A DNA stretch of 58,356 nucleotides. Source: Candidatus Bathyarchaeota archaeon (lineage in GTDB: Archaea; Thermoproteota; Bathyarchaeia; Bathyarchaeales; Bathycorpusculaceae). A model generated the notes under the pieces. It was not told the origin of the DNA. It saw only the letters and a list, made by a program, of their open reading frames with translations, and searched no databases. Location: NCBI GenBank assembly GCA_029881805.1, contig JAOULW010000013.1:1-58356 (forward strand), given 5' to 3'. The number at the start of each line of letters is the position of its first letter. The first letter of the stretch is position 1. The position numbers and the translations under genes were made by a program. Positions 1 through 58,356 of the stretch are shown piece after piece.

Positions 1-363
<363 letters not shown>

Positions 364-529
364 CGCTCGAGATGTCGGGCGTTATGCGGTGTCTGGGCGA
401 TATTTTTGAAAAAGGTGAATCTTGAACGTAGGTGCGGGTAAAACGGGGCTTGTGCGTGGCGATTGTGTTTATGAGCTGTTGTGCTCTGAGTGATTAAATA
501 CCTTATCTTGTATGAGAAAATTTCAGCCG

Positions 530-928
530 TCATAATGTTTTTGCTAATTCTGTGACTTTTTCTTTGATCTCGGCGTAAATTTTCTCCGCATCTTTATGTG
601 ATAAATAGTATGGGTCTCTAATGTTCCATACAACGATTTTGTCCTTGCATTCTGGACATTTGCTCAGCACTGCGTCTTTGTGTCTTGTTTCCATGGCTAT
701 TATGAGACCGCATCTGTTGAGTGACTTGCTGTCTAGGTTTTCGGGAAACTTCTTTAAGTATTGGTCTGCGTTCTGTTTTGCCAAGTATTCTCTTACTTCC
801 TCTGAAACTGGTATGGCGATATGCAGTCCTGCAGAGCCTACTTCAATGTCTGGCCTCAGCTTTTTCAGTAACGCTTCTGCCAGAGGACTACGGTGAGCGT
901 TTCCGGTGCAGACAAACAAGATTCTCAT
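530..928 (-). CDS. Low-molecular-weight protein-tyrosine-phosphatase family protein
   Basis: The protein (132 residues from ATG 928) opens with FVCTGNAHRSPLAE, the CX5R(S/T) P-loop of low-molecular-weight phosphatases and arsenate reductases. WNIRDPYY near the C-terminus supplies the DP general-acid motif of true phosphatases. The family hydrolyses phosphotyrosine or small phosphoesters in the cytoplasm. A GTG three codons upstream (937) is possible, but MRILFVCTGN is the typical family start. It converges on the 23S gene and shares a compact divergent promoter region with the Lrp-like gene at 1018. The real substrate cannot be read from sequence. Confidence 0.85.
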   Translation of the reverse strand: MRILFVCTGNAHRSPLAEALLKKLRPDIEVGSAGLHIAIPVSEEVREYLAKQNADQYLKKFPENLDSKSLNRCGLIIAMETRHKDAVLSKCPECKDKIVVWNIRDPYYLSHKDAEKIYAEIKEKVTELAKTL

Positions 929-969
929 GATTCCCACATGTTCCGGGTTTTTCTACTTTGTTTGCTATT

Positions 970-986
970 GAAGTTTTATAAACTTC
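970..986. promoter_or_regulatory. Palindromic TATA element between divergent genes
   Basis: GAAGTTT and AAACTTC are perfect 7-bp arms around a TAT centre, so TTTATAAA is a TATA box readable on both strands. It lies about 32 nt before ATG 1018 (+) and about 42 nt before ATG 928 (-). A single element may therefore drive both genes. The dyad could also be a regulator site covering the TATA box. Confidence 0.5.
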
Positions 987-1017
987 GTCTTTTATTAAAA
1001 ATGTGCTGGGTGAGTTT

Positions 1018-1284
1018 ATGCGTGTTCAGGCTTATGTGTTTTTCAAGGTTAGCTCTGACAATGAGTGAGAAGCTTGCGAGAAAATTGCTGACTTTGACGA
1101 AGTATCAATTGCAGGAATAATCTATGGTGAATACGATTTGATTGCAAAGGTTTCTGTTCCGAACTTGGAGGCACTTGAGAAGTTTTTAGCTGAGAAAATA
1201 CGAAAGGTGCCCAGCATCATTTTAACGTCTACGATGATAGTGGCTCGAGAGTACAAAGGAAAAAATCAACGCGTTAGGAAATAG
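1018..1284 (+). pseudogene. Stand-alone Lrp/AsnC ligand-binding (RAM) domain protein with in-frame TGA
   Basis: From ATG 1018 the frame reads MRVQAYVFFKVSSDNE, then TGA at 1066-1068. It continues without further stops to TAG 1282-1284 with segments such as IYGEYDLIAKV and IRKVPSIILTSTMIV. These match the alpha-beta sandwich of the RAM domain, which binds amino acids in Lrp/AsnC regulators and also exists as a single-domain protein of about 80-90 residues. Apart from the TGA the 88-codon frame is intact, so one CGA-to-TGA change would explain it. It may be a young pseudogene, a read error or read-through. A GGTGAG site precedes the ATG. Confidence 0.75.
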
Positions 1285-1420
1285 ACTAACATGGTTCTTT
1301 CACCGTTCTCGAATAAGTCACATTTGTGTCTCCTCTGCTTTAGTAAAGTCTCTTAAGAAACGAATTTTTTGTGAGTGTTCCGGCCGGAATAGTTCCAGTG
1401 AGCCTTTGCGACCTAGATGC

Positions 1421-2308
1421 TTAAACTCGACACTTCGCGTCCAGAACTTTGCGCTTATTTTCGTGAATTGACTGCGTCTGGCGCTCATTGGAAGACGAAT
1501 AGAAGGACTTGGGTTTTCTTTTGTAAATGAGAATGGAAACTGTGATGATTATGAGTGCTAGAATGGTAAGCAAAATTATGATTGGCCATGTCGGCGGTTC
1601 TTGCACTGTCCAAAGGTTTGACTCGATTAGCTTGTAAGAAGTTGACCATGTGCTTGTGTAGTTTTCGATGTTCTCGACTGTTTCGATTGAATATTCTACT
1701 AGGACTCCTGTTGCCTTGTCCCAGTACCAGTGCACTGTCTCTTCTGTTGTTCCGTTCAATGTTTCTGAGTTCATTCGGGTGACATTCATGCTGCTTGTTC
1801 GGTTCATATAATTGGTCTCTCTGGAACCACTAGGATAGGTTCGATTGGCTGCCTGGCTTATTTTGCTATCTGTGTAGTGAATCCCAGAATAGATGCTATC
1901 ACCAACGCTCAGATTGGCTGAAACAACCTTCGAAGCCATTTTACCGTCCCCTAAGTTGATGCTAATGTTACCTCTGTCGGTGTTCTCGGTTCCGTTTCTG
2001 TAATGTGTTACGACTTCTAAGGATACAGATGTAAAGGAGACGTTCAGAACAGATGTAAAGGAGACGTTCAGAACGGATAGTAGCATCCATTCTGTCTCGT
2101 TGGTTTCTCTCAAAGCCGCTAAGCCTGGAGGAACAAACGTTGCATTTGGATCGTTGGAACTGTAACACGCAACAAAATCGCCGTATCTAAACCAATCGCC
2201 TTGAGAGACTCCGACGACCCTATCTTGAGCCATTACTGGCGTCAAAGCTGCCAAATAAAACAATAAAACTGAAAATAGTAGATAGAGCTTTCTTTTCATT
2301 TTCCCCAT
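1421..2308 (-). CDS. Secreted, membrane-anchored protein of unknown function
   Basis: I do not recognise a named family. The 295-residue product has an N-terminal signal sequence (about residues 4-27, ending near VMAQ), a GVSQGDWFRYGDF-like start of the mature region, many N-x-S/T glycosylation sites, and a transmembrane helix near residues 240-262 followed by a basic cytoplasmic tail. It is therefore probably a cell-surface protein with its bulk outside. A second ATG at 2299 would give a more typical signal peptide start. An exact 24-bp tandem duplication (2025-2072) repeats eight residues. It is divergent from the dockerin gene. Confidence 0.75.
   Translation of the reverse strand: MGKMKRKLYLLFSVLLFYLAALTPVMAQDRVVGVSQGDWFRYGDFVACYSSNDPNATFVPPGLAALRETNETEWMLLSVLNVSFTSVLNVSFTSVSLEVVTHYRNGTENTDRGNISINLGDGKMASKVVSANLSVGDSIYSGIHYTDSKISQAANRTYPSGSRETNYMNRTSSMNVTRMNSETLNGTTEETVHWYWDKATGVLVEYSIETVENIENYTSTWSTSYKLIESNLWTVQEPPTWPIIILLTILALIIITVSILIYKRKPKSFYSSSNERQTQSIHENKRKVLDAKCRV
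2025..2072. repeat. Exact 24-bp tandem duplication inside a secreted-protein gene
   Basis: Copies at 2025-2048 and 2049-2072 are identical and in frame, duplicating the eight-residue block VLNVSFTS in the protein encoded at 1421-2308 (-). Perfect identity means it is either recent or an assembly artefact. Confidence 0.9.
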
Positions 2309-2479
2309 TTATTACTTATATCCTCTACAATAAAACCTTTCTTTTTGTCTTGCGAGTAGAACTGAAGAAAATAGTAGTTATTAATTTCTGAGAGGGAAAC
2401 CAAAGTCCAATGTACAGAAAACTTGATAAAGTTGCTCATTGATTGTCAGATGTAGTGAGACCTGCTATTAGGGTGTATT

Positions 2480-3808
2480 GTGAGAGTGGAATCTTCCGTA
2501 ATCATAACTACTGTAATCATTCTGGCCTTATTTTCTTCCCGTTCTAGCTCTGTCACACAACTGACTACTGGGCTTTTGAATTCTGTAGAGAATTGGAGCT
2601 TTGAAGTTCGCGACTACTCTATTCCTGGCAACGGCGTATATGAGTGCCCGCCTTGGGAAACCAACAATGGTGGATGGCGAGAATGTCGCGGCGATGTAGA
2701 TGGTAATGGCTTCACCGAAGTAAAAGACTTACTGGCAATTGTCATAGCCTATGGGTCGTATCCTGGCCATCCAAACTGGAATCCTGATGCCGACTTAAAC
2801 GGTGACGGCTTCGTAGACGTCAAGGACGTTAATTTGGCTTCAAGTGACTACGGAAACGTGGTCCATTGCGTGGACGGTTATTACTCGTGGTACACGAGCG
2901 GAGGAGGCGACTATGAAAAATGGCAGTGGCTAGATGTTGATGACTCGATGGCCTTGGCAGGAGAAACAGTTGAGTTCAGCTTCTCTTTCTACCCTGAATC
3001 CGTTTCGCCGGACGGCTCACAAAACAATGCGAGAGCAGAAATATATTATATTTTGAACAACCTCCAGGAAGAAAACACGGTTCTTGGCACGTGGGTGGCG
3101 CCCACATCTCTAGGCTGGTGGGATGCGCATGTCATAGCACAGTTGCCTTCGAACGTTCTTTTTTTGGCTGTAATTATACATGGAACACCTGATTTCAAGG
3201 CTTGGATTGATTCTGCAGAACTTGGTACTTGGTATCGCAATATTTACTACCGATCACCGCCATACTCTAACCAACAGTCCTATCCTGAGAACAATACTAG
3301 AGTGGATTGGGCGAATGCTGCTATCGCTGCAGTTGGTAACCCTGATACAGGGTTGGTCTTGGTTTACGCTTGGGATCAATCTGGTGTGGGTTCTGGGAAA
3401 ATGGCGTATGTTAAGTTCAATAGTAACCCACCAACAGGAAATTCTCCTTCGAAGACTGAAACAGATGATTTCAGGATTAGTGTCTACTGGTACCTTTATG
3501 GATATTTTGGTTATGGTATGTCTGCACTTAGAGTCACGCTTAGTCTTTATTATCTCCAGATAGGTACAGGATGGGTTAAAGTAGATGAATATACATTTGG
3601 GTTTGATTCAATACAATATCCCAACCAAGAGATTTTCTGCTGGCAGTCTGTTTCTTTCTCGATACCATCACCACCCTCAGGAAACGGGATATATTCTATC
3701 ACAGCTAAAGGCTACGCATATGCCGCAGGCGATGGATATGCTGCAGTAGCAGATGCTCTGTATGATGACTATGCCATGTACATTGACCTCCTAAAGATAT
3801 CGGATTAG
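2480..3808 (+). CDS. Secreted protein with type I dockerin-like domain
   Basis: The protein (442 residues, GTG start) has an N-terminal hydrophobic signal segment (about 6-20). Next come two Ca-binding loops typical of dockerin type I, GDVDGNGFTEVKD near residue 71 and ADLNGDGFVDVKD near 104, each followed by a short helix. The remaining 300 residues are aromatic-rich and probably beta-structured, without a catalytic domain I can name. Dockerins bind cohesins in bacterial cellulosomes, but in archaea they often occur singly in surface proteins. No cohesin is visible in the window. The downstream secreted Ig-like protein starts 9 nt after the stop, so the two are probably co-expressed. Confidence 0.8.
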   Translation: MRVESSVIITTVIILALFSSRSSSVTQLTTGLLNSVENWSFEVRDYSIPGNGVYECPPWETNNGGWRECRGDVDGNGFTEVKDLLAIVIAYGSYPGHPNWNPDADLNGDGFVDVKDVNLASSDYGNVVHCVDGYYSWYTSGGGDYEKWQWLDVDDSMALAGETVEFSFSFYPESVSPDGSQNNARAEIYYILNNLQEENTVLGTWVAPTSLGWWDAHVIAQLPSNVLFLAVIIHGTPDFKAWIDSAELGTWYRNIYYRSPPYSNQQSYPENNTRVDWANAAIAAVGNPDTGLVLVYAWDQSGVGSGKMAYVKFNSNPPTGNSPSKTETDDFRISVYWYLYGYFGYGMSALRVTLSLYYLQIGTGWVKVDEYTFGFDSIQYPNQEIFCWQSVSFSIPSPPSGNGIYSITAKGYAYAAGDGYAAVADALYDDYAMYIDLLKISD

Positions 3809-3817
3809 GTGATATAT

Positions 3818-4342
3818 ATGAAAAACAAAAGGATCTGGATAATGGTTGCTTGCATGATCTTCATAGTTGGAAGTATGGCTTTAGCATTTGGCTTGCAGCA
3901 GAGTGGAATTTTCACGATAGAGATCCCCGAAATTGGGCAAAAGCGCAAGTTTAATCAACCCCCTCCAGGTGCCACTGTTCCCCTCGCTCCTGGTGACTTT
4001 CTATTTGACTTGTTCATTACAAATAAGAAAATAATGATTCCTAGAGGTGGATCACTAAGCACAACAGTCTCAATTTTTGGCAGAGGTGAGGCTAACGTCT
4101 CATTATCAGCAGGTATAGATGACGTGCCGCCAGAAGTTAGTTTGCTTCCCACAGGAATAGAAATCGTCTTTGATAGTACTTCATTGGTGATAGAGACAGA
4201 TTCCACAACCACTGTCAATTTGACGATTTCCATTGGAAATGAAGCAATCCCAGGGACCTACAAGCTGGTCATTACTGGAACTCAGAGAACAAATGGATGG
4301 GTCCTTTCTCATGGAATTCCTTTTGAGATAACAGTTATGTGA
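3818..4342 (+). CDS. Secreted Ig-like beta-sandwich protein, unknown function
   Basis: The 174-residue product has a signal or anchor helix at residues 8-25, a proline-rich linker, then a region ending in the pattern GTYKLVITGTQRTNG...EITV that suggests an immunoglobulin-like fold of the kind added to archaeal surface proteins. An AGGTGA Shine-Dalgarno site at 3807-3812 lies 5 nt before ATG 3818, which favours this start over GTG 3809. It follows the dockerin gene directly and is probably in the same transcript. It may be a partner of that protein, but this is an inference from position only. Confidence 0.7.
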   Translation: MKNKRIWIMVACMIFIVGSMALAFGLQQSGIFTIEIPEIGQKRKFNQPPPGATVPLAPGDFLFDLFITNKKIMIPRGGSLSTTVSIFGRGEANVSLSAGIDDVPPEVSLLPTGIEIVFDSTSLVIETDSTTTVNLTISIGNEAIPGTYKLVITGTQRTNGWVLSHGIPFEITVM

Positions 4343-4446
4343 AATAGCCACTTTCTATATTTCGTTTCTTTCATAAAAAAAGAGATTAAATGAACGAATG
4401 GTTTTTCCTTTAGCTTTAGTATTGTAAATGTGGACGCTGTAAGACT

Positions 4447-5319
4447 TTGAGTTTAATTTCAAAGTTCGACCCTTGGCATTCAGCGCTTTGCACTTGCCCG
4501 CCTAAACTGACCTTTAATCCATACACAGGCTGTGACCACCACTGTATTTACTGCTATGCTTCAAGCTACATTCCAAGATTCTTCAACTGCAGACCAAAAA
4601 AAGACTTGATCCCAAAACTGAAAAAAGAAGCCGCAAAACTCAAAGGCGAAATAATATCAATCGCCAACTCTTCAGATCCATACCCAAACGTAGAGGCAGA
4701 AACAGGGTTAACACGGAAATGCCTAGAAATCCTATCCTGCAGTAACTGCAGAATCCAAATAATCACAAAATCCACCCTCGTAACCCGAGACATAGACCTC
4801 CTAACAAAAGTCCCATCGATGGTCTCCGTAACAATCACAACAGATGATAATGCCCTCGCAAAACTCATAGAACCCCACGCCCCACCTCCTTCAAAACGCT
4901 TAAAAACTATAGAAGAATTACTCGCAAGAGACATTCCCGTGTCCGTCCGCATAGACCCAATAATCCCTTTTCTAAATGATGACCCTCAAACTCTAATCAA
5001 AAATCTAGCAGACATAGGCATAAAACATGTAACCGCCTCAACATACAAAACCAAACCAGGCAACTGGCAAAGACTCAGCACGGCATTTCCAAAAACCGCA
5101 GAGAAATTAAAACCACTCTACTTCCAAAAAGGCGAAAAAATCAGTAGATACTCATACCTACCAAAAGATTTCCGCCACAAAATAATGAACACAATAAGGA
5201 TAGCAACAGAAAAACGCGGCATAAGATTCGGAACTTGCAGAGAAAACCTAAGCCATTTGAACACTGCAACATGCGACGGTTCATGGCTACTGTCCAAAAC
5301 AAACAACACAAAATCATAG
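4447..5319 (+). CDS. SplB-like radical SAM protein
   Basis: NPYTGCDHHCIYCYA near residues 25-39 holds the CX3CX2C cluster that binds a 4Fe-4S centre and S-adenosylmethionine. The surrounding sequence matches the archaeal/bacterial COG1533 group related to spore photoproduct lyase. Further family features are the SSDPYPNVEAETGLTRKCLE and RIDPIIPF segments. The length (290) fits the group. The substrate of these archaeal proteins is unknown; they are not assumed to repair spore photoproduct. The start is a TTG codon. It stands alone between a secreted-protein pair and a coiled-coil gene. Confidence 0.8.
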   Translation: MSLISKFDPWHSALCTCPPKLTFNPYTGCDHHCIYCYASSYIPRFFNCRPKKDLIPKLKKEAAKLKGEIISIANSSDPYPNVEAETGLTRKCLEILSCSNCRIQIITKSTLVTRDIDLLTKVPSMVSVTITTDDNALAKLIEPHAPPPSKRLKTIEELLARDIPVSVRIDPIIPFLNDDPQTLIKNLADIGIKHVTASTYKTKPGNWQRLSTAFPKTAEKLKPLYFQKGEKISRYSYLPKDFRHKIMNTIRIATEKRGIRFGTCRENLSHLNTATCDGSWLLSKTNNTKS

Positions 5320-5400
5320 GATTTCCGTAACAAAAAAAGCTTGCATCAAGCTTTATGCGTTCATGGTTTTGACGGTACTTGATCTGACAACTCACCTAGT

Positions 5401-5409
5401 CTTAAATAG
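5401..5409 (+). promoter_or_regulatory. TATA box
   Basis: CTTAAATAG predicts a transcript start near 5430. This argues that the following coiled-coil gene begins at GTG 5447 or 5459, not at the upstream ATG 5363, which lies before the promoter. Confidence 0.45.
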
Positions 5410-5446
5410 CAAAATTTATTACGTTTTAAGACAAATCAAATCACGG

Positions 5447-5779
5447 GTGGGATTCAAAGTGGGAGGACCCTCCGAGGCAGATTACAAAGAAAAACTCAAC
5501 AAGACAAGAGAGAACATGTACAAAAAGATAAACGATGTCCGAAAAGAATTCGCAGAAATAGAAAAAATCAAAGTGGATGCGCTGAAAAAGATCGACGAAT
5601 CACGACGTTCCGCTGAGAATGATTTGCACAAAATAGAAGAAGACATTGTGAAATCGAAAGATTTGGCACCAGAATCTAAAAGAAGACTTCGTTCAGAAAT
5701 AGACACGTTAAAAAGAGAAGTGGAAGACAAACATGTCGAGTTGAGAACTCGAATCTCTGAAACAATGATACCAACATGA
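5447..5779 (+). CDS. Small coiled-coil protein, unknown function
   Basis: The product (about 106-110 residues) is almost entirely charged helices: repeated K/E/R heptads from about residue 15 to the end with a break at the segment DLAPESKRR. The helix-loop-helix layout resembles domain I of ribosome recycling factor, with a central basic helix and a final helix after an acidic/serine turn. The match is only in pattern and may be low-complexity convergence. Start choice: GTG 5447 or GTG 5459, both downstream of the TATA box at 5401. The gene stands alone on this strand. Confidence 0.6.
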   Translation: MGFKVGGPSEADYKEKLNKTRENMYKKINDVRKEFAEIEKIKVDALKKIDESRRSAENDLHKIEEDIVKSKDLAPESKRRLRSEIDTLKREVEDKHVELRTRISETMIPT

Positions 5780-5897
5780 GCTAGACAATATAGACAAGGC
5801 AACGCAGCACAGAAATGTTTTCAGCTTACATTCTATAGAAAGATATTGATTTTTGAGTCGAACTTTTCTCTCTTTTCTTTGATTTCTAGCCCAAGGT

Positions 5898-6227
5898 TTA
5901 CTTTTTGAAATGTTCGATGGTGAACTTATTTCCATCAGGGTCAACAAACGTGGCTGCTCGGGCTCCCCAATGCATGTTTTTGGGCTCAGAGACAAATTTG
6001 ACGCCTTTCTTTTTCAGACTAGCGTACGCCTTGTCCACATCATCCACAAGCAGAAAAATTTCCAGCATTCCTTTCTGTTCAAAACCGAAGTGGACTCCTC
6101 CAACATCAAACTCTGCGTAATTGGACCAGTCACCTCTCTTCTGAAGCCCAAGAACATTCTCGTAGAAAGCCACAGTCTCTTTTACGTCCGAAACGGCGAA
6201 GGTAATATGATACACCTTTTCAATCAC
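5898..6227 (-). CDS. VOC (glyoxalase/bleomycin-resistance fold) family protein
   Basis: A single VOC domain of 109 residues. It opens with the KVYHITFAVSDVKETVAFYENVLG pattern (split here only for reference), has GGVHFGFE in the middle and ends DPDGNKFTIEHFKK, giving candidate metal ligands His7, His near 48 and Glu near 105. VOC proteins act as homodimers on small molecules: isomerases, dioxygenases or resistance proteins. The exact reaction is not predictable. The gene is alone on its strand. Confidence 0.85.
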   Translation of the reverse strand: MIEKVYHITFAVSDVKETVAFYENVLGLQKRGDWSNYAEFDVGGVHFGFEQKGMLEIFLLVDDVDKAYASLKKKGVKFVSEPKNMHWGARAATFVDPDGNKFTIEHFKK

Positions 6228-6400
6228 GACTAATCCCTCCTAACTCAGACTTCTTCACACAAGAGTTCATAAGATTTTTCATTCAACTAGACTAAAAAAG
6301 TAAGTTCAGAATCAATGAGATTTGAACCTAATCCCACACTTCGTGCGCCGAATGAATTTTCTTCTTTTTGTTCTAGATTTTATACGTGCCTGTCGAGAAA

Positions 6401-6410
6401 ATATTTAAAT
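6401..6410 (+). promoter_or_regulatory. TATA box for the TauE/SafE gene
   Basis: ATATTTAAAT predicts a transcript start near 6431, nine nt before ATG 6440. This rules against the upstream GTG 6386, which lies before the promoter. Confidence 0.6.
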
Positions 6411-6439
6411 CAGTAGCCGTTTTTCACCGCTGGATTGCA

Positions 6440-7267
6440 ATGAATATCGTTGAGGCCCTTCTAGTCTTAATATTAGGTTTCATGGTCGGCGTCCCCTCAT
6501 CCATGGTCGGTCTTGGAGGAGGTTTCATCATAGTTCCCGTTTTGATCTTATTTTTTCAAATACCAGCGGAAAACGCTATTGCAATCAGCTTGGTAGCCAT
6601 CTGTGGTACAACGTTTTCCTCTACTCTTGGCTACATTAGGCAGAGACGAGTTGACTATAAGCTGGGTCTGTTTTATGACATACTTGACGTCCCAGGCATT
6701 GTTCTTGGAGCCTACGTAACTACGCTTTTGCCTCAAAACGTTTTAACCGGCATTTGCGGCGTCTTCATAATCTTCATCTCTGTGCTTTTGATAAGAAACA
6801 AAGGAAAATCCTTTTCGGAGAAAAATCCGAAAGCAAATGACGCAAACATGGAACGGACAAGGAATGGAACTGACTCTGAAGGCCACGCCTTCACGTACAC
6901 TCTTCGCAGCCCACCTCTGGCATTAGCCAGCAGTTTTTTGGGAGGGCTTGTAACTGGCTTATCTGGATTAGGAGGCGGAATAACCGACGTTTCAACAATG
7001 ATTCTACTTGGTGTCCCCGCCCACATTGCAGTGGCAACCTCCGAGTTTGCTATGGCTGTTACCAACGGCGCTGGCGTAGTAGCCCATGGCCTTCTAAACA
7101 ACGTCCTAATCGAGTATGCTCTTCCAATAACGATAGGCACAATTATCGGAGCTCAGGTGGGTTGCTCACTTGCTAAACGCGTAAAAGGAAAAGCAATAAG
7201 AAAAATTCTTTCATTAATAGCAATTCTCGCTGGAGTAAGGTTGGTCTATTCATTTTTTATACCATAG
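6440..7267 (+). CDS. TauE/SafE family anion exporter
   Basis: A polytopic membrane protein of 275 residues with about eight helices in two halves joined by a charged loop (about residues 125-155). Each half has a glycine-rich signature: VGLGGGFIIVP in the first and SGLGGGITDV in the second, the TauE/SafE hallmark. Family members export sulfite, sulfoacetate or similar anions across the cytoplasmic membrane. ATG 6440 is chosen because of the TATA box at 6401-6410. No sulfur-metabolism gene is adjacent, so the substrate is open. Confidence 0.87.
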   Translation: MNIVEALLVLILGFMVGVPSSMVGLGGGFIIVPVLILFFQIPAENAIAISLVAICGTTFSSTLGYIRQRRVDYKLGLFYDILDVPGIVLGAYVTTLLPQNVLTGICGVFIIFISVLLIRNKGKSFSEKNPKANDANMERTRNGTDSEGHAFTYTLRSPPLALASSFLGGLVTGLSGLGGGITDVSTMILLGVPAHIAVATSEFAMAVTNGAGVVAHGLLNNVLIEYALPITIGTIIGAQVGCSLAKRVKGKAIRKILSLIAILAGVRLVYSFFIP

Positions 7268-7468
7268 ACCCCCAGGATAACTTCAAGTCTATATTTAGCT
7301 ACAGCAATTCGATCGCTCATACGTTTACACTCCGTATAACCGCAGTCGTCTCCAGATGAAAACTTGTTTAATTCCTTCACCTTTTTGTTTACTCGATTAC
7401 TACTAAAAAAAAGGGAAGAATAGATTTTTGGCCTTCTACTGGATTCAGGTCTGCAGTGTGGGCGATTG

Positions 7469-8041
7469 TTAGAAGATTGTTCCTGTCTCTGGCTCTGTTT
7501 CCTGTACTGTTATCGTTCTTGTCCATTCTTTCTGTAACATGAATTGTTTGTGTTCTCCGCCAGCTTCGCCATAGTTATAGTCGACATTTAATTCAAGCAT
7601 AATCCTAATTTCAAGCGTATTGCCTGCTTTGACAGCTTCTGGCTTGAATTCAAAGACGATTTGTCTATCACATCCGTCGGTCATTTCAATGGTTTCGTTG
7701 CATAGCAAGTAGCCTGTTGCGTTCGATACTTCAAATCTTAGTTTCAATGAGACGTTAAGGTTGTAGAACTCTGTATGTTTGAATCTGTTTTCAGACATTA
7801 TTCGCTCTCTATGGACGTATCCTTCCCCATCAAATGGAGAACTGCCGAATGCTCTCAAACTGTATGCTTTAGCCGTCCAAGTGAAATTAGCCCCTGATAA
7901 TGGGGAAGAGGTAATTGCGGTAGTTTCATAGGTTAACGAAAGAGCCGTCGAATCGTATCTGTAAAAGTACCATATCATCGAAGAAGACACTATGGCTATC
8001 AAAATTATGGCCACTGCAGCTACTACGAGTTTCCTATTCAA
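7469..8041 (-). CDS. Membrane-anchored extracytoplasmic protein, unknown function
   Basis: Residues 5-27 form one N-terminal transmembrane helix. The remaining 160 residues are beta-rich with several N-x-S/T sites and two cysteines (in LLCNET and DGCDR) that could pair outside the cell. I recognise no family. The TATA-like element at 8117-8125 (read on the - strand) could drive it with a leader of about 55 nt. Confidence 0.65.
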   Translation of the reverse strand: MNRKLVVAAVAIILIAIVSSSMIWYFYRYDSTALSLTYETTAITSSPLSGANFTWTAKAYSLRAFGSSPFDGEGYVHRERIMSENRFKHTEFYNLNVSLKLRFEVSNATGYLLCNETIEMTDGCDRQIVFEFKPEAVKAGNTLEIRIMLELNVDYNYGEAGGEHKQFMLQKEWTRTITVQETEPETGTIF

Positions 8042-8587
8042 ATCCTGATCCTACCTGGTATTCGCGTTAACAGTCACTAACGTCCGATTTACTTCAAAAG
8101 CTTTGTGCAATTGAGGTATTTAAAGACTTCAATTACGACGTATGAATGGAAAAGATTGTATGAGGACATGGACAGTAAGCGGGGTCAGCTTTTACTGCCA
8201 TCTCCCTAACCTACAGCTTTACTGAAGATGGTGATTTTGGTGTGAAAACAGCCTGTTTTCTCTCACCTATCCCCGTTTCCCTGTTGGATTGTTGGTAGCC
8301 CGGTATAGCTTCAAACTCTCGCCAAGCATATCCTAAGCATATTTTTTACCGGTAAAGTCGGGTGGGGGACCCACCCCCCGCACTTTCTTATTATTGAATG
8401 AACAAGCCCGATTCTTAGATATTTCATCGAGAGAATGCCTTCTATTTCCTTTGAATTTTTGGTGCTTATTATACTTAGGAAAAAGGTTAAGAGCGAGAAT
8501 CGTTTGCTTAGTTGGCTTAGCAAAAGTCCGTAGAGGTGCCTAAAACAAAGGAGTCTTGAGCAATGCAGTTGTGCTGGAGAACTATAT
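8042..8587. other. 546-bp non-coding region with palindromes
   Basis: No convincing gene. It holds a symmetric TATA-like element TATTTAAAG (8117-8125), a weak 27-codon frame from ATG 8142, two nearby copies of AAGCATAT (8327-8347 region), the perfect palindrome TTTACCGGTAAA (8345-8356) and a strong G/C hairpin (8360-8376). A 3' untranslated or regulatory RNA is possible. Confidence 0.5.
8360..8376. terminator. GC-rich hairpin, possible terminator or processing element
   Basis: GGGTGGG and CCCACCC form a perfect 7-bp stem with a GGA loop, followed on the + strand by GCACTTTCTTATT. It has no long T tract, so it is not a typical archaeal terminator; the role is a guess. Confidence 0.35.
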
Positions 8588-9859
8588 ATGGACTTAAGAA
8601 GAGAGCTTGGACTTTTGCATGCAACAATGATGGGTTTAGGAAGCACCATTTGCGCAGGCATTTTTGTAGTACTGGGCCAAGCTGTAGCGATAGCTGGTCC
8701 TGCAGTGATTTTGTCCTTCCTTTTCTGCGGAATTATTAACGTAGCCACAATGCTTTCTTATTGTGAACTCGGAGCCGCAATGCCCAGAGTCGGCGGCGAA
8801 TATGCATATGCCAAAGAGGCATTCAAAGGTCTTCCAAGTTTTCTCACCGGCTGGTATGAATGGTCTAGTAACGTTTTCTATGCTACGCTGATGGTTTTAG
8901 GCTCGGCTTATATGCTCTCTTATCTCATGCAAATCAACAAATTTCTGATAATAATAATTCTGGTCATTATCTTTACAGCTATCAACATCAAAGGCATCAA
9001 AGAAGCGGGCACTACACAGACGCTTTTGACATCAATACTGCTAGCGATAATTTTCTTATTTGTAGGAGCCGGATTGACCCATAGCTTTAGATCTAATGCA
9101 TTCGAGCCGTTTATGCTAAAAGGTCCATTAAGCATGATTGCAGCTATTGCCTTCATTTTCGAAACATATCTGGGAGTTGAGGCAATAGCCGCTGCTCAGG
9201 CAGAAATAAAGGAACCGGAGAAAACAATTCCAAGAGCCATGATTCTCTGCTCACTGATCTTGATAATTGTGTATTGTCTTGTGGTGTACGTGACAGTCGG
9301 CATACTCTCTCCTGACGTTTTGAGCAAATCACCGACTCCATTGAACTTAGTAGCAGAAACAACCATGGGCAGCGTCGGCGTCATACTACTCACCACTGCT
9401 GGCTTAATTGCTGCGTTGACTTCTCTCAATTCAGCAATCATTGCTTCCTCTAGAGCCGCTTATGCAATGAGTCAGAATGGACATTTTCCAAAGGCTCTTA
9501 GAAAAGTTCATAAACACTGTAAAACTCCCTATGTAGCGATTATCAGTGGTTCAATCTTCATCATATTTTTCTCCATAATAGACAACCTTGAATTCGTGGT
9601 TTATTCAATTAATTTCGGATTTCTGATAGGTTTTTCTTTAGTAAACTTGTCACTGATCAAACTTAGACGAAGCAAACCTTACCTGAATCGCCCCTTCAAA
9701 ACACCACTATATCCGCTAATGCCAATCATCGGAATCATTACCTCGCTTATGCTTCTGGCTTTTTTTGATATAAAACCGCTGGTATTCGGGATCATATGGG
9801 GCCTGTTTGGTTCAATGATATACTTCTTTAAGCAAAAAAGTGAACGCCATTCCACTTAA
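8588..9859 (+). CDS. APC superfamily amino acid permease
   Basis: The 423-residue protein has about 12 transmembrane helices and the N-terminal APC signature GLGSTICAGIFVVLG (unwound TM1 substrate site), followed by PRVGGEYAYAKEAF. TM6-8 carry FETYLGVEAIAAAQAEIKEP, the usual helix before the IPRA loop. It should move amino acids or polyamines with H+ or by exchange. Its length equals that of single-component APC permeases. It starts at ATG 8588, just after ACTATAT. No amino-acid metabolic gene is adjacent. Confidence 0.9.
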   Translation: MDLRRELGLLHATMMGLGSTICAGIFVVLGQAVAIAGPAVILSFLFCGIINVATMLSYCELGAAMPRVGGEYAYAKEAFKGLPSFLTGWYEWSSNVFYATLMVLGSAYMLSYLMQINKFLIIIILVIIFTAINIKGIKEAGTTQTLLTSILLAIIFLFVGAGLTHSFRSNAFEPFMLKGPLSMIAAIAFIFETYLGVEAIAAAQAEIKEPEKTIPRAMILCSLILIIVYCLVVYVTVGILSPDVLSKSPTPLNLVAETTMGSVGVILLTTAGLIAALTSLNSAIIASSRAAYAMSQNGHFPKALRKVHKHCKTPYVAIISGSIFIIFFSIIDNLEFVVYSINFGFLIGFSLVNLSLIKLRRSKPYLNRPFKTPLYPLMPIIGIITSLMLLAFFDIKPLVFGIIWGLFGSMIYFFKQKSERHST

Positions 9860-10068
9860 TAAACAAATCTCTTAAATCATGCCAATCGCAATTCTGAGCT
9901 CCATTAGTACAATCCCGAGAATTTAAACCCAACCCTCGAACCATCATTAACCCGAGAGTTCGAACGTTCTATAGAATTGTTCTATTTGCTCGCATTTCAA
10001 TAGCAATTTCTATCGGTTTTATAGCGAAAATGCGGCTGATTTGCGCGCATTTTGAGGGTTTGAAGTAG

Positions 10069-10141
10069 TAGCCCGGGAGAGATTCGAACTCTCGTCAAGG
10101 GCTCCAGAGGCCCTCATGCTTGACCACTACACCACCGGGCT
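10069..10141 (-). tRNA. tRNA-Gln (anticodon CUG)
   Basis: The - strand folds into a complete cloverleaf of 73 nt. Acceptor arms AGCCCGG and CCGGGCT pair perfectly. The anticodon stem AGGGC/GCCCT holds the loop CTCTGGA, giving anticodon CUG for codon CAG. The T arm is GAGAG-TTCGAAT-CTCTC. The discriminator is A and CCA is not encoded. No intron is present. Confidence 0.95.
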
Positions 10142-10212
10142 AACGCAAGTAACAAATCTAATCTAAAAAACCGATGTAATAACCTTAGCGTTGGATTAAG
10201 AAAAACGAGAAA

Positions 10213-10425
10213 TTATCTCTTGTTTTGCTTTTTCTCGGCTTCTTTGATGCAGTAGCATTCTTGGCTAGAGGGATTCCATTCTTCGCAGCACCATAAAGTC
10301 TGTACTATTGGTTCTTTGCCTTTCGAAAAGCGCAGTGTGCAGAAAACTTGGTTTGGATAATTGTATGCGTTGTGGCTGCCGCAGTTTCCGCAAAATTTCT
10401 GTGCCGTTTTGGCTTTTTCTTCCAT
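10213..10425 (-). CDS. Small zinc-ribbon-like protein coupled to deoxyhypusine synthase
   Basis: The 70-residue protein has CGNCG near residue 12, YPNQVFC near 28 and WCCEEW near 45, then CYC: seven cysteines able to hold one or two metal ions. Its ATG follows the deoxyhypusine synthase stop codon without any gap (TAGATG), so the two are almost certainly translated together. No known function; similar short Cys-rich proteins occur widely in TACK archaea. Confidence 0.75.
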   Translation of the reverse strand: MEEKAKTAQKFCGNCGSHNAYNYPNQVFCTLRFSKGKEPIVQTLWCCEEWNPSSQECYCIKEAEKKQNKR

Positions 10426-11442
10426 CTAGATTCCACCAATTCCTTTGGGTTTTAGATACGGCGCCCGCTTGAAGTCTTCACCAAGCCTTTCTAGAACCGA
10501 AGCAACAATAATCGGAAAAACTATCATTGCATCACCAATAACCATGATTTTGTTTGCCGCGCTTTTCACTTTTCCCCAGCTCACCGTCTCCTCTAATGTT
10601 GAGCCGGATAGGCCTCCAATTTCGGGACGGTCCATAGTCATTATTACAGCATAGTCCATGCCTTTTTTTGACGCAAGAGCAGCAGACTGGACAGTGTTTC
10701 TCGGCACTCCTCCACCAATAACCATCATACCATTTCTGGGGGAACGCTTGCAAATGCTGACTATTTCAGGTAAATCTTTGAAGGCATCCACCAGCAATAG
10801 TTTTCCGGAAGTTTTCCGCGAGGCATGAAGCCAGTAGGCAAACCCAAATTCTGAATCTCGCACTGCAGGGAGGAAGATGGGCACTCCGGCTTCATAAGCA
10901 GCCCGCAAAATCGAGTCTGAATCGCTAAGTCTCCGACCTAATTCCCATGTAAACTCGTTTGAAGACAAGCTTTTTCCGTTGCTTTCAGTTGCTATCTCGT
11001 CGTATATCTCAACAAGCTTATAGTCAAGCTTCGTGAAGTCTTCTTCAGGCACAAAAACGTCATAAATACGATATATGTGGTATTTGTAGAGAACATAGTC
11101 GTCGACAAACCAGTGTCCCTTGTAATGATGGCCGCCGACAGCTTCTATGGCGTCATGAACCATGTTTGCTCCCGTGCTCACAACCACATCAATGCGTCTC
11201 TCACGGATCAAGTCCGCAATGAGCGAACGCATACCGGCCGGAACAACAGCACCTGCCAAAGCCAAGAACACCGTACATTTCTCGTCTCGCAGCATACGTT
11301 CATAGATGTCACACGCGGCGGAAAGCCTTCCAGCCCCAAATGAGCCGGAATTTCTGAACTGTTGGATTAGTTGGTCCACCGTCAATTTTCCGTCTATTCT
11401 TATGTGCTTAACAGGTTCTCGAATAAAATCATCCCTTTCCAT
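10426..11442 (-). CDS. dys: Deoxyhypusine synthase
   Basis: This enzyme transfers the aminobutyl group of spermidine to a lysine of translation factor aIF5A, the first step of hypusine formation. The sequence has STGANMVHDAIEAVGGHHYKG (first part of the NAD site), EFGFAYWLHASR and the active-site block ETVSWGKVK, where the lysine (about residue 291) forms the enzyme-substrate imine. Length 338 is normal. ATG 11442 is preferred over the adjoining TTG. The target aIF5A is not encoded in this window. Confidence 0.93.
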   Translation of the reverse strand: MERDDFIREPVKHIRIDGKLTVDQLIQQFRNSGSFGAGRLSAACDIYERMLRDEKCTVFLALAGAVVPAGMRSLIADLIRERRIDVVVSTGANMVHDAIEAVGGHHYKGHWFVDDYVLYKYHIYRIYDVFVPEEDFTKLDYKLVEIYDEIATESNGKSLSSNEFTWELGRRLSDSDSILRAAYEAGVPIFLPAVRDSEFGFAYWLHASRKTSGKLLLVDAFKDLPEIVSICKRSPRNGMMVIGGGVPRNTVQSAALASKKGMDYAVIMTMDRPEIGGLSGSTLEETVSWGKVKSAANKIMVIGDAMIVFPIIVASVLERLGEDFKRAPYLKPKGIGGI

Positions 11443-11614
11443 CAAATTTCACGCTCAGAATTCCATTCTTTAGTCGATTAAGCAAAAATATCTTTCTATA
11501 TTCTCTTTTCAGCGAAAACTGAAAACCGATGATGTGTCCTACTTCGTATTCAGAATTTCTGTTGTTCAACAGAATTTTCAGCCAAATCAATTGAATTATC
11601 ATTGATGTACTAGG

Positions 11615-12088
11615 CTACTTGGCGACTAAGACTGGGCAAGAAGCATGCCGTATAACTCCATCGCTTGCGCTCCCCAGAAGTATCTCCCTTATTCTGCTTA
11701 TGCCCCTAGCACCCATGACAACCAAATCAAAACCTCCTTCATTCGCCGCCCTGACAATCTCTTGAACTACGTGTCCTTCCACAAGTGCTGTTTCAACCCG
11801 AACATTCTCAGCCTTGACCCTTTCTTCACCTTCAGCCAAAATGTTGGCGCCAGCTTTGCGAGTTGCTTCCACAACCTTGGAAACATCTGCTGGAGTCATA
11901 ACTGGAACTCCGGGGGGCGTTAGAGTTGTCGGTTCTGGCATAACGACAGGTCTTGCAGTGACGGAATATATATGAATTAATGTTACCGTCGCGTCGAACT
12001 TTTTGGCTATTTGAACTGCGGTTCCTAAGGCTTTTAATGAGTGTTCAGAACCATCCAGTGGGACTAGAATTTTTTTGAACAAGGACAT
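11615..12088 (-). CDS. UspA-type universal stress protein
   Basis: One Usp domain of 157 residues. It begins KILVPLDGSEHSLKAL and ends with GARGISRIREILLGS, the G-2x-G-9x-G(S/T) ATP-binding signature, followed by SCPVLVAK. ATP-binding Usp proteins work as cytoplasmic dimers in stress or energy signalling. The gene is alone and lies upstream of the giant surface-protein gene on neither its strand run nor its promoter, so no partner can be named. Confidence 0.9.
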   Translation of the reverse strand: MSLFKKILVPLDGSEHSLKALGTAVQIAKKFDATVTLIHIYSVTARPVVMPEPTTLTPPGVPVMTPADVSKVVEATRKAGANILAEGEERVKAENVRVETALVEGHVVQEIVRAANEGGFDLVVMGARGISRIREILLGSASDGVIRHASCPVLVAK

Positions 12089-12163
12089 TTCACTCTATAA
12101 GATGTATTTGTCAACTTTCAGATATAACTTTTGACTCTCGAAAAGAAAATGGAGGAAGGAAAG

Positions 12164-15100
12164 CTAGGTTCTTAGCTGGCGAAGCTTGCCTGCGAATGTG
12201 CGAATTGCGCTTTGGTACTTTGCTGTTACTGTGCCCAATCTTTTTCTCTGTTTAACTACGATCACCGCTGCCATGAGGCTTAATACTGCCAGAATCAGTG
12301 GAAGCATCTCCAGTGGGAATTCTTTAACGATCCACGTGCCAGTTATCTCAATAACGTGTTCTGAATGGGAATAGTTCATGCTTATGAAGACATATCCAAC
12401 GTTTTCAGTTATAGTGAAGTTCTCTGAAGACAAAATTGTTCCATCAATTTTGACAACCCACTCCTCTGGCGCAGCATCCAGGAGCGCTCTCGGAATTGTG
12501 ATTTCGGAGAAGCCTGTTCCACTTGTCCCAGTAACGTTGAAGCTTATGGTCTTTGTGTCGGCATTAAAGCCGAAGTTGCTCGCTGTTGAATTTGTGAATA
12601 TCGGAACATAATACGTTTTTCCAAGATAATCTATGACCCCCTGATACGCTATTCGGAACTGCAAATCCTTCAAGCTGCTGAATGTCACGTTTTGCCACGT
12701 CATAGCTTTGTAATCCAGCGATGTTACGTCCGGAGTTGGCAAGGTACCCGGCGCATACAGAAGAATCGTGTGTGTCCCATTGAAACCGGCAGCTATTGCG
12801 ATTTTCAGCTTCTCAAACTCTCTCGGCGGCTCATACGGATCCTCGCTTGTCATGTTAAAGAACCTGTAAAGCTTGAACCTTATGAAGTCCATTTCGTCCT
12901 TCGGAGGCTGTATTACTAGTCCATCAAAGGCCATGTACATCCAGTCTCCGCCTATTTTGAGCTCAGCTGAGAAGTTGTCGATGTTCACTTCTGTATCGTT
13001 AAGTACTTCTAATAGTTCTGACGGTCCACCAGGGTTTGCAATTGTCCAGAGACTCAGGATGAGCTGCTTTGTATGGTTTAGTTGTGCTTTAAAGTCGCCT
13101 TGAAGAACCCAGTTTATTTCGAAGTCAGCTGTTTTGTTTATGTAGTTGAAAGTTGCGTTAGCACCTGTTAGCGTGCAGTAGGTTGTGTTTAGATAAGATT
13201 CAACTGCTTCCTTAATTTCTGGAGGCACAGCGTCTGGCAAGATTGGGGTCATATCGCCTTTGAGCTGAGTTATGTTGGCTAAGAGCCAAGCGTCTAGATC
13301 TAGTCTTTCTTCCAATTTTGAGTAGGACGCGTTCAAACTGACGTCTTTGATGGCGTATGCGGTGGCGTTTGCAATCTTAAGCCATGTTTCAACCTGGACC
13401 ACATTTTCAGGCGGCACTGTGGAAGGTATAAGTTCCAATGCCTTACTCCATAATGCACCTACGTCACATGCTAAATTCAGATTGACTGACGCTATTCCTG
13501 AACTATGATAGTAGTTCAGTAGCATCGAGCCATTTTCAACCGAGTTGAATGCCGAATCCAATGCAGCGAAGACAAGTTGCTCTCCTTCGGGATAGGATCC
13601 TCCGAAAAGCATTTGACCTAAAAGTTTGGCAAAGAAGTCTGTGAAATTACCATTGATGGTGACGTTATATTGCACATCCGCGCCCATTTCTTCGGTGTCG
13701 TTAGTCCATGGATTCATTGTTGTCTCCCACAGGGTGCATTCAAGCAAACCCTCAGTCATATTGTATACTAGACCTGTAGGTCCTGGCATGTCTCTACTGA
13801 AATTGGCAAGCATTTCATTGAGTACCGTGGAGTTTATTTCTATCATATCGAAAAAGTTGCCGTAAGTCAAATTGATGTGCCCAGTTAGATAAAGATAAGT
13901 TTGGTTACCACTGAAGTCCACCTTAACATCGCCTATTGGAAAGCCTGGAAGCGCGTGGAAGGTGACGTTTCCCATGATTTCTTTTCCAACATATTCTGCA
14001 AGCACCGTGAAATCGGTGACGTTCAACGGAAACATGCTCTCACGTGCGGGTATTTCTGTTTCTCCCCACAATTCTATGTTGAGCATTTCATTTGCATATT
14101 TGCTGGTTAATTTGAAATCGCTTGCGTTGGTTGGATACGTGATTCCTCCTTGCGTGGGCATGAGTAAGGCGGCGACCAACGTAGTGTTCAATATTCCATT
14201 GTCATAATGCGAAGTCAACGCTGCCGCAGTTGAGTTATATGGCCAATTGTACATGGCGCCTTCTGGAATAGCCATTGTGCCTTTGACCGTACCTGTTGTT
14301 GTCTCGTCAATTGTTGAGATGCTCAGCGTAGCGTTTGCGATAGGACCTGTGTTTGAAGGATACATATGTGTAGAGTTAGCTATGCCACTAACTTCAATTG
14401 TGCCGTTTGGATAAACCGTGAAATCGACTTGCATGTCTTCTAGGGGAGCGTTGAAAAGTGTATAATCGTATCTCGTGGAAAGCGGAGCCGACGAAATGTA
14501 GTCGAGTTGCATATAAAGATATGCACCTTCGCTGAGGCTGATGTCAGTAATGTTTGTGGGGCTAAATCGTTCAATTGCAAACTTTGGTCCCTCATAGTTC
14601 AGAGCCACTCTGTGAACACCAACATCAAAATCTGCCTCCACTGATTGATAGGCGTATAACCAGTCAGTGTATGTGCTATTTACTTGTTCCAATAGTCCGT
14701 ACGCGGAAACTCGATATCTTCCGGCTTTCGTCACGTTAATTTCCACTTCAATCTCCAAGTAGTCAAATAACAAATCACCATCGACGTCAACGCCTCTATC
14801 CGAGATATTTCCAGTCAAAACCGCCAGTGATTCAAACTCTGTGTAATTGTAAGGTCTGGAAAGAGGCACATTTGAAAGTTTATCAATTAATATGGTTTTC
14901 CAACCGTTCGAAATGCTGTAAAGATTAACGATTTCGATGTAAAAGGGGTCGATTTTTGACGCATAAATTCTTGGACCATAGACGGTCAGGTTTATCATGT
15001 AAAGACCGACGTCAAGATACTCTGACACCGTTTCAGACACGTTAATGTAATTGAAAGCGTCATCGACAAGGTTCATCAATTCCACGTAGTAGTCGCCTGG

Positions 15101-16048
15101 TTCCGTGACATTGATCTCGACGCTTATTTGAAGATAATCAAATTTTAGATTCATATCATTGTCAATGCCCTCGTCAATCATTGTTCCGGTGAAGTAAGCT
15201 AGCACTTCAAATTCTTTATAATTGTACGGTTTGCTTAATGGATGATAGTTTCTGGAGTCAAGCTGGTAAGTAATATAGTCTTCACAAACATAAAGGAATA
15301 TCCATTCAACGATAGAAATGTTAATTGCATGCGAAGCATAGATCTGCGCCCCATACAATGAGACGTTCAAGATTTGAGAGTCTCCAGGCATGAGGTACTT
15401 TCTTGTGGCATTGCTGACGTATATGTAATCGTAATAGTAGTAAGAGACATTGCACAGTCCCGACACAACAACTTCATACAATGCGGCATCTGTAACATTG
15501 AGCTCCACTCCCACTTCAAGATAGTTGAAAAATCCGTCGCCATCTGTGTCTGCACCCTCATCGTAGATCGCGCCTGTGAGGACTGCTCCACTATCAAATA
15601 ATGTGTAGTAATAGACTTCGCTCAGAGGATAATCGCCAAAGTAGCCCTCAGAATAGGTCTCGTGCTTTATTGAAAGACCTCTAATTCTTGCCGGGCTAAA
15701 CTCTGCAGCATATATCGCTATTCCGTTGAATGATAAGCTGACATTATGTGTTCCAACGTCTAGATAGGTTTCGTTTGAGCTAGGAAGCCCAAGATAATAA
15801 TCGTAAACGTCCCATAGCTGGTCTATTCGAACTGTGTAAATCCCAGGCTCAGAAACACTAATTTCCACGTCGATGACGAGAAAATTGAGAAGCCCATCAA
15901 AATCAGTATCCACTCCATAGTCATAAATATTGCCAAAAAAAACGCCGTCAATTGCATTCACAAAGGCAGGCAAATTAATCGATGTCGAGGCAAAGGTTGC
16001 AAGTAAGAGTAGCATTACCGCGGATATCGCTAAGATCTTTTTCTTCAT
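12164..16048 (-). CDS. Giant repetitive cell-surface protein with C-terminal anchor
   Basis: The 1294-residue product has a signal peptide (1-32), four repeats of about 125 residues (starting near 37, 157, 286 and 410), a long beta-rich region with dozens of N-x-S/T sites (550-1240) and one transmembrane helix near 1250-1270 followed by a basic tail. Each repeat opens with a D-x-G-x-D-x-D(G) acidic loop, then FDYLxIxVEINVTxPGxYxV, suggesting Ca-bound beta-sandwiches. This is the plan of an S-layer-like or adhesion protein. A GAGGG site sits six nt before the ATG. It is divergent from an ABC exporter and shares its promoter region. Confidence 0.75.
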   Translation of the reverse strand: MKKKILAISAVMLLLLATFASTSINLPAFVNAIDGVFFGNIYDYGVDTDFDGLLNFLVIDVEISVSEPGIYTVRIDQLWDVYDYYLGLPSSNETYLDVGTHNVSLSFNGIAIYAAEFSPARIRGLSIKHETYSEGYFGDYPLSEVYYYTLFDSGAVLTGAIYDEGADTDGDGFFNYLEVGVELNVTDAALYEVVVSGLCNVSYYYYDYIYVSNATRKYLMPGDSQILNVSLYGAQIYASHAINISIVEWIFLYVCEDYITYQLDSRNYHPLSKPYNYKEFEVLAYFTGTMIDEGIDNDMNLKFDYLQISVEINVTEPGDYYVELMNLVDDAFNYINVSETVSEYLDVGLYMINLTVYGPRIYASKIDPFYIEIVNLYSISNGWKTILIDKLSNVPLSRPYNYTEFESLAVLTGNISDRGVDVDGDLLFDYLEIEVEINVTKAGRYRVSAYGLLEQVNSTYTDWLYAYQSVEADFDVGVHRVALNYEGPKFAIERFSPTNITDISLSEGAYLYMQLDYISSAPLSTRYDYTLFNAPLEDMQVDFTVYPNGTIEVSGIANSTHMYPSNTGPIANATLSISTIDETTTGTVKGTMAIPEGAMYNWPYNSTAAALTSHYDNGILNTTLVAALLMPTQGGITYPTNASDFKLTSKYANEMLNIELWGETEIPARESMFPLNVTDFTVLAEYVGKEIMGNVTFHALPGFPIGDVKVDFSGNQTYLYLTGHINLTYGNFFDMIEINSTVLNEMLANFSRDMPGPTGLVYNMTEGLLECTLWETTMNPWTNDTEEMGADVQYNVTINGNFTDFFAKLLGQMLFGGSYPEGEQLVFAALDSAFNSVENGSMLLNYYHSSGIASVNLNLACDVGALWSKALELIPSTVPPENVVQVETWLKIANATAYAIKDVSLNASYSKLEERLDLDAWLLANITQLKGDMTPILPDAVPPEIKEAVESYLNTTYCTLTGANATFNYINKTADFEINWVLQGDFKAQLNHTKQLILSLWTIANPGGPSELLEVLNDTEVNIDNFSAELKIGGDWMYMAFDGLVIQPPKDEMDFIRFKLYRFFNMTSEDPYEPPREFEKLKIAIAAGFNGTHTILLYAPGTLPTPDVTSLDYKAMTWQNVTFSSLKDLQFRIAYQGVIDYLGKTYYVPIFTNSTASNFGFNADTKTISFNVTGTSGTGFSEITIPRALLDAAPEEWVVKIDGTILSSENFTITENVGYVFISMNYSHSEHVIEITGTWIVKEFPLEMLPLILAVLSLMAAVIVVKQRKRLGTVTAKYQSAIRTFAGKLRQLRT
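14430..15940 (-). repeat. Four diverged ~125-residue repeats in the surface protein
   Basis: Translated copies begin at VFFGNIYDYGVDTD, LTGAIYDEGADTDG, FTGTMIDEGIDND and LTGNISDRGVDVDG. They share the acidic loop, the VEINVT strand and a PL(S)xxYxYTxF junction. At DNA level they have diverged, so the duplication is old. Confidence 0.75.
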
Positions 16049-16095
16049 ATTCTTCCCTCATATATCAAAATTTCCACACCTAGTTCTGTTAATGT

Positions 16096-16106
16096 TTTAT
16101 ATATAG
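16096..16106. promoter_or_regulatory. Shared symmetric TATA box
   Basis: TTTATATATAG reads as a TATA box on both strands. On + it predicts a transcript start near 16126, supporting GTG 16147 as the permease start. On - it predicts a start near 16076 for the surface protein. Confidence 0.55.
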
Positions 16107-16146
16107 TTTTTATGATATGAACTCCTTGGTTCAGGGAGAACTCAGA

Positions 16147-17331
16147 GTGCGGTTGCTGACGCTTTGTTTCCGCAACTTGTCTCGTAGAAAGTTGCGAACC
16201 TTGTTGTGCATCATAGGTGTAGCCTTGGCAACAACCTTCGTTATAGCGGTTGGCGCGACAACAATGCGGTATGCAACAGTAATCAAGGAAATGAACGTAC
16301 TATTCTCAGGTCAGGTCATGGTTGTAAGCAAAGACGCCATTGTGATCCAAGCAATTCCAATCGGCGGTGGCATGCTCCCACAAAACTCCACAGTCAATAA
16401 GATTAAAAACATTACAGGTTTAGAAAAAACAGTTCCCATTTTATTCGTCACGCCTTCTATAGAAGTCAGCGGAACACTCATTCCAGTTCCCGAGAATTTT
16501 AGCATGGGCGTACCAGTTGAAGACTGGCGCTCAATTTTCGGATCGACGCCATTAAAAGGCAATGTTGGGCATTTCCCCATAAACGAGTCAAGTAACGAAG
16601 CCGTCATTGGTCCTTCTCTGGCTGATCAGTATCGCTGGAGTGTGGGAACAAAAATACTGATTAACGGTTACGAGCTAGAAGTTGTGGGAATTCTTGACAC
16701 GAAACTAGCTTTGTTAAATCGCTGCGTTGTCATGTCGCTTAAGCTCGCGCAAGAAATCTACAATTACCGCGGTAGCGTAAACATAATCACTGCAAAGCCC
16801 GTTCAAGGAACCACACAGAAAAATTTGGCGGACGCCATTGAGAATCAAATATCATATGTCAATGCTTTGACGGAAGATGAAAGAAATGACATGATTCAGC
16901 CCATTTTAGTTCAGGTTGAGACGTGGAATCTTGGCCTTCAAACGGTAGTTTTTGCCATGAGTTTGATACTTGTCATGACTGTTACGCTCATGAGCGTTTC
17001 AGAGAGACGAAGGGACTTCGCGACCTTAGACGCCATAGGGGCATCAGTAAGCTACGTTTTTCGTGTCGTGATTGTTGAGTCAACATTAATCGGTGTTTTG
17101 GGCGGTGTTCTCGGCATATTCTTCGGGTCTCTGTTGGCTCTTGTTTTGGCAAGCCTTTACACGAACATTTCACTTGCGCAGTTTTTCCCGAGTATTTTCG
17201 AAATTGTTCCTCCTCTTTACCTGATTGAGATTTTTGCGGCAATTGTCAGTGTTTCTTGTATTGGAGGAGTTGTTCCAGCGTTAAATGCCATGAGGATGCG
17301 GATAGCTGAGGTTTTGAGGGCTGAATACTAA
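16147..17331 (+). CDS. ABC transporter permease, MacB/FtsX type
   Basis: The protein (394 residues) has one N-terminal transmembrane helix after LSRRKLRTLL, an extracytoplasmic domain of about 200 residues (MacB_PCD-like), then three C-terminal helices of the FtsX domain containing MSVSERRRDFATLDAIGAS. Such permeases do not move solutes through a pore but pull on lipoproteins, peptides or surface proteins from outside. GTG 16147 is chosen because GGGAG at 16134-16138 is 8 nt upstream and the TATA box predicts a start near 16126; the in-frame ATG 16117 would precede the transcript. It overlaps the ATPase gene by one base. Confidence 0.85.
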   Translation: MRLLTLCFRNLSRRKLRTLLCIIGVALATTFVIAVGATTMRYATVIKEMNVLFSGQVMVVSKDAIVIQAIPIGGGMLPQNSTVNKIKNITGLEKTVPILFVTPSIEVSGTLIPVPENFSMGVPVEDWRSIFGSTPLKGNVGHFPINESSNEAVIGPSLADQYRWSVGTKILINGYELEVVGILDTKLALLNRCVVMSLKLAQEIYNYRGSVNIITAKPVQGTTQKNLADAIENQISYVNALTEDERNDMIQPILVQVETWNLGLQTVVFAMSLILVMTVTLMSVSERRRDFATLDAIGASVSYVFRVVIVESTLIGVLGGVLGIFFGSLLALVLASLYTNISLAQFFPSIFEIVPPLYLIEIFAAIVSVSCIGGVVPALNAMRMRIAEVLRAEY

Positions 17332-18005
17332 TGAGAATGAAAACAACGGATTTGACGAGGATATACCGTTTAGGTCCATCTGAGATAACTGCTGTCAACA
17401 AGGTTAATCTAGAAATCACTGAGGCAATGTTCATGGCAATAGTTGGACCTTCCGGCTCTGGAAAGTCTACACTTCTGCATCTCATAGGACTAAACGATTA
17501 TCCAACTTTTGGAAAGATTTGTATTGACGATGCAGATGTCTCGCTTTTGTCCAGCAGTGAACATAGAAAAATCAGGCTTTTGCGCATGGGCTTTGTTTTT
17601 CAGACTTTTAACTTGTTGCCGACGCTTAGTGCATTGGAAAATGTCGAGTTACCAATGGCTTTAGCTGGCAAATCGTCAAAAGAGCAGACGGAAAAGGCTT
17701 TGCGGCTCCTTGAAGCCGTTGGTCTGAGTAATAGACTTGTTCACAGACCTAAGGAGTTGAGTATGGGTGAAATGCAGCGTGTAGCCATAGCAAGGGCGCT
17801 TGCTAATGATCCTGAAATGATTATTGCAGATGAACCTACGGGCGAGCTTGATTCAAAAACTGCCAAGGAGATAATCGCCTTGCTTTTTGAAATAAATAGG
17901 AAAAAGAAGGCAATTGTGGTTGTGGCGACGCATGATGAAAAAATAGTTGATGTGGCGGACAGAATTTACTTGATTGAAGATGGTGGCTTAAGACTTCAAA
18001 GCTGA
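17331..18005 (+). CDS. ABC transporter ATPase, LolD/MacB type
   Basis: This ATPase powers the permease encoded just before it; the stop and start overlap (TAATG). Visible motifs are Walker A GPSGSGKS (39-46), Q-loop FVFQTFN (Q91), signature LSMGEMQRV (143-151), Walker B MIIADEPTGELDS with catalytic Glu168, and the H-loop ATHD. The signature has Met where the family usually has Gly (LSGGE). That is tolerated in some members but is worth noting. Length 224 is typical. The pair is divergent from the giant surface protein and might help export or remove such proteins. Confidence 0.92.
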   Translation: MRMKTTDLTRIYRLGPSEITAVNKVNLEITEAMFMAIVGPSGSGKSTLLHLIGLNDYPTFGKICIDDADVSLLSSSEHRKIRLLRMGFVFQTFNLLPTLSALENVELPMALAGKSSKEQTEKALRLLEAVGLSNRLVHRPKELSMGEMQRVAIARALANDPEMIIADEPTGELDSKTAKEIIALLFEINRKKKAIVVVATHDEKIVDVADRIYLIEDGGLRLQS

Positions 18006-18016
18006 GACTGAATCTT

Positions 18017-18244
18017 TTACAGCAACGAAAAGTCTGTGGATATGACTTTCCCTTTTTGATCTACAATGACTTTGAATTTTTCAGCCCAAGGATGCCCCTC
18101 TAAATCTATGGGACATGTTCCTCTGATTATCCAAACTTCTTTTTCTTTCTCAACCTCGGAAACGTCAATCTTTTCCGTGTTTCTCTTTTTCTTAAGAAAA
18201 TCAACAGCTATTTGATGGGCAAGTTCTTTTGACATGCTATTCAT
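18017..18244 (-). CDS. Small conserved-looking protein, unknown function
   Basis: A 75-residue protein with an N-terminal helix (KELAHQIAVDFLKKK) followed by a strand-rich half, VWIIRGTCPIDLEG and FKVIVDQKGKVIST. This helix-then-sheet order resembles one PepSY or cystatin-like unit, but I cannot assign a family. GGAGGA lies 9 nt before ATG 18244 and fixes the start. It converges on the ABC ATPase gene with an 11-nt gap. Confidence 0.65.
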   Translation of the reverse strand: MNSMSKELAHQIAVDFLKKKRNTEKIDVSEVEKEKEVWIIRGTCPIDLEGHPWAEKFKVIVDQKGKVISTDFSLL

Positions 18245-18425
18245 CTAGTTTTTCCTCCGACTATTGTCTCATTTATTTAAAAGTCGGTGGCATTAAGGGT
18301 TATGAATAGAAAATCGTTAGTAAAGCTAAACATAGACTGAACGGCGTGCATATTTATTTCGACAGATTCAAATTGGCAGATGTACTAGTCTTTATCTGAA
18401 ATAACATGTTTGGAACAGAGTATTC

Positions 18426-19499
18426 ATGAGTGAAAGGAAGAGAATAATATTTCATTTGGATATGGATCATTTCTTCACGGCTGTTGAAGAGAGGGAGCAT
18501 CCAGAATTTAAGGGAAAACCAGTCATTGTGGGAGCTGACCCGAAGGAAGGGAAAGGTAGAGGAGTCGTAAGCACCTGCAATTATGAAGCAAGAAAGTTTG
18601 GTGTCAGGTCTGGAATGCCAATTTCAAGGGCGTGGAAACTTTGCTCTGAAGCCGTTTATCTGCCAATCAACTACGAGCTTTACATAAAAGTTTCCAATGA
18701 AATTATGGACATATTGCGAAAGTATTCGGACAAGTTTGAGCAATGGGGCATAGACGAGGCTTTCTTAGACGTAAGCTCGAAGGTGAAGGACTTCGCTGAA
18801 GCGGAAACATTAGCGCACAAGATAAAAGCTGAGGTTTACGACAAGCAAAAGCTTACATGCTCGATTGGCATTAGTTCGAACAAGCTTGTCGCAAAAATAG
18901 CCAGCGATTTTCAGAAGCCAGGCGGCTTAACAGTTGTCCAAGAAGAGCAAGTGGAAAAGTTTCTTGCGCCGCTACCCGCGCGTAAGCTTCTTTGGATCGG
19001 GCGGAAAACTGAGCAGAGACTTGCAGATATAGGAATCAAGACCATAGGCGATCTAGCGCGTTGTGACCGCACAGTTTTATCGGAAGCTTTTGGTGTTATG
19101 GGAACACAGATGTGTTTAATGGCGCATGGAATCGACAGAAGCGAGGTTGAGGAAAGGAGCAGAATCAAATCTATCAGCCGTGACGTGACATTTGAAAAGG
19201 ACACATCAGATTTTGATTGCGTATTGCAGGCTTTAGATGAGCTTTCTGAAGAAGTGCATGAGGATGTTGCGAGGCAGCAACTTCATTTTAAAACGGTTAC
19301 TATCCGGGTTCGTTATGAGAACTTCGAAACTCACACGCATGGCAAAACTTTGCCGTTTATTACAAATCGCTTAGAAGACTTGAAGAAAACCGCAAGAGAA
19401 CTGATGCGAGCCTATCTAAGGTCTGACAGAAAAATAAGACTGGTGGGCGTTAGAGTTTCAAACTTCATCTCTGGAGAAAAGCAGAAGGCGTTAATGTAA
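18426..19499 (+). CDS. dinB: Y-family DNA polymerase (DinB/Pol IV/Dbh type)
   Basis: A translesion DNA polymerase of 357 residues. Palm motifs are LDMDHFFTAVEE, where the second Phe is the steric gate (as in DinB), and GIDEAFLDVS with the catalytic Asp-Glu pair. NYEARKFGVRSGMP is the finger region; the thumb has helix-hairpin-helix segments (KLLWIGRKTEQRLADIGIKTIGDLA in outline). The little-finger domain follows to the end. It acts at damaged templates. The C-terminus ends QKALM, where homologues often continue into a QxxLxxFF sliding-clamp motif, so the clamp contact seems cut short. Confidence 0.93.
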   Translation: MSERKRIIFHLDMDHFFTAVEEREHPEFKGKPVIVGADPKEGKGRGVVSTCNYEARKFGVRSGMPISRAWKLCSEAVYLPINYELYIKVSNEIMDILRKYSDKFEQWGIDEAFLDVSSKVKDFAEAETLAHKIKAEVYDKQKLTCSIGISSNKLVAKIASDFQKPGGLTVVQEEQVEKFLAPLPARKLLWIGRKTEQRLADIGIKTIGDLARCDRTVLSEAFGVMGTQMCLMAHGIDRSEVEERSRIKSISRDVTFEKDTSDFDCVLQALDELSEEVHEDVARQQLHFKTVTIRVRYENFETHTHGKTLPFITNRLEDLKKTARELMRAYLRSDRKIRLVGVRVSNFISGEKQKALM

Positions 19500-19533
19500 A
19501 GCTTGATTTGCCATTCGACCCTTTGTTTGAAAG

Positions 19534-19833
19534 TTATTTTGTTGTCTTTTTTGTGCTTGGATATTTTTCTCTGATTTTTTCGTCAGCAATTTTGGCGATC
19601 ATTGCGTTGGAGATTAGTACATATTTTACGCCCGTGAGTTCTGCTAGGTCTGCCGGTTTCTGGTCTTGGGTTACGAGGAGTAAATTGTTGTTTTTTGCGT
19701 GCTCCACAATATCCTTATCCCTCGCTCCTTGCAACCCTGCATCCTGAGCTGTAATTACTTCCCAACCTAAAGTTTCAAAATATTCTTTAAGACCTGCATA
19801 CATTTCATCAAGCAAAATCTTCAATCTAACCAC
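19534..19833 (-). CDS. DUF5615 / PIN-like domain protein
   Basis: The 99-residue product begins VRLKILLDEM and continues with GWEVITAQDAGLQGARDKDI and LLVTQDQKPADL. These acidic clusters match the PIN-like fold of DUF5615 proteins, whose relatives are RNases in toxin-antitoxin pairs. The candidate catalytic acids are Asp9/Glu10, Asp38-40 and Asp near 57. GTG 19833 is used here; a TTG four codons later is possible. A 53-residue basic protein gene lies 19 nt upstream on the same strand. The usual partner (DUF433) is absent. Confidence 0.75.
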   Translation of the reverse strand: MVRLKILLDEMYAGLKEYFETLGWEVITAQDAGLQGARDKDIVEHAKNNNLLLVTQDQKPADLAELTGVKYVLISNAMIAKIADEKIREKYPSTKKTTK

Positions 19834-19852
19834 TTCACCATGGCTTGGTTTG

Positions 19853-20014
19853 TTACTTCTTCTTCTTTTTCTCTTCTCCTTTAACTCCTTCTTTTATTCC
19901 CTTTCCAATGCCTTTAGCTATTCCAAAACCTTTCTTGAGACCTTTCCCAACTATTTTTCCAGTCTTCTCAGCAACCTCTTCAGCCTTACCTTTCTCTTTC
20001 TTCTTCTTCGGCAA
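19853..20014 (-). CDS. 53-residue Lys/Gly-rich basic peptide
   Basis: A short gene with a strong GGGAGG Shine-Dalgarno site (complement of 20021-20027) six nt before TTG 20014. The product starts MPKKKKEKGK, has the core GKIVGKGLKKGFGIAKG and GIGKGIKEGVKG, and ends in a run of lysines. The core shows repeated GxxxG spacing and would form a cationic, amphipathic helix that could insert in membranes or bind nucleic acid. I know no family. It is 19 nt from the PIN-like gene on the same strand, so the two are probably one operon. Confidence 0.65.
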   Translation of the reverse strand: MPKKKKEKGKAEEVAEKTGKIVGKGLKKGFGIAKGIGKGIKEGVKGEEKKKKK

Positions 20015-20228
20015 TTCTTCACCTCCCTAAATCATCAATACTCTATTAACGAATTACATTTAGTTTTTTTGTTTTTCATGCGCATACGCGCTTGGGAAGA
20101 GAAGAAAAGGTTGGTTCTCAGATGTTTGCAATATTTTTCTTTCGAAAATTCTGATTCTATTAATTCATCTGTAGCTCACTTTATAAAAAAAGAAAGAGGA
20201 GTTAGGAGTTTACGTTTCGTTCTTTCTA

Positions 20229-20537
20229 TCAGAAGAGACGTCGTCTGTTCAATTCTGCCGCGGTTGTCGCTTCAGCTTTCTTGCGCTCGGCCTCCAACAT
20301 TGCGGTGTCGATTTCCTGTCCGTAATTGTAAATGTTATTTATGGAAGTATTAGCGTGACTGACTTGAACATTTAGGGAATACTCGGAATCTTTGTTTACT
20401 CCAAGTAGTTGAAGGAACCTTGTGCGCAAATTCGTCTTGACAGTCTTAGCCTCAGTTTTTTCTCTATGTTCAGCGCACATGTATTCATCTTTGTTTACAC
20501 ATTTATGGGTCATTTCAATCACCATTTTGGTATTCAA
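20229..20537 (-). CDS. Small protein of unknown function
   Basis: About 102 residues from TTG 20537, or 98 from ATG 20525. It has two cysteines in the first 22 residues (HKC, YMC), a middle strand-like stretch (YSLNVQVSHANTSINNI) and a C-terminal charged helix (MLEAERKKAEATTAAEL). No family recognised. A TATA box (complement of 20568-20576) predicts transcription from about 20547, which supports it as a real gene. It is divergent from the ArsR-like regulator and may be its target. Confidence 0.5.
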   Translation of the reverse strand: MNTKMVIEMTHKCVNKDEYMCAEHREKTEAKTVKTNLRTRFLQLLGVNKDSEYSLNVQVSHANTSINNIYNYGQEIDTAMLEAERKKAEATTAAELNRRRLF

Positions 20538-20567
20538 ATCCTCGTTTTCATATTATTCCATCCGCTG

Positions 20568-20607
20568 TATATAAAGGTATCGCTTTAATAAGGAAAGCTT
20601 TTTATAC
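20568..20607. promoter_or_regulatory. Divergent TATA boxes between small gene and ArsR-like regulator
   Basis: TATATAAAG (20568-20576, used on the - strand) and CTTTTTATAC (20598-20607, + strand) sit back to back. The + element predicts a start near 20628 and a very short leader to ATG 20640. The regulator could bind between them and control both genes. Confidence 0.5.
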
Positions 20608-20639
20608 TCATTCAACCAATATTTTACTGTGAAACAATC

Positions 20640-21254
20640 ATGAAACCTTTCCAAGTTTTGAGAGACCCTAAGGCTTTCCAACTTCTGGCTGACGAAACTA
20701 GAAGAAAAATACTGTATCTGCTTCGAGTTAAGGAAATGACCGTGAGTCAAATAGCCACAGAACTAAACCTCACTCCTCAAGCACTGTATCATCACATCAA
20801 AAAGCTCATGCATGGTAACATGGTAGAAGTCGTACGCGAAGAACGCTGCGGTCACCTCATCGAGAGCTACTACAGAGCAGCCGCTGAAGATTTCCTTCTC
20901 ACTGTTGGAAAGGTTAGCGCGCAGACCTTCCACGACAAAAAACTCGCTGAAGAACAGGTGAAAACGGTCCTCAAAACTTTGAACAAGCTTGGTTTCAATC
21001 TTAAATTTGATGATAAAAAAGTCTCGGAACTAGTTGATTTACGAGCTGGACTTATCACCAAGTGTTGCACCAGCGACGAGAGATTCGAACGCGCTCAAGA
21101 TGAGATCTGGAGCGCTGAGGAACTGGACCTCCTCACGAAAGATATAGCCACAGAGTTTGCCGGGACTCTTCTGATGTCTGATGAGGACTTCGTCAACCAG
21201 CAGAAAACTAGAGAGAAGATTAGAAATTTGCTGCATTCCCTCACCCCGAAATAG
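20640..21254 (+). CDS. ArsR-like winged-helix transcriptional regulator
   Basis: The N-terminal 85 residues form a winged helix: FQLLADETRRKILYLL (helix 1-2), MTVSQIATELNLTPQALYHHIKKL (helix-turn-helix) and a wing ending IESYYRAAAEDF. The C-terminal half (about 90-204) is helical and may form a dimer or sensor domain, with a CC pair in LITKCCTSDE that could bind metal or thiol ligands. This two-part layout is common in archaeal ArsR-type repressors. The target may be its own divergent promoter and the small gene at 20229. Confidence 0.85.
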   Translation: MKPFQVLRDPKAFQLLADETRRKILYLLRVKEMTVSQIATELNLTPQALYHHIKKLMHGNMVEVVREERCGHLIESYYRAAAEDFLLTVGKVSAQTFHDKKLAEEQVKTVLKTLNKLGFNLKFDDKKVSELVDLRAGLITKCCTSDERFERAQDEIWSAEELDLLTKDIATEFAGTLLMSDEDFVNQQKTREKIRNLLHSLTPK

Positions 21255-21340
21255 AAGGAATGCTCGAAGCAAAAGCAGGGAATCAGAAGACAGTTAGAAC
21301 AAGTCAACTTCTAACCTTCCTTTTTTGTAGGATGGTTCAA

Positions 21341-21964
21341 TCACTTTTTACGCCGGCTTAATCGTGGCATTAACATTGCCACCCGTTTCTTATAGTCCTC
21401 GTATTCTTCACCGAATTCCCTGATTAGTTCTTCCTCTTCTTTCCATGAGATAGAATAAACAAGTGCAATCATCACGGGAGTGAAGAGCAAAGAAAACCAT
21501 GCAGACAATAGGAACGAAATCCCCGTATGTGCCAATAATCCGCCAAGATATTGAGGATGTCTAACAATGGAGTAACTACCTGTGGTAACGATTGTCTCTG
21601 TTCTGTGCGTTTCTGCTACTTTCAGGGTTGTCTCTTTTACACCCTTGATTGCAAGCCAAGAACCCGCTATAAGGAATGGGACGGAAATTATTAGGTGAAG
21701 CAAAGAAATGGAAAGACTGAGAAGCGGAACCAAGGTTGAAAAATTCTGAAGAATTGGAATGGCAAATCTAGGCTGAGGTGAAAACCAGATTCCGATCCAA
21801 AACAAGAAGAAACCCCAGCCTGAAATTAGACCATAAATCATGCCGATTCTGGTTCCTTTCTCCTTCCCATGTCTTTCTTCAAGTTTTAGATGCTCAACTG
21901 ACAAAAAATGAAGAGGTATCATAGCAATCACACCTAATACTGAAATGAGAAACCAAACAAACAT
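21341..21964 (-). CDS. Isoprenylcysteine carboxyl methyltransferase-like membrane protein
   Basis: A 207-residue membrane protein with four or five helices. The C-terminal part has TGSYSIVRHPQYLGGLL, then KEEEELIREFGEEYEDYKKRV, the SAM- and lipid-binding pattern of the ICMT/PEMT superfamily (RHPxY, later EE, E-F-G-x-x-Y). Family members methylate lipids or isoprenylated groups at the membrane. In archaea the substrate is unknown. ATG 21964 with an upstream AAGGTGG site is preferred over GTG 21985. It converges on the ArsR-like gene. Confidence 0.8.
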   Translation of the reverse strand: MFVWFLISVLGVIAMIPLHFLSVEHLKLEERHGKEKGTRIGMIYGLISGWGFFLFWIGIWFSPQPRFAIPILQNFSTLVPLLSLSISLLHLIISVPFLIAGSWLAIKGVKETTLKVAETHRTETIVTTGSYSIVRHPQYLGGLLAHTGISFLLSAWFSLLFTPVMIALVYSISWKEEEELIREFGEEYEDYKKRVAMLMPRLSRRKK

Positions 21965-22382
21965 CCTACCACCTTGAATTTCCACACTAACCCATTCTAA
22001 ATCGTTCTACCATAATATTAAACGCATTCTGGACGTTTACAGTATAATCAATTGTTTAAGAATCTGTAAAGATGGAACATATGAAGGGAGAAATTTATTT
22101 GGAATATCAGCGGTTTTCCTTTCTCTCCTAGCCCTTGTTTCTTGATTTTGTCTTCCAGATAGGCTGTTTGTTTCTGCCTGGTTGGAACTACTGCAAGACT
22201 TCTCCATGTTCTTACAGCCCGGTTTCGAGTTCAATTCCTCTATCTATCAGGACTTCACTTTCTTGTATCGCTCTTCACTTATATTGGAGATTTTCTCTCA
22301 TCTAGAAGCCGATCCTTGGCGCGCGCTCTATTCTAGAAAATGAGTTTGAAAAAAATAGGAAGGCGACGTGACACACGCGCGG
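21965..22382. other. 418-bp region without a supported gene
   Basis: Only short or unlikely frames are found, such as a 65-codon low-complexity frame at 22037-22234 (-) with no ribosome site. A T-loop-like string at 22221-22235 does not fold into a tRNA. I see no repeat or strong palindrome. Confidence 0.4.
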
Positions 22383-23051
22383 CTAGACTGCAGGTTGTGT
22401 TATCCCTTTTGACCTTCTATTAAGGATCATCAGGAAAACTGTCATCAACGCAAAGGCTACCGTGATAGAGCCGAAGATATACATCATAGTCGTATTGGTG
22501 TTATTAACTGCTTGCAATTCACTTATTTGCTGTTGGAGTTCCTGTATTTGCTGTTGTAGCTGATCGTTAATCGCTTGCTGATTCTCGAATTGTTGCTTGT
22601 AGGGTGACTCGATGTACAATACAGGTTGATATGTTGGATGATCGGACATAAACCAGATTTGAGAGTTATTATTCCATAAATCTGTTTTGGCCTTTACCAA
22701 AAGCTCAGTGTATCCATGGGCTATGTTGTTTGGAAGGCTGAACGGAATCAAGAAGTCTTCTGATTGACCTTGCTGAATTTCTATAGGGAGATCGGCGCTT
22801 GAGAAGAACGTTTGAAGATAAGAGTTTCCATCATCGTAGTAATAATCTATAGCAGCGGTTAATTCGCTCACTCTAATCTTGTCATCCTTGTCATTGTAAA
22901 TAGTGACCGTAATGAACCCCGTTTCGCCTCTGTTGTATACGCTTTTGTCCAAAGTGCATGTTGTAATAATAGCAGCTTGCACAATAAGTGGGATGACCAT
23001 TAAAGCCAAAGGTGTCAACAATATTGAAAGACGTTTTTTGCATACTGTCAA
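22383..23051 (-). CDS. Secreted, C-terminally anchored protein with Gln-rich coiled coil
   Basis: The 222-residue protein has a signal peptide (about 1-27). An Ig-like domain (30-140) follows, with a DKSVYNRGETGFITVTIYN opening typical of archaeal surface beta-sandwiches. A coiled coil rich in QQQIQEL repeats spans 155-182, and a transmembrane helix 190-210 precedes a short basic tail. It is likely an oligomeric surface protein held by its C-terminus. No enzymatic motif is seen and the gene stands alone. Confidence 0.7.
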   Translation of the reverse strand: MTVCKKRLSILLTPLALMVIPLIVQAAIITTCTLDKSVYNRGETGFITVTIYNDKDDKIRVSELTAAIDYYYDDGNSYLQTFFSSADLPIEIQQGQSEDFLIPFSLPNNIAHGYTELLVKAKTDLWNNNSQIWFMSDHPTYQPVLYIESPYKQQFENQQAINDQLQQQIQELQQQISELQAVNNTNTTMMYIFGSITVAFALMTVFLMILNRRSKGITQPAV

Positions 23052-23386
23052 TTTTGTGTCTCCTGTTTTGAACTAGATTCGTTAGTTTCAGTAACGTAAC
23101 GCTAAAAAGCTTATGAATCACTGGTATGAATTGAAGATTTAGGCAATTGACCGATAATGGTACAAGCAACTTCTGCGAACCTTAAAGCAAGAATCCATGG
23201 AAAAAGATTCATTCATAGCGACTACCTTGGTACCAGTAGTCCCAGCAATTAGCGAGGTCGGATTCGTCGTAAGCGACTTTGTCCGCATTGATGGGAGTTT
23301 GGCGAGAAAGCCGAACGTCTCTGGTGCACTTCTGGTTTGCCAGAAAAAGTAATATGTTCAGAAAGCGAATCGTGTAGTGATGCAGA
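23052..23386. other. 335-bp region, at most one weak short frame
   Basis: A 51-codon frame (23197-23352, +) has no ribosome-binding site and no recognisable product. The stretch has AT-rich promoter-like sequence near 23095-23115. I see nothing else in it. Confidence 0.4.
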
Positions 23387-23845
23387 ATGGATGATGAGTC
23401 TCCTCCAATGTCTTGGGAAGAGAAAAATCGGCTCTACATGAAGGCTGCAGTATCTTTTATTGTGGTTTTTTTCATTTTCATGGGCTATCTTGTGTATCTC
23501 ATGCAAAATAATCTATTCAATTCGACGTTTGATCTTCTTGTAAAATGGGGTCTTCCATTTGTTGTCACTGGGATGCTCACTATGAATGCTGCAATTGAAA
23601 TCCTTTATTACTTACGGGTCAAGAAATCTCTTAGATTTCATCTGAGAAGATTCTGTATAAATACATTGTTGATCTTCACGTTAATCTTGTCATTTTTCGG
23701 ATTTACAACATTTGTGTATGTCACATTTTCGCCTCACATAGGCAATAGAAGCCTCCTCCTTGCCCTTGTAGTGTGGGCTGTGCTCCTAGCAGCAATTGCC
23801 TTCAGGTTCCAACATATTCTACGCAAATACTGGAAAGAACCCTGA
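23387..23845 (+). CDS. Four-helix integral membrane protein, unknown function
   Basis: 152 residues. A charged N-terminus (MDDESPPMSWEEKNRLY) is followed by hydrophobic segments at about 20-40, 52-72, 88-110 and 120-140, and a basic end. No family motif. The gene is isolated between a - strand secreted protein and a - strand DUF6125-like gene. Confidence 0.65.
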   Translation: MDDESPPMSWEEKNRLYMKAAVSFIVVFFIFMGYLVYLMQNNLFNSTFDLLVKWGLPFVVTGMLTMNAAIEILYYLRVKKSLRFHLRRFCINTLLIFTLILSFFGFTTFVYVTFSPHIGNRSLLLALVVWAVLLAAIAFRFQHILRKYWKEP

Positions 23846-24014
23846 CTCTGTAGAGATTCAGCTATTCTAATTGTCTTTAGACCTTAACATTGCTTCTAGT
23901 CGCAAGGAAGACATTAGCAGAGAGAGGCATTAGGGAACTTTCTCAATTTTTCTGCTTTCTTTGGAGCACTTTTTCGATTTTTGAGTTGCCCTCTTGGGGG
24001 ATAAGCTATCAAAA

Positions 24015-24554
24015 TCATAGTTTGAACTCCCATTTACACCATAGTTCTTTTGGATGCTCGTCAGGCGGACAGACTAGGCATGTCACTTCCACCTTAGGAT
24101 TCAAAGTCTTAGCAAAATTCTCCAAATACCCAAACCGCACCTTCTTGCATGGAAACTCGAGTAATCCCTTACTCAAACGTGTCTCCTGTGTTCTGCATCT
24201 GTCAACGCTTAACGTAGCTTGCTTAGAGCCTACTTGAACAGTCTTGAACGGCTGGTCCAAAGCCCAACTCGACCGCCGCAACAAATCCATAATCGTTGGC
24301 ACGTCAGGATTTTCGCCAGCATCAAACATTTTCTGCAGACTCTTCGCCTCAATCGCAGCCATTGCCTGCCAGACGCCAGCATCAATCTCGGTCGCTGCCT
24401 CAGTCCCAAAACGCTTCTCAATACCTAGAAAGTATAAGCCATCAACACGCCACAAATTTCGGATCTGCAGAAAAAAATAGTCAAGAAGTCTTTCAATGGG
24501 CATTGTCGCAAGGATCTTGCGATCTTCACGGTCTCCCGGTGGATATCGGCTCAT
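24015..24554 (-). CDS. DUF6125-like protein
   Basis: 179 residues, soluble. The helical N-terminal half contains LLDYFFLQIRNLWRVDG, FLGIEKRFGTEAATEID and WQAMAAIEAKSLQ, the pattern I associate with DUF6125 proteins of archaea and anaerobic bacteria. The C-terminal half has four cysteines (DRCRT, FPCKK, TCLVCPPDEHP) that might bind metal. The family name is from memory; related proteins include amidohydrolase-like L-2-amino-thiazoline-4-carboxylate hydrolases, but the reaction here is unknown. Confidence 0.65.
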   Translation of the reverse strand: MSRYPPGDREDRKILATMPIERLLDYFFLQIRNLWRVDGLYFLGIEKRFGTEAATEIDAGVWQAMAAIEAKSLQKMFDAGENPDVPTIMDLLRRSSWALDQPFKTVQVGSKQATLSVDRCRTQETRLSKGLLEFPCKKVRFGYLENFAKTLNPKVEVTCLVCPPDEHPKELWCKWEFKL

Positions 24555-24597
24555 AGGTTTGCACCAACATTTAGATTAACAAGTTACGTAAACTAAT

Positions 24598-24607
24598 CTT
24601 TTAAACC
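24598..24607 (+). promoter_or_regulatory. TATA box for uppP
   Basis: CTTTTAAACC lies about 37 nt before the TTG start at 24640 and predicts a leader of about 12 nt. Confidence 0.45.
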
Positions 24608-24639
24608 TAACTCGAAAATAGAAAAGCGGCGAAAAACCT

Positions 24640-25434
24640 TTGGAACAACTAGTAAAAACCATACTCCTAGGCATAATCCAAGGCTTAACAGAATGGTTAC
24701 CGATATCAAGCACCGGCCACCTAAAACTAGCGGAGCACTATTTAGGATTAAAAGCTCCTATACTTTTCGACGTAATTCTACACGTAGGCACACTAATCGT
24801 CATTCTACTCTTCTTCAGAAGCGACATCAGAAACATCCTATCAGCTCTTGTGCAGCTTGACTTCAAAACAGACTGCGGAAGACTGATCCCTTTAATAATT
24901 GTTGGAGCAATTCCCACAGCTTTAATCGGTTTAGCTTTCGGCGACTTCATAGAAACTGCTTTCCAAAACATCCTGCCCATAGCCGTGGCATTCCTAATCT
25001 GCGGAACTTTTCTATACTTCTCAAAAACGGGCAAAGAAAAAACTGACAATATAACTTACATCGCTGCCGCAATAATTGGCACAGCCCAAGGCATAACTAT
25101 AGTCCCGGGCATCTCAAGAAGCGGAACAACCATCGCCATCGCCCTACTGCTCGGAATAAGACGAGAAAAAGCCTTCAAATTCTCTTTTCTGTTGTCGATT
25201 CCATCCATACTCGGCGCTTTAGGCCTGACAATCTGGAAACAGTCTAGCGAACTTGCAACCGCAGGATTGGGTTGGACTGAAATTTTCGCAGGGATAACCT
25301 TGGCAATGCTCGTAGGCTACTTAACCGTAAAACTTCTCTGGAAAATCTTGGTAAGGAAGAAATTTTACCTTTTCGCCGCTTATTGCTGGCTTCTTGGCAC
25401 CGCATTAATAGTGCTCAGCTTAAGCGTTTTCTAG
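24640..25434 (+). CDS. uppP: Undecaprenyl/polyprenyl-diphosphate phosphatase (UppP/BacA)
   Basis: A 264-residue membrane enzyme with about eight helices. It has both family motifs: GLTEWLPISSTGH (catalytic Glu18, SSTGH loop) and PGISRSGTTIA in the second half. It dephosphorylates C55-PP-type lipid carriers at the outer face of the membrane. In archaea the equivalent carrier is probably a dolichol-like lipid used for N-glycosylation, which fits the many glycosylation sites in nearby surface proteins. TTG start after a TATA box. Its 3' end overlaps the convergent cca gene by 15 bp. Confidence 0.92.
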   Translation: MEQLVKTILLGIIQGLTEWLPISSTGHLKLAEHYLGLKAPILFDVILHVGTLIVILLFFRSDIRNILSALVQLDFKTDCGRLIPLIIVGAIPTALIGLAFGDFIETAFQNILPIAVAFLICGTFLYFSKTGKEKTDNITYIAAAIIGTAQGITIVPGISRSGTTIAIALLLGIRREKAFKFSFLLSIPSILGALGLTIWKQSSELATAGLGWTEIFAGITLAMLVGYLTVKLLWKILVRKKFYLFAAYCWLLGTALIVLSLSVF

Positions 25435-26844
25435 CCATTTAGGCTTGCCAGAAAGAAACTCTGTTAAGAACTCTGCAAACTCGCCATTCCTAGCATAAGG
25501 CTTGACAATTTCCTCATTTACCAAAATTCTGTATCCTTTTTTGAGGGTTTTAGAGATTCCTTCTGCCATGCCAGCGTTTCTGCCGCCGTCTTTTAGCCTT
25601 TCATCGAGCAAGTCACGCACATCAGTAAATTTTCTTCGAACCTCTACAACCCATCTCCCGTTAGAGATGTAAGGTCCAGAAACCACATTGCGATTATTCA
25701 CGTATTTCCCTACGAAGTTTTCGCATTCACGTTCCTTCTCAAGAGGTGGTCCTAAATGCTTCTTGACACCCGGAAGACGCCAATCTTCAAGCTCAAGAAT
25801 GAGCATAGTAGCTCTTTTCTCATCACTCCAAGCAACGTCTCTTATGATTTTAAAATCATTTAGTTCAACAAGCTTGCGCAGAGAACGCTGAGACTTGTAA
25901 AGTTGACCCCACAAAACATCTGGAACAGCGTCAACGTTTCCAAAAGTCACGAAAATAATTGCCGAACCGCGGCTCTTCAGTTTCTTCATCATCTTCTTCG
26001 AATTCAAAGCTCTTGTTTTCCGCGGATAGAAAAACTTTAGATTCGACTCTTTTAGGAAAGCTCTGGCAGCAGCTACAAACGTGTACAGCTTCTCCGGCTG
26101 CACAGCCGAAGCCACGTTTCTTCCTCGATCAACCGGGTCAACAATAACTATAGGCTCATTAAATAAAAGCTGCAACTCACCTTCTCTTCCCTTGTAAAAG
26201 CCTTCAATGTCCACGACTATCCTCCGCTTATGGTGGGCAAACGCCTTCAAAGTTTTTATGAAAGACTCATAATGCAAAATAAGAAGTTCGCACAAGTATC
26301 CACTGAAACCACCAATTTTTATTTCAGCACCGTAAACACCTATACCATTCATAAACTTCTTCAACAGGCGTACTTCGTCCCGAGCCTGGTCATCTAAGTG
26401 TTTCTTAATATAGTCCGTGTGAAATGGGGTTCTGTCCGTCGCGCTTAACCATTCTCCCCGCTCAGCATCATAACACGGAACAACATTTACTCTAACATCA
26501 TCAACCATCGCCTCAAGGTACGGATGCTCTGCAAACCTTTCAATCTGCTCCGAGCCTCTTGTGGCTTTTCTGGCTATTTTTAGACATACGTCTCCAAAAG
26601 ATTTGCGAGGTATTGTCGCGGGTACACGCATAAAAATGTCAATGTCTGGTTCTCCACTGAGCCACGTGTCCTTCGCAACAGAACCTTCAACCCGCACTAC
26701 GGATTTCACATCTAACGCTTTAGAAGCAGAAGAAATCTTCTTCTCCAACTTTTTAGCCAAAGCCTCTATTCTAACGCGTTCCATCTTTTTCGGGGTAACC
26801 CGACTCAGAACTACTGTACGAACCTTTTCCATTTTTTCTTGCAT
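25420..26844 (-). CDS. cca: Archaeal CCA-adding tRNA nucleotidyltransferase (class I)
   Basis: This enzyme adds CCA to tRNA 3' ends, needed here because tRNA-Gln in this window lacks encoded CCA. The class I catalytic block is EGSVAKDTWLSGEPDIDIFM with the GS and DxD residues (near 55 and 67-69). The central FSGYLCELLILHYESF and VIVDPVDRGRNVASAV segments are typical of archaeal Cca. ATG 26844 is chosen because AAGGAT lies 6-8 nt upstream and it avoids overlap with thpR; earlier ATG/TTG codons are possible. It is co-transcribed with thpR. Confidence 0.92.
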   Translation of the reverse strand: MQEKMEKVRTVVLSRVTPKKMERVRIEALAKKLEKKISSASKALDVKSVVRVEGSVAKDTWLSGEPDIDIFMRVPATIPRKSFGDVCLKIARKATRGSEQIERFAEHPYLEAMVDDVRVNVVPCYDAERGEWLSATDRTPFHTDYIKKHLDDQARDEVRLLKKFMNGIGVYGAEIKIGGFSGYLCELLILHYESFIKTLKAFAHHKRRIVVDIEGFYKGREGELQLLFNEPIVIVDPVDRGRNVASAVQPEKLYTFVAAARAFLKESNLKFFYPRKTRALNSKKMMKKLKSRGSAIIFVTFGNVDAVPDVLWGQLYKSQRSLRKLVELNDFKIIRDVAWSDEKRATMLILELEDWRLPGVKKHLGPPLEKERECENFVGKYVNNRNVVSGPYISNGRWVVEVRRKFTDVRDLLDERLKDGGRNAGMAEGISKTLKKGYRILVNEEIVKPYARNGEFAEFLTEFLSGKPKWLENA

Positions 26845-26861
26845 GTACATATCCTTTCTAT

Positions 26862-27431
26862 TCATTCTTGTGGACAAAACTCTTTAAGTGTTGAGTAGAT
26901 CGGTCCTTTAGGTGTTAAATCGCTTCTCTTCAACCTCAGACATTCAGCCCTAATGGTTCCAAATTCGCAGTTTGCGTTTTCTGTTAAACATTTAATGAGT
27001 GCAGGCTTATTCCTCCCAGATTTGACACGTGCAATCGTCAAGTGTGGACTGAAGCCTTTCGAGTCTGGCGCAAAGCCTAGGCTTCGTAAATGGGGTTCTA
27101 GCTGGCTGAACACGCTTTTTAACTGGTAAGCGCCTTCAGTTATTCCAACCCATAAGACTCTTGGATAGTTCAGTTTTGGAAACGCGCCGACTCCGCTAAT
27201 CTTGACGTTAAAGGGAATGAACTGAACTTTTTTCATTTCTTCGAAGATGTTTTCAACGGTGGTCGGCTTGATGTTTCCGAGAAAACGGATAGTTATATGA
27301 ATGTTCTTTGGTTCAACAAGTTTCAGGTCGGCCCCCGAGTTGGCTAGAAGATTCTGCATTTGTGTGATTTTTTTCAGAACTGATTCGCCGTCCATGTCAA
27401 AAGCTATGAAACTTCTTATTGCTTCTGCCAT
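26862..27431 (-). CDS. thpR: RNA 2',3'-cyclic phosphodiesterase (2'-5' RNA ligase family)
   Basis: 189 residues with both HxTx signatures of the 2H phosphoesterase fold: HITI at 45-48 and HLTI at 130-133. The family opens 2',3'-cyclic phosphates on RNA or joins 2'-5' ends. AAGGAGA (complement of 27441-27447) stands 9 nt before ATG 27431, which fixes the start; the longer upstream TTG/ATG frame is not needed. Its neighbour cca begins 17 nt after its stop, so the two tRNA-end genes form an operon. Confidence 0.92.
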   Translation of the reverse strand: MAEAIRSFIAFDMDGESVLKKITQMQNLLANSGADLKLVEPKNIHITIRFLGNIKPTTVENIFEEMKKVQFIPFNVKISGVGAFPKLNYPRVLWVGITEGAYQLKSVFSQLEPHLRSLGFAPDSKGFSPHLTIARVKSGRNKPALIKCLTENANCEFGTIRAECLRLKRSDLTPKGPIYSTLKEFCPQE

Positions 27432-27629
27432 CGGTTTGATTCTCCTTGTTCTATATGCTTCACTCTGTTCTTTCATAAATGCTTTAACATAAACGAAGAG
27501 TCACTATTCTGAGAAACTACCATAACCATAATATCGCCAAAATGTTAATCTCCTGAATGTCAAACAGAATATTGAAAACTAAAACATAAAAGACCAGCAT
27601 TACATTAAAACTTGAGACAAAGGACGATT

Positions 27630-28190
27630 ATGATGAACGAAAAATTTGTCCTAGGCTTAGCTGGTATGCCTGGTTCGGGAAAATCTATAGTGGTTAATGT
27701 TGCAAAGGAAAGCGGCTACGGAGCAGTTGTCATGGGAGATGAAGTGCGAAATGAGGCAAAAAAAAGAAACATGCAGCCAACGCCAGAGAGCCTTGGAAAA
27801 ATTATGCTTGAGTTAAGGCAGTTGGAAGGAGAAGCCGCCATAGCGAAAAGATGCATTCCGAAAATAGAAAGAGAAGAAAAACATAGAATTATCGTGGACG
27901 GCGTGAGAAGCCTGAGCGAAGTTGAAGAATTCAAAAAGCATTTTCACTCCTTTGTTCTCATCGCAGTTCACGCCTCTCCAGAGACTAGATTTAGACGACT
28001 CTACCATCGCCAAAGAAGCGACGACCCCAAAAACTGGAAAATCTTCCGTGAAAGAGAGTTAAGGGAGCTACGAGTAGGACTAGGCAACGTTATCGCTACG
28101 GCTGACTACATGATACTGAACGAGGAAAGGTTAAAGTTTGTAAAAGACAAAGTTAGGAAAACTTTGAGAAGGATTGATAGAAATGGATGA
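27630..28190 (+). CDS. UPF0200 family P-loop kinase-like protein
   Basis: 186 residues. A Walker A motif GMPGSGKS near residue 13 is followed by MGDEVRNEAKKR and IVDGVRSLSEVEEF, the UPF0200 pattern related to dephospho-CoA and adenylate kinases. The lid segment has RRLYHRQRSDDPKNW. The substrate is not known. AAAGGA sits 5-8 nt before the tandem ATGs (27630 and 27633). It overlaps the UPF0201 gene by 8 bp; these two families are often paired in archaea, which supports a joint RNA or cofactor-related role. Confidence 0.87.
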   Translation: MMNEKFVLGLAGMPGSGKSIVVNVAKESGYGAVVMGDEVRNEAKKRNMQPTPESLGKIMLELRQLEGEAAIAKRCIPKIEREEKHRIIVDGVRSLSEVEEFKKHFHSFVLIAVHASPETRFRRLYHRQRSDDPKNWKIFRERELRELRVGLGNVIATADYMILNEERLKFVKDKVRKTLRRIDRNG

Positions 28191-28584
28191 AGTAAATGTT
28201 TACGTGGAGGTTGAGATTAACCCAACAGAATCTGAAGAAAAAGTGAAGAGGGCTGTCGAGAACCTCTTCGGCAGTATACCAATGCAGATAAATCCCATAC
28301 ATAAAGCAAATCTTCTAGTAGCAGAAGCCAAGGGACTGGAAACACTTACAAAGCTTTGCAATCTGCTACGCAGGGAACGCATCCGCGCCGCAGCCAGAGG
28401 AGCCCTTTTCGAAGGACTAAACAGGAACAGCATCAGCTTTTGTCTAAACAAGCAAGTCGCCTACTCAGGACACATCTCCTTCTCTAAGGCTGTGGCGGAA
28501 TCACCCCTAGGACCAATAAGAGTTCAGATAAAATGCGAAAACCCACGACAACTTATTGATTGGCTTGCTCCAAAAACAACGTGA
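28183..28584 (+). CDS. UPF0201 family protein
   Basis: 133 residues matching archaeal COG1325: VNVYVEVEINPTESEEKVKRAV at the N-terminus, a middle LLRRERIRAAARGAL helix and the late block SPLGPIRVQIKCENP. The fold is thought to bind RNA and is linked to exosome-associated genes in other archaea. ATG 28183 follows AAGGA by 9 nt and overlaps the UPF0200 stop, giving translational coupling. The M20 peptidase gene begins 11 nt downstream. Confidence 0.87.
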   Translation: MDEVNVYVEVEINPTESEEKVKRAVENLFGSIPMQINPIHKANLLVAEAKGLETLTKLCNLLRRERIRAAARGALFEGLNRNSISFCLNKQVAYSGHISFSKAVAESPLGPIRVQIKCENPRQLIDWLAPKTT

Positions 28585-28595
28585 GATGAAAGTAA

Positions 28596-29942
28596 ATGAG
28601 TGTAAGAAAAGTTTATGATTACATTGATGCGCACGTGGACGATTTTGTTGACGATCTAGTCAAGCTTGTTAAACAACCTAGCGTGTCAGCAAAGGGCGAA
28701 GGTGTGCAAGAATGTGCCGAACTAGTAGAGAAAATGATGAAAGAAATAGGATTTTCGACAAAAATTCTCCGTGAGAAAAAGGGAAATCCAGTTGTCTACG
28801 GCGAACTCAAATCCAAGAAAACTCTCCTCTTCTACGACCATTACGATGTGCAGCCGCCGGACCCTCTTGAAAAATGGACGTACAAACCGTTTAGCGGCAA
28901 AATATCTGGAGGAAAAATCTATGGAAGAGGAACATCAGACAACAAAGGCAATTTCGTCTCAAGGTTGAAGGCTGTTCAGGCATTGCTAGAGGTTACAGGC
29001 GACGTGCCTGGAAACATAAAAATCTTTGTCGAAGGAGAAGAAGAGATCGGGAGCCCGCATCTTGAACCCATTGTAAAGAAGCATAAAAATCTATTCTCAG
29101 CCGACGCGGCCATCTGGGAATTCGGTGGCACTGACAGAAGTGGAAGACCAGTGCTTCACTTGGGGTTGAAAGGAGTTTTATCAGTAGAACTAAAGGCGAA
29201 AGGAGCATCAAAAGATGTCCACTCAGCAAATGCACCTTTAATACCGAATCCAGCTTGGTGTCTTATTTGGGCACTGAACCTTCTCAAGGATGAAGGAGAG
29301 AATATTTTGATCGATGGCTTTTACGATGATATTTTATCACCCTCTCGTGAGGAAATTGAGTGCATGAGAAAGATTCCCTTCGAAGAAGAAGAAACAAAAA
29401 AGGAGCTTGGCTTAAGGAAATTCTTGCGGGGTAAGTCTGGGCTAGAAGCTCAAAAGGCATTGTTATACCAGCCCACGTGTACAATCAACGGTCTGATATC
29501 TGGATATACTAGCAAAGGATCCAAAACTGTTTTGCCACATGAAGCCTCAGCAAAAATGGACTTCCGACTGGTTCCAAACCAACAATCTGATGACATTTTT
29601 AAAAAACTCGTTAATCATCTGAAAAAACATGGATTTCGGGATTTGAAAATTATAAAACATGGTTCCACCGAGCCGACAAGAACACCTATTGATGACCCTT
29701 TTGTGGGATTGGTTGCGAAAACTGCTAGAAAAGTCTATGGAAGAAAGGCTGTGATTTATCCTATCAGTGCAGGTTCAGGTCCCATGCATTTGTTCAGAAA
29801 CTTCTTGGGCTATCCGGTTGTTTCTGCCGGATGTAGTCATCCAGAGTCCAATACCCACGCGCCTAACGAAAACCTCAAAATTGAGAGCTACATCAAAGGC
29901 ACGAAATTCATCGCTACCTTGGTTACAGACTTTACATCATAA
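28596..29942 (+). CDS. M20 family metallopeptidase (dipeptidase-like)
   Basis: A cytoplasmic zinc peptidase of 448 residues. Metal and catalytic motifs are YDHYDVQPP (His82, Asp84), RGTSDNKGN (Asp115), EGEEEIGS (Glu149 general base and the next Glu ligand) and the late CSHPESNTHAPNE His. This layout is that of M20C/carnosinase-like dipeptidases. A lid domain (about 200-330) carries the dimerisation sheet with LGLKGVLSVEL. It lies in the run of four + strand genes begun by UPF0200; the link is likely co-transcription rather than shared pathway. Confidence 0.9.
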   Translation: MSVRKVYDYIDAHVDDFVDDLVKLVKQPSVSAKGEGVQECAELVEKMMKEIGFSTKILREKKGNPVVYGELKSKKTLLFYDHYDVQPPDPLEKWTYKPFSGKISGGKIYGRGTSDNKGNFVSRLKAVQALLEVTGDVPGNIKIFVEGEEEIGSPHLEPIVKKHKNLFSADAAIWEFGGTDRSGRPVLHLGLKGVLSVELKAKGASKDVHSANAPLIPNPAWCLIWALNLLKDEGENILIDGFYDDILSPSREEIECMRKIPFEEEETKKELGLRKFLRGKSGLEAQKALLYQPTCTINGLISGYTSKGSKTVLPHEASAKMDFRLVPNQQSDDIFKKLVNHLKKHGFRDLKIIKHGSTEPTRTPIDDPFVGLVAKTARKVYGRKAVIYPISAGSGPMHLFRNFLGYPVVSAGCSHPESNTHAPNENLKIESYIKGTKFIATLVTDFTS

Positions 29943-29961
29943 ACGGTGCGGCTCTTTGCCA

Positions 29962-30957
29962 TTGAAAGCAACAATAACCCATAAAGGGGCAATTATTCTC
30001 GGAAAATACGTCGCCTGTGACGCTTTTGATGAATCCAAACCGTTAAGGGTTGTTACCCACGCTCATGCTGATCATACTATTGGTTTGCAACAGAGTTTAA
30101 GAGCCTGCGAAAAAATCTTGATGACTAAAGCCACGAAAGATTTAATCGATGTTATTAAAGGACCACTATTCCTAATGGGCGGATATGTAGAAACACTCGA
30201 TTACAGCAAAACGTTGCAACACGGGGAAGAGCGAATAACGTTTCTTCCCGCTGACCACATTCTAGGTGCGGCTCAAGTCCTTGTTGAAGATGCCGAAGGA
30301 ACGAGAATTATTTATACGGGAGACTTTAAAGTTGATGGAACTCATGTCGTGGACACCGACGTCCTTGTGATAGAAGCCACGTATGGAAGCCCAACATGCA
30401 GACGTTCTTTTGATAAAGACGTCAAGGATTTGCTTGTTTCATTAGTAGATGAAGGATTGAAAAAAGGCACAGTGTATGTTTTTAGCTATCATGGAAAACT
30501 CCAAGAAATCATGCAACTTCTGCACGAAAGAGATGTAAATAGTCCTTTTGTTGTCCCTGAAAAAGTTTTCCATGTTTCCAGAGCTTGCGAACTGCACGGC
30601 ATGCGTCTTGGGCGCCTAATATTATCTGAAGATAGAGAAGCAAAGGAGCTTATTGAAAGAAACGCCCCTTGCGTAGCTTTTTACCACATGAACGCCAGAA
30701 GAAAATTTGGTCAAGGTCTTTTTCGTGTATATGTTAGCGGATGGGAGTTTGATTCTCCTTGCCGTGAAATTGCAAATAAAGAGTACGTGGTAGCTTTAAG
30801 TGACCATTCAGACTTTGAAGGGCTAATAGAATACGTCAGACGCTCAAAACCTAAGCTTGTGATTACAGATAATTTCCGCTTTGGTCATGCCGAAACACTA
30901 GCGAGAGAGATTCATAAGCGCTTTGGGTTTTCCGCAGTAGCACTTCCAAGGAGATAG
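29962..30957 (+). CDS. MBL-fold nuclease-like protein (beta-CASP/Artemis-like group)
   Basis: 331 residues. The metallo-beta-lactamase signature is THAHADH, with later PADHILGAAQV, YTGDFKVDG and IEATYG. Near the C-terminus the LSDHSDFEGLIEYV block is the RMMBL-type His motif of RNA/DNA-processing nucleases such as the mRNA 3'-end processing group. The insert between is shorter than in full CPSF-like enzymes. The start is TTG 29962: the open frame extends further back, but that part overlaps the peptidase gene and has no similarity. It ends the four-gene run. Confidence 0.85.
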   Translation: MKATITHKGAIILGKYVACDAFDESKPLRVVTHAHADHTIGLQQSLRACEKILMTKATKDLIDVIKGPLFLMGGYVETLDYSKTLQHGEERITFLPADHILGAAQVLVEDAEGTRIIYTGDFKVDGTHVVDTDVLVIEATYGSPTCRRSFDKDVKDLLVSLVDEGLKKGTVYVFSYHGKLQEIMQLLHERDVNSPFVVPEKVFHVSRACELHGMRLGRLILSEDREAKELIERNAPCVAFYHMNARRKFGQGLFRVYVSGWEFDSPCREIANKEYVVALSDHSDFEGLIEYVRRSKPKLVITDNFRFGHAETLAREIHKRFGFSAVALPRR

Positions 30958-31057
30958 TTCTTCCCAATCTTAAAGTCTCGTTTTCTTTCGTGTAAAAGCC
31001 GTATGTATTGCATATTACGACAGAAGATTTATCTTCCCCGATTAATTATTATACGTA

Positions 31058-31098
31058 GAATTCGGATTTTGATTCCGAATTCATACGACTTAAATAAG
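31058..31098 (+). promoter_or_regulatory. Palindromic operator-like site followed by TATA box
   Basis: Perfect 9-bp arms GAATTCGGA (31058-31066) and TCCGAATTC (31074-31082) flank a 7-nt spacer. Six nt later comes CTTAAATAAG (31089-31098), a TATA box predicting a start near 31118, just before ATG 31129. A second dyad, GAAGAT-TT-ATCTTC, is at 31023-31036. A dimeric regulator could bind the large dyad next to the TFB site. Confidence 0.6.
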
Positions 31099-31128
31099 AA
31101 TAAACACGACATTCGAGTGCGGTACAAG

Positions 31129-31830
31129 ATGCCTTTACCACTACAGCCAGAGTTCTTCGCACTACTAGGAATAGACTTTTTTCTAGCCATAAGTCTGTTA
31201 ACATGCTTGTTAGATCGACATTTTCCATGGCAACTACCATACATATATCAGTTAGCAGCTTTAACGGGTTTCGGACAACTACTCATAAGCAAAGAGTTCA
31301 TGGCACTTTTCGGAGAATACATGCGCTTTTGGTATAGCCTTCTCTACTTAGTCGTGGCTTTAGCAAACCTAATTGCGGTAAACACGTATTTGGGCATAAT
31401 AAAGAAGTTGCTTAATCACGCAAAAGTCTTCATGTTCGTCGTGACATTTCCATCATTAGCAATAGCTGCTTTCTTCCTATCCAGCTATTCCGCAGTCGCT
31501 ATTCACCCGTTCGTTTTGATCCCGCAAATGTCTTGGGAAGCTACATTCATCGGCATAGTTGCATTCGACACCTTGGTGGTCGGGCTAGGAACATATGTCT
31601 TCTTCAAGCCAAAATGGTGGTACATAGCCTTTGGTGCAGGCACGGCAGTAACAGGCGCAAGTGTATACGCTCTATTCAAGCCGTCGTGGGGGGAGGCAGC
31701 CTTTGTTGTCTCAGCCATAGGCCTTGCAATAGCCTGCATCATCGTCTTAGGCATCAGCGTCTACGTGCTCACAAAAGTGTGGATAGACACCTTAAAGGAA
31801 AGAAAAAGGAGGAGGGAGGTGAAAAAATAA
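31129..31830 (+). CDS. Polytopic membrane protein of a secreted-protein locus, unknown function
   Basis: 233 residues with about seven hydrophobic helices and a strongly basic C-terminus (LKERKRRREVKK). I recognise no transporter motif. Its ATG is fixed by the TATA box at 31089; the frame extending upstream to 31003 lies before the promoter. The next gene starts one nt after its stop and encodes a small secreted beta protein, so the pair should work together, for example in export or anchoring of that protein. Confidence 0.7.
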   Translation: MPLPLQPEFFALLGIDFFLAISLLTCLLDRHFPWQLPYIYQLAALTGFGQLLISKEFMALFGEYMRFWYSLLYLVVALANLIAVNTYLGIIKKLLNHAKVFMFVVTFPSLAIAAFFLSSYSAVAIHPFVLIPQMSWEATFIGIVAFDTLVVGLGTYVFFKPKWWYIAFGAGTAVTGASVYALFKPSWGEAAFVVSAIGLAIACIIVLGISVYVLTKVWIDTLKERKRRREVKK

Positions 31831-31831
31831 A

Positions 31832-32350
31832 ATGAACATACACTATAAGAAAAGTCTAAAACTAATAACATTACTCATATCATCGCTACTGATAGCAACG
31901 GTAAGCGCTCAAATCTACAACTACATGTACATAGTAGGAAGTGGAGAAATTACAACTACAGGGTTAGTGTGGGCAATAGGTCCTGATGCCCCAAGTACAG
32001 CTTCAATTAGCGGTCCCACAGCAACTGTACCAATGAACGCAAGCGGTGGAAGCCCAAGAAACTACACAGATTGCCTGCACATAGTAAATCAAGACGCTGC
32101 TGCTCATTCATTCAATCTCACTGTTACTTCAAGCACAGGCGACGCAGACAACTTCACAGAATTCAATTTGGTACCGTTTGATGAGAGTAGCACAGAACAA
32201 GGGGTGTTAAGTCTGTTGAGTACTTCAAGCTTGACCGGTCTATCAATTCCAGCTTCAGAAACATGGGTGGTTCTATTTGAACTGATCCCCATTGCCAGCC
32301 CGACAGCAGGTGCAAAAGTGGACTTTGAGGTGACGCTAGTCTACGAGTAG
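31832..32350 (+). CDS. Small secreted beta-rich protein, unknown family
   Basis: 172 residues with a clear signal peptide (LKLITLLISSLLIATVSAQ) and mature start IYNYMYIVGSGEITTTG. The rest is strand-rich and Ser/Thr/Asn-rich, ending IPASETWVVLFEL and VDFEVTLVYE. It resembles secreted filament-type beta sandwiches such as TasA/camelysin-like proteins in size and ending, but that is only an impression. It may be a surface filament or S-layer accessory unit. An inverted short paralogue of its N-terminus lies at 32523-32645. Confidence 0.7.
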   Translation: MNIHYKKSLKLITLLISSLLIATVSAQIYNYMYIVGSGEITTTGLVWAIGPDAPSTASISGPTATVPMNASGGSPRNYTDCLHIVNQDAAAHSFNLTVTSSTGDADNFTEFNLVPFDESSTEQGVLSLLSTSSLTGLSIPASETWVVLFELIPIASPTAGAKVDFEVTLVYE

Positions 32351-32911
32351 TCTTCCCAATTTTCCCTCTTTATTTTTCAATTTTTTGTCACATTGTATTT
32401 AGAAGAAGGGTTTTCGATGCTTGCGTAGGGCACGCTTTAAAAGGTAGTCAAGAAGCCTAGAAGCTAGTCTGGAAACCATAGGGTCAAACAGATTCACTAA
32501 AATCACTTAAATGAAAAAGAACCTACACTATTGTTGCACTGCCTTGCACGTACATCCAGTTGTAAATGACAGCACAAACAACACCAACAGAAATTGATGC
32601 AAGAAAAAGACATAACATTAACATTTTCTTTTTATGTTTCTTCATAATTCCATCTATATGTTTTCTAGCACCTCTCTTAATAAAAGCTAGGTTCATAGAC
32701 CACTCTTTCCTTTAATCAATTTTCGAATCTAAGTTTATATACTAAAAAGATTATGAATCTATAATCAATATTCCAACTCGAGCTTTCCAAAGACTTCCAG
32801 TAATAGCCTCAATTTCTTTCAAAACTCGTGAAATTTGTCAAGATTTAAAAGCTAAAACTAGAAGTATTATGTTTTCAATAGTAAATAATAGAAGTTTGTG
32901 GAGAATAGTCT
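32351..32911. other. Intergenic region between secreted-protein locus and HMG-CoA reductase
   Basis: Apart from the short - strand frame at 32523-32645, it has TATA-like strings at 32676-32686 (- strand) and 32733-32742 (TTTATATACT). The HMG-CoA reductase gene has a GGAG site about 8 nt before its ATG. The sequence is otherwise AT-rich without a gene. Confidence 0.4.
32523..32645 (-). CDS. 40-residue orphan secreted peptide or truncated paralogue
   Basis: The product is a signal peptide (KKMLMLCLFLASISVGVVCA) plus about 15 mature residues, IYNWMYVQGSATIV. It matches position for position the mature start of the secreted protein at 31832 (IYNYMYIVGSGEITT) but stops there with TAG. A TATA box (complement of 32676-32686) predicts transcription from about 32656, only 11 nt before the ATG. 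It is either the remnant of an inverted duplication or a genuine short secreted peptide. Reading on past the stop gives no similarity. Confidence 0.5.
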   Translation of the reverse strand: MKKHKKKMLMLCLFLASISVGVVCAVIYNWMYVQGSATIV

Positions 32912-34189
32912 ATGAGTAAGTCTTCCTTGACTTCAGGTTTCTATAAGCTTAGTCCAAAGGAACGTTTAGAGCTTGTTAAGGGCTTTGCTGACTTAACCGA
33001 TGACGAATGCGCTTTGCTTCAGAAAACAGGTTCCTTGCCTATGGATTTGGCTAATCGTATGATAGAAAACGTTGTAGGCGCCATCCCCTTACCATTGGGT
33101 ATTGCTGTAAACTTCCAAATAGACAAGCATGACTATTTGATACCCATGGCCATAGAGGAACCTTCTGTCATAGCTGCTGCTAGCTATGCGGCGAAAATGG
33201 TGCGTGACGGTGGAGGCTTCCACACAAATAGCACACCGCCTATAATGATCGGGCAAATACAGGCAACGAGCATAAAAGATCCATGTACAGCTAGGATGAG
33301 AGTCATGCAAATAAAAGAGGAAATATTGAAGACAGCAAATGACCAAGATCCCGTCCTTGTTTCTTTCGGCGGCGGAGCAAAAGATCTAGATGCAAAAGTA
33401 ATCCACACAATTCAAGGACCGATGCTAATCACAGAGTTGCATGTGGATTGCCGTGATGCCATGGGCGCAAATGCGGTTAACACAATGGCGGAGGCTGTTG
33501 CGCCAATAATAGAACGCATAACAGGCGGACGCGTTTATCTGCGGATAATTTCTAATTTAGCCACGAAACGCTTGGCAAGAGCCTGGTGTGTAGTCCCCAA
33601 GGAATCTGTCGGCGGCGAAGAGGTGGTGGATGGCATAGTTAACGCCTCTGCTTTTGCGGCTGCAGATCCATACCGCGCGGCGACGCATAACAAAGGAATT
33701 CTAAACGGTATAACCGCAGTCATAGTTGCCACGTGCAACGATCACCGCGCAATCGAAGCCGGAGCCCACGCCTACGCAGCCAGAAACAGTCACTACACAA
33801 CACTTTCGACATGGGAGAAAAACGAAAACGGCGACCTAACTGGCTCAATTGAGTTGCCGATGGCCGTAGGTCTCATAGGCGGAGCCGTGCGAACACATCC
33901 GATAGCAAAAATAGCAATAAAAATTTTAGGCGTAAAAACAGCCAACGAGTTCGCAGAAGTTTTGGCAGCTGTCGGTTTGGCTCAAAATCTTGGCGCGCTG
34001 CGCGCATTGGCTCACGAAGGAATTCAACGCGGTCACATGTCACTTCACGCGAGAAACATAGCTGTGACAGCAGGAGCAACAGGAGAACTAATAGACTTGG
34101 TCGCTGAAAAAATGGTCAAAGAACGCAAAATCCGCATGGACAGAGCAAAAGAACTAATAGAACAATACAGATCTACTGGAAAAAACTAA
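32912..34189 (+). CDS. HMG-CoA reductase, class II-like
   Basis: The enzyme reduces HMG-CoA to mevalonate, the entry to archaeal lipid isoprenoids. It is soluble, 425 residues, without the class I membrane domain. Motifs: SLPMDLANRMIENVVG and IPMAIEEPSVIAAAS (catalytic Glu) follow the class II (Pseudomonas mevalonii) pattern; NLATKRLARA has the catalytic Lys; RGHMSLHARN has the catalytic His. Class II forms in archaea are thought to come from bacteria. It heads an operon with PRPP synthetase, TrmG10 and RNase Z, the gaps being 37, 2 and 5 nt. Confidence 0.92.
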   Translation: MSKSSLTSGFYKLSPKERLELVKGFADLTDDECALLQKTGSLPMDLANRMIENVVGAIPLPLGIAVNFQIDKHDYLIPMAIEEPSVIAAASYAAKMVRDGGGFHTNSTPPIMIGQIQATSIKDPCTARMRVMQIKEEILKTANDQDPVLVSFGGGAKDLDAKVIHTIQGPMLITELHVDCRDAMGANAVNTMAEAVAPIIERITGGRVYLRIISNLATKRLARAWCVVPKESVGGEEVVDGIVNASAFAAADPYRAATHNKGILNGITAVIVATCNDHRAIEAGAHAYAARNSHYTTLSTWEKNENGDLTGSIELPMAVGLIGGAVRTHPIAKIAIKILGVKTANEFAEVLAAVGLAQNLGALRALAHEGIQRGHMSLHARNIAVTAGATGELIDLVAEKMVKERKIRMDRAKELIEQYRSTGKN

Positions 34190-34226
34190 AAAGAGAAGGC
34201 AACCGCATTCTAAACGCGGCGAGAAA

Positions 34227-35114
34227 ATGAAGATAATACCAGGGCCAGCGTCAAAAGAACTGGGTGAAAAGATAGCTGAACTCCTGAATGTGCAGACAGT
34301 GCCAGTATTTTCTAAGGCTTTCCCTGATGGAGAATCCTATATCCGATTTAACGCAGAGTCCTTGCAGAACGAAGATGTTGTCATAGTGCAGACCACTAGT
34401 CCGCCACAAGATCAAAGACTAATTCAACTTATGCTCATGGCAGATAATGCGCTAGACATGAAAGCAAATGACATCACTGCCGTGGTACCATATTTCGCCT
34501 ATAGCCGTCAAGACAAGCGATTCTTGACTGGAGAGGCTTTCAGCATAAAAACAATCCTGAAATTATTAGAACACTGCGGAGTGAATAGGATAATAACCGT
34601 AAACACCCACAATCCCGCCGTTATAAAGAATTTTAATATTCCTGTAGAAGATTTGTCAGCGGTTCCACTGTTAGCAGAATATTTTAAGACAAAAGTTTTG
34701 GCTAAAAACCCTGTTTCAGTATCCATGGGTAAAAAGGCTTTAAGCTTGGTAGTAGAAGCTGACAGGATCTTAAGAGGTGGATATGATTACATATCAACCA
34801 AAAGGGACGTAACTACAGGGAACGTTACACTTGAAGAAAAGAAGCTACCAGTTAAAAATCGGAATGTAGTAATATTTGACGACATAATAAGTAGCGGCGG
34901 GACAATGGCAAAGGCTGTGGAACTTGTGAAAAAACAAGGCGCAGAGAAAGTCTATGCAGCGTGCGTGCATCCTCTGCTGATGGGCGACTCAAAGAAGAGA
35001 ATTCTGGAGAATGGAGCCGAAGAGATAATCGGCACGGACAGCGTTCCAAACCCTATTGGTAAAGTTTCAATTGCCGCATTAATAAGCAAAGCATTAGCCA
35101 CAAAAGGAGCATAA
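34227..35114 (+). CDS. prs: Ribose-phosphate pyrophosphokinase (PRPP synthetase)
   Basis: Makes phosphoribosyl pyrophosphate from ribose 5-phosphate and ATP, for nucleotide and histidine synthesis. It has FPDGESYIRF, the ATP/R5P segments YFAYSRQDKRF and THNPAVIKNF, and the PRPP loop VVIFDDIISSGGTM. Length 295 is typical for archaeal class III-like enzymes. It is 37 nt after HMG-CoA reductase and 2 nt before TrmG10. The PRPP-using gene pyrE is also in this window (45843-46481). Confidence 0.95.
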   Translation: MKIIPGPASKELGEKIAELLNVQTVPVFSKAFPDGESYIRFNAESLQNEDVVIVQTTSPPQDQRLIQLMLMADNALDMKANDITAVVPYFAYSRQDKRFLTGEAFSIKTILKLLEHCGVNRIITVNTHNPAVIKNFNIPVEDLSAVPLLAEYFKTKVLAKNPVSVSMGKKALSLVVEADRILRGGYDYISTKRDVTTGNVTLEEKKLPVKNRNVVIFDDIISSGGTMAKAVELVKKQGAEKVYAACVHPLLMGDSKKRILENGAEEIIGTDSVPNPIGKVSIAALISKALATKGA

Positions 35115-35116
35115 AA

Positions 35117-36154
35117 GTGGCTAGACTTTTCTTCTTGCTTTCTGGGGAACACGAGACTCTGCCTGCGTCAGAGTTAAAAGCTATACTTCAAACGGAAGGC
35201 TACGTTTTCACGACATTGGAAAAACTTGATCAAGCATTGAGGATTGAAGCAGACTTACGCTGCATAGAAGCGATAAGAAGCAGAGCTGCATTAACGAGAC
35301 TTTGCGGATTAGAAATGGTGTATTGCAAAGCAGACACAAACAAAATTTTGAAATCCATGCGTTCCATAAACCTAAAAAGAGTTTTGAAAGAAGGGGAAGG
35401 CTTTGCGGTTCGCATTAAACGAGTTAAGAATTACTCTCCAGAAATCCAAGGAATGGCTCTTGAAAGGAGACTGGGCAAAGTAATACTCGACAAAGCAGAA
35501 AAAGCAAAAGTAGACTTGGAAAAACCGGACAAAGTCTTTTTAGGAGTATTAACCGAGGAAAAGCTTATTCTTGGTCAGAAGCTCGGTGAAATTTCGCCCA
35601 AGTCTTTTGTCGAGAGACGCCCAAGGAAGAAGCCTTTCTTTCATCCCTCTGCCATGCCTCCGAAACTTGCAAGATGTATGGTTAACCTAGCCAGACCTAA
35701 AGTTGGCGAATTGGTTTTCGACCCATTCTGCGGGACTGGAAGCATGCTCATCGAAGCTGCCTTGATTGATTGCCATGTTTTGGGCTTGGATATCCAAAAG
35801 CGCATGGTGAAGGGAAGTTTAGAAAACTTCGCGTACTTCAATATCAACTCGGAGGGCATTATAGTTGCAGATGCGCGAGATCCTCCGATAGCGAGAACAG
35901 ATTGCGTTGTAACCGATCCGCCTTATGGAAGATCTGCAACCACCTTTAGACGAACTACTGCACAGCTAGTTAAGGAGGTTTTAATGGCGGCCTCTGCACT
36001 GCTTAAGAAGGGGCAACGAGTTTGCATTGCTGCGCCAAAAACGTTGGAGATCCAGCACACAGGAACGACTTTGGGCTATAAGCATTTAGAGTCCCACTTC
36101 GTTTATGTTCATAGAAGCCTAACAAGGGAAATTGCAGTATTTGAAAAGGTGTAG
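35117..36154 (+). CDS. trmG10: tRNA (guanine10-N2)-methyltransferase, THUMP type
   Basis: 345 residues from GTG. The N-terminal 160 residues form the THUMP RNA-binding part (ending near VFLGVLTEEKLILGQKLG). The C-terminal Rossmann domain has the SAM motif FDPFCGTGSMLIEA and the amino-methylase motif TDPPYGR, which selects exocyclic amino groups. Together they match archaeal TrmG10, which dimethylates G10 of tRNA. It starts 2 nt after prs and 5 nt before RNase Z, placing two tRNA-processing genes side by side. Confidence 0.9.
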   Translation: MARLFFLLSGEHETLPASELKAILQTEGYVFTTLEKLDQALRIEADLRCIEAIRSRAALTRLCGLEMVYCKADTNKILKSMRSINLKRVLKEGEGFAVRIKRVKNYSPEIQGMALERRLGKVILDKAEKAKVDLEKPDKVFLGVLTEEKLILGQKLGEISPKSFVERRPRKKPFFHPSAMPPKLARCMVNLARPKVGELVFDPFCGTGSMLIEAALIDCHVLGLDIQKRMVKGSLENFAYFNINSEGIIVADARDPPIARTDCVVTDPPYGRSATTFRRTTAQLVKEVLMAASALLKKGQRVCIAAPKTLEIQHTGTTLGYKHLESHFVYVHRSLTREIAVFEKV

Positions 36155-36159
36155 ACAAC

Positions 36160-37083
36160 ATGAGCTTGCGAATAGTTTTCCTAGGCACTGCAGGAAGCGT
36201 CCCAACGCCAAAAAGAAGCCTCCCAGCCATACTCATCCAACGCAAAGATGAACAAATGATGTTTGACTGCGGCGAAGGCGTGCAAAGGCAAATGATAAGG
36301 GCTAGAGTAGGTTTCCATAAAAAGATGAAAATTTTCATTTCGCACATGCACGGTGATCATGTTTTAGGCTTGCCAGGGCTGATGCAAACTATGGCTCTGC
36401 TTGACCGAGAAAGAAAGCTTGAGGTCTATGGACCGTTGGGAATAAAGCGATTCCTAGGAAGCATCAGAGAAACAGTGCAGTTCGTCTTAACGTTTCCAGT
36501 TGACGTTCACGAGATTGATAAGGCAGGCATTGTTTGCGAAGAAGCAGAGTACATTGTACAAGCGATTTGGGCCAATCATATAATCCCAAGTTTAGCGTAT
36601 GCCCTTGTAGAAAAACCACGACTTGGAAAATTCTATCCAGGAAGAGCTAAAGCATTAGGCGTTCCGAAGGGCCCTTTATGGTCAAAGCTTCATCATGGAC
36701 GCAAGGTTAAGTTGCCAAACGGCAAAGTCATAAAACCTGAAGATATCGCTGGACCACCTAGACTAGGAAGAAAAGTCGTCTACACCGGTGATACAAGACC
36801 ATTTAGGGGCTTAGTGAAATTTGCATCGAATGCAGATTTGCTCATTCATGACGCTACTTTGAATGAGGAACTTAGAGAAAGAGCTGAAGAGGATGGCCAT
36901 TCAACACCGATGCAAGCGGCCAAAAATGCTAAGAAGTCGAACGTAAAGCAGCTAATCCTGACACACATCAGCGCAAGATATGACAACACAAGCACACTAC
37001 TAGAGCAAGCACAAAAAGTTTTTAGAAACACGTTGGTGGCAGAGGACTTGATGAAAGTAGAAATTCCGCTTCTCAATAGTTGA
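36160..37083 (+). CDS. rnz: Ribonuclease Z
   Basis: The tRNA 3' endonuclease that cuts off trailers before CCA addition. 307 residues with FLGTAGSVPTPKRS at the start, the zinc motif SHMHGDHVLGLPGL (His62, His64, Asp66, His67), YTGDTRPF (Asp ligand) and GHSTPMQAA, ending near LTHISARY. A long arm segment (about 155-200) with FYPGRAKALGVPKGPLW is the exosite that binds tRNA. It ends the HMG-CoA reductase operon. Confidence 0.95.
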   Translation: MSLRIVFLGTAGSVPTPKRSLPAILIQRKDEQMMFDCGEGVQRQMIRARVGFHKKMKIFISHMHGDHVLGLPGLMQTMALLDRERKLEVYGPLGIKRFLGSIRETVQFVLTFPVDVHEIDKAGIVCEEAEYIVQAIWANHIIPSLAYALVEKPRLGKFYPGRAKALGVPKGPLWSKLHHGRKVKLPNGKVIKPEDIAGPPRLGRKVVYTGDTRPFRGLVKFASNADLLIHDATLNEELRERAEEDGHSTPMQAAKNAKKSNVKQLILTHISARYDNTSTLLEQAQKVFRNTLVAEDLMKVEIPLLNS

Positions 37084-37088
37084 AAAGA

Positions 37089-37871
37089 CTACGCGAGTGA
37101 CTCCTTCAACTTTTGCATACTCTCCTCTGTGCGATAAAAAGATTCAACAATTACAACTTTATCATAGAATATTCTTTTCAGAATGTTAGCAACGTTTACC
37201 CAGTCAACCGTGCCATAGCCTATACCAAGATGTTGGTCATTTTTTCCATCATTGTCGTGAGCGTGAATGTGTACAATTTTGTCAGCAAAAGTTTTCAGGA
37301 AAAGTTCAGTCTGTCCATTGATGTGAGCATGTCCAATGTCCAAAACCAAGTCTATTTGTTCCTTAACCTCATTGTAGAATTTCAGAAAATCCGCAACACT
37401 TTTCATTAGAAACGGATAAGGTTCCGGCACGTTCTCTACGGCTATTTTCACACCATAATCGTCTGCAATTCTGAAAAGCAGTTCTGTAGTCTTTAGATTT
37501 TGAAGCCAGTCCACATTAGGATAGAACCAGCTTACACCGGTTCTTAATCCTGGATGGAAAATCCACATATAAGCGTTTAAAGAATTCGAATAAGCAATGG
37601 ACTTTTCGAGTCTTTTAACCATAGCTTTCAGTAATGGTTTGGATAGTGAGGCTATGTTAATGTCTTCGAAAGGTGCATGTACAGAGTACCTCAGGTCGTA
37701 GGACTCTCCTATGGTCTTTAGTGTCAGAACCCTCCGTTTGTTTAGTGTGTGAATGCCGCCGTCTATAATCTCTACATATTTTGTTTTTGTTTTCGTTAAG
37801 TATTCGGTCATTTTCTTGAATGGTTCGCCTAAACTGTGCAATGTAGACAAGCCGATTTTAGGCTGAGACAA
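37089..37871 (-). CDS. TIM-barrel sugar isomerase / AP endonuclease 2-like protein
   Basis: 260 residues of the xylose-isomerase-like fold. Metal-site motifs are VHAPFEDINI, WIFHPG, IAVENVPEP (Glu), LVLDIGHAHINGQ (Asp, His), IHIHAHDNDGKNDQHL and VIVESF (Glu). These match sugar phosphate isomerase/epimerases and also Nfo-like enzymes, though the full endonuclease IV zinc set is not obvious. The specific reaction is unknown. It converges on rnz with a 5-nt gap. Confidence 0.82.
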   Translation of the reverse strand: MSQPKIGLSTLHSLGEPFKKMTEYLTKTKTKYVEIIDGGIHTLNKRRVLTLKTIGESYDLRYSVHAPFEDINIASLSKPLLKAMVKRLEKSIAYSNSLNAYMWIFHPGLRTGVSWFYPNVDWLQNLKTTELLFRIADDYGVKIAVENVPEPYPFLMKSVADFLKFYNEVKEQIDLVLDIGHAHINGQTELFLKTFADKIVHIHAHDNDGKNDQHLGIGYGTVDWVNVANILKRIFYDKVVIVESFYRTEESMQKLKESLA

Positions 37872-38053
37872 AGCTTATTCCAACCATGTGCTTTGAGTTT
37901 TATGTCTTAAACGTTCATCCTTATAATCAATTTGTATCGTATGAGATTTTTATCACCAAATCAGTTTATGCTGGAGCTTGGTTTCATCGTCGCAGCCATA
38001 ATCTAAAGATTGTAGTTTATTGTTTTCATTTTGCATCTAAATCTAGGAAGCTT

Positions 38054-38392
38054 ATGGTCGAGGAAAAAGACATAATCGAGTTTCTGAAAACCAACAGGGG
38101 AAAGGCATCTCTCAATGGTATTGTAGAGGGTTTAGACATTTTAAAGTATGGACCAAACTCTGCTTATGCAACATTGTAATCCCTAAAAACTAAAGGCACA
38201 ATAGAAAGGCACGGCGAGCTTTAGGCACCTACTGCAGAAGAAATTAAACTCGAGGCTAAGACCACAAAGCACAATTACGGCCGACCAGTGAAAAAGAAGC
38301 GTCAGTATAAGATGTTGAAAAGCTTAAGAAACTTTATGAACTTCAATATGAATGCTGCCCAACTAAACCATTGCGAAGCTATGTTTCTTTGA
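38054..38392 (+). pseudogene. Winged-helix DNA-binding protein with two in-frame stops
   Basis: The frame from ATG 38054 reads VEEKDIIEFLKTNRGKAS, then IVEGLDILKYGPNSAYATL, TAA (38177-38179), SLKTKGTIERHGEL, TAG (38222-38224), APTAEEIKLE and a basic tail to TGA 38392. Joined across the stops it forms a complete winged helix: CAA-to-TAA (Gln) and TGG-to-TAG (Trp) single changes restore typical residues. AGGAAGCTT before the ATG is still a possible ribosome site. A decaying regulator gene is the simplest reading; the mix of TAA and TAG argues against pyrrolysine decoding. Confidence 0.7.
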
Positions 38393-38530
38393 ACATCTCC
38401 CCATTTTCCTGATGAGAAAAGACAAAAATCAAGAATTGTTTAAAAGCAATAAAGAAAGATCAAATTAAACCCTAAGTGGAGTGACCAACTTTTAGCTTAC
38501 TTGACGTAGATAGTCACATCAGAAGGAAAG

Positions 38531-39067
38531 CTAAACTCGAATGTACCCTCTGATGTCTGGCAGCCTAAAACTCGTATATGGTTGGTGAAAGCCAATATCG
38601 GCGGTAGTTTTGTGTTGAATAGTATGGAGACCCATGGCAATTTCGACAAACTCTCTTAGCGTGTTGTTTGCAAATTCCCATGATGGATTTCCATATTTGA
38701 GGCCGTTGCACATGGAATCTGAATAAATGAAGAGTGAGTTTCCGCAGTAATTATAAGCTGACTGATTTGTGTTTCCATAGTCTGGTTTGCCAAGAATTTT
38801 AAATGGCCAAAGCTTGCATGCTTTTGGCTTCGTACGTTGCAGTCCGCACACGTAAGTGTTTGAAAATCGACAAAGGAAGGCGCATGAGCCGTCTGTGTTT
38901 CTTTTTATGAATAGCTTGTCCAAGCCGGAATTGGTTTGTTCGACTCCGTAGTTCTTGACAATTTTAAGCCATTCGTGGAAGTTTAGGACTACACTGTATA
39001 GTTTGCAGCAGTTACCGCAAGCTAAACATTTCCAGTCTGCAATGTACTGCCATGGAACAAACTGCAT
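38531..39067 (-). CDS. YkgJ-like cysteine cluster protein
   Basis: 178 residues with CLACGNCC (Cys14, 17, 20, 21) at the N-terminus, then CAFLCRF and KPKACKLWPFKI, the CxxCxxCC...C(x)nC set of YkgJ/UPF0153 proteins thought to chelate zinc or an iron-sulfur cluster. No catalytic domain is fused. It is last in a run of five - strand genes starting with lhr. Confidence 0.83.
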   Translation of the reverse strand: MQFVPWQYIADWKCLACGNCCKLYSVVLNFHEWLKIVKNYGVEQTNSGLDKLFIKRNTDGSCAFLCRFSNTYVCGLQRTKPKACKLWPFKILGKPDYGNTNQSAYNYCGNSLFIYSDSMCNGLKYGNPSWEFANNTLREFVEIAMGLHTIQHKTTADIGFHQPYTSFRLPDIRGYIRV

Positions 39068-39111
39068 CTATTTCACTCTAAAAGCCAAAAGCTACGTCTT
39101 GCTTATAAAAG

Positions 39112-39528
39112 CTATTTGCAGAACGGTTTCAGCCTTTCCACTATTTCCATCGGAATCTGCGTAGGTTTACCCGTTTGTTTATCCGCCGCCACAATTACTA
39201 CGTAACCAGTTGCCAACAAAGCTGCTAAATCTTTGTGGTATATTTTAAAGCCATATTTTACAGACTTTTCCTTGAGCTCTTCTATTGTTAGTTCGACCTC
39301 AAGCAAGTCGTTGAATCTGGCTGGCTTTTCATATCGGCAGAAAGCTTCGACTCTTGGAAACCAAACTTCTTTATACTTATGATCTGTGACGCTGAAGCCA
39401 AGATGCCTGTAAAACTCTTCTTCTACTCGCTCAAAAAACCTAGAATAGTTGGAAAAATGCACCACTTGGGCGGCATCGGTGTCTACCCATGAAACTCGAA
39501 AAGAAATCCGGTAGCCATTAGACGACAT
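39112..39528 (-). CDS. Hot-dog fold acyl-CoA thioesterase (4HBT/YbgC-like)
   Basis: 138 residues with RVSWVDTDAAQVVHFSNYSRFFERVEEEF in outline: the D-x-x-x-x-V-H-F-x-Y pattern whose Asp is the catalytic residue of 4-hydroxybenzoyl-CoA/YbgC thioesterases. It hydrolyses acyl-CoA thioesters; chain preference is not predictable. It follows the methyltransferase gene by 20 nt and precedes the cysteine-cluster gene by 44 nt. Confidence 0.87.
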   Translation of the reverse strand: MSSNGYRISFRVSWVDTDAAQVVHFSNYSRFFERVEEEFYRHLGFSVTDHKYKEVWFPRVEAFCRYEKPARFNDLLEVELTIEELKEKSVKYGFKIYHKDLAALLATGYVVIVAADKQTGKPTQIPMEIVERLKPFCK

Positions 39529-39548
39529 AAATTTTCACTAGTTAAAGG

Positions 39549-40025
39549 CTAAACTTTCTTATATAGATAGATTGTATGAGAAGGATATCCTAATGTTTGG
39601 TTTTCACAAAAATTTTCAACTTTAACAGGCTTCCATCCCACAATTTCATAATCATGAGAAACCACGCGGACCCCGGGTTTCAACTGAACCTCAAGTTTGG
39701 GCTTAACCTTTTCATTTGCACTTGTCGTTAGATACAAGAAAATCACGTCCGCCGAGGTTAAGTCTACACTGAATATGTCGCCATTTACAATCGTCACCCT
39801 GTCTTGTAGTCCCTGCTCATAGATAGAACCTAACGCCCTTTTTACGAGGTCCTCTCTCAATTCGATGCCTACGGCTCTGGCGCCAAAATCTTTTGCAGCC
39901 ATTATTACTGCCCTACCGTCTCCGGCTCCCAAGTCGAAAAAAACTTCTCCAGGTTTCAATTCTGCCAAAGTAAGCATATGAGTTATTACCTGCGGCGGGC
40001 TTGGAACATAAGGCGCTATGTACAG
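39549..40025 (-). CDS. Class I SAM-dependent methyltransferase with apparent CTG start
   Basis: The core has motif I FFDLGAGDGRAVIMAA, then VGIELREDLVKRA and a late VVSHDYEIVGW. The first ATG (39977) gives 142 residues but cuts off the conserved lead-in. The same frame upstream reads YIAPYVPSPPQVITHM, which fits homologues (PYVPTP...V...ML). That extension has no ATG, GTG or TTG before an in-frame TGA (40041-40043). A CTG at 40025 lies exactly 8 nt after GGAGG (complement of 40034-40038), so I propose it as the start, giving 158 residues. The substrate is unknown. Confidence 0.75.
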   Translation of the reverse strand: MYIAPYVPSPPQVITHMLTLAELKPGEVFFDLGAGDGRAVIMAAKDFGARAVGIELREDLVKRALGSIYEQGLQDRVTIVNGDIFSVDLTSADVIFLYLTTSANEKVKPKLEVQLKPGVRVVSHDYEIVGWKPVKVENFCENQTLGYPSHTIYLYKKV

Positions 40026-40110
40026 CTCATAAGCCTCCGTTCACACGCGATTTTTGATTTCTTTTGGTTAACCCAATTACTTTTCTTTCTAAAAGACTTT
40101 TCCACAGATC

Positions 40111-40437
40111 TCAGGCAACGTAGGTGGCTTTCTTAGGCGCAGGCCTTCTAGCTTCTCCGCATTTCAAGCAACTTTGAGCGCACAATTCAAGGTATTTTTC
40201 TTCATCTTCAGAACCGACGGTATCAGCGGCTTTTCGACACATTTCGCTGGGTTCTTCACATTTTTCTTCCTTGCACAGGCTGGATATGTAAAGGCAAACG
40301 TCCTTCACGTCTTTGGGATCCAACACAGCCCTGTTTGTGCGAACCAAAAGGCATAATTCTCTGGCTAGAACACATGTCTTCACGTATTTGATTCTCTCAA
40401 GAACCTCTTGTCTAAGTTTTTTTCGACTGATTTCCAA
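40111..40437 (-). CDS. Nine-cysteine helical protein, unknown function
   Basis: 108 residues with cysteines at 22, 29, 48, 55, 60, 67, 86, 90 and 93, spaced 7, 19, 7, 5, 7, 19, 4 and 3 along predicted helices. The spacing recalls four-helix metal (copper)-binding proteins of the DUF326 type, but the match is weak. The tail is basic. TTG 40437 has GGAG about 9 nt upstream. It lies 88 nt after lhr and 85 nt before the methyltransferase on the same strand. Confidence 0.65.
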   Translation of the reverse strand: MEISRKKLRQEVLERIKYVKTCVLARELCLLVRTNRAVLDPKDVKDVCLYISSLCKEEKCEEPSEMCRKAADTVGSEDEEKYLELCAQSCLKCGEARRPAPKKATYVA

Positions 40438-40525
40438 AGTATTAATCTCCTTGCACTATAAGCAAATACTGCTCAGGCACAGTAAGGTTACGTTTCATTT
40501 AAAAGTTGTTGTAAGTCTTAGACAG

Positions 40526-43402
40526 CTACCAAAATCTCTTGCTCATGGCCTTGCGTTCAGCTTCAAGTACAAGCTCATAAAATCTATCGGTAAGTTTAGG
40601 CTCTTCTTCAAGGGCGTCTCTAACCTCTGACGGTTGAACCCTTCTGGCGCATAAGGCAACAGCAGCTGGTTTTCCATACTTAGTTATTAACTGTGCCGTA
40701 CGTAATGCTTGTTTCCGCAGTTTCTCTTCGCTCTTGGTTAGTTTTTCGCCCTTCTTTTCGATGAGTGAAAGCGCTCTTTCTTCCCCCACCTTGAGAAGCC
40801 CTATAGCACGAGAACCACACCGTGGACACTTTGGTCTTTCCGGCAAATCTTTAGCGCATATCAAATCCACGTAGTTCCAGCAGTTTGTGCAGACGAAATT
40901 GCATGTTTCATTAAGTAGTCTTGCCTTTGCAGATTCTATGAGCACGGCACGCATTCTTTCAGGCGGAATCAAATCAGTCTTCATGCTCACCCGCTCAATG
41001 CCCACACGAGCAACCGGCGACGCATTTGCGCCCGTTTCAATTTTCCGCACTTGAATTTCGTGCTCTCGGGTTTTTTCAAGAACGTAAATAAGCTTTTCCA
41101 GATCAAGATCTTTGGTGAACACTTCCTTGAGAGCTTCTTCGTAAATTGGCGTTCCCTCAAAGCTTTTAATCAGTCTTTGGAGGCTAAGGTTGCTGAAGTC
41201 CGCCCATTTCTTCAAGGCTCCGAAACGCCGCGCAACGTGAATCATCCTTCTCTTGAAGAGTCCAGTTTTCACAGTTGCTCTTGTTAGGGTTTCTCTGATT
41301 GTTTCGTCCGGCATTGCTTGCATTTCATTGAACAATGTGACTATCTGGTCCGCGTTCGAAGCGCCCATTGTTTGCACGAAGATGCGATATGGGTCATGTT
41401 GAACCACAATACCGTATCCGATTTTTTCGGAAAGTAGCTGACCTATTAACTGGGCTAGGGCTCTGTTCGCAAGGGAACCGAAGTTTGCGTGGATTATTAC
41501 GAATTCTTGCCAGTCTTCGATTACTATTCGTTTTTCCGTAGGAACTGAAAGTCCAGACGTTATATGTTCAATTGTTTCGGCTAGTGCACGCAAAATAGTG
41601 TCTTTATCGGACGGATATTGTTTGCTCAATTCGGCACCTATTTCATCTTGTGATAGTCCTTTTTGTGTTTGTTCTTCAACGAAACCCCTGATTGAGCCAA
41701 CTTCCTGCGCTACTTCGAAAGGCACTGGAATTTCTTCACCTATCCAGCTTGGTATGGCCCCAGTAGGGTCGTCAACAGGCTTCACATGAACCCGTTCCTC
41801 GGAAACGTGGAGAATCCGCCACGGGCTTCCTCTGATGATGAATTTTATTCCAGGCTTGCCATACTCCGCCATAAATGCTTCATCCAGAACTCCAACAGCT
41901 GAGTCAGTTGACTCATCTACGACGAGAAATTGTTTCTGTACAGGTATCATGGACAGATTATCGAAATAGTATTCGAAGAGGGCTTTAGCTCTCCGCGGCT
42001 TTAAGACTATTTTGTCTTCCAAGGAAACCCATGCTAGGCGCGGAAAACGTTGATGCATGTACCTAAGAGTTTTTTCGATGTCTTCCATTGTCAAATCCAT
42101 GTAAGGATAGGCGTTCTGGAACGTTTTCAGGATTTCATCAAACTCAAGCCTTCTCTGTTTAAGCAGTAGGCCCGCTATCTGATGGGCTAAGACGTCATAA
42201 GGCTTAGGCGGAATTTCAACAGGCTCCAAATCTTCCTTCAATGCCTTTTTAGCTATAGCAAAGGCTTCCAATGAGTCGTCAGAATCCATTGCAACAATTA
42301 TTCCTTCAGCTATGCGCCCAATTCTATGACCGCTCCTTCCCACACGCTGGATAAGTCTCGTAACCTGCCTCGGACTCATATACTGTATAACTAAATCTAT
42401 TCTACCGACATCTATGCCCAACTCGAGGCTACTTGTGCAGACAAGTCCTTTCAACTCGCCATTTTTCAACCCTCTTTCAGCAGCTATTCTTGAAGGCTTT
42501 GCTAATGAGCCATGATGTATCGAAACAGGATAGTCCATGTCCCAAACTTTGAATCTGCTCGCTAAAACTTCTGATATTGCTCGAGTGTTTGTGAACAAAA
42601 GCACGGATTTACGTTTGCTTATGTAGTCGCGGATTATCCTTAGCCTGGCTGCGACTTCCGGATGAGTATAAAGTTGCCCCGCTAACTTAAAATCTTCAGG
42701 ATCAGGCTTTGGAAAAACAACCTTTAATCGCATCATTCTCGCAACTGGAACCCGGACAATTTCGACACTTCTACTATTTCCAACAAGAAACTGCGCCACC
42801 TTTTCAGGGCTACCAATGGTAGCAGATAAGCCTATCATTTGGAAGTCTTTACCAATCATTGACCTGAGCCTTTCAAGAGCCAATGAGAGCTGGCTTCCAC
42901 GCTTGCTGTCAGCCATCTCATGCACTTCATCGATTATTGCCCATTTGACGCTCTGTAAATTTTGACGCATAATCCAACCAGATAAAATCGCCTGCAAGGT
43001 TTCTGGGGTTGTAATCAAAATGTCAGGGGGACTTCTGGCTTGTCTTGTTCTCTCCTTTGTTTCGGTGTCGCCGTGTCTCACAGCCAGTTTCACGTCTAGA
43101 TTGTTACACCACCACTCAAGCCTTTCAAGCATGTCGCGGTTTAAAGCCCGCAGAGGTGTAATATACAACACCTTTATACCAGGAGTCTGTGGCTCCTGAA
43201 GAAGCATACTCAAAACAGGCAGAATGGCAGCCTCAGTTTTGCCAGTAGCCGTAGGCGAGATAAGAAGAACGTTTTTGCCTTCAAGAATCTTGGGAATTGT
43301 TCTCTCTTGAGGCTCAGAGGGCTTCGAGAATTCCTTCTGTTCAATTAGCCTTCGAACAGGCTTAACAAGAAGGTCAAAAGCATTCTTTTGGGAATCCTTC
43401 AA
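40526..43402 (-). CDS. lhr: Lhr-type superfamily 2 helicase
   Basis: 958 residues. Helicase motifs in order: Q-motif PSEPQERTIP, Walker A SPTATGKTEAA, motif Ia TPLRALNRD, TTPET, DEVHEM (II), LSATIG (III), then in the second RecA domain LLFTNTRA, SIHHGSLA, SSLELGIDVGRIDLVIQ and RLIQRVGRSGHR (VI). The rest is the Lhr-specific winged helix and C-terminal part, with a Cys-rich segment (CNFVCTNCW, PKCPRCG) that should form a zinc ribbon. Lhr proteins unwind DNA or RNA:DNA hybrids in repair and replication restart. TTG start. It heads a five-gene - strand run. Confidence 0.93.
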   Translation of the reverse strand: MKDSQKNAFDLLVKPVRRLIEQKEFSKPSEPQERTIPKILEGKNVLLISPTATGKTEAAILPVLSMLLQEPQTPGIKVLYITPLRALNRDMLERLEWWCNNLDVKLAVRHGDTETKERTRQARSPPDILITTPETLQAILSGWIMRQNLQSVKWAIIDEVHEMADSKRGSQLSLALERLRSMIGKDFQMIGLSATIGSPEKVAQFLVGNSRSVEIVRVPVARMMRLKVVFPKPDPEDFKLAGQLYTHPEVAARLRIIRDYISKRKSVLLFTNTRAISEVLASRFKVWDMDYPVSIHHGSLAKPSRIAAERGLKNGELKGLVCTSSLELGIDVGRIDLVIQYMSPRQVTRLIQRVGRSGHRIGRIAEGIIVAMDSDDSLEAFAIAKKALKEDLEPVEIPPKPYDVLAHQIAGLLLKQRRLEFDEILKTFQNAYPYMDLTMEDIEKTLRYMHQRFPRLAWVSLEDKIVLKPRRAKALFEYYFDNLSMIPVQKQFLVVDESTDSAVGVLDEAFMAEYGKPGIKFIIRGSPWRILHVSEERVHVKPVDDPTGAIPSWIGEEIPVPFEVAQEVGSIRGFVEEQTQKGLSQDEIGAELSKQYPSDKDTILRALAETIEHITSGLSVPTEKRIVIEDWQEFVIIHANFGSLANRALAQLIGQLLSEKIGYGIVVQHDPYRIFVQTMGASNADQIVTLFNEMQAMPDETIRETLTRATVKTGLFKRRMIHVARRFGALKKWADFSNLSLQRLIKSFEGTPIYEEALKEVFTKDLDLEKLIYVLEKTREHEIQVRKIETGANASPVARVGIERVSMKTDLIPPERMRAVLIESAKARLLNETCNFVCTNCWNYVDLICAKDLPERPKCPRCGSRAIGLLKVGEERALSLIEKKGEKLTKSEEKLRKQALRTAQLITKYGKPAAVALCARRVQPSEVRDALEEEPKLTDRFYELVLEAERKAMSKRFW

Positions 43403-44009
43403 TTCCGGCTGAACCTCAATGCAGGAGAAATAAGCGGAAAGCCATATGTAAAAGCGTTTTGGGTCTCTCTAAATGTCATAATCATGCATAAATACTCCAA
43501 ATGGTCAACCCATTATGCATTGTTAGTCTTCTGCACTGCGTGACATTTTCGAGTTTTATGACTTTCCTTACAAATAGTCCATCAGGAAAACGGCGCAGGT
43601 TCGCTTGATAATTTTTCCACTTAGAACGCAATTTGCATGGTTTGCACTCGCATTTTTTTGCTTAAACTTGTTTTAGAACGAAAATATCGCATGCTTTTGA
43701 CCAAATTTGAGACACCAATTTCATGCTTCTGGTTGATTATTCTTTGCCGAATATGACGGCCCACACAATTCTTAAAGGCATAATTAGCAACAAATGAGTT
43801 CAAATCTCCTTCCGTAAACCTTCTATCCCAATTATGTACGCGTTTTTAGGTCTCGACTTAAAAGTCTTTGAAGAGCCAATTTGTCCGTTTGAAATAAACT
43901 TGTATAAACATGATGTTCCAAAACAGACTTTCTATTCGAAAACAATGGAAAATTATTTATCTATCATCATTAGAAACCATGGTTATCGAGATATATTGGA
44001 GGAAATTGA
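43403..44009. other. 607-bp region with no supported gene
   Basis: A 60-codon - strand frame (43621-43803) has no ribosome site or known product, and a 109-codon + frame from 43834 is an alternative reading of the zinc-ribbon gene region. Inverted 8-bp arms ATGCATAA and TTATGCAT occur at 43484-43491 and 43513-43520. An AT-rich element near 43947-43960 may be the promoter for the zinc-ribbon pair. Confidence 0.4.
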
Positions 44010-44180
44010 ATGGCTAAATGTCCAAAATGCGGAAACAACGTTTCATCGCCTAGGAAAAAGTGGAAGATGGCTGGACGCCCAGATAAGTCAGGAAAGAGAA
44101 TGCAGCTGGAAATTGGACTTTTCGACTGTCCAAAGTGTAAGAAAGCATTTAGAGAAGTATTAAGCAAGAAGAAGATTTAA
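44010..44180 (+). CDS. 56-residue zinc-ribbon protein with Cren7-like core (first of pair)
   Basis: A strong GGAGG site (43998-44002) lies 7 nt before ATG 44010, which marks this short frame as the real gene rather than the longer overlapping one. The product has CPKCG near the N-terminus and CPKCKKAF near residue 40, one zinc ribbon. Between them are KKWKMAGRPDKSGKRMQLEIGLF. The run W...(basic)...IGLF-x-x-P-x-x-x-K-x-F matches, from memory, the core of chromatin protein Cren7 (VWALAPKGRKGVKIGLF...GKYF). I infer a small DNA-binding, perhaps chromatin, protein. Confidence 0.7.
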   Translation: MAKCPKCGNNVSSPRKKWKMAGRPDKSGKRMQLEIGLFDCPKCKKAFREVLSKKKI

Positions 44181-44206
44181 ACGCCTTGCGAGCGCTGGCG
44201 CATATC

Positions 44207-44416
44207 ATGCCGAAAACAAGAGAGAACATCTGCCCTGAATGTGGGACACTTGCAGGAGACCCGTATAAGACATGGGAGCTTGTCGCGCCGTTTCCGGACA
44301 AAAAAATGAGAATCACAGTGACAATGCTCGGCATGTACGAATGCTCTAAATGTGGCAAGAAATTCAAGGGAGTTGTAAGCAAGGCCAAGCTTGGCACTGA
44401 AGGCATAGAGCTTTAG
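44207..44416 (+). CDS. 69-residue zinc-ribbon protein, paralogue of the preceding gene
   Basis: From ATG 44207: CPECG near residue 9, YKTWELVAPFPDKKMRITVTMLG, then YECSKCGKKFKGVVSKAK. It aligns along its whole core with the gene just before it (CxxC, K-x-W, PDK, R-x-x-x-x-G, CxxCxKxF, VxSK), so the pair arose by tandem duplication. Two extra features here are an acidic end (GTEGIEL) and a longer loop. TTG 44186 would add seven residues with no similarity. Same possible DNA-binding role as its neighbour. Confidence 0.7.
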   Translation: MPKTRENICPECGTLAGDPYKTWELVAPFPDKKMRITVTMLGMYECSKCGKKFKGVVSKAKLGTEGIEL

Positions 44417-44519
44417 ACTTACCTCCTTCTCCCCTATTTTTCAACTTTTGAAGCGTTAAGTTTTAAAACATCGAAGTCTAAATCATCAAGAACATTTCAA
44501 ATTAACAGAAGGCGGAACA

Positions 44520-45197
44520 TTGATCAAAGAAACTCTCAGAAGCCTTTGGAAAAATGAGTACTTCAGAACAGCGATGATGTTTATCCTCATTATAGTTGTA
44601 GTTTTCGGATTTTGGTACGGCGCCCAGCTAGTATTAAATACGCAATATCCTGCATTAGCGGTAGCCACTGGAAGCATGTGCCAAGTAGAATACATGGGCT
44701 GTGACGGGTGGTCTCATTCATTTGAACAAACATTACATGTTGGAGACTTGATCATCGTTCAGGGAGTAAGTCCAAAAGATATCAAAACAGGATATTCCAC
44801 TGGCGACATAATAGTTTTTCATAGGCCAAAGTCCAGTGCCAATTCTCCCGATGAGTTGATAGTTCATAGAGCAATTGACAATGTAACCAGGGATAATGGA
44901 TTGATCTATTTTACGACGAGAGGTGATGGTAGCCCAAGCCAGTCCGGAGATCACTGGGAAGACTACAGAGAAGACTATTCTTGGGAGGGCTCAATCTCTG
45001 AAAAGCTCTATGTTGGCAAGGTTGTTTTGCGGATTCCTTGGGTCGGACACGTTGCGCTTTATATGCGTAACAATACTGCTGGAATGTTCATAATATTTTT
45101 GCTCATAATCATTCTTGTAATTGTAGAGTTTATTATTCCCGCATACACTGGAAAGGAATCTAGAATTGAAACCGAAGAATACGGAAAAAGCTTTTGA
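44520..45197 (+). CDS. Signal peptidase I, archaeal/ER (S26B) type
   Basis: 225 residues with an N-terminal transmembrane helix (18-38), then ATGSM with catalytic Ser52, IVHRAI with His116 (the archaeal/ER type uses His where bacteria have Lys), and RGDGSPSQSGD with Asp136/144. A second helix at about 188-210 anchors the C-terminus. It cleaves Sec signal peptides at the outer face, so it would process the many secreted proteins in this window. Two extra Cys (54 and 61) flank a short insert after the Ser. TTG start, GGCGG upstream. Confidence 0.9.
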   Translation: MIKETLRSLWKNEYFRTAMMFILIIVVVFGFWYGAQLVLNTQYPALAVATGSMCQVEYMGCDGWSHSFEQTLHVGDLIIVQGVSPKDIKTGYSTGDIIVFHRPKSSANSPDELIVHRAIDNVTRDNGLIYFTTRGDGSPSQSGDHWEDYREDYSWEGSISEKLYVGKVVLRIPWVGHVALYMRNNTAGMFIIFLLIIILVIVEFIIPAYTGKESRIETEEYGKSF

Positions 45198-45204
45198 GGA
45201 CAAG

Positions 45205-45225
45205 CCTTTATAAAGGGTATTTAAG
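45205..45225 (+). promoter_or_regulatory. Tandem TATA boxes before tbp
   Basis: The palindrome CCTTTATAAAGG (45205-45216) is followed at once by TATTTAAG (about 45218-45225). They predict starts near 45236 and 45247, both before ATG 45253. Since the gene encodes the TATA-binding protein itself, feedback control at these boxes is a natural hypothesis. Confidence 0.55.
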
Positions 45226-45252
45226 CATTCAGTAGACAAGAAGTGATGTTGC

Positions 45253-45813
45253 ATGCCGAAAGTTAAAGCTATAATAAAAATTGAAAACGTTGTTGCTTCT
45301 GCAACATTAAATCAGAAAGTTGACTTAAACGCTGTCGTGAAGGGCTATCCTGGCGTGGAATACAGACCAGAACAGTTTCCAGGATTAGTGTTCAGACTTA
45401 AGAGACCAAAAACAGCCACATTAATTTTCAATTCTGGCAAAATGGTTTGCACCGGAGCCAAGTCGGAAAAAGAAGCCCGCAGGGCGGTTATGAAAGTTGT
45501 TAAGGAACTGAAGACAGGCGGAATAATCATAATTAGCAAGCCAGAGTTGAAGATACAAAATATTGTTGCTTCTGCCAGTTTAGGCGGGATGATAGATTTA
45601 GAAAAATCCGCGTATGACCTTGGTAAGACAATGTATGAGCCGGAACAGTTTCCAGGATTAATCTACAGAATGGGTGAGCCAAAAGTCGTGATCCTACTAT
45701 TCGCAAGCGGGAAACTTGTTTGCACAGGAGCAAAAAGAGAACAAGACGTTTATGAAGCAGTACACAAACTTCACAAAATACTGGAAGAACAAGACCTCAT
45801 ATTCTATGAATAA
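45253..45813 (+). CDS. tbp: TATA-box-binding protein
   Basis: The general transcription factor that nucleates archaeal promoters. 186 residues made of two direct repeats: VVASATLNQKVDLNAV with EQFPGLVFRL and GKMVCTGAKS; then IVASASLGGMIDLEKSA with EQFPGLIYRM and GKLVCTGAKR. Each repeat carries the intercalating phenylalanines. No acidic tail of note. GTGAT at 45243-45247 may serve as ribosome site. Confidence 0.97.
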   Translation: MPKVKAIIKIENVVASATLNQKVDLNAVVKGYPGVEYRPEQFPGLVFRLKRPKTATLIFNSGKMVCTGAKSEKEARRAVMKVVKELKTGGIIIISKPELKIQNIVASASLGGMIDLEKSAYDLGKTMYEPEQFPGLIYRMGEPKVVILLFASGKLVCTGAKREQDVYEAVHKLHKILEEQDLIFYE

Positions 45814-45842
45814 GAATTTTTCAGCTTCTACTCTCCAGCGTT

Positions 45843-46481
45843 TTACTTTTTCTTTCCCTTCTTAATCTGCTTCAGTATAGTTTTCAGTTGCTCTTGGTCT
45901 ATTGTGCCAATTTCATAAAGCCTATTGGCTACTTCCTCAACACTAAGCAATGCGTGAAGCCTTATTCTACCTTTATGAAGTTCTTCTTTTCCACCTTCTT
46001 CCCTATCCAAGAGCGCAACAGCATCGGTCACTACTCCGCCTTCTGCAGTTATGGCTTTTGCAGCCTTTCTGAGAGACAAGCCAGTTGTGATCAAGTCATC
46101 GATCAGCAGAACACGGGCGCCAGGTTCCAGAGTTCCTTCTATTCTTTTTTGTCTTCCATGGAGGCGCACTCCTTTGCGTATGTAAAGAAAAGGTTTTTTC
46201 AAGTTGTAGGCTGTTACAGATGCGAAGGGTATACCGGCAACTGGAATTCCGACTATTCTCTCAAAATTCTTTAAACCTATTTCGTTCTTTATGAAGTCTG
46301 TGTAGAATTCGCAGATTTCTTGGAACGCATCTGGGAAGCTTGGAATTATTCTTAAGTCTATGTAATAGGGGCTTATTTTTCCGCTGGTGAGTTTGAAGGC
46401 GCCAAATTGTAAGGCGCCTATTTTGTTCAGAATCTTGCAGATTTCAGCTTTAATTGCCTCGCTGCTTTTCTGGGTATGCAA
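45843..46481 (-). CDS. pyrE: Orotate phosphoribosyltransferase
   Basis: Transfers ribose phosphate from PRPP to orotate in pyrimidine synthesis. 212 residues with GAFKLTSGKISPYYIDLR, FERIVGIPVAGIPFASV and the PRPP loop VLLIDDLITTGLS. TTG 46481 is preferred: AAAGGA lies about 9 nt upstream, and the 37 residues encoded before it overlap the MBL gene without similarity. It is 4 nt after the MBL-fold gene stop, so the two form an operon. Confidence 0.93.
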   Translation of the reverse strand: MHTQKSSEAIKAEICKILNKIGALQFGAFKLTSGKISPYYIDLRIIPSFPDAFQEICEFYTDFIKNEIGLKNFERIVGIPVAGIPFASVTAYNLKKPFLYIRKGVRLHGRQKRIEGTLEPGARVLLIDDLITTGLSLRKAAKAITAEGGVVTDAVALLDREEGGKEELHKGRIRLHALLSVEEVANRLYEIGTIDQEQLKTILKQIKKGKKK

Positions 46482-46485
46482 CGTT

Positions 46486-47178
46486 TCACGTCCTTTTAGA
46501 AACCTGGTAGATTTTTCCAACTTCAGGTATGAGACAAGTAGCTTTTGGCATCTCCTTTTTAAGAAGTTCAGCGAATCTCTTCTGGTCTGCAACCGAACCT
46601 GTATGGTACGGAACCGCTACCTTAGGTTTTGTTAGTTTCGCGATGTCGGCGCCTGTTTCTGGTGAGGCGCCTGGCGCAATCCCAACAGTGCAGAAAACCA
46701 AATCAAGCTTTTCTCTTTCGCCTATTGTTGCCATCTCGGGGAATGGGAGGCTGTCCGCAGTGTGGAAAATCTTGACGCCGTCTTCACTTGTGATTATGAA
46801 GGATACTGGCGAGACTGAAGGAGGATGATTACACTTCTCAGCTACTACAGAGACTTCCCCTATTTTCACTTCCGAACCAGGCTGAACTTCACTCAATTTT
46901 TCCGAAGGAATGGCATTTTGCAATCTTTTTGTGGATGTTGGGTCAGCCACGATGATGCACTGTGATAATTTATGCATTTCAGAAATAAACGATTGGTCTA
47001 GATGGTCATAGTGTTCGTGGGTGATTAGGACCGCGTCAACGTTTTTCAAATCTCGGGGTTTAACATCTACAGGGTCTACAACTAATGTTTTTGACGGAGT
47101 TTTTACTATTATTCCCGCATATCGGTTAAACCATACAAAGAAAATTTCGTTTTTTGAAGGTTCTTTTTCGATTACCAT
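46486..47178 (-). CDS. UlaG-like MBL-fold metal-dependent hydrolase
   Basis: 230 residues with THEHYDHLD (HxHxDH metal motif), KCNHPPSVSPV (His), FHTADSL (Asp) and VPYHTG (His), the order of UlaG/UPF0173 hydrolases. Substrate unknown. ATG 47178 is chosen because GAGG lies 8 nt upstream; a TTG at 47199 is less likely. It is transcribed with pyrE. Confidence 0.87.
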   Translation of the reverse strand: MVIEKEPSKNEIFFVWFNRYAGIIVKTPSKTLVVDPVDVKPRDLKNVDAVLITHEHYDHLDQSFISEMHKLSQCIIVADPTSTKRLQNAIPSEKLSEVQPGSEVKIGEVSVVAEKCNHPPSVSPVSFIITSEDGVKIFHTADSLPFPEMATIGEREKLDLVFCTVGIAPGASPETGADIAKLTKPKVAVPYHTGSVADQKRFAELLKKEMPKATCLIPEVGKIYQVSKRT

Positions 47179-47294
47179 ATCAGATTCCTCACAACTCAAT
47201 AATTATGGCATTTGGATTTTAAAGAACTTGTGATTCTTTTTGACAAGGCTTAATAGTTGCTGTTTGCGTGTTTTCATAGTCATAGTGATGTTCC

Positions 47295-48569
47295 ATGGTT
47301 GACGTTTGGCTTCCATACGGAAAAACAGACGTTTGCGTGAGAATCCCAACTCGCAATTTTCTAGGCTCTATTGAACCTCGAGAAAAGCTTGACGTACCAG
47401 ACTCGGAAGCAGAAATTGAAAGAGCCTTAAGGGAGCCTCTTGGCTCCAAGAAGTTAGCCGATATTGTGAAGCCTGAACATGAAGTGGTTATTGTCGTTGA
47501 TGATGCAACTAGACCATCGCCAAGCAATCTGATAGTTCCGCCATTACTCAAAGAATTAAATGCAGCAGGCGTAAAGAATGAAAATGTAAAAATTGTTTTT
47601 GGCTGCGGTGCGCATAGGGCTGTTGCACGTGAAGAAGCTGCTACGCTTTTAGGCGAAGAAGTTTTGACTTGTGTAAAAGCCGTGAGCCATGACTGTAAGG
47701 CGCAAGATCTAGTCTATGCGGGTGAAACTCAGAAACATGGAACAAAAGTTTATTTAAATCGTCTTTTCACTGAAGCAGATGTGAAAATCCTGACAGGTGA
47801 TGTGTGCTTTCATTATTATGCCGGTTATGGTGGCGGAAGAAAAAGCATCTTGCCAGCAGTTTCTGGGGAAGAAACGATAAAGCATAACCATATCATGCTT
47901 TTGCATCCCAACGCAAAAACAGGAGTTCTGGATGGCAATCCCATTCATGAAGATATGGTTGAAGCAGCAAAGTTGGCCAAAGTGGATTTTATTTTAAATG
48001 TCGTTATTAACAGCAAGCGCGAAATTGTCAGAGCCTTTTCTGGTGATTTAGAACAAGCATTCGATGAAGGAGTAAAAGCTGTTGATGAAATGTACCGCAT
48101 ACCAGTAGACCGAAGAGCTGACATTGTTGTTGTCAGCCCAGGCGGCTATCCGGCGGACGTGAACCTTTTCCAAGCCTACAAAGGTGTTGACAATGCTCTT
48201 GAAATTGTTAAGCGTGGTGGCGTGGTAATTCTAGTGGCTGAATGTCCTGAAGGGCATGGAAGCCAAGTTTTTTATGATTGGATGGCTAAGTTCAAGGATT
48301 GGAAGGCAATTGAAAAGGAAATCAAGCGTAATTTTGTTTTAGGTGGGCATAAAGCCTATTATTTGATGAAGGCTCTGCAGAAATCTCAGATAATTTTGGT
48401 TTCGTCTATGCCGGAGTATTATGCTACGAACATTTTCAAGTTGAAAACGGCTAGAGCCGTGAACGACGCTTTGACCGAGGCATTCAACATTGTTGGCAGA
48501 AATGCCAGGGTTTGGGTCATGCCCTATGGAAACTATACATTGCCAGAGGTAAAAACAAAAGAGGAGTGA
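47295..48569 (+). CDS. larA: LarA-like nickel-pincer racemase family protein
   Basis: 424 residues matching lactate racemase LarA. The residues that hold the NPN nickel pincer in the Lactobacillus enzyme are all present: His107 in CGAHRAV, His173 in CFHYYAG, Lys183 in GGGRKS (covalent attachment) and His199 in KHNHI. VVIVVDDATRPSPS is the typical N-terminal site. Cofactor genes larB, larC and larE are absent from the window. The LarA family acts on several 2-hydroxy acids, so lactate is not certain. Confidence 0.88.
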   Translation: MVDVWLPYGKTDVCVRIPTRNFLGSIEPREKLDVPDSEAEIERALREPLGSKKLADIVKPEHEVVIVVDDATRPSPSNLIVPPLLKELNAAGVKNENVKIVFGCGAHRAVAREEAATLLGEEVLTCVKAVSHDCKAQDLVYAGETQKHGTKVYLNRLFTEADVKILTGDVCFHYYAGYGGGRKSILPAVSGEETIKHNHIMLLHPNAKTGVLDGNPIHEDMVEAAKLAKVDFILNVVINSKREIVRAFSGDLEQAFDEGVKAVDEMYRIPVDRRADIVVVSPGGYPADVNLFQAYKGVDNALEIVKRGGVVILVAECPEGHGSQVFYDWMAKFKDWKAIEKEIKRNFVLGGHKAYYLMKALQKSQIILVSSMPEYYATNIFKLKTARAVNDALTEAFNIVGRNARVWVMPYGNYTLPEVKTKEE

Positions 48570-48651
48570 GACGCCTTAAAGCGTGTTAAATAGGAAAAGT
48601 GATTAAGCCATATTGAAATTTACACTTTAAAGCGAAATGGAGAACTGAAGC

Positions 48652-49143
48652 TTGCAAGAGACATTCAAACTACGGAAATTTGCTGTGAGCGATTTGCAAA
48701 GTGTTATGCGCATCAATCATCTTTGCCTTCCGGAGAATTATGCCGATTTTTTCTTCATTGACTTGTACCATCGCTTTCCTGAAACTTTCATTGTTGCAGA
48801 GGAAAACGGGGAAATCGTGGGCTACATAATGTGCCGCGTTGAGGCTGGCTTGTCAAGTTTTGGTTTCAAGGGCTTGATTAAGAAAGGGCACATTGTTTCG
48901 GTGGCTGTTCTGCCTCCGTATAGGCATAAAGGGATAGGCGAAGCCCTAGTCAACAGGGCTATGAATGGCATGCTAGTGTATAATGCAAAACAATGCTTTC
49001 TGGAAGTTAGAACAACAAACAGGCCGGCAATTGACCTCTACAAGAAGCTCGGATTTTCGATGACACGCACAATTCATGGATATTACGCTGACGGAGAAGA
49101 CGCACACGTGATGAGCCGCGAGCTTCTTTCAGAGAAAAAGTGA
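48652..49143 (+). CDS. GNAT N-acetyltransferase, RimI/Ard1-like
   Basis: 163 residues with the acetyl-CoA loop VAVLPPYRHKGIGEALV (RxxGxG/A) and LEVRTTNRPAIDLYKKLGF, then YYADGEDAHVM typical of the archaeal N-terminal acetyltransferase ArdI. It acetylates protein N-termini in the cytoplasm. TTG 48652 is supported by GGAG 9 nt upstream. It lies after LarA with an 82-nt gap and converges on the membrane operon. Confidence 0.9.
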   Translation: MQETFKLRKFAVSDLQSVMRINHLCLPENYADFFFIDLYHRFPETFIVAEENGEIVGYIMCRVEAGLSSFGFKGLIKKGHIVSVAVLPPYRHKGIGEALVNRAMNGMLVYNAKQCFLEVRTTNRPAIDLYKKLGFSMTRTIHGYYADGEDAHVMSRELLSEKK

Positions 49144-49149
49144 GGGAAG

Positions 49150-49599
49150 CTACAGGCTTTTGTACTCTGCTCTTGTGTTCATATAGTTCACTGCTTGAAT
49201 CACAGATTTTGCGAACCCTAACAAACCTAATAGCATGGCAACCACTAAAAACAAGCGAATATCAATAGTCAAGCTTACATTCTCAAAAGTCATACCAAAA
49301 ATCCCGCCATTCAACGACAGAACAAAATAGCTAATCACAAACAACGCCTTAGCTGCATTGAAAAAGTATTGAAAGATAGTATCAGAAGCGAGTTCTCCTA
49401 TAACCATTAGTATTATGTAAACAATGACGAATGTTTCAACCATTTGCTGCAAGCCTGGAATCAATTCTGAAAAAGGAGCCAAGAACATCCATAAAACAAA
49501 ATAAAAAGCGTAGAAAAGAGCGCCTTTTATTGTTGCCTTTAAGGCTCTGAAGGTGAATTTTCTGAGATTCTTCGTGAAACCGCCGTCTGTGTCAGCCAT
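49150..49599 (-). CDS. Polytopic membrane protein, third gene of membrane operon
   Basis: 149 residues with four hydrophobic segments (about 22-42, 52-75, 83-110, 118-136) and no known motif. ATG 49599 is chosen since the overlap ATGGCTGA with the previous gene's stop implies translational coupling; the longer frame starting at 49722 lies inside that gene. It works presumably with the two membrane proteins upstream. Confidence 0.7.
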   Translation of the reverse strand: MADTDGGFTKNLRKFTFRALKATIKGALFYAFYFVLWMFLAPFSELIPGLQQMVETFVIVYIILMVIGELASDTIFQYFFNAAKALFVISYFVLSLNGGIFGMTFENVSLTIDIRLFLVVAMLLGLLGFAKSVIQAVNYMNTRAEYKSL

Positions 49600-50371
49600 A
49601 TGGAACCACCACCGGTCCAATGGTGAAAAATGGGTTTGCAAAATACATTTCGAAACGTCCATTTGCAGTAGCTCCAGCAGCTGAAACGTAAAGCTCCACA
49701 GATCCACTGTAAGGCGAGCCATGCCAAGCCTCTATTAGGGTTTCGCCTTCGCTTAAAAGCGAGTCAGTGCTGTTATACATGCGTAATTGCATGTTGCCAA
49801 CTAAATCAAAAAAGGCGTGATTTTCAAAGCCTATTGGAACAACAGCTCTCAAATGAGTTGAGTTATAAACTGTAAGATCGATTCCTCCAAGTCTAAAATC
49901 GTATAGTGGTGCGCCCCAGAACGCAGAAAGATTCGCTACAGCTTGAACTGGAATCACTTCCGCAACACTCATGCCTACTATTGCATTTATTCTCAGTTCA
50001 ACATCATTAAACAGGTAATCTTGGTAGTTTTGCAGCAAATCATCAACTTCGATTGTCATATTGTGGGTTATGGTTATCCTGTCATATTTCTTTATGACAG
50101 GTGTGAACGTAGTTCCACGCATTATTGGGGAACCTTCTTCATCCCAGATTTCTGTAGTTACGTTGAAAAAGCCAATGTTGTAGTATCCAGTGTTTTCAAT
50201 TATTATAGGTAAGGAGAAAAGCAGTTCATTGTCGGAGGTTGGATTTATTTGTGGTTCTCCAAAGTCGAACCTGACATCCTTAACAGAATACAATGCAGAA
50301 ACTGCGAAAATGATGAGGAATATCCAGAAAAACGTTGTAGCTATCCCTATCATCCGAATTGGTATGTTCAT
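49592..50371 (-). CDS. Membrane-anchored protein with extracytoplasmic beta domain, second gene of membrane operon
   Basis: 259 residues: one N-terminal helix (8-28), then a domain rich in strands. FSLPIIIENTGYYNIGFFNVTTEI and later VPIGFENHAFFDLVGNMQLRMY are two similar halves, each like a LEA14/WHy-type unit in pattern. No cysteine or catalytic motif. It overlaps the following gene by 8 bp. Function unknown. Confidence 0.68.
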   Translation of the reverse strand: MNIPIRMIGIATTFFWIFLIIFAVSALYSVKDVRFDFGEPQINPTSDNELLFSLPIIIENTGYYNIGFFNVTTEIWDEEGSPIMRGTTFTPVIKKYDRITITHNMTIEVDDLLQNYQDYLFNDVELRINAIVGMSVAEVIPVQAVANLSAFWGAPLYDFRLGGIDLTVYNSTHLRAVVPIGFENHAFFDLVGNMQLRMYNSTDSLLSEGETLIEAWHGSPYSGSVELYVSAAGATANGRFEMYFANPFFTIGPVVVPYG

Positions 50372-50407
50372 GGCTTCCCCCTTTTCCGAATGAGTTGAGT
50401 ACGATTT

Positions 50408-51001
50408 CTACTGATTTGTTTGCTGCTGAGAACCATTGTTCTGCGGTGATTGCTGTGGTTGCGGTTCTTGGTGTGATTGCGGTTGTGGTTGTGGTTGCGG
50501 TTCTTGCTGTGGCTGTGGTCGTGGCTGTGGTTCTGGCTGCGGCTGTGAAACCTCCTCAGGAGGTATGACTACAAATTCTGGTTCTGGCGGTTTGACCTCT
50601 TCTTTTGGTTTTTCTTCCTTGGGCTTCTCAGCTTTTGGTTGTTCAACTTTCGCCTTCTGCGGCTGTGATTGTGGTTGCGGTTTCTGCAGTGAAATCAGAT
50701 TCTGTGGTTTCGTAACAGTCTTTGGTATTTGTGGCGTATGCGCGATTATTGTGACGCCTCTTATTGTTAAGAGTGAGCCTACCCAGCCCATCACACCTAG
50801 ATACATTATGCGTATGCACGTAGCAATCAAAGGAGCCAGCGCTTCACCAAAAGTTCGCACCAAGTCCTCAGAAGCAATTATTGACAAACCTTGGGTTAGG
50901 AATCCATAAGCACTTATGAACGTGAATATTAGCAAGACTACACCTATCATCAACACTGCGACTCCGGAAAGGGCTATTTTGTCTCTAAAGTTTCTCAACA
51001 T
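50408..51001 (-). CDS. Membrane protein with long Pro/Gln/Glu-rich tail, first gene of membrane operon
   Basis: 197 residues. Two transmembrane helices (about 10-35 and 60-85) are followed by a tail of more than 100 residues with KPQPQ, KPKEEKPKEE and repeated QPQPEPQP units, ending QQTNQ. The tail should be disordered and by topology cytoplasmic or external depending on orientation. Such tails serve as tethers or binding platforms. The operon's next gene starts 36 nt later. Confidence 0.68.
   Translation of the reverse strand: MLRNFRDKIALSGVAVLMIGVVLLIFTFISAYGFLTQGLSIIASEDLVRTFGEALAPLIATCIRIMYLGVMGWVGSLLTIRGVTIIAHTPQIPKTVTKPQNLISLQKPQPQSQPQKAKVEQPKAEKPKEEKPKEEVKPPEPEFVVIPPEEVSQPQPEPQPRPQPQQEPQPQPQPQSHQEPQPQQSPQNNGSQQQTNQ
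50430..50560. repeat. Hexamer-type low-complexity repeat coding for Pro-Gln units
   Basis: Degenerate GGTTGC / GGTTGT / GGTTCT hexamers recur across the segment and encode (PQ/PE)n in the gene at 50408-51001 (-). Repeat length is probably variable between strains. Confidence 0.7.
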
Positions 51002-51110
51002 ACTTCAGTCACTGTCTTTAAAGATGGAAGCTAGAATATTAAATATTGCTATACACTAAACAGAATCCGGAACACCTATCAAAAATCAATTGGAAAAATA
51101 AAGGTTGAAA

Positions 51111-51716
51111 CTATTGAGATATACCCAACTTCTGATATATCCTCTGTTTATTTGCTTCAACGTTCTTTGCTACATCAGTGAAAAGATTATTTTCATGCGA
51201 GTCAATAGCTACAGTCAATGGGCCAAACTCTTCAACCTCAAAAATCCACATGGCTTCAGGCATACCCAAATCAAACCATTCAACACGTAGAACACTCTTA
51301 ATAGCTTTCGCAGCTAATATCGCGGCCCCACCGGTGAAGGCACCATAAACGGCACCGTACTTCGCCATAGCATCAGTTGTCCTCTTACCCATTCCCCCCT
51401 TGCCGATGACTACGCGAACCTTGAAGTTCTTTACGAACTCGTCCTCGAAAATGTCCATCCTCGTGCTCGTCGTTGGGCCTGCTGCTACTGCAACCCACTT
51501 GTCTCCTTGCTTGCTCATCACGGGACCGCAGTGAAAGACAGCCAAGCCTTCAAGGTTTATGGGCAAAGGTTTTCCTTGCCTAAAATATTCTAAGGCTCTC
51601 TGATGAGCCTGATCTCTCGCGGTCACCATGGTTCCAGTTATGTAAAGCATATCGTTTACCTTAAGTTTGCGTATGTCTGCCTCAGAAATTGGCGTTTGAA
51701 GTTTGTAAACTACCAT
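51111..51716 (-). CDS. Fumarate hydratase, class I, beta subunit
   Basis: 201 residues, the C-terminal half of the two-subunit iron-sulfur fumarase that interconverts fumarate and malate. Motifs: TPISEADIRKLKVNDMLYITG in outline, GPVMSKQGDKW, AGPTTSTRMD and VIGKGGMGKRT. ATG 51716 has GAGGTG 6 nt upstream; the stop of the alpha gene lies 12 nt before it. The two genes are certainly one operon. Some archaeal pairs also act on tartrate-like acids, but fumarate is the default. Confidence 0.93.
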   Translation of the reverse strand: MVVYKLQTPISEADIRKLKVNDMLYITGTMVTARDQAHQRALEYFRQGKPLPINLEGLAVFHCGPVMSKQGDKWVAVAAGPTTSTRMDIFEDEFVKNFKVRVVIGKGGMGKRTTDAMAKYGAVYGAFTGGAAILAAKAIKSVLRVEWFDLGMPEAMWIFEVEEFGPLTVAIDSHENNLFTDVAKNVEANKQRIYQKLGISQ

Positions 51717-51728
51717 TTCTTCCACCTC

Positions 51729-52619
51729 TCACATTTCCATTTTACGCGTTAAATATTCAACCGTTTCATCTGCATTAATCCTCGCAGAAGCTCTTCTCGA
51801 AGCCCAGCAATTGAAAGCGACAGATGCTGGAAAAGATGCTGGATGCCTAAAGGCATAATCTACATGCACGCCCAAAACTGTAGTTTTTCCGCCGAGTCCC
51901 ATGGGACCAATCCCAGTCATGTTCGCAGCCTCCAATATTTCTTTTTCAAGCTTGGCAATTTCAGAATCGGGATTAGGTTCGTTTAAGGGCTTTAGTAGCG
52001 TCTTCTTGGCCAGTTTCATAGATATGTCTGCCCCGCCTCCGATGGCGACGCCTATAATGGTCGGGGGGCAAGGTTTGGCCCCTGCATTTATCACAGTGTC
52101 AACAACAAACTTTTTCAATCCGGTTATTCCCTGGCCTGGTACGAGCATTCCTGTCACGCAAACGTTCTCAGAGCCTCCGCCCTTCGTCATGACAGTTAAT
52201 TCTATGCTGTCGCCTAGCACGATTTCCCAGTTCACAAACGGAATAAATCTTCCAGTGTTGTCTCCACTGTTCCTCTGCGCAAATGGGTCAACAGCGTTCG
52301 GTCTTAAAGGAACTTCCTTCGTAGCTCTCCGCGTGGCGTTTATCAGTGCCCCTTCAACTTTCTCCAAGTTTTTCGCTTGAGTGCCGGCTTTGATGTAGAA
52401 GATTATTGTGCCTGTGTCTTGACAAACTGGAGCCTTATGTTTCTCTGCAAGTTCGATATTGTTCAGAATTGCGTTCAGCTGCGTCTTCCCCGTTTCGCTG
52501 GTTTCCTCTGCGTACGCCTTCTTTAACGCTTGCTTAACGTCATCAGGAATGTAAATGACTGCTTGCTTTATTATGTTAAAGGCAACGTTTTCCACGATTT
52601 TTGCCTTTTCCAATTTCAT
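51729..52619 (-). CDS. Fumarate hydratase, class I, alpha subunit
   Basis: 296 residues. The three cysteines that bind the 4Fe-4S cluster are Cys66 (APVCQDTG), Cys184 (AKPCPPTIIG) and Cys271 (AFNCWA). RNSGDNTGRFIPF and MTKGGGSENV supply substrate contacts. The cluster is oxygen-sensitive, which fits an anaerobic life. Promoter region lies between it and radA. Confidence 0.94.
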   Translation of the reverse strand: MKLEKAKIVENVAFNIIKQAVIYIPDDVKQALKKAYAEETSETGKTQLNAILNNIELAEKHKAPVCQDTGTIIFYIKAGTQAKNLEKVEGALINATRRATKEVPLRPNAVDPFAQRNSGDNTGRFIPFVNWEIVLGDSIELTVMTKGGGSENVCVTGMLVPGQGITGLKKFVVDTVINAGAKPCPPTIIGVAIGGGADISMKLAKKTLLKPLNEPNPDSEIAKLEKEILEAANMTGIGPMGLGGKTTVLGVHVDYAFRHPASFPASVAFNCWASRRASARINADETVEYLTRKMEM

Positions 52620-52775
52620 TTACCTCTTGTTAGCTAGTTTTATGAAAAAACCGTGTACTTATATCTTATCTAGTATTAACGCAAGACCTAACATTAGCTC
52701 ATGCTTGCGAAGAGGGTTCAAGTTTTCACTTTAACCTATCTCTCCATGGATTACACGCTATTGGGGTTCGTGTGT

Positions 52776-52784
52776 TTTAAATAT
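52776..52784 (+). promoter_or_regulatory. TATA box for radA
   Basis: TTTAAATAT predicts a transcript start near 52805, 28 nt before the radA ATG at 52833. The - strand fum promoter must lie in the same 213-bp gap. Confidence 0.5.
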
Positions 52785-52832
52785 GACTTGGCTTAACCTT
52801 TTCATGAATTAGGAAAGAGGAATGAAGAACTT

Positions 52833-53843
52833 ATGACAGAAGAAGAGAAGGAAGAAGTGGCCCTCAGAAGGAAGTATGAGCTTTTAGAGGACCTCCCCGG
52901 GATTGGACCCGCCACAGCCCAAAAACTGAAAGAAATGGGATTTCACACCGTTGAGTCTTTGGCCATGGCTACCGCCCGAGAATTGGACCCTGCTGGCATC
53001 GGCGAAAAGAAGGCTTTCGCCATCATCGAAGCAGCCCGCTCTTCAATTAGTGTTTCTTTTGTTAGGGCAGATGAACTTCTCCGAATGCGACAGAGTGTTC
53101 TGCGTTTGACTAGCGGAAGCAAAGCGTTAGACGGAATGATCGATGGAGGATTAGAAACGCAGACAATAACAGAGTTTTACGGAGAATATGGCACTGGAAA
53201 AAGCCAGCTATGCCACCAATTGTGCGTGAACGTTCAATTGCCCCCTGAAAGAGGTGGACTCAACAGTGCTGCATTGTACGTTGATACAGAGAATACTTTT
53301 AGAACAGAACGAATTGTGCAGATGTCTAGACATTTTGGTCTCAATCCAGAAGAAGTTGTTAAGAACATTATTTATGCTGAGGCTTACACTTCTGATCACC
53401 AAATGTTCTTGTTAGATAATGCTGATGAAGTGATTAAGGCGAATAACATAAGACTGATAATTGTTGACTCCTTGACAGCTCATTTCAGAAGCGAATACAT
53501 TGGACGGGAGATGCTAGCTCCAAGACAACAGAAGCTTAACAAACACATGCACAAACTTATACGCTTGGCAAGAGCCTTCAACGCCGTAGCCGTTGTTACG
53601 AATCAGGTCATGGCCAAGCCAGACGTGTTCTTTGGAGACGCTGTTCATCCCATTGGCGGCCATGTCGTCGGCCACACGAGCCACACGCGTGTCTATCTGC
53701 GGAGAGCTGCACACGGGCCTGTGAGAATTGCTCGTTTAGTTTCAAGTCCATACTTGCCCGAAGGAGAGGAAATATTTAAAGTAACTGAGAACGGCATAGA
53801 GGATGTTTCTGAAGACGAGAAACCGAGATCTCGTGGGCGTTGA
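52833..53843 (+). CDS. radA: RadA recombinase
   Basis: The archaeal RecA/Rad51 protein for strand exchange. 336 residues: N-terminal helix-hairpin-helix domain (LEDLPGIGPATAQKL), the FVRA polymerisation motif (76-79), Walker A GEYGTGKS (117-124), Walker B LIIVDS (Asp212) and the L2-region HPIGGHVVGHTSHTR. No intein. The next gene begins three nt after the stop, and encodes a small protein with a clamp-binding end. Confidence 0.97.
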   Translation: MTEEEKEEVALRRKYELLEDLPGIGPATAQKLKEMGFHTVESLAMATARELDPAGIGEKKAFAIIEAARSSISVSFVRADELLRMRQSVLRLTSGSKALDGMIDGGLETQTITEFYGEYGTGKSQLCHQLCVNVQLPPERGGLNSAALYVDTENTFRTERIVQMSRHFGLNPEEVVKNIIYAEAYTSDHQMFLLDNADEVIKANNIRLIIVDSLTAHFRSEYIGREMLAPRQQKLNKHMHKLIRLARAFNAVAVVTNQVMAKPDVFFGDAVHPIGGHVVGHTSHTRVYLRRAAHGPVRIARLVSSPYLPEGEEIFKVTENGIEDVSEDEKPRSRGR

Positions 53844-53845
53844 AC

Positions 53846-54304
53846 ATGCCTATTCCCCAAGCCTTGGTTACGCGCTATTTCCAGCTTTTGGTTAGTAGAC
53901 AGTTTAGTGAAGCCGAGCGTGAATTGGAGAGGCTTAAGCAGAAAATGCAGAAGACAGAGTGGAACCGAGGTTATTTTAGAGCTTTGTTTGGAATGCTACT
54001 TGCACGGCGGTCTAAAAACAACGATGCAGGCTCATTTTTTTCGAAGCTGGATTTTGGTGATAAAGCGGCGTTACACGACTATAGGCGGGAGTTTTTGGAT
54101 CACACGAAGAATGGGCTTCATGGAGATTTTGACCGCGGATTTTTTTCAGCTTGGACTGATTGTATCCGAGTGCTTAGCAGAATGCAAATCGCAAATTCAC
54201 CAAACGCGAATAGTGCGACTTCTAAAAATGGAAAAGTTGAGACATTAAAAAATGATAAAAGCCAAGCAACCATGGGGAATTTTCTTAAAGGAAAAGAAGA
54301 CTAA
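53846..54304 (+). CDS. RadA-linked small protein with C-terminal PIP-like motif
   Basis: 152 residues from ATG 53846 (154 if TTG 53840). The body is helical (YFQLLVSRQFSEAERELERLKQKM, RGYFRALFGMLLARRSKNND) and highly charged; no enzyme motif. A flexible Asn/Ser-rich linker follows, then QATMGNFLKGKED at the very end: Q-x-x-M-x-x-F-L, the archaeal form of the PCNA-interacting (PIP) box. Position after radA and this tail suggest a repair or replication accessory factor. Its stop overlaps the convergent membrane gene by 4 bp. Confidence 0.75.
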   Translation: MPIPQALVTRYFQLLVSRQFSEAERELERLKQKMQKTEWNRGYFRALFGMLLARRSKNNDAGSFFSKLDFGDKAALHDYRREFLDHTKNGLHGDFDRGFFSAWTDCIRVLSRMQIANSPNANSATSKNGKVETLKNDKSQATMGNFLKGKED

Positions 54305-54633
54305 ACAATCGGTGGCGGTGGCCCCGCGATAATTGAATACAGAAGAACCCATAAGACTATCCAAGTTAGGAAGTAGACGCCTATTCCCATCGTGAAGAGT
54401 TTCTGCGGTTTTTCCACTTGAAGCGCAAACATGCGCTTTATGACGAGATAGTGAGATATTAGGTAGATTACTATTGCCAAAGAGAGACTATTCATAAAAG
54501 TGCTCAATATGAATGCATCATTTCTTATCATGTCGGTCGCAATTCCATAACCTAGGCAGATTACGGCTGCAATGATGCCTAGCACCAACTTTAGCCAATA
54601 CACCTTTACCATGGGCTTCATTGCTTTCTGCAC
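54301..54633 (-). CDS. Small three-helix membrane protein, unknown function
   Basis: 110 residues with hydrophobic segments at about 10-32, 42-62 and 82-103, and an end GPPPPIV. No motif recognised. It lies between radA's partner and the NEMF homologue, convergent with the former and divergent from the latter. Confidence 0.65.
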   Translation of the reverse strand: MQKAMKPMVKVYWLKLVLGIIAAVICLGYGIATDMIRNDAFILSTFMNSLSLAIVIYLISHYLVIKRMFALQVEKPQKLFTMGIGVYFLTWIVLWVLLYSIIAGPPPPIV

Positions 54634-54675
54634 CTTTGCATTTTATATTTTGGTGGATTATGATTTTAAAGTTGT

Positions 54676-54685
54676 CTATTTATAG
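54676..54685 (+). promoter_or_regulatory. TATA box for the NEMF/Rqc2 homologue
   Basis: CTATTTATAG predicts a start near 54705, so TTG 54723 rather than the upstream ATGs at 54621-54693 should begin the protein. Confidence 0.5.
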
Positions 54686-54722
54686 TTTGACAATGGTTAT
54701 AAACTTTGAAAGGCGAATCAGG

Positions 54723-56774
54723 TTGAAAAGGAAGGAGTTCACAAGTTTTGATGTTGCCGCTGTTGTCCGAGAGTTAAGAGAAAAAATTTTGGATTCTCGC
54801 GTCAGCAAAATCTACCAGTTAGATGGCAAAACCCTACTTTTCAAGCTCCACAAACCTGACAACCCTGCCTTTCGGCTGGTTTTAGAAGCAGGAAGACGGC
54901 TACACTTAACATCTTATGTCATGGAGAAGCCTTTAGTGCCTCCTGCCTTTTGCATGGCTTTAAGGAAACATCTGCGAAGTGCATGGCTAACTAATGCGAA
55001 ACAGTACGAGTTTGAAAGAGTTGTCGTTCTCTCCTTCAAAACTAAAACCAGTGAGTTACAACTTGCTTTGGAACTTTTCGGCGATGGCAACATAATTCTA
55101 GTGGACGGTAAAGGAAAAATTTTGCAGGCTTTAACGTATAAACGAATGCGAGATCGAAACATCTTGAGAAACGAAACCTTTGCTTTTGCACCCTCTAGCG
55201 GACAGAATCCGTTTAATGTTAACCGAGAAGAGTCTATAGAAGAGTTAAGAAGCTTTGGTGATGTTGAGATTGTTCGGGCTATTACGCGTCTCTTAAGTAT
55301 TGGGGGGATTCACGCTGAGGAAACTTTGTTGAGGGCTGAAATTGACAAAACCAAAGCATGCGCTGCATTAGGCAAGAAGGAGTTAAACACGATTTTTGAT
55401 GGTTTGCAGAATTTGCTTTTGCCCATTGTAAGTGGCAAGTTGGAGCCTTGCGCGGTTTTGGGCAAAGATGGCGAATTTATCGATGTTGTGCCTTTCAAGC
55501 TTAAACGTTACGAGAGCTTCAAGTGTCAGCCTTATGAAAGTTTCAATGCAGCTTTGGACGAGTTTTATGTTCGGGTCATTGCCGTTGAGAAGGCTAAGGC
55601 TGGCGTGGAAGTTGATGCCTTAAAACGTGAGGCTGAAAGGCTTAGACGTGTTATCGAAAGTCAAGAGAAGACTTTGACTGAAGCTAAAGCCAAGGCAGAG
55701 CGTAGTAGGGAGATCGGAGACGCCATCTATGCCAATGTTGGCGAGTTGCAGGTTTTGTTGGATAGATTTTTGGTTGCCAAAGAGAGTGGAAAAGAATGGA
55801 GTGAGATTGTTTCGGAGATTTTGGCTGATAAGCGCCGCGGTGTCAAGCCATGGGTGTTTTTTGATTCTTTTGACTCCAGAAATTTGGTGGTTAATGTTTG
55901 TTTGGATGATTCGCGGTTTGGTTTGAATTTACGTGGAAAATTGTTTGAGAATGCTGGGCAATTTTATGAGCAAAGTAAGCGAGCTATGCAGAGGTTGAAC
56001 GGCGCAAAAGCGGCTTTAGAAGATACGAGCAGAAAGCTGATGGAGACAGAAGCCAAAATTAGGGAAACCGAAGCCTTGGAGCGTGTTAAACCAACCGAAG
56101 CGGTTGAAGAGCTTGCTAGGCGCAAAGTTAAGCGTAAAGAATGGTTTGAAAAATTCCGATGGTTTGTCTCTTCTGATGGATTTTTGGTTGTTGCTGGCAA
56201 AGATGCAGTAAGCAACGAAGTTTTGGTCAAGAAGTATACTGAGCCGCATGATGTTGTTTTTCACGCAGATGTTGTGGGCGCACCTTTCGTGGTTGTCAAA
56301 ACAGGCGATAAAAAGCCTAGTGAGCAATGCCTACGGGAAGCTGGAGAGTTTGCTGCCGCTTTTTCTAGGGGTTGGCGGGAAGGCTTCGGAAGCGTGGACG
56401 TTTATTGGGTCAAGCCCAACCAGTTAAGCAAGGGTGGACCTTCAGGCGAGTCTGTGCCTCACGGAGCATTCGTTGTCAGCGGACAGCGCAATTGGCTGCG
56501 TGGAGCTCCGCTTAAATTAGCTGTTGGCGTGGTTGTTGGAAATGAAAACGAGATAGAGTTTGTTGGTGGACCTGTTGATGCGGTTAAGGCTAAAGCTAAT
56601 GCATACATGGTTGTTGTGCCGGGAGACCTAACTGGCAAAGAATTGTTTAGGCTTGTTTTGAAGGGTTTGGCGGGAAGAATGTCAAAGGAACAGCGGGAGA
56701 AAGTGTTGAAGGCTTCGGTTGAAGAAATAAGAGAATTTATTCCATATAACAAAGGCAGAATTTTAGAAACCTGA
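54723..56774 (+). CDS. NEMF/Rqc2/RqcH-family ribosome quality-control protein
   Basis: 683 residues from TTG 54723. Domains: NFACT-N (FTSFDVAAVVRELREKIL in outline at the start, RKHLRSAWL, then YKRMRDRNILRNETFAFAP), a helix-hairpin-helix part (about 185-270), a long coiled coil (about 300-370 and 430-480), and NFACT-R at the C-terminus (KWFRWFVSSDG-like, DVVFHADVVGAPFVVVK). Family members bind 60S/50S subunits with stalled peptidyl-tRNA and add Ala/Thr tails. MRDRNI holds the conserved Asp-Arg pair region. The start is set by the TATA box and by KRKEFTSFD, the usual N-terminus. Confidence 0.92.
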   Translation: MKRKEFTSFDVAAVVRELREKILDSRVSKIYQLDGKTLLFKLHKPDNPAFRLVLEAGRRLHLTSYVMEKPLVPPAFCMALRKHLRSAWLTNAKQYEFERVVVLSFKTKTSELQLALELFGDGNIILVDGKGKILQALTYKRMRDRNILRNETFAFAPSSGQNPFNVNREESIEELRSFGDVEIVRAITRLLSIGGIHAEETLLRAEIDKTKACAALGKKELNTIFDGLQNLLLPIVSGKLEPCAVLGKDGEFIDVVPFKLKRYESFKCQPYESFNAALDEFYVRVIAVEKAKAGVEVDALKREAERLRRVIESQEKTLTEAKAKAERSREIGDAIYANVGELQVLLDRFLVAKESGKEWSEIVSEILADKRRGVKPWVFFDSFDSRNLVVNVCLDDSRFGLNLRGKLFENAGQFYEQSKRAMQRLNGAKAALEDTSRKLMETEAKIRETEALERVKPTEAVEELARRKVKRKEWFEKFRWFVSSDGFLVVAGKDAVSNEVLVKKYTEPHDVVFHADVVGAPFVVVKTGDKKPSEQCLREAGEFAAAFSRGWREGFGSVDVYWVKPNQLSKGGPSGESVPHGAFVVSGQRNWLRGAPLKLAVGVVVGNENEIEFVGGPVDAVKAKANAYMVVVPGDLTGKELFRLVLKGLAGRMSKEQREKVLKASVEEIREFIPYNKGRILET

Positions 56775-56778
56775 ATTT

Positions 56779-57453
56779 TTAGGATAATTCTGACGTAGTA
56801 ATTTGTAGTTTAATAGAGCTTTCTTTCTTAGCTTTGTGTTGCATTGTTTTCTTTGTTAATGTGGTTATGGATAGGTTTATGCTATGGAGCAAAAGGATTA
56901 GCAAAGTGACTCCAATGATTGCAAAGCCGATGATGACTATAACAAGGTTAATTGGTGCTCCCAGACGGTAGTAGCTAACGACGGAATAGTCTACATCAAC
57001 GTTCGTGTTCTCTTGGCTCAAATTATTTATTTCCATGCAAAGAACTGCGCCGCCGTAGAGTGGAGGTTCACGTTTGCTTAGCCATTCTCCTGGAAAACTA
57101 GGAAAGTTTAACGGAGAGCGTTGATTGATGACTTCAGAAAAATTGGTTCCCTCTTTTCGCAGCATTTCAACACCGCCTGCATACACGTAAACACTGAGAT
57201 TTCCAGGGTTGGAGACGATGGATAGGTTTAGGTCGAATGTCAAGTCTTCTGACAAGAAAATATACGGATGCTGCTCATAGGCAGGACAAATGTAGACACA
57301 TTTCTGCTCAGTGGAGTTCAGAGAGAAAGAAATGAGTCTTGAATCTGTCAGCGAATCAAGATGATAAAATGGAGATAAAACGTAGAAATATGAGGCGTAG
57401 ACTAAGCCGATTAGAAAGGCTCCTATTAATATTGGAATGATAAGGATTTTCAA
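56779..57453 (-). CDS. Membrane protein with extracytoplasmic domain, unknown function
   Basis: 224 residues with an N-terminal helix (about 3-24), a 130-residue external domain rich in Asn-x-Ser/Thr sites and one Cys pair (KCVYICPAY), a second helix (168-195) and a basic cytoplasmic tail. No family recognised. It converges with the NEMF gene with a 4-nt gap. Confidence 0.65.
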   Translation of the reverse strand: MKILIIPILIGAFLIGLVYASYFYVLSPFYHLDSLTDSRLISFSLNSTEQKCVYICPAYEQHPYIFLSEDLTFDLNLSIVSNPGNLSVYVYAGGVEMLRKEGTNFSEVINQRSPLNFPSFPGEWLSKREPPLYGGAVLCMEINNLSQENTNVDVDYSVVSYYRLGAPINLVIVIIGFAIIGVTLLILLLHSINLSITTLTKKTMQHKAKKESSIKLQITTSELS

Positions 57454-57536
57454 AGAAACATGCCCTAATATATTTCATTCACGCATAAACCCTAAATTTT
57501 TTTTCTCAATGCAACCTAGAGAACGACTAGTTCAAT

Positions 57537-57547
57537 CTATATATAAG
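57537..57547. promoter_or_regulatory. Strong TATA-like element in the 16S downstream region
   Basis: CTATATATAAG reads as a TATA box on both strands. On - it could serve the membrane gene at 56779-57453. On + it would start a transcript near 57570 running antisense into 16S; no gene is found there. Confidence 0.4.
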
Positions 57548-57715
57548 GGGGTCTAGACACCGCGCAGAAACCAAAAGAAAACCGCAAACACATAGATAGA
57601 ACCCAACCAAGTGCAAAATTCTTCCATCAAAAACTTGCAGATTAGGCTTTGGCATTTTTGTGGCTGTTCCTTGCCCCTTTCTCCTCCAATCGGTTTTGTT
57701 GTGGCTATATTACTT

Positions 57716-58356
<641 letters not shown>

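Follow-up and report, generated by a model that had tools for sequence, protein, structure and literature searches.

Directly behind the recombinase gene radA, a Bathyarchaeia genome (G000, contig C12) encodes a 152-aa protein, here termed radA-downstream protein (RDP), which represents an undescribed protein family with a known kind of clamp-docking tail. The tail carries a PCNA-binding (PIP) motif through which, judging from its sequence, RDP very probably binds PCNA. A functional tie of RDP to RadA is plausible and is proposed with moderate confidence.

The RDP gene and its neighbours

The window, i.e. the whole 58,356-nt stretch of DNA analysed, has partial archaeal LSU/SSU rRNA genes at its ends (1–382, plus strand; 57716–58356, minus strand). 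The RDP gene occupies positions 53846–54304 on the plus strand, with an ATG at 53846 and a stop codon at 54302–54304. This start is supported by residues M1-P2, which were invariant in 48 homologues. The upstream gene (336 aa; 52833–53843, plus strand) ends with a stop codon at 53841–53843, leaving an intergenic gap of 2 nt. It encodes a genuine RadA, with scores above the cut-off (NF003301/TIGR02236; 440.9 bits for TIGR02236, cut-off 361), and the sequence-only reading had thus correctly placed the RDP gene directly after radA. A convergent gene (54301–54633, minus strand) encodes a small predicted membrane protein of 110 aa, which is hydrophobic by eye, conserved in position and matched no Pfam family. 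Beyond it lies another conserved neighbour, an NFACT-family gene (Rqc2/FbpA-like; 54621–56774, plus strand; PF05833, 224 bits; PF05670, 110 bits). The genes of a two-subunit fumarase (51111–52619, minus strand; PF05683 and PF05681) are located divergently on the 5' side of radA.

A predicted helical core of an undescribed family

AlphaFold2 predicted a folded core for residues 1–112 (53846–54181, plus strand) with five long helices (residues 5–16, 20–33, 38–55, 73–88 and 94–112) and a short helix (64–67). Confidence was high, with a pLDDT mostly >90 in the core and a pTM of 0.81 for residues 1–115. RDP matched no Pfam or NCBIfam family above the cut-off and no PDB sequence above chance, in line with the earlier description of a helical protein without a known family. 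Foldseek searches of the PDB with the full and trimmed models returned no match better than E ~2. In a comparison with TPR-like proteins, Tah1/Rap were listed weakly by Foldseek (E ~5 or worse), and weak matches to ANAPC8 occurred in 9/44 members. No description of the gene was found in literature searches. The conserved core residues R10, F12, E22-A23, R25, W39, G42-Y43, A46-L47-G49, F83, D96, G98, F100 and A102-W103 are candidates for a partner surface or for maintaining the fold.

A conserved PIP-like motif at the C-terminus

The core is followed by a disordered, variable linker (residues 113–138; 54182–54259, plus strand) with low pLDDT (<50 at residues 117–135) and high pN/pS. Behind it lies the PIP motif QATMGNFL (residues 140–147; 54263–54286, plus strand). 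Translation showed it within the last 13 residues (QATMGNFLKGKED), as had been claimed; residues 132–152 read ETLKNDKSQATMGNFLKGKED, and the tail ends in DKSQATMGNFLKGKED. A lone match of this kind proves little, since the 7-residue form of the motif was also present in the last 25 aa of 3/56 long reading frames in the window. The motif gains its significance from conservation across homologues.

The RDP gene was present in 90/101 related genomes and in 65/66 of those of best quality; the named relatives of the window genome are Candidatus Bathyarchaeota. Within the family of the window genome, 48/49 homologues carried Q-x-x-[ILM]-x-x-[FY]-hydrophobic at the C-terminus (counted in tails as Q..[ILMV]..[FYW][hydrophobic]), compared with 0.09 motif-bearing homologues expected from shuffled tails. 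The sole exception, L025, ends early; a match to residues 116–149 lies just downstream of its open reading frame, and by its sequence it is a frameshifted copy. More widely, 67 of the 80 named Bathyarchaeota loci carried the motif, usually ≤20 residues from the C-terminus. With synonymous change near saturation throughout the comparison, pN/pS was 0.20 in the core, 0.70 in the linker (residues 117–136) and 0.25 in the motif (residues 138–147). Gln140 is invariant within a disordered, fast-evolving linker. Chance resemblance of the tail to a PIP would be in keeping with a single-sequence match rate of a few percent, but this conservation and purifying selection refute it, and we consider it extremely improbable.

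The agreement with the archaeal PIP consensus, which the sequence-only reading had asserted, is partial. Q140, I/M/L143 and F/Y146 were each found in 48/48 tails of the window's family and T142 in 44/48, so that the glutamine, the hydrophobic residue and the first aromatic residue stand. Since position 8 was aromatic in only 8/48 tails and otherwise L/I/V/M, with Leu in 31/48, the textbook form QXXhXXaa is not fully matched at its second aromatic residue.

RecA-family proteins bind FxxA tails. The RDP tail might therefore be a short linear motif for a partner other than PCNA, e.g. for RadA through an FxxA-type motif. We regard this as very unlikely, because no tail (0/48) had Ala three residues after the aromatic of the motif and because the conserved Gln and the spacing are those of a PIP. 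An FxxA/BRC-type recombinase-binding reading of the tail was rejected on the same absence of FxxA (0/48 tails).

Probable docking to PCNA

A close precedent for the motif is EndoQ of Thermococcus kodakarensis (TkoEndoQ), whose QRSITEFL binds PCNA with a KD of 55 nM and whose deletion abolishes binding (PMC4858679). EndoQ is an endonuclease with an unrelated core, but its C-terminal PIP has the same pattern as that of RDP, including Leu at position 8 (PMC4858679). In addition, 43% of confirmed PIP motifs lack one aromatic residue, and archaeal PIPs are located at the extreme C-terminus (PMC6881253). Likewise, the RDP motif lies C-terminally within a disordered tail, as in archaeal PIP clients. 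The TkoEndoQ precedent, the frequency of PIPs that lack one aromatic residue and the C-terminal placement make PCNA docking by RDP very likely. The PIP tail proposed earlier is therefore strongly supported at the level of sequence, by its conservation, its C-terminal site, the disordered linker, purifying selection and the TkoEndoQ pattern.

The window genome contains one PCNA gene (PCNA_N), and PCNA_N was also found in five relatives. As yardsticks from the same genome, FEN1 ends in TTLEKWFV and RNase HII in QKKLI, and the large subunit of RFC showed no C-terminal PIP. When the tail peptide was searched against the PDB, no match was returned.

Adjacency to radA and the conserved block

In the order to which the window genome belongs, radA was directly upstream of the RDP gene in 88/88 radA-locus homologues. 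A profile search of the Thermoproteota recovered the RDP core in other classes (E ~1e-5 to 1e-20), and in most of these distant homologues a RadA-family gene was directly upstream. At four loci (L232, L235, L240, L244) the RDP gene directly followed a divergent RadA paralogue.

The surroundings are conserved as well. The order fumarase (two genes, minus strand), radA, RDP gene, small membrane protein (minus strand) and NFACT (51111–56774 in the window) recurred in ~150 loci, and this block links recombination, a ribosome-quality-control-type gene and fumarase. At L236, L238, L239 and L243 the RDP gene is located between fumarase and NFACT without radA. Since the whole block is conserved and some distant lineages lack radA in it, adjacency to radA alone does not show RadA binding; as judged from gene order, it is partly a property of the whole block. 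The earlier term "RadA-coupled" is supported by near-universal adjacency in Bathyarchaeia and, with exceptions, in other classes. The stronger part of the sequence-only reading, a factor that joins the recombinase to the clamp, goes beyond what gene order shows and is weakened by the conservation of the block, by the several lineages without an adjacent radA and by the many tail-less orthologues beside radA.

Alternatively, RDP could serve repair or replication by binding PCNA without contacting RadA, and share the operon only because both genes lie in an old conserved block. Its conserved company, fumarase and NFACT included, and the lineages that keep the RDP gene without adjacent radA favour this explanation. 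It is opposed by the unbroken radA–RDP order (88/88), by the f24 loci, where the radA–RDP pair persists without detectable NFACT or membrane-protein neighbours in the stretch examined, and by the RDP genes directly behind divergent RadA paralogues. We consider it less likely than not.

Several loci showed further peculiarities. In L241 and L248 (f32) the core domain adjoins the membrane protein gene (in L241 also NFACT) and not radA; in G231 radA is encoded elsewhere in the genome. The RDP gene of L232 is followed by an SFM1-like gene (protein arginine methyltransferase, PF04252), and the following gene in L237 and L240 is also SFM1-like, judged by eye. In the genome of L029 (G021:C33:149753-151840) the RadA matches fall into separate parts of a single frame, which is the pattern that an intein would leave; RadA reading frames were 712–786 aa long in G021 and in L205, L209 and L231. 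In L193 a single 436-aa frame covers both RadA and the core domain, and its junction removes the RadA C-terminus. This apparent fusion was set aside as evidence, since the deleted RadA end more likely reflects an assembly fault or a local deletion.

Sister families and the history of the tail

Variants of the motif occupied the same slot in sister families: QTSIIQY or QTRIIQY in f7 (10/10), QTDIFQFL in f2 (3/3), QRTLFDY and QSLIVDY in part of f6 and QITIEAFV in one member of f4. QTRLIHY is another sister-family form. Some f6 members end in a short VQTKL(T/V), which resembles the RNase HII ends QTKLL/QKKLI of the same group. RDP orthologues without a PIP tail were found in f3, f5, f8, f9, a genus of f6 and part of f4. 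Homologues lacking the motif, which had been named as evidence against the proposal, therefore exist in part of the order and among most distant homologues; the window's family is not among them. Many of the orthologues without the tail do have radA, and no PIP was seen on inspection of the RadA C-terminus in the tail-less lineages. Two loci of genus g43 of f6 (L087 and L089, in G078 and G087) encode an additional core domain that is not located at radA and carries an N-terminal sequence resembling a classical C2H2 zinc finger (CLLCGKTYETHRGLSSHLIRVH).

Mapped on the RadA tree, the PIP-tail trait needs ~7 changes, at least 3 of which are forced by well-supported branches. Therefore, either the core is older than the present tail, or the tail has been lost more than once. 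The core might be an ancient accessory of RadA-family proteins that regulates the filament or acts as a helical adaptor, with the tail as a lineage-specific add-on that only raises its local concentration at forks. These changes of the tail and the occurrence of the core across Thermoproteota beside RadA-family genes speak for such an origin, whereas the exceptions without radA adjacency speak against it. It is a serious possibility, falling somewhat short of an even chance; it overlaps with the explanation we prefer, a PCNA-tethered adaptor probably acting on RadA, and differs from it in emphasis.

Comparison with known PCNA clients and RadA accessories

The NucS gene of T. kodakarensis overlaps radA, and the protein has a C-terminal PIP (PMC4929162). 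NucS/EndoMS of the Thermococcales and RDP share a C-terminal PIP, but the former is a two-domain, RecB-like nuclease, whereas the RDP core is helical. No NucS match was found for RDP in Pfam/NCBIfam, and the model is all-helical. NreA and NreB are archaeal non-core proteins with a C-terminal PIP, no known enzymatic activity and a link to PCNA-mediated repair (PMC4929162). They are ~400 aa long and often have a Cys4 domain, in contrast to the 152 aa of RDP, which had no match to the Nre family in Pfam/NCBIfam. The Thermococcales inhibitor of PCNA (TIP) is a small non-enzymatic PCNA binder, as is predicted for RDP. However, TIP has 64 aa and a proposed N-terminal PIP and is restricted to Thermococcales, whereas RDP belongs to Bathyarchaeia and has a C-terminal motif. 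By analogy, RDP appears to resemble the non-core archaeal PCNA clients NucS, NreA and TIP (PMC4929162), while being a member of none of them. With RadB and other RadA paralogues it shares genomic company and a possible role as a RadA accessory. These are RecA-fold ATPases, in contrast to RDP, which has an all-helical model, no Walker motifs and no Rad51/RecA match.

Proposed role and significance

We hypothesize that RDP is a helical adaptor that is tethered to PCNA and probably acts on RadA; for this combined reading we see an even chance. RDP and RadA would probably be made from one transcript, and the flexible RDP tail would dock to the PCNA ring at its PIP pocket. Most likely, the helical domain would then act on RadA or on a RadA-bound intermediate at clamp-marked DNA, either behind forks or at recombination-primed synthesis. 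It may recruit or regulate the RadA filament, or the 3' end of a D-loop may be passed to a clamp-bound polymerase. The most economical model would have RDP co-produced with RadA and held at PCNA as a helical adaptor. The tail-less orthologues, which keep the core without a PIP, and a core that gave no hint of fold or family speak against this reading, as do the conserved block and the lineages with no radA beside the gene. More tentatively, and as somewhat less likely than not, we propose that the family, widespread in archaea and undescribed, serves RadA as a dedicated accessory and that in Bathyarchaeia it has come to bridge the RadA filament and PCNA physically.

To our knowledge, the loading of archaeal RadA and its link to replication are poorly known. 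A literature search found no direct RadA–PCNA bridge. In the Pyrococcus abyssi network, primase was linked to RadA, and PCNA to Mre11/Rad50 (PMC3820547). Across a large archaeal class, radA is followed by this near-universal, unnamed gene, and much of the class conserves the clamp-docking tail, which makes RDP a concrete and cheaply testable candidate. If true, a RadA–PCNA bridge would connect strand exchange with DNA synthesis that depends on the clamp. As the core also occurs outside Bathyarchaeia, the Thermoproteota may have a recombinase accessory that has been overlooked.
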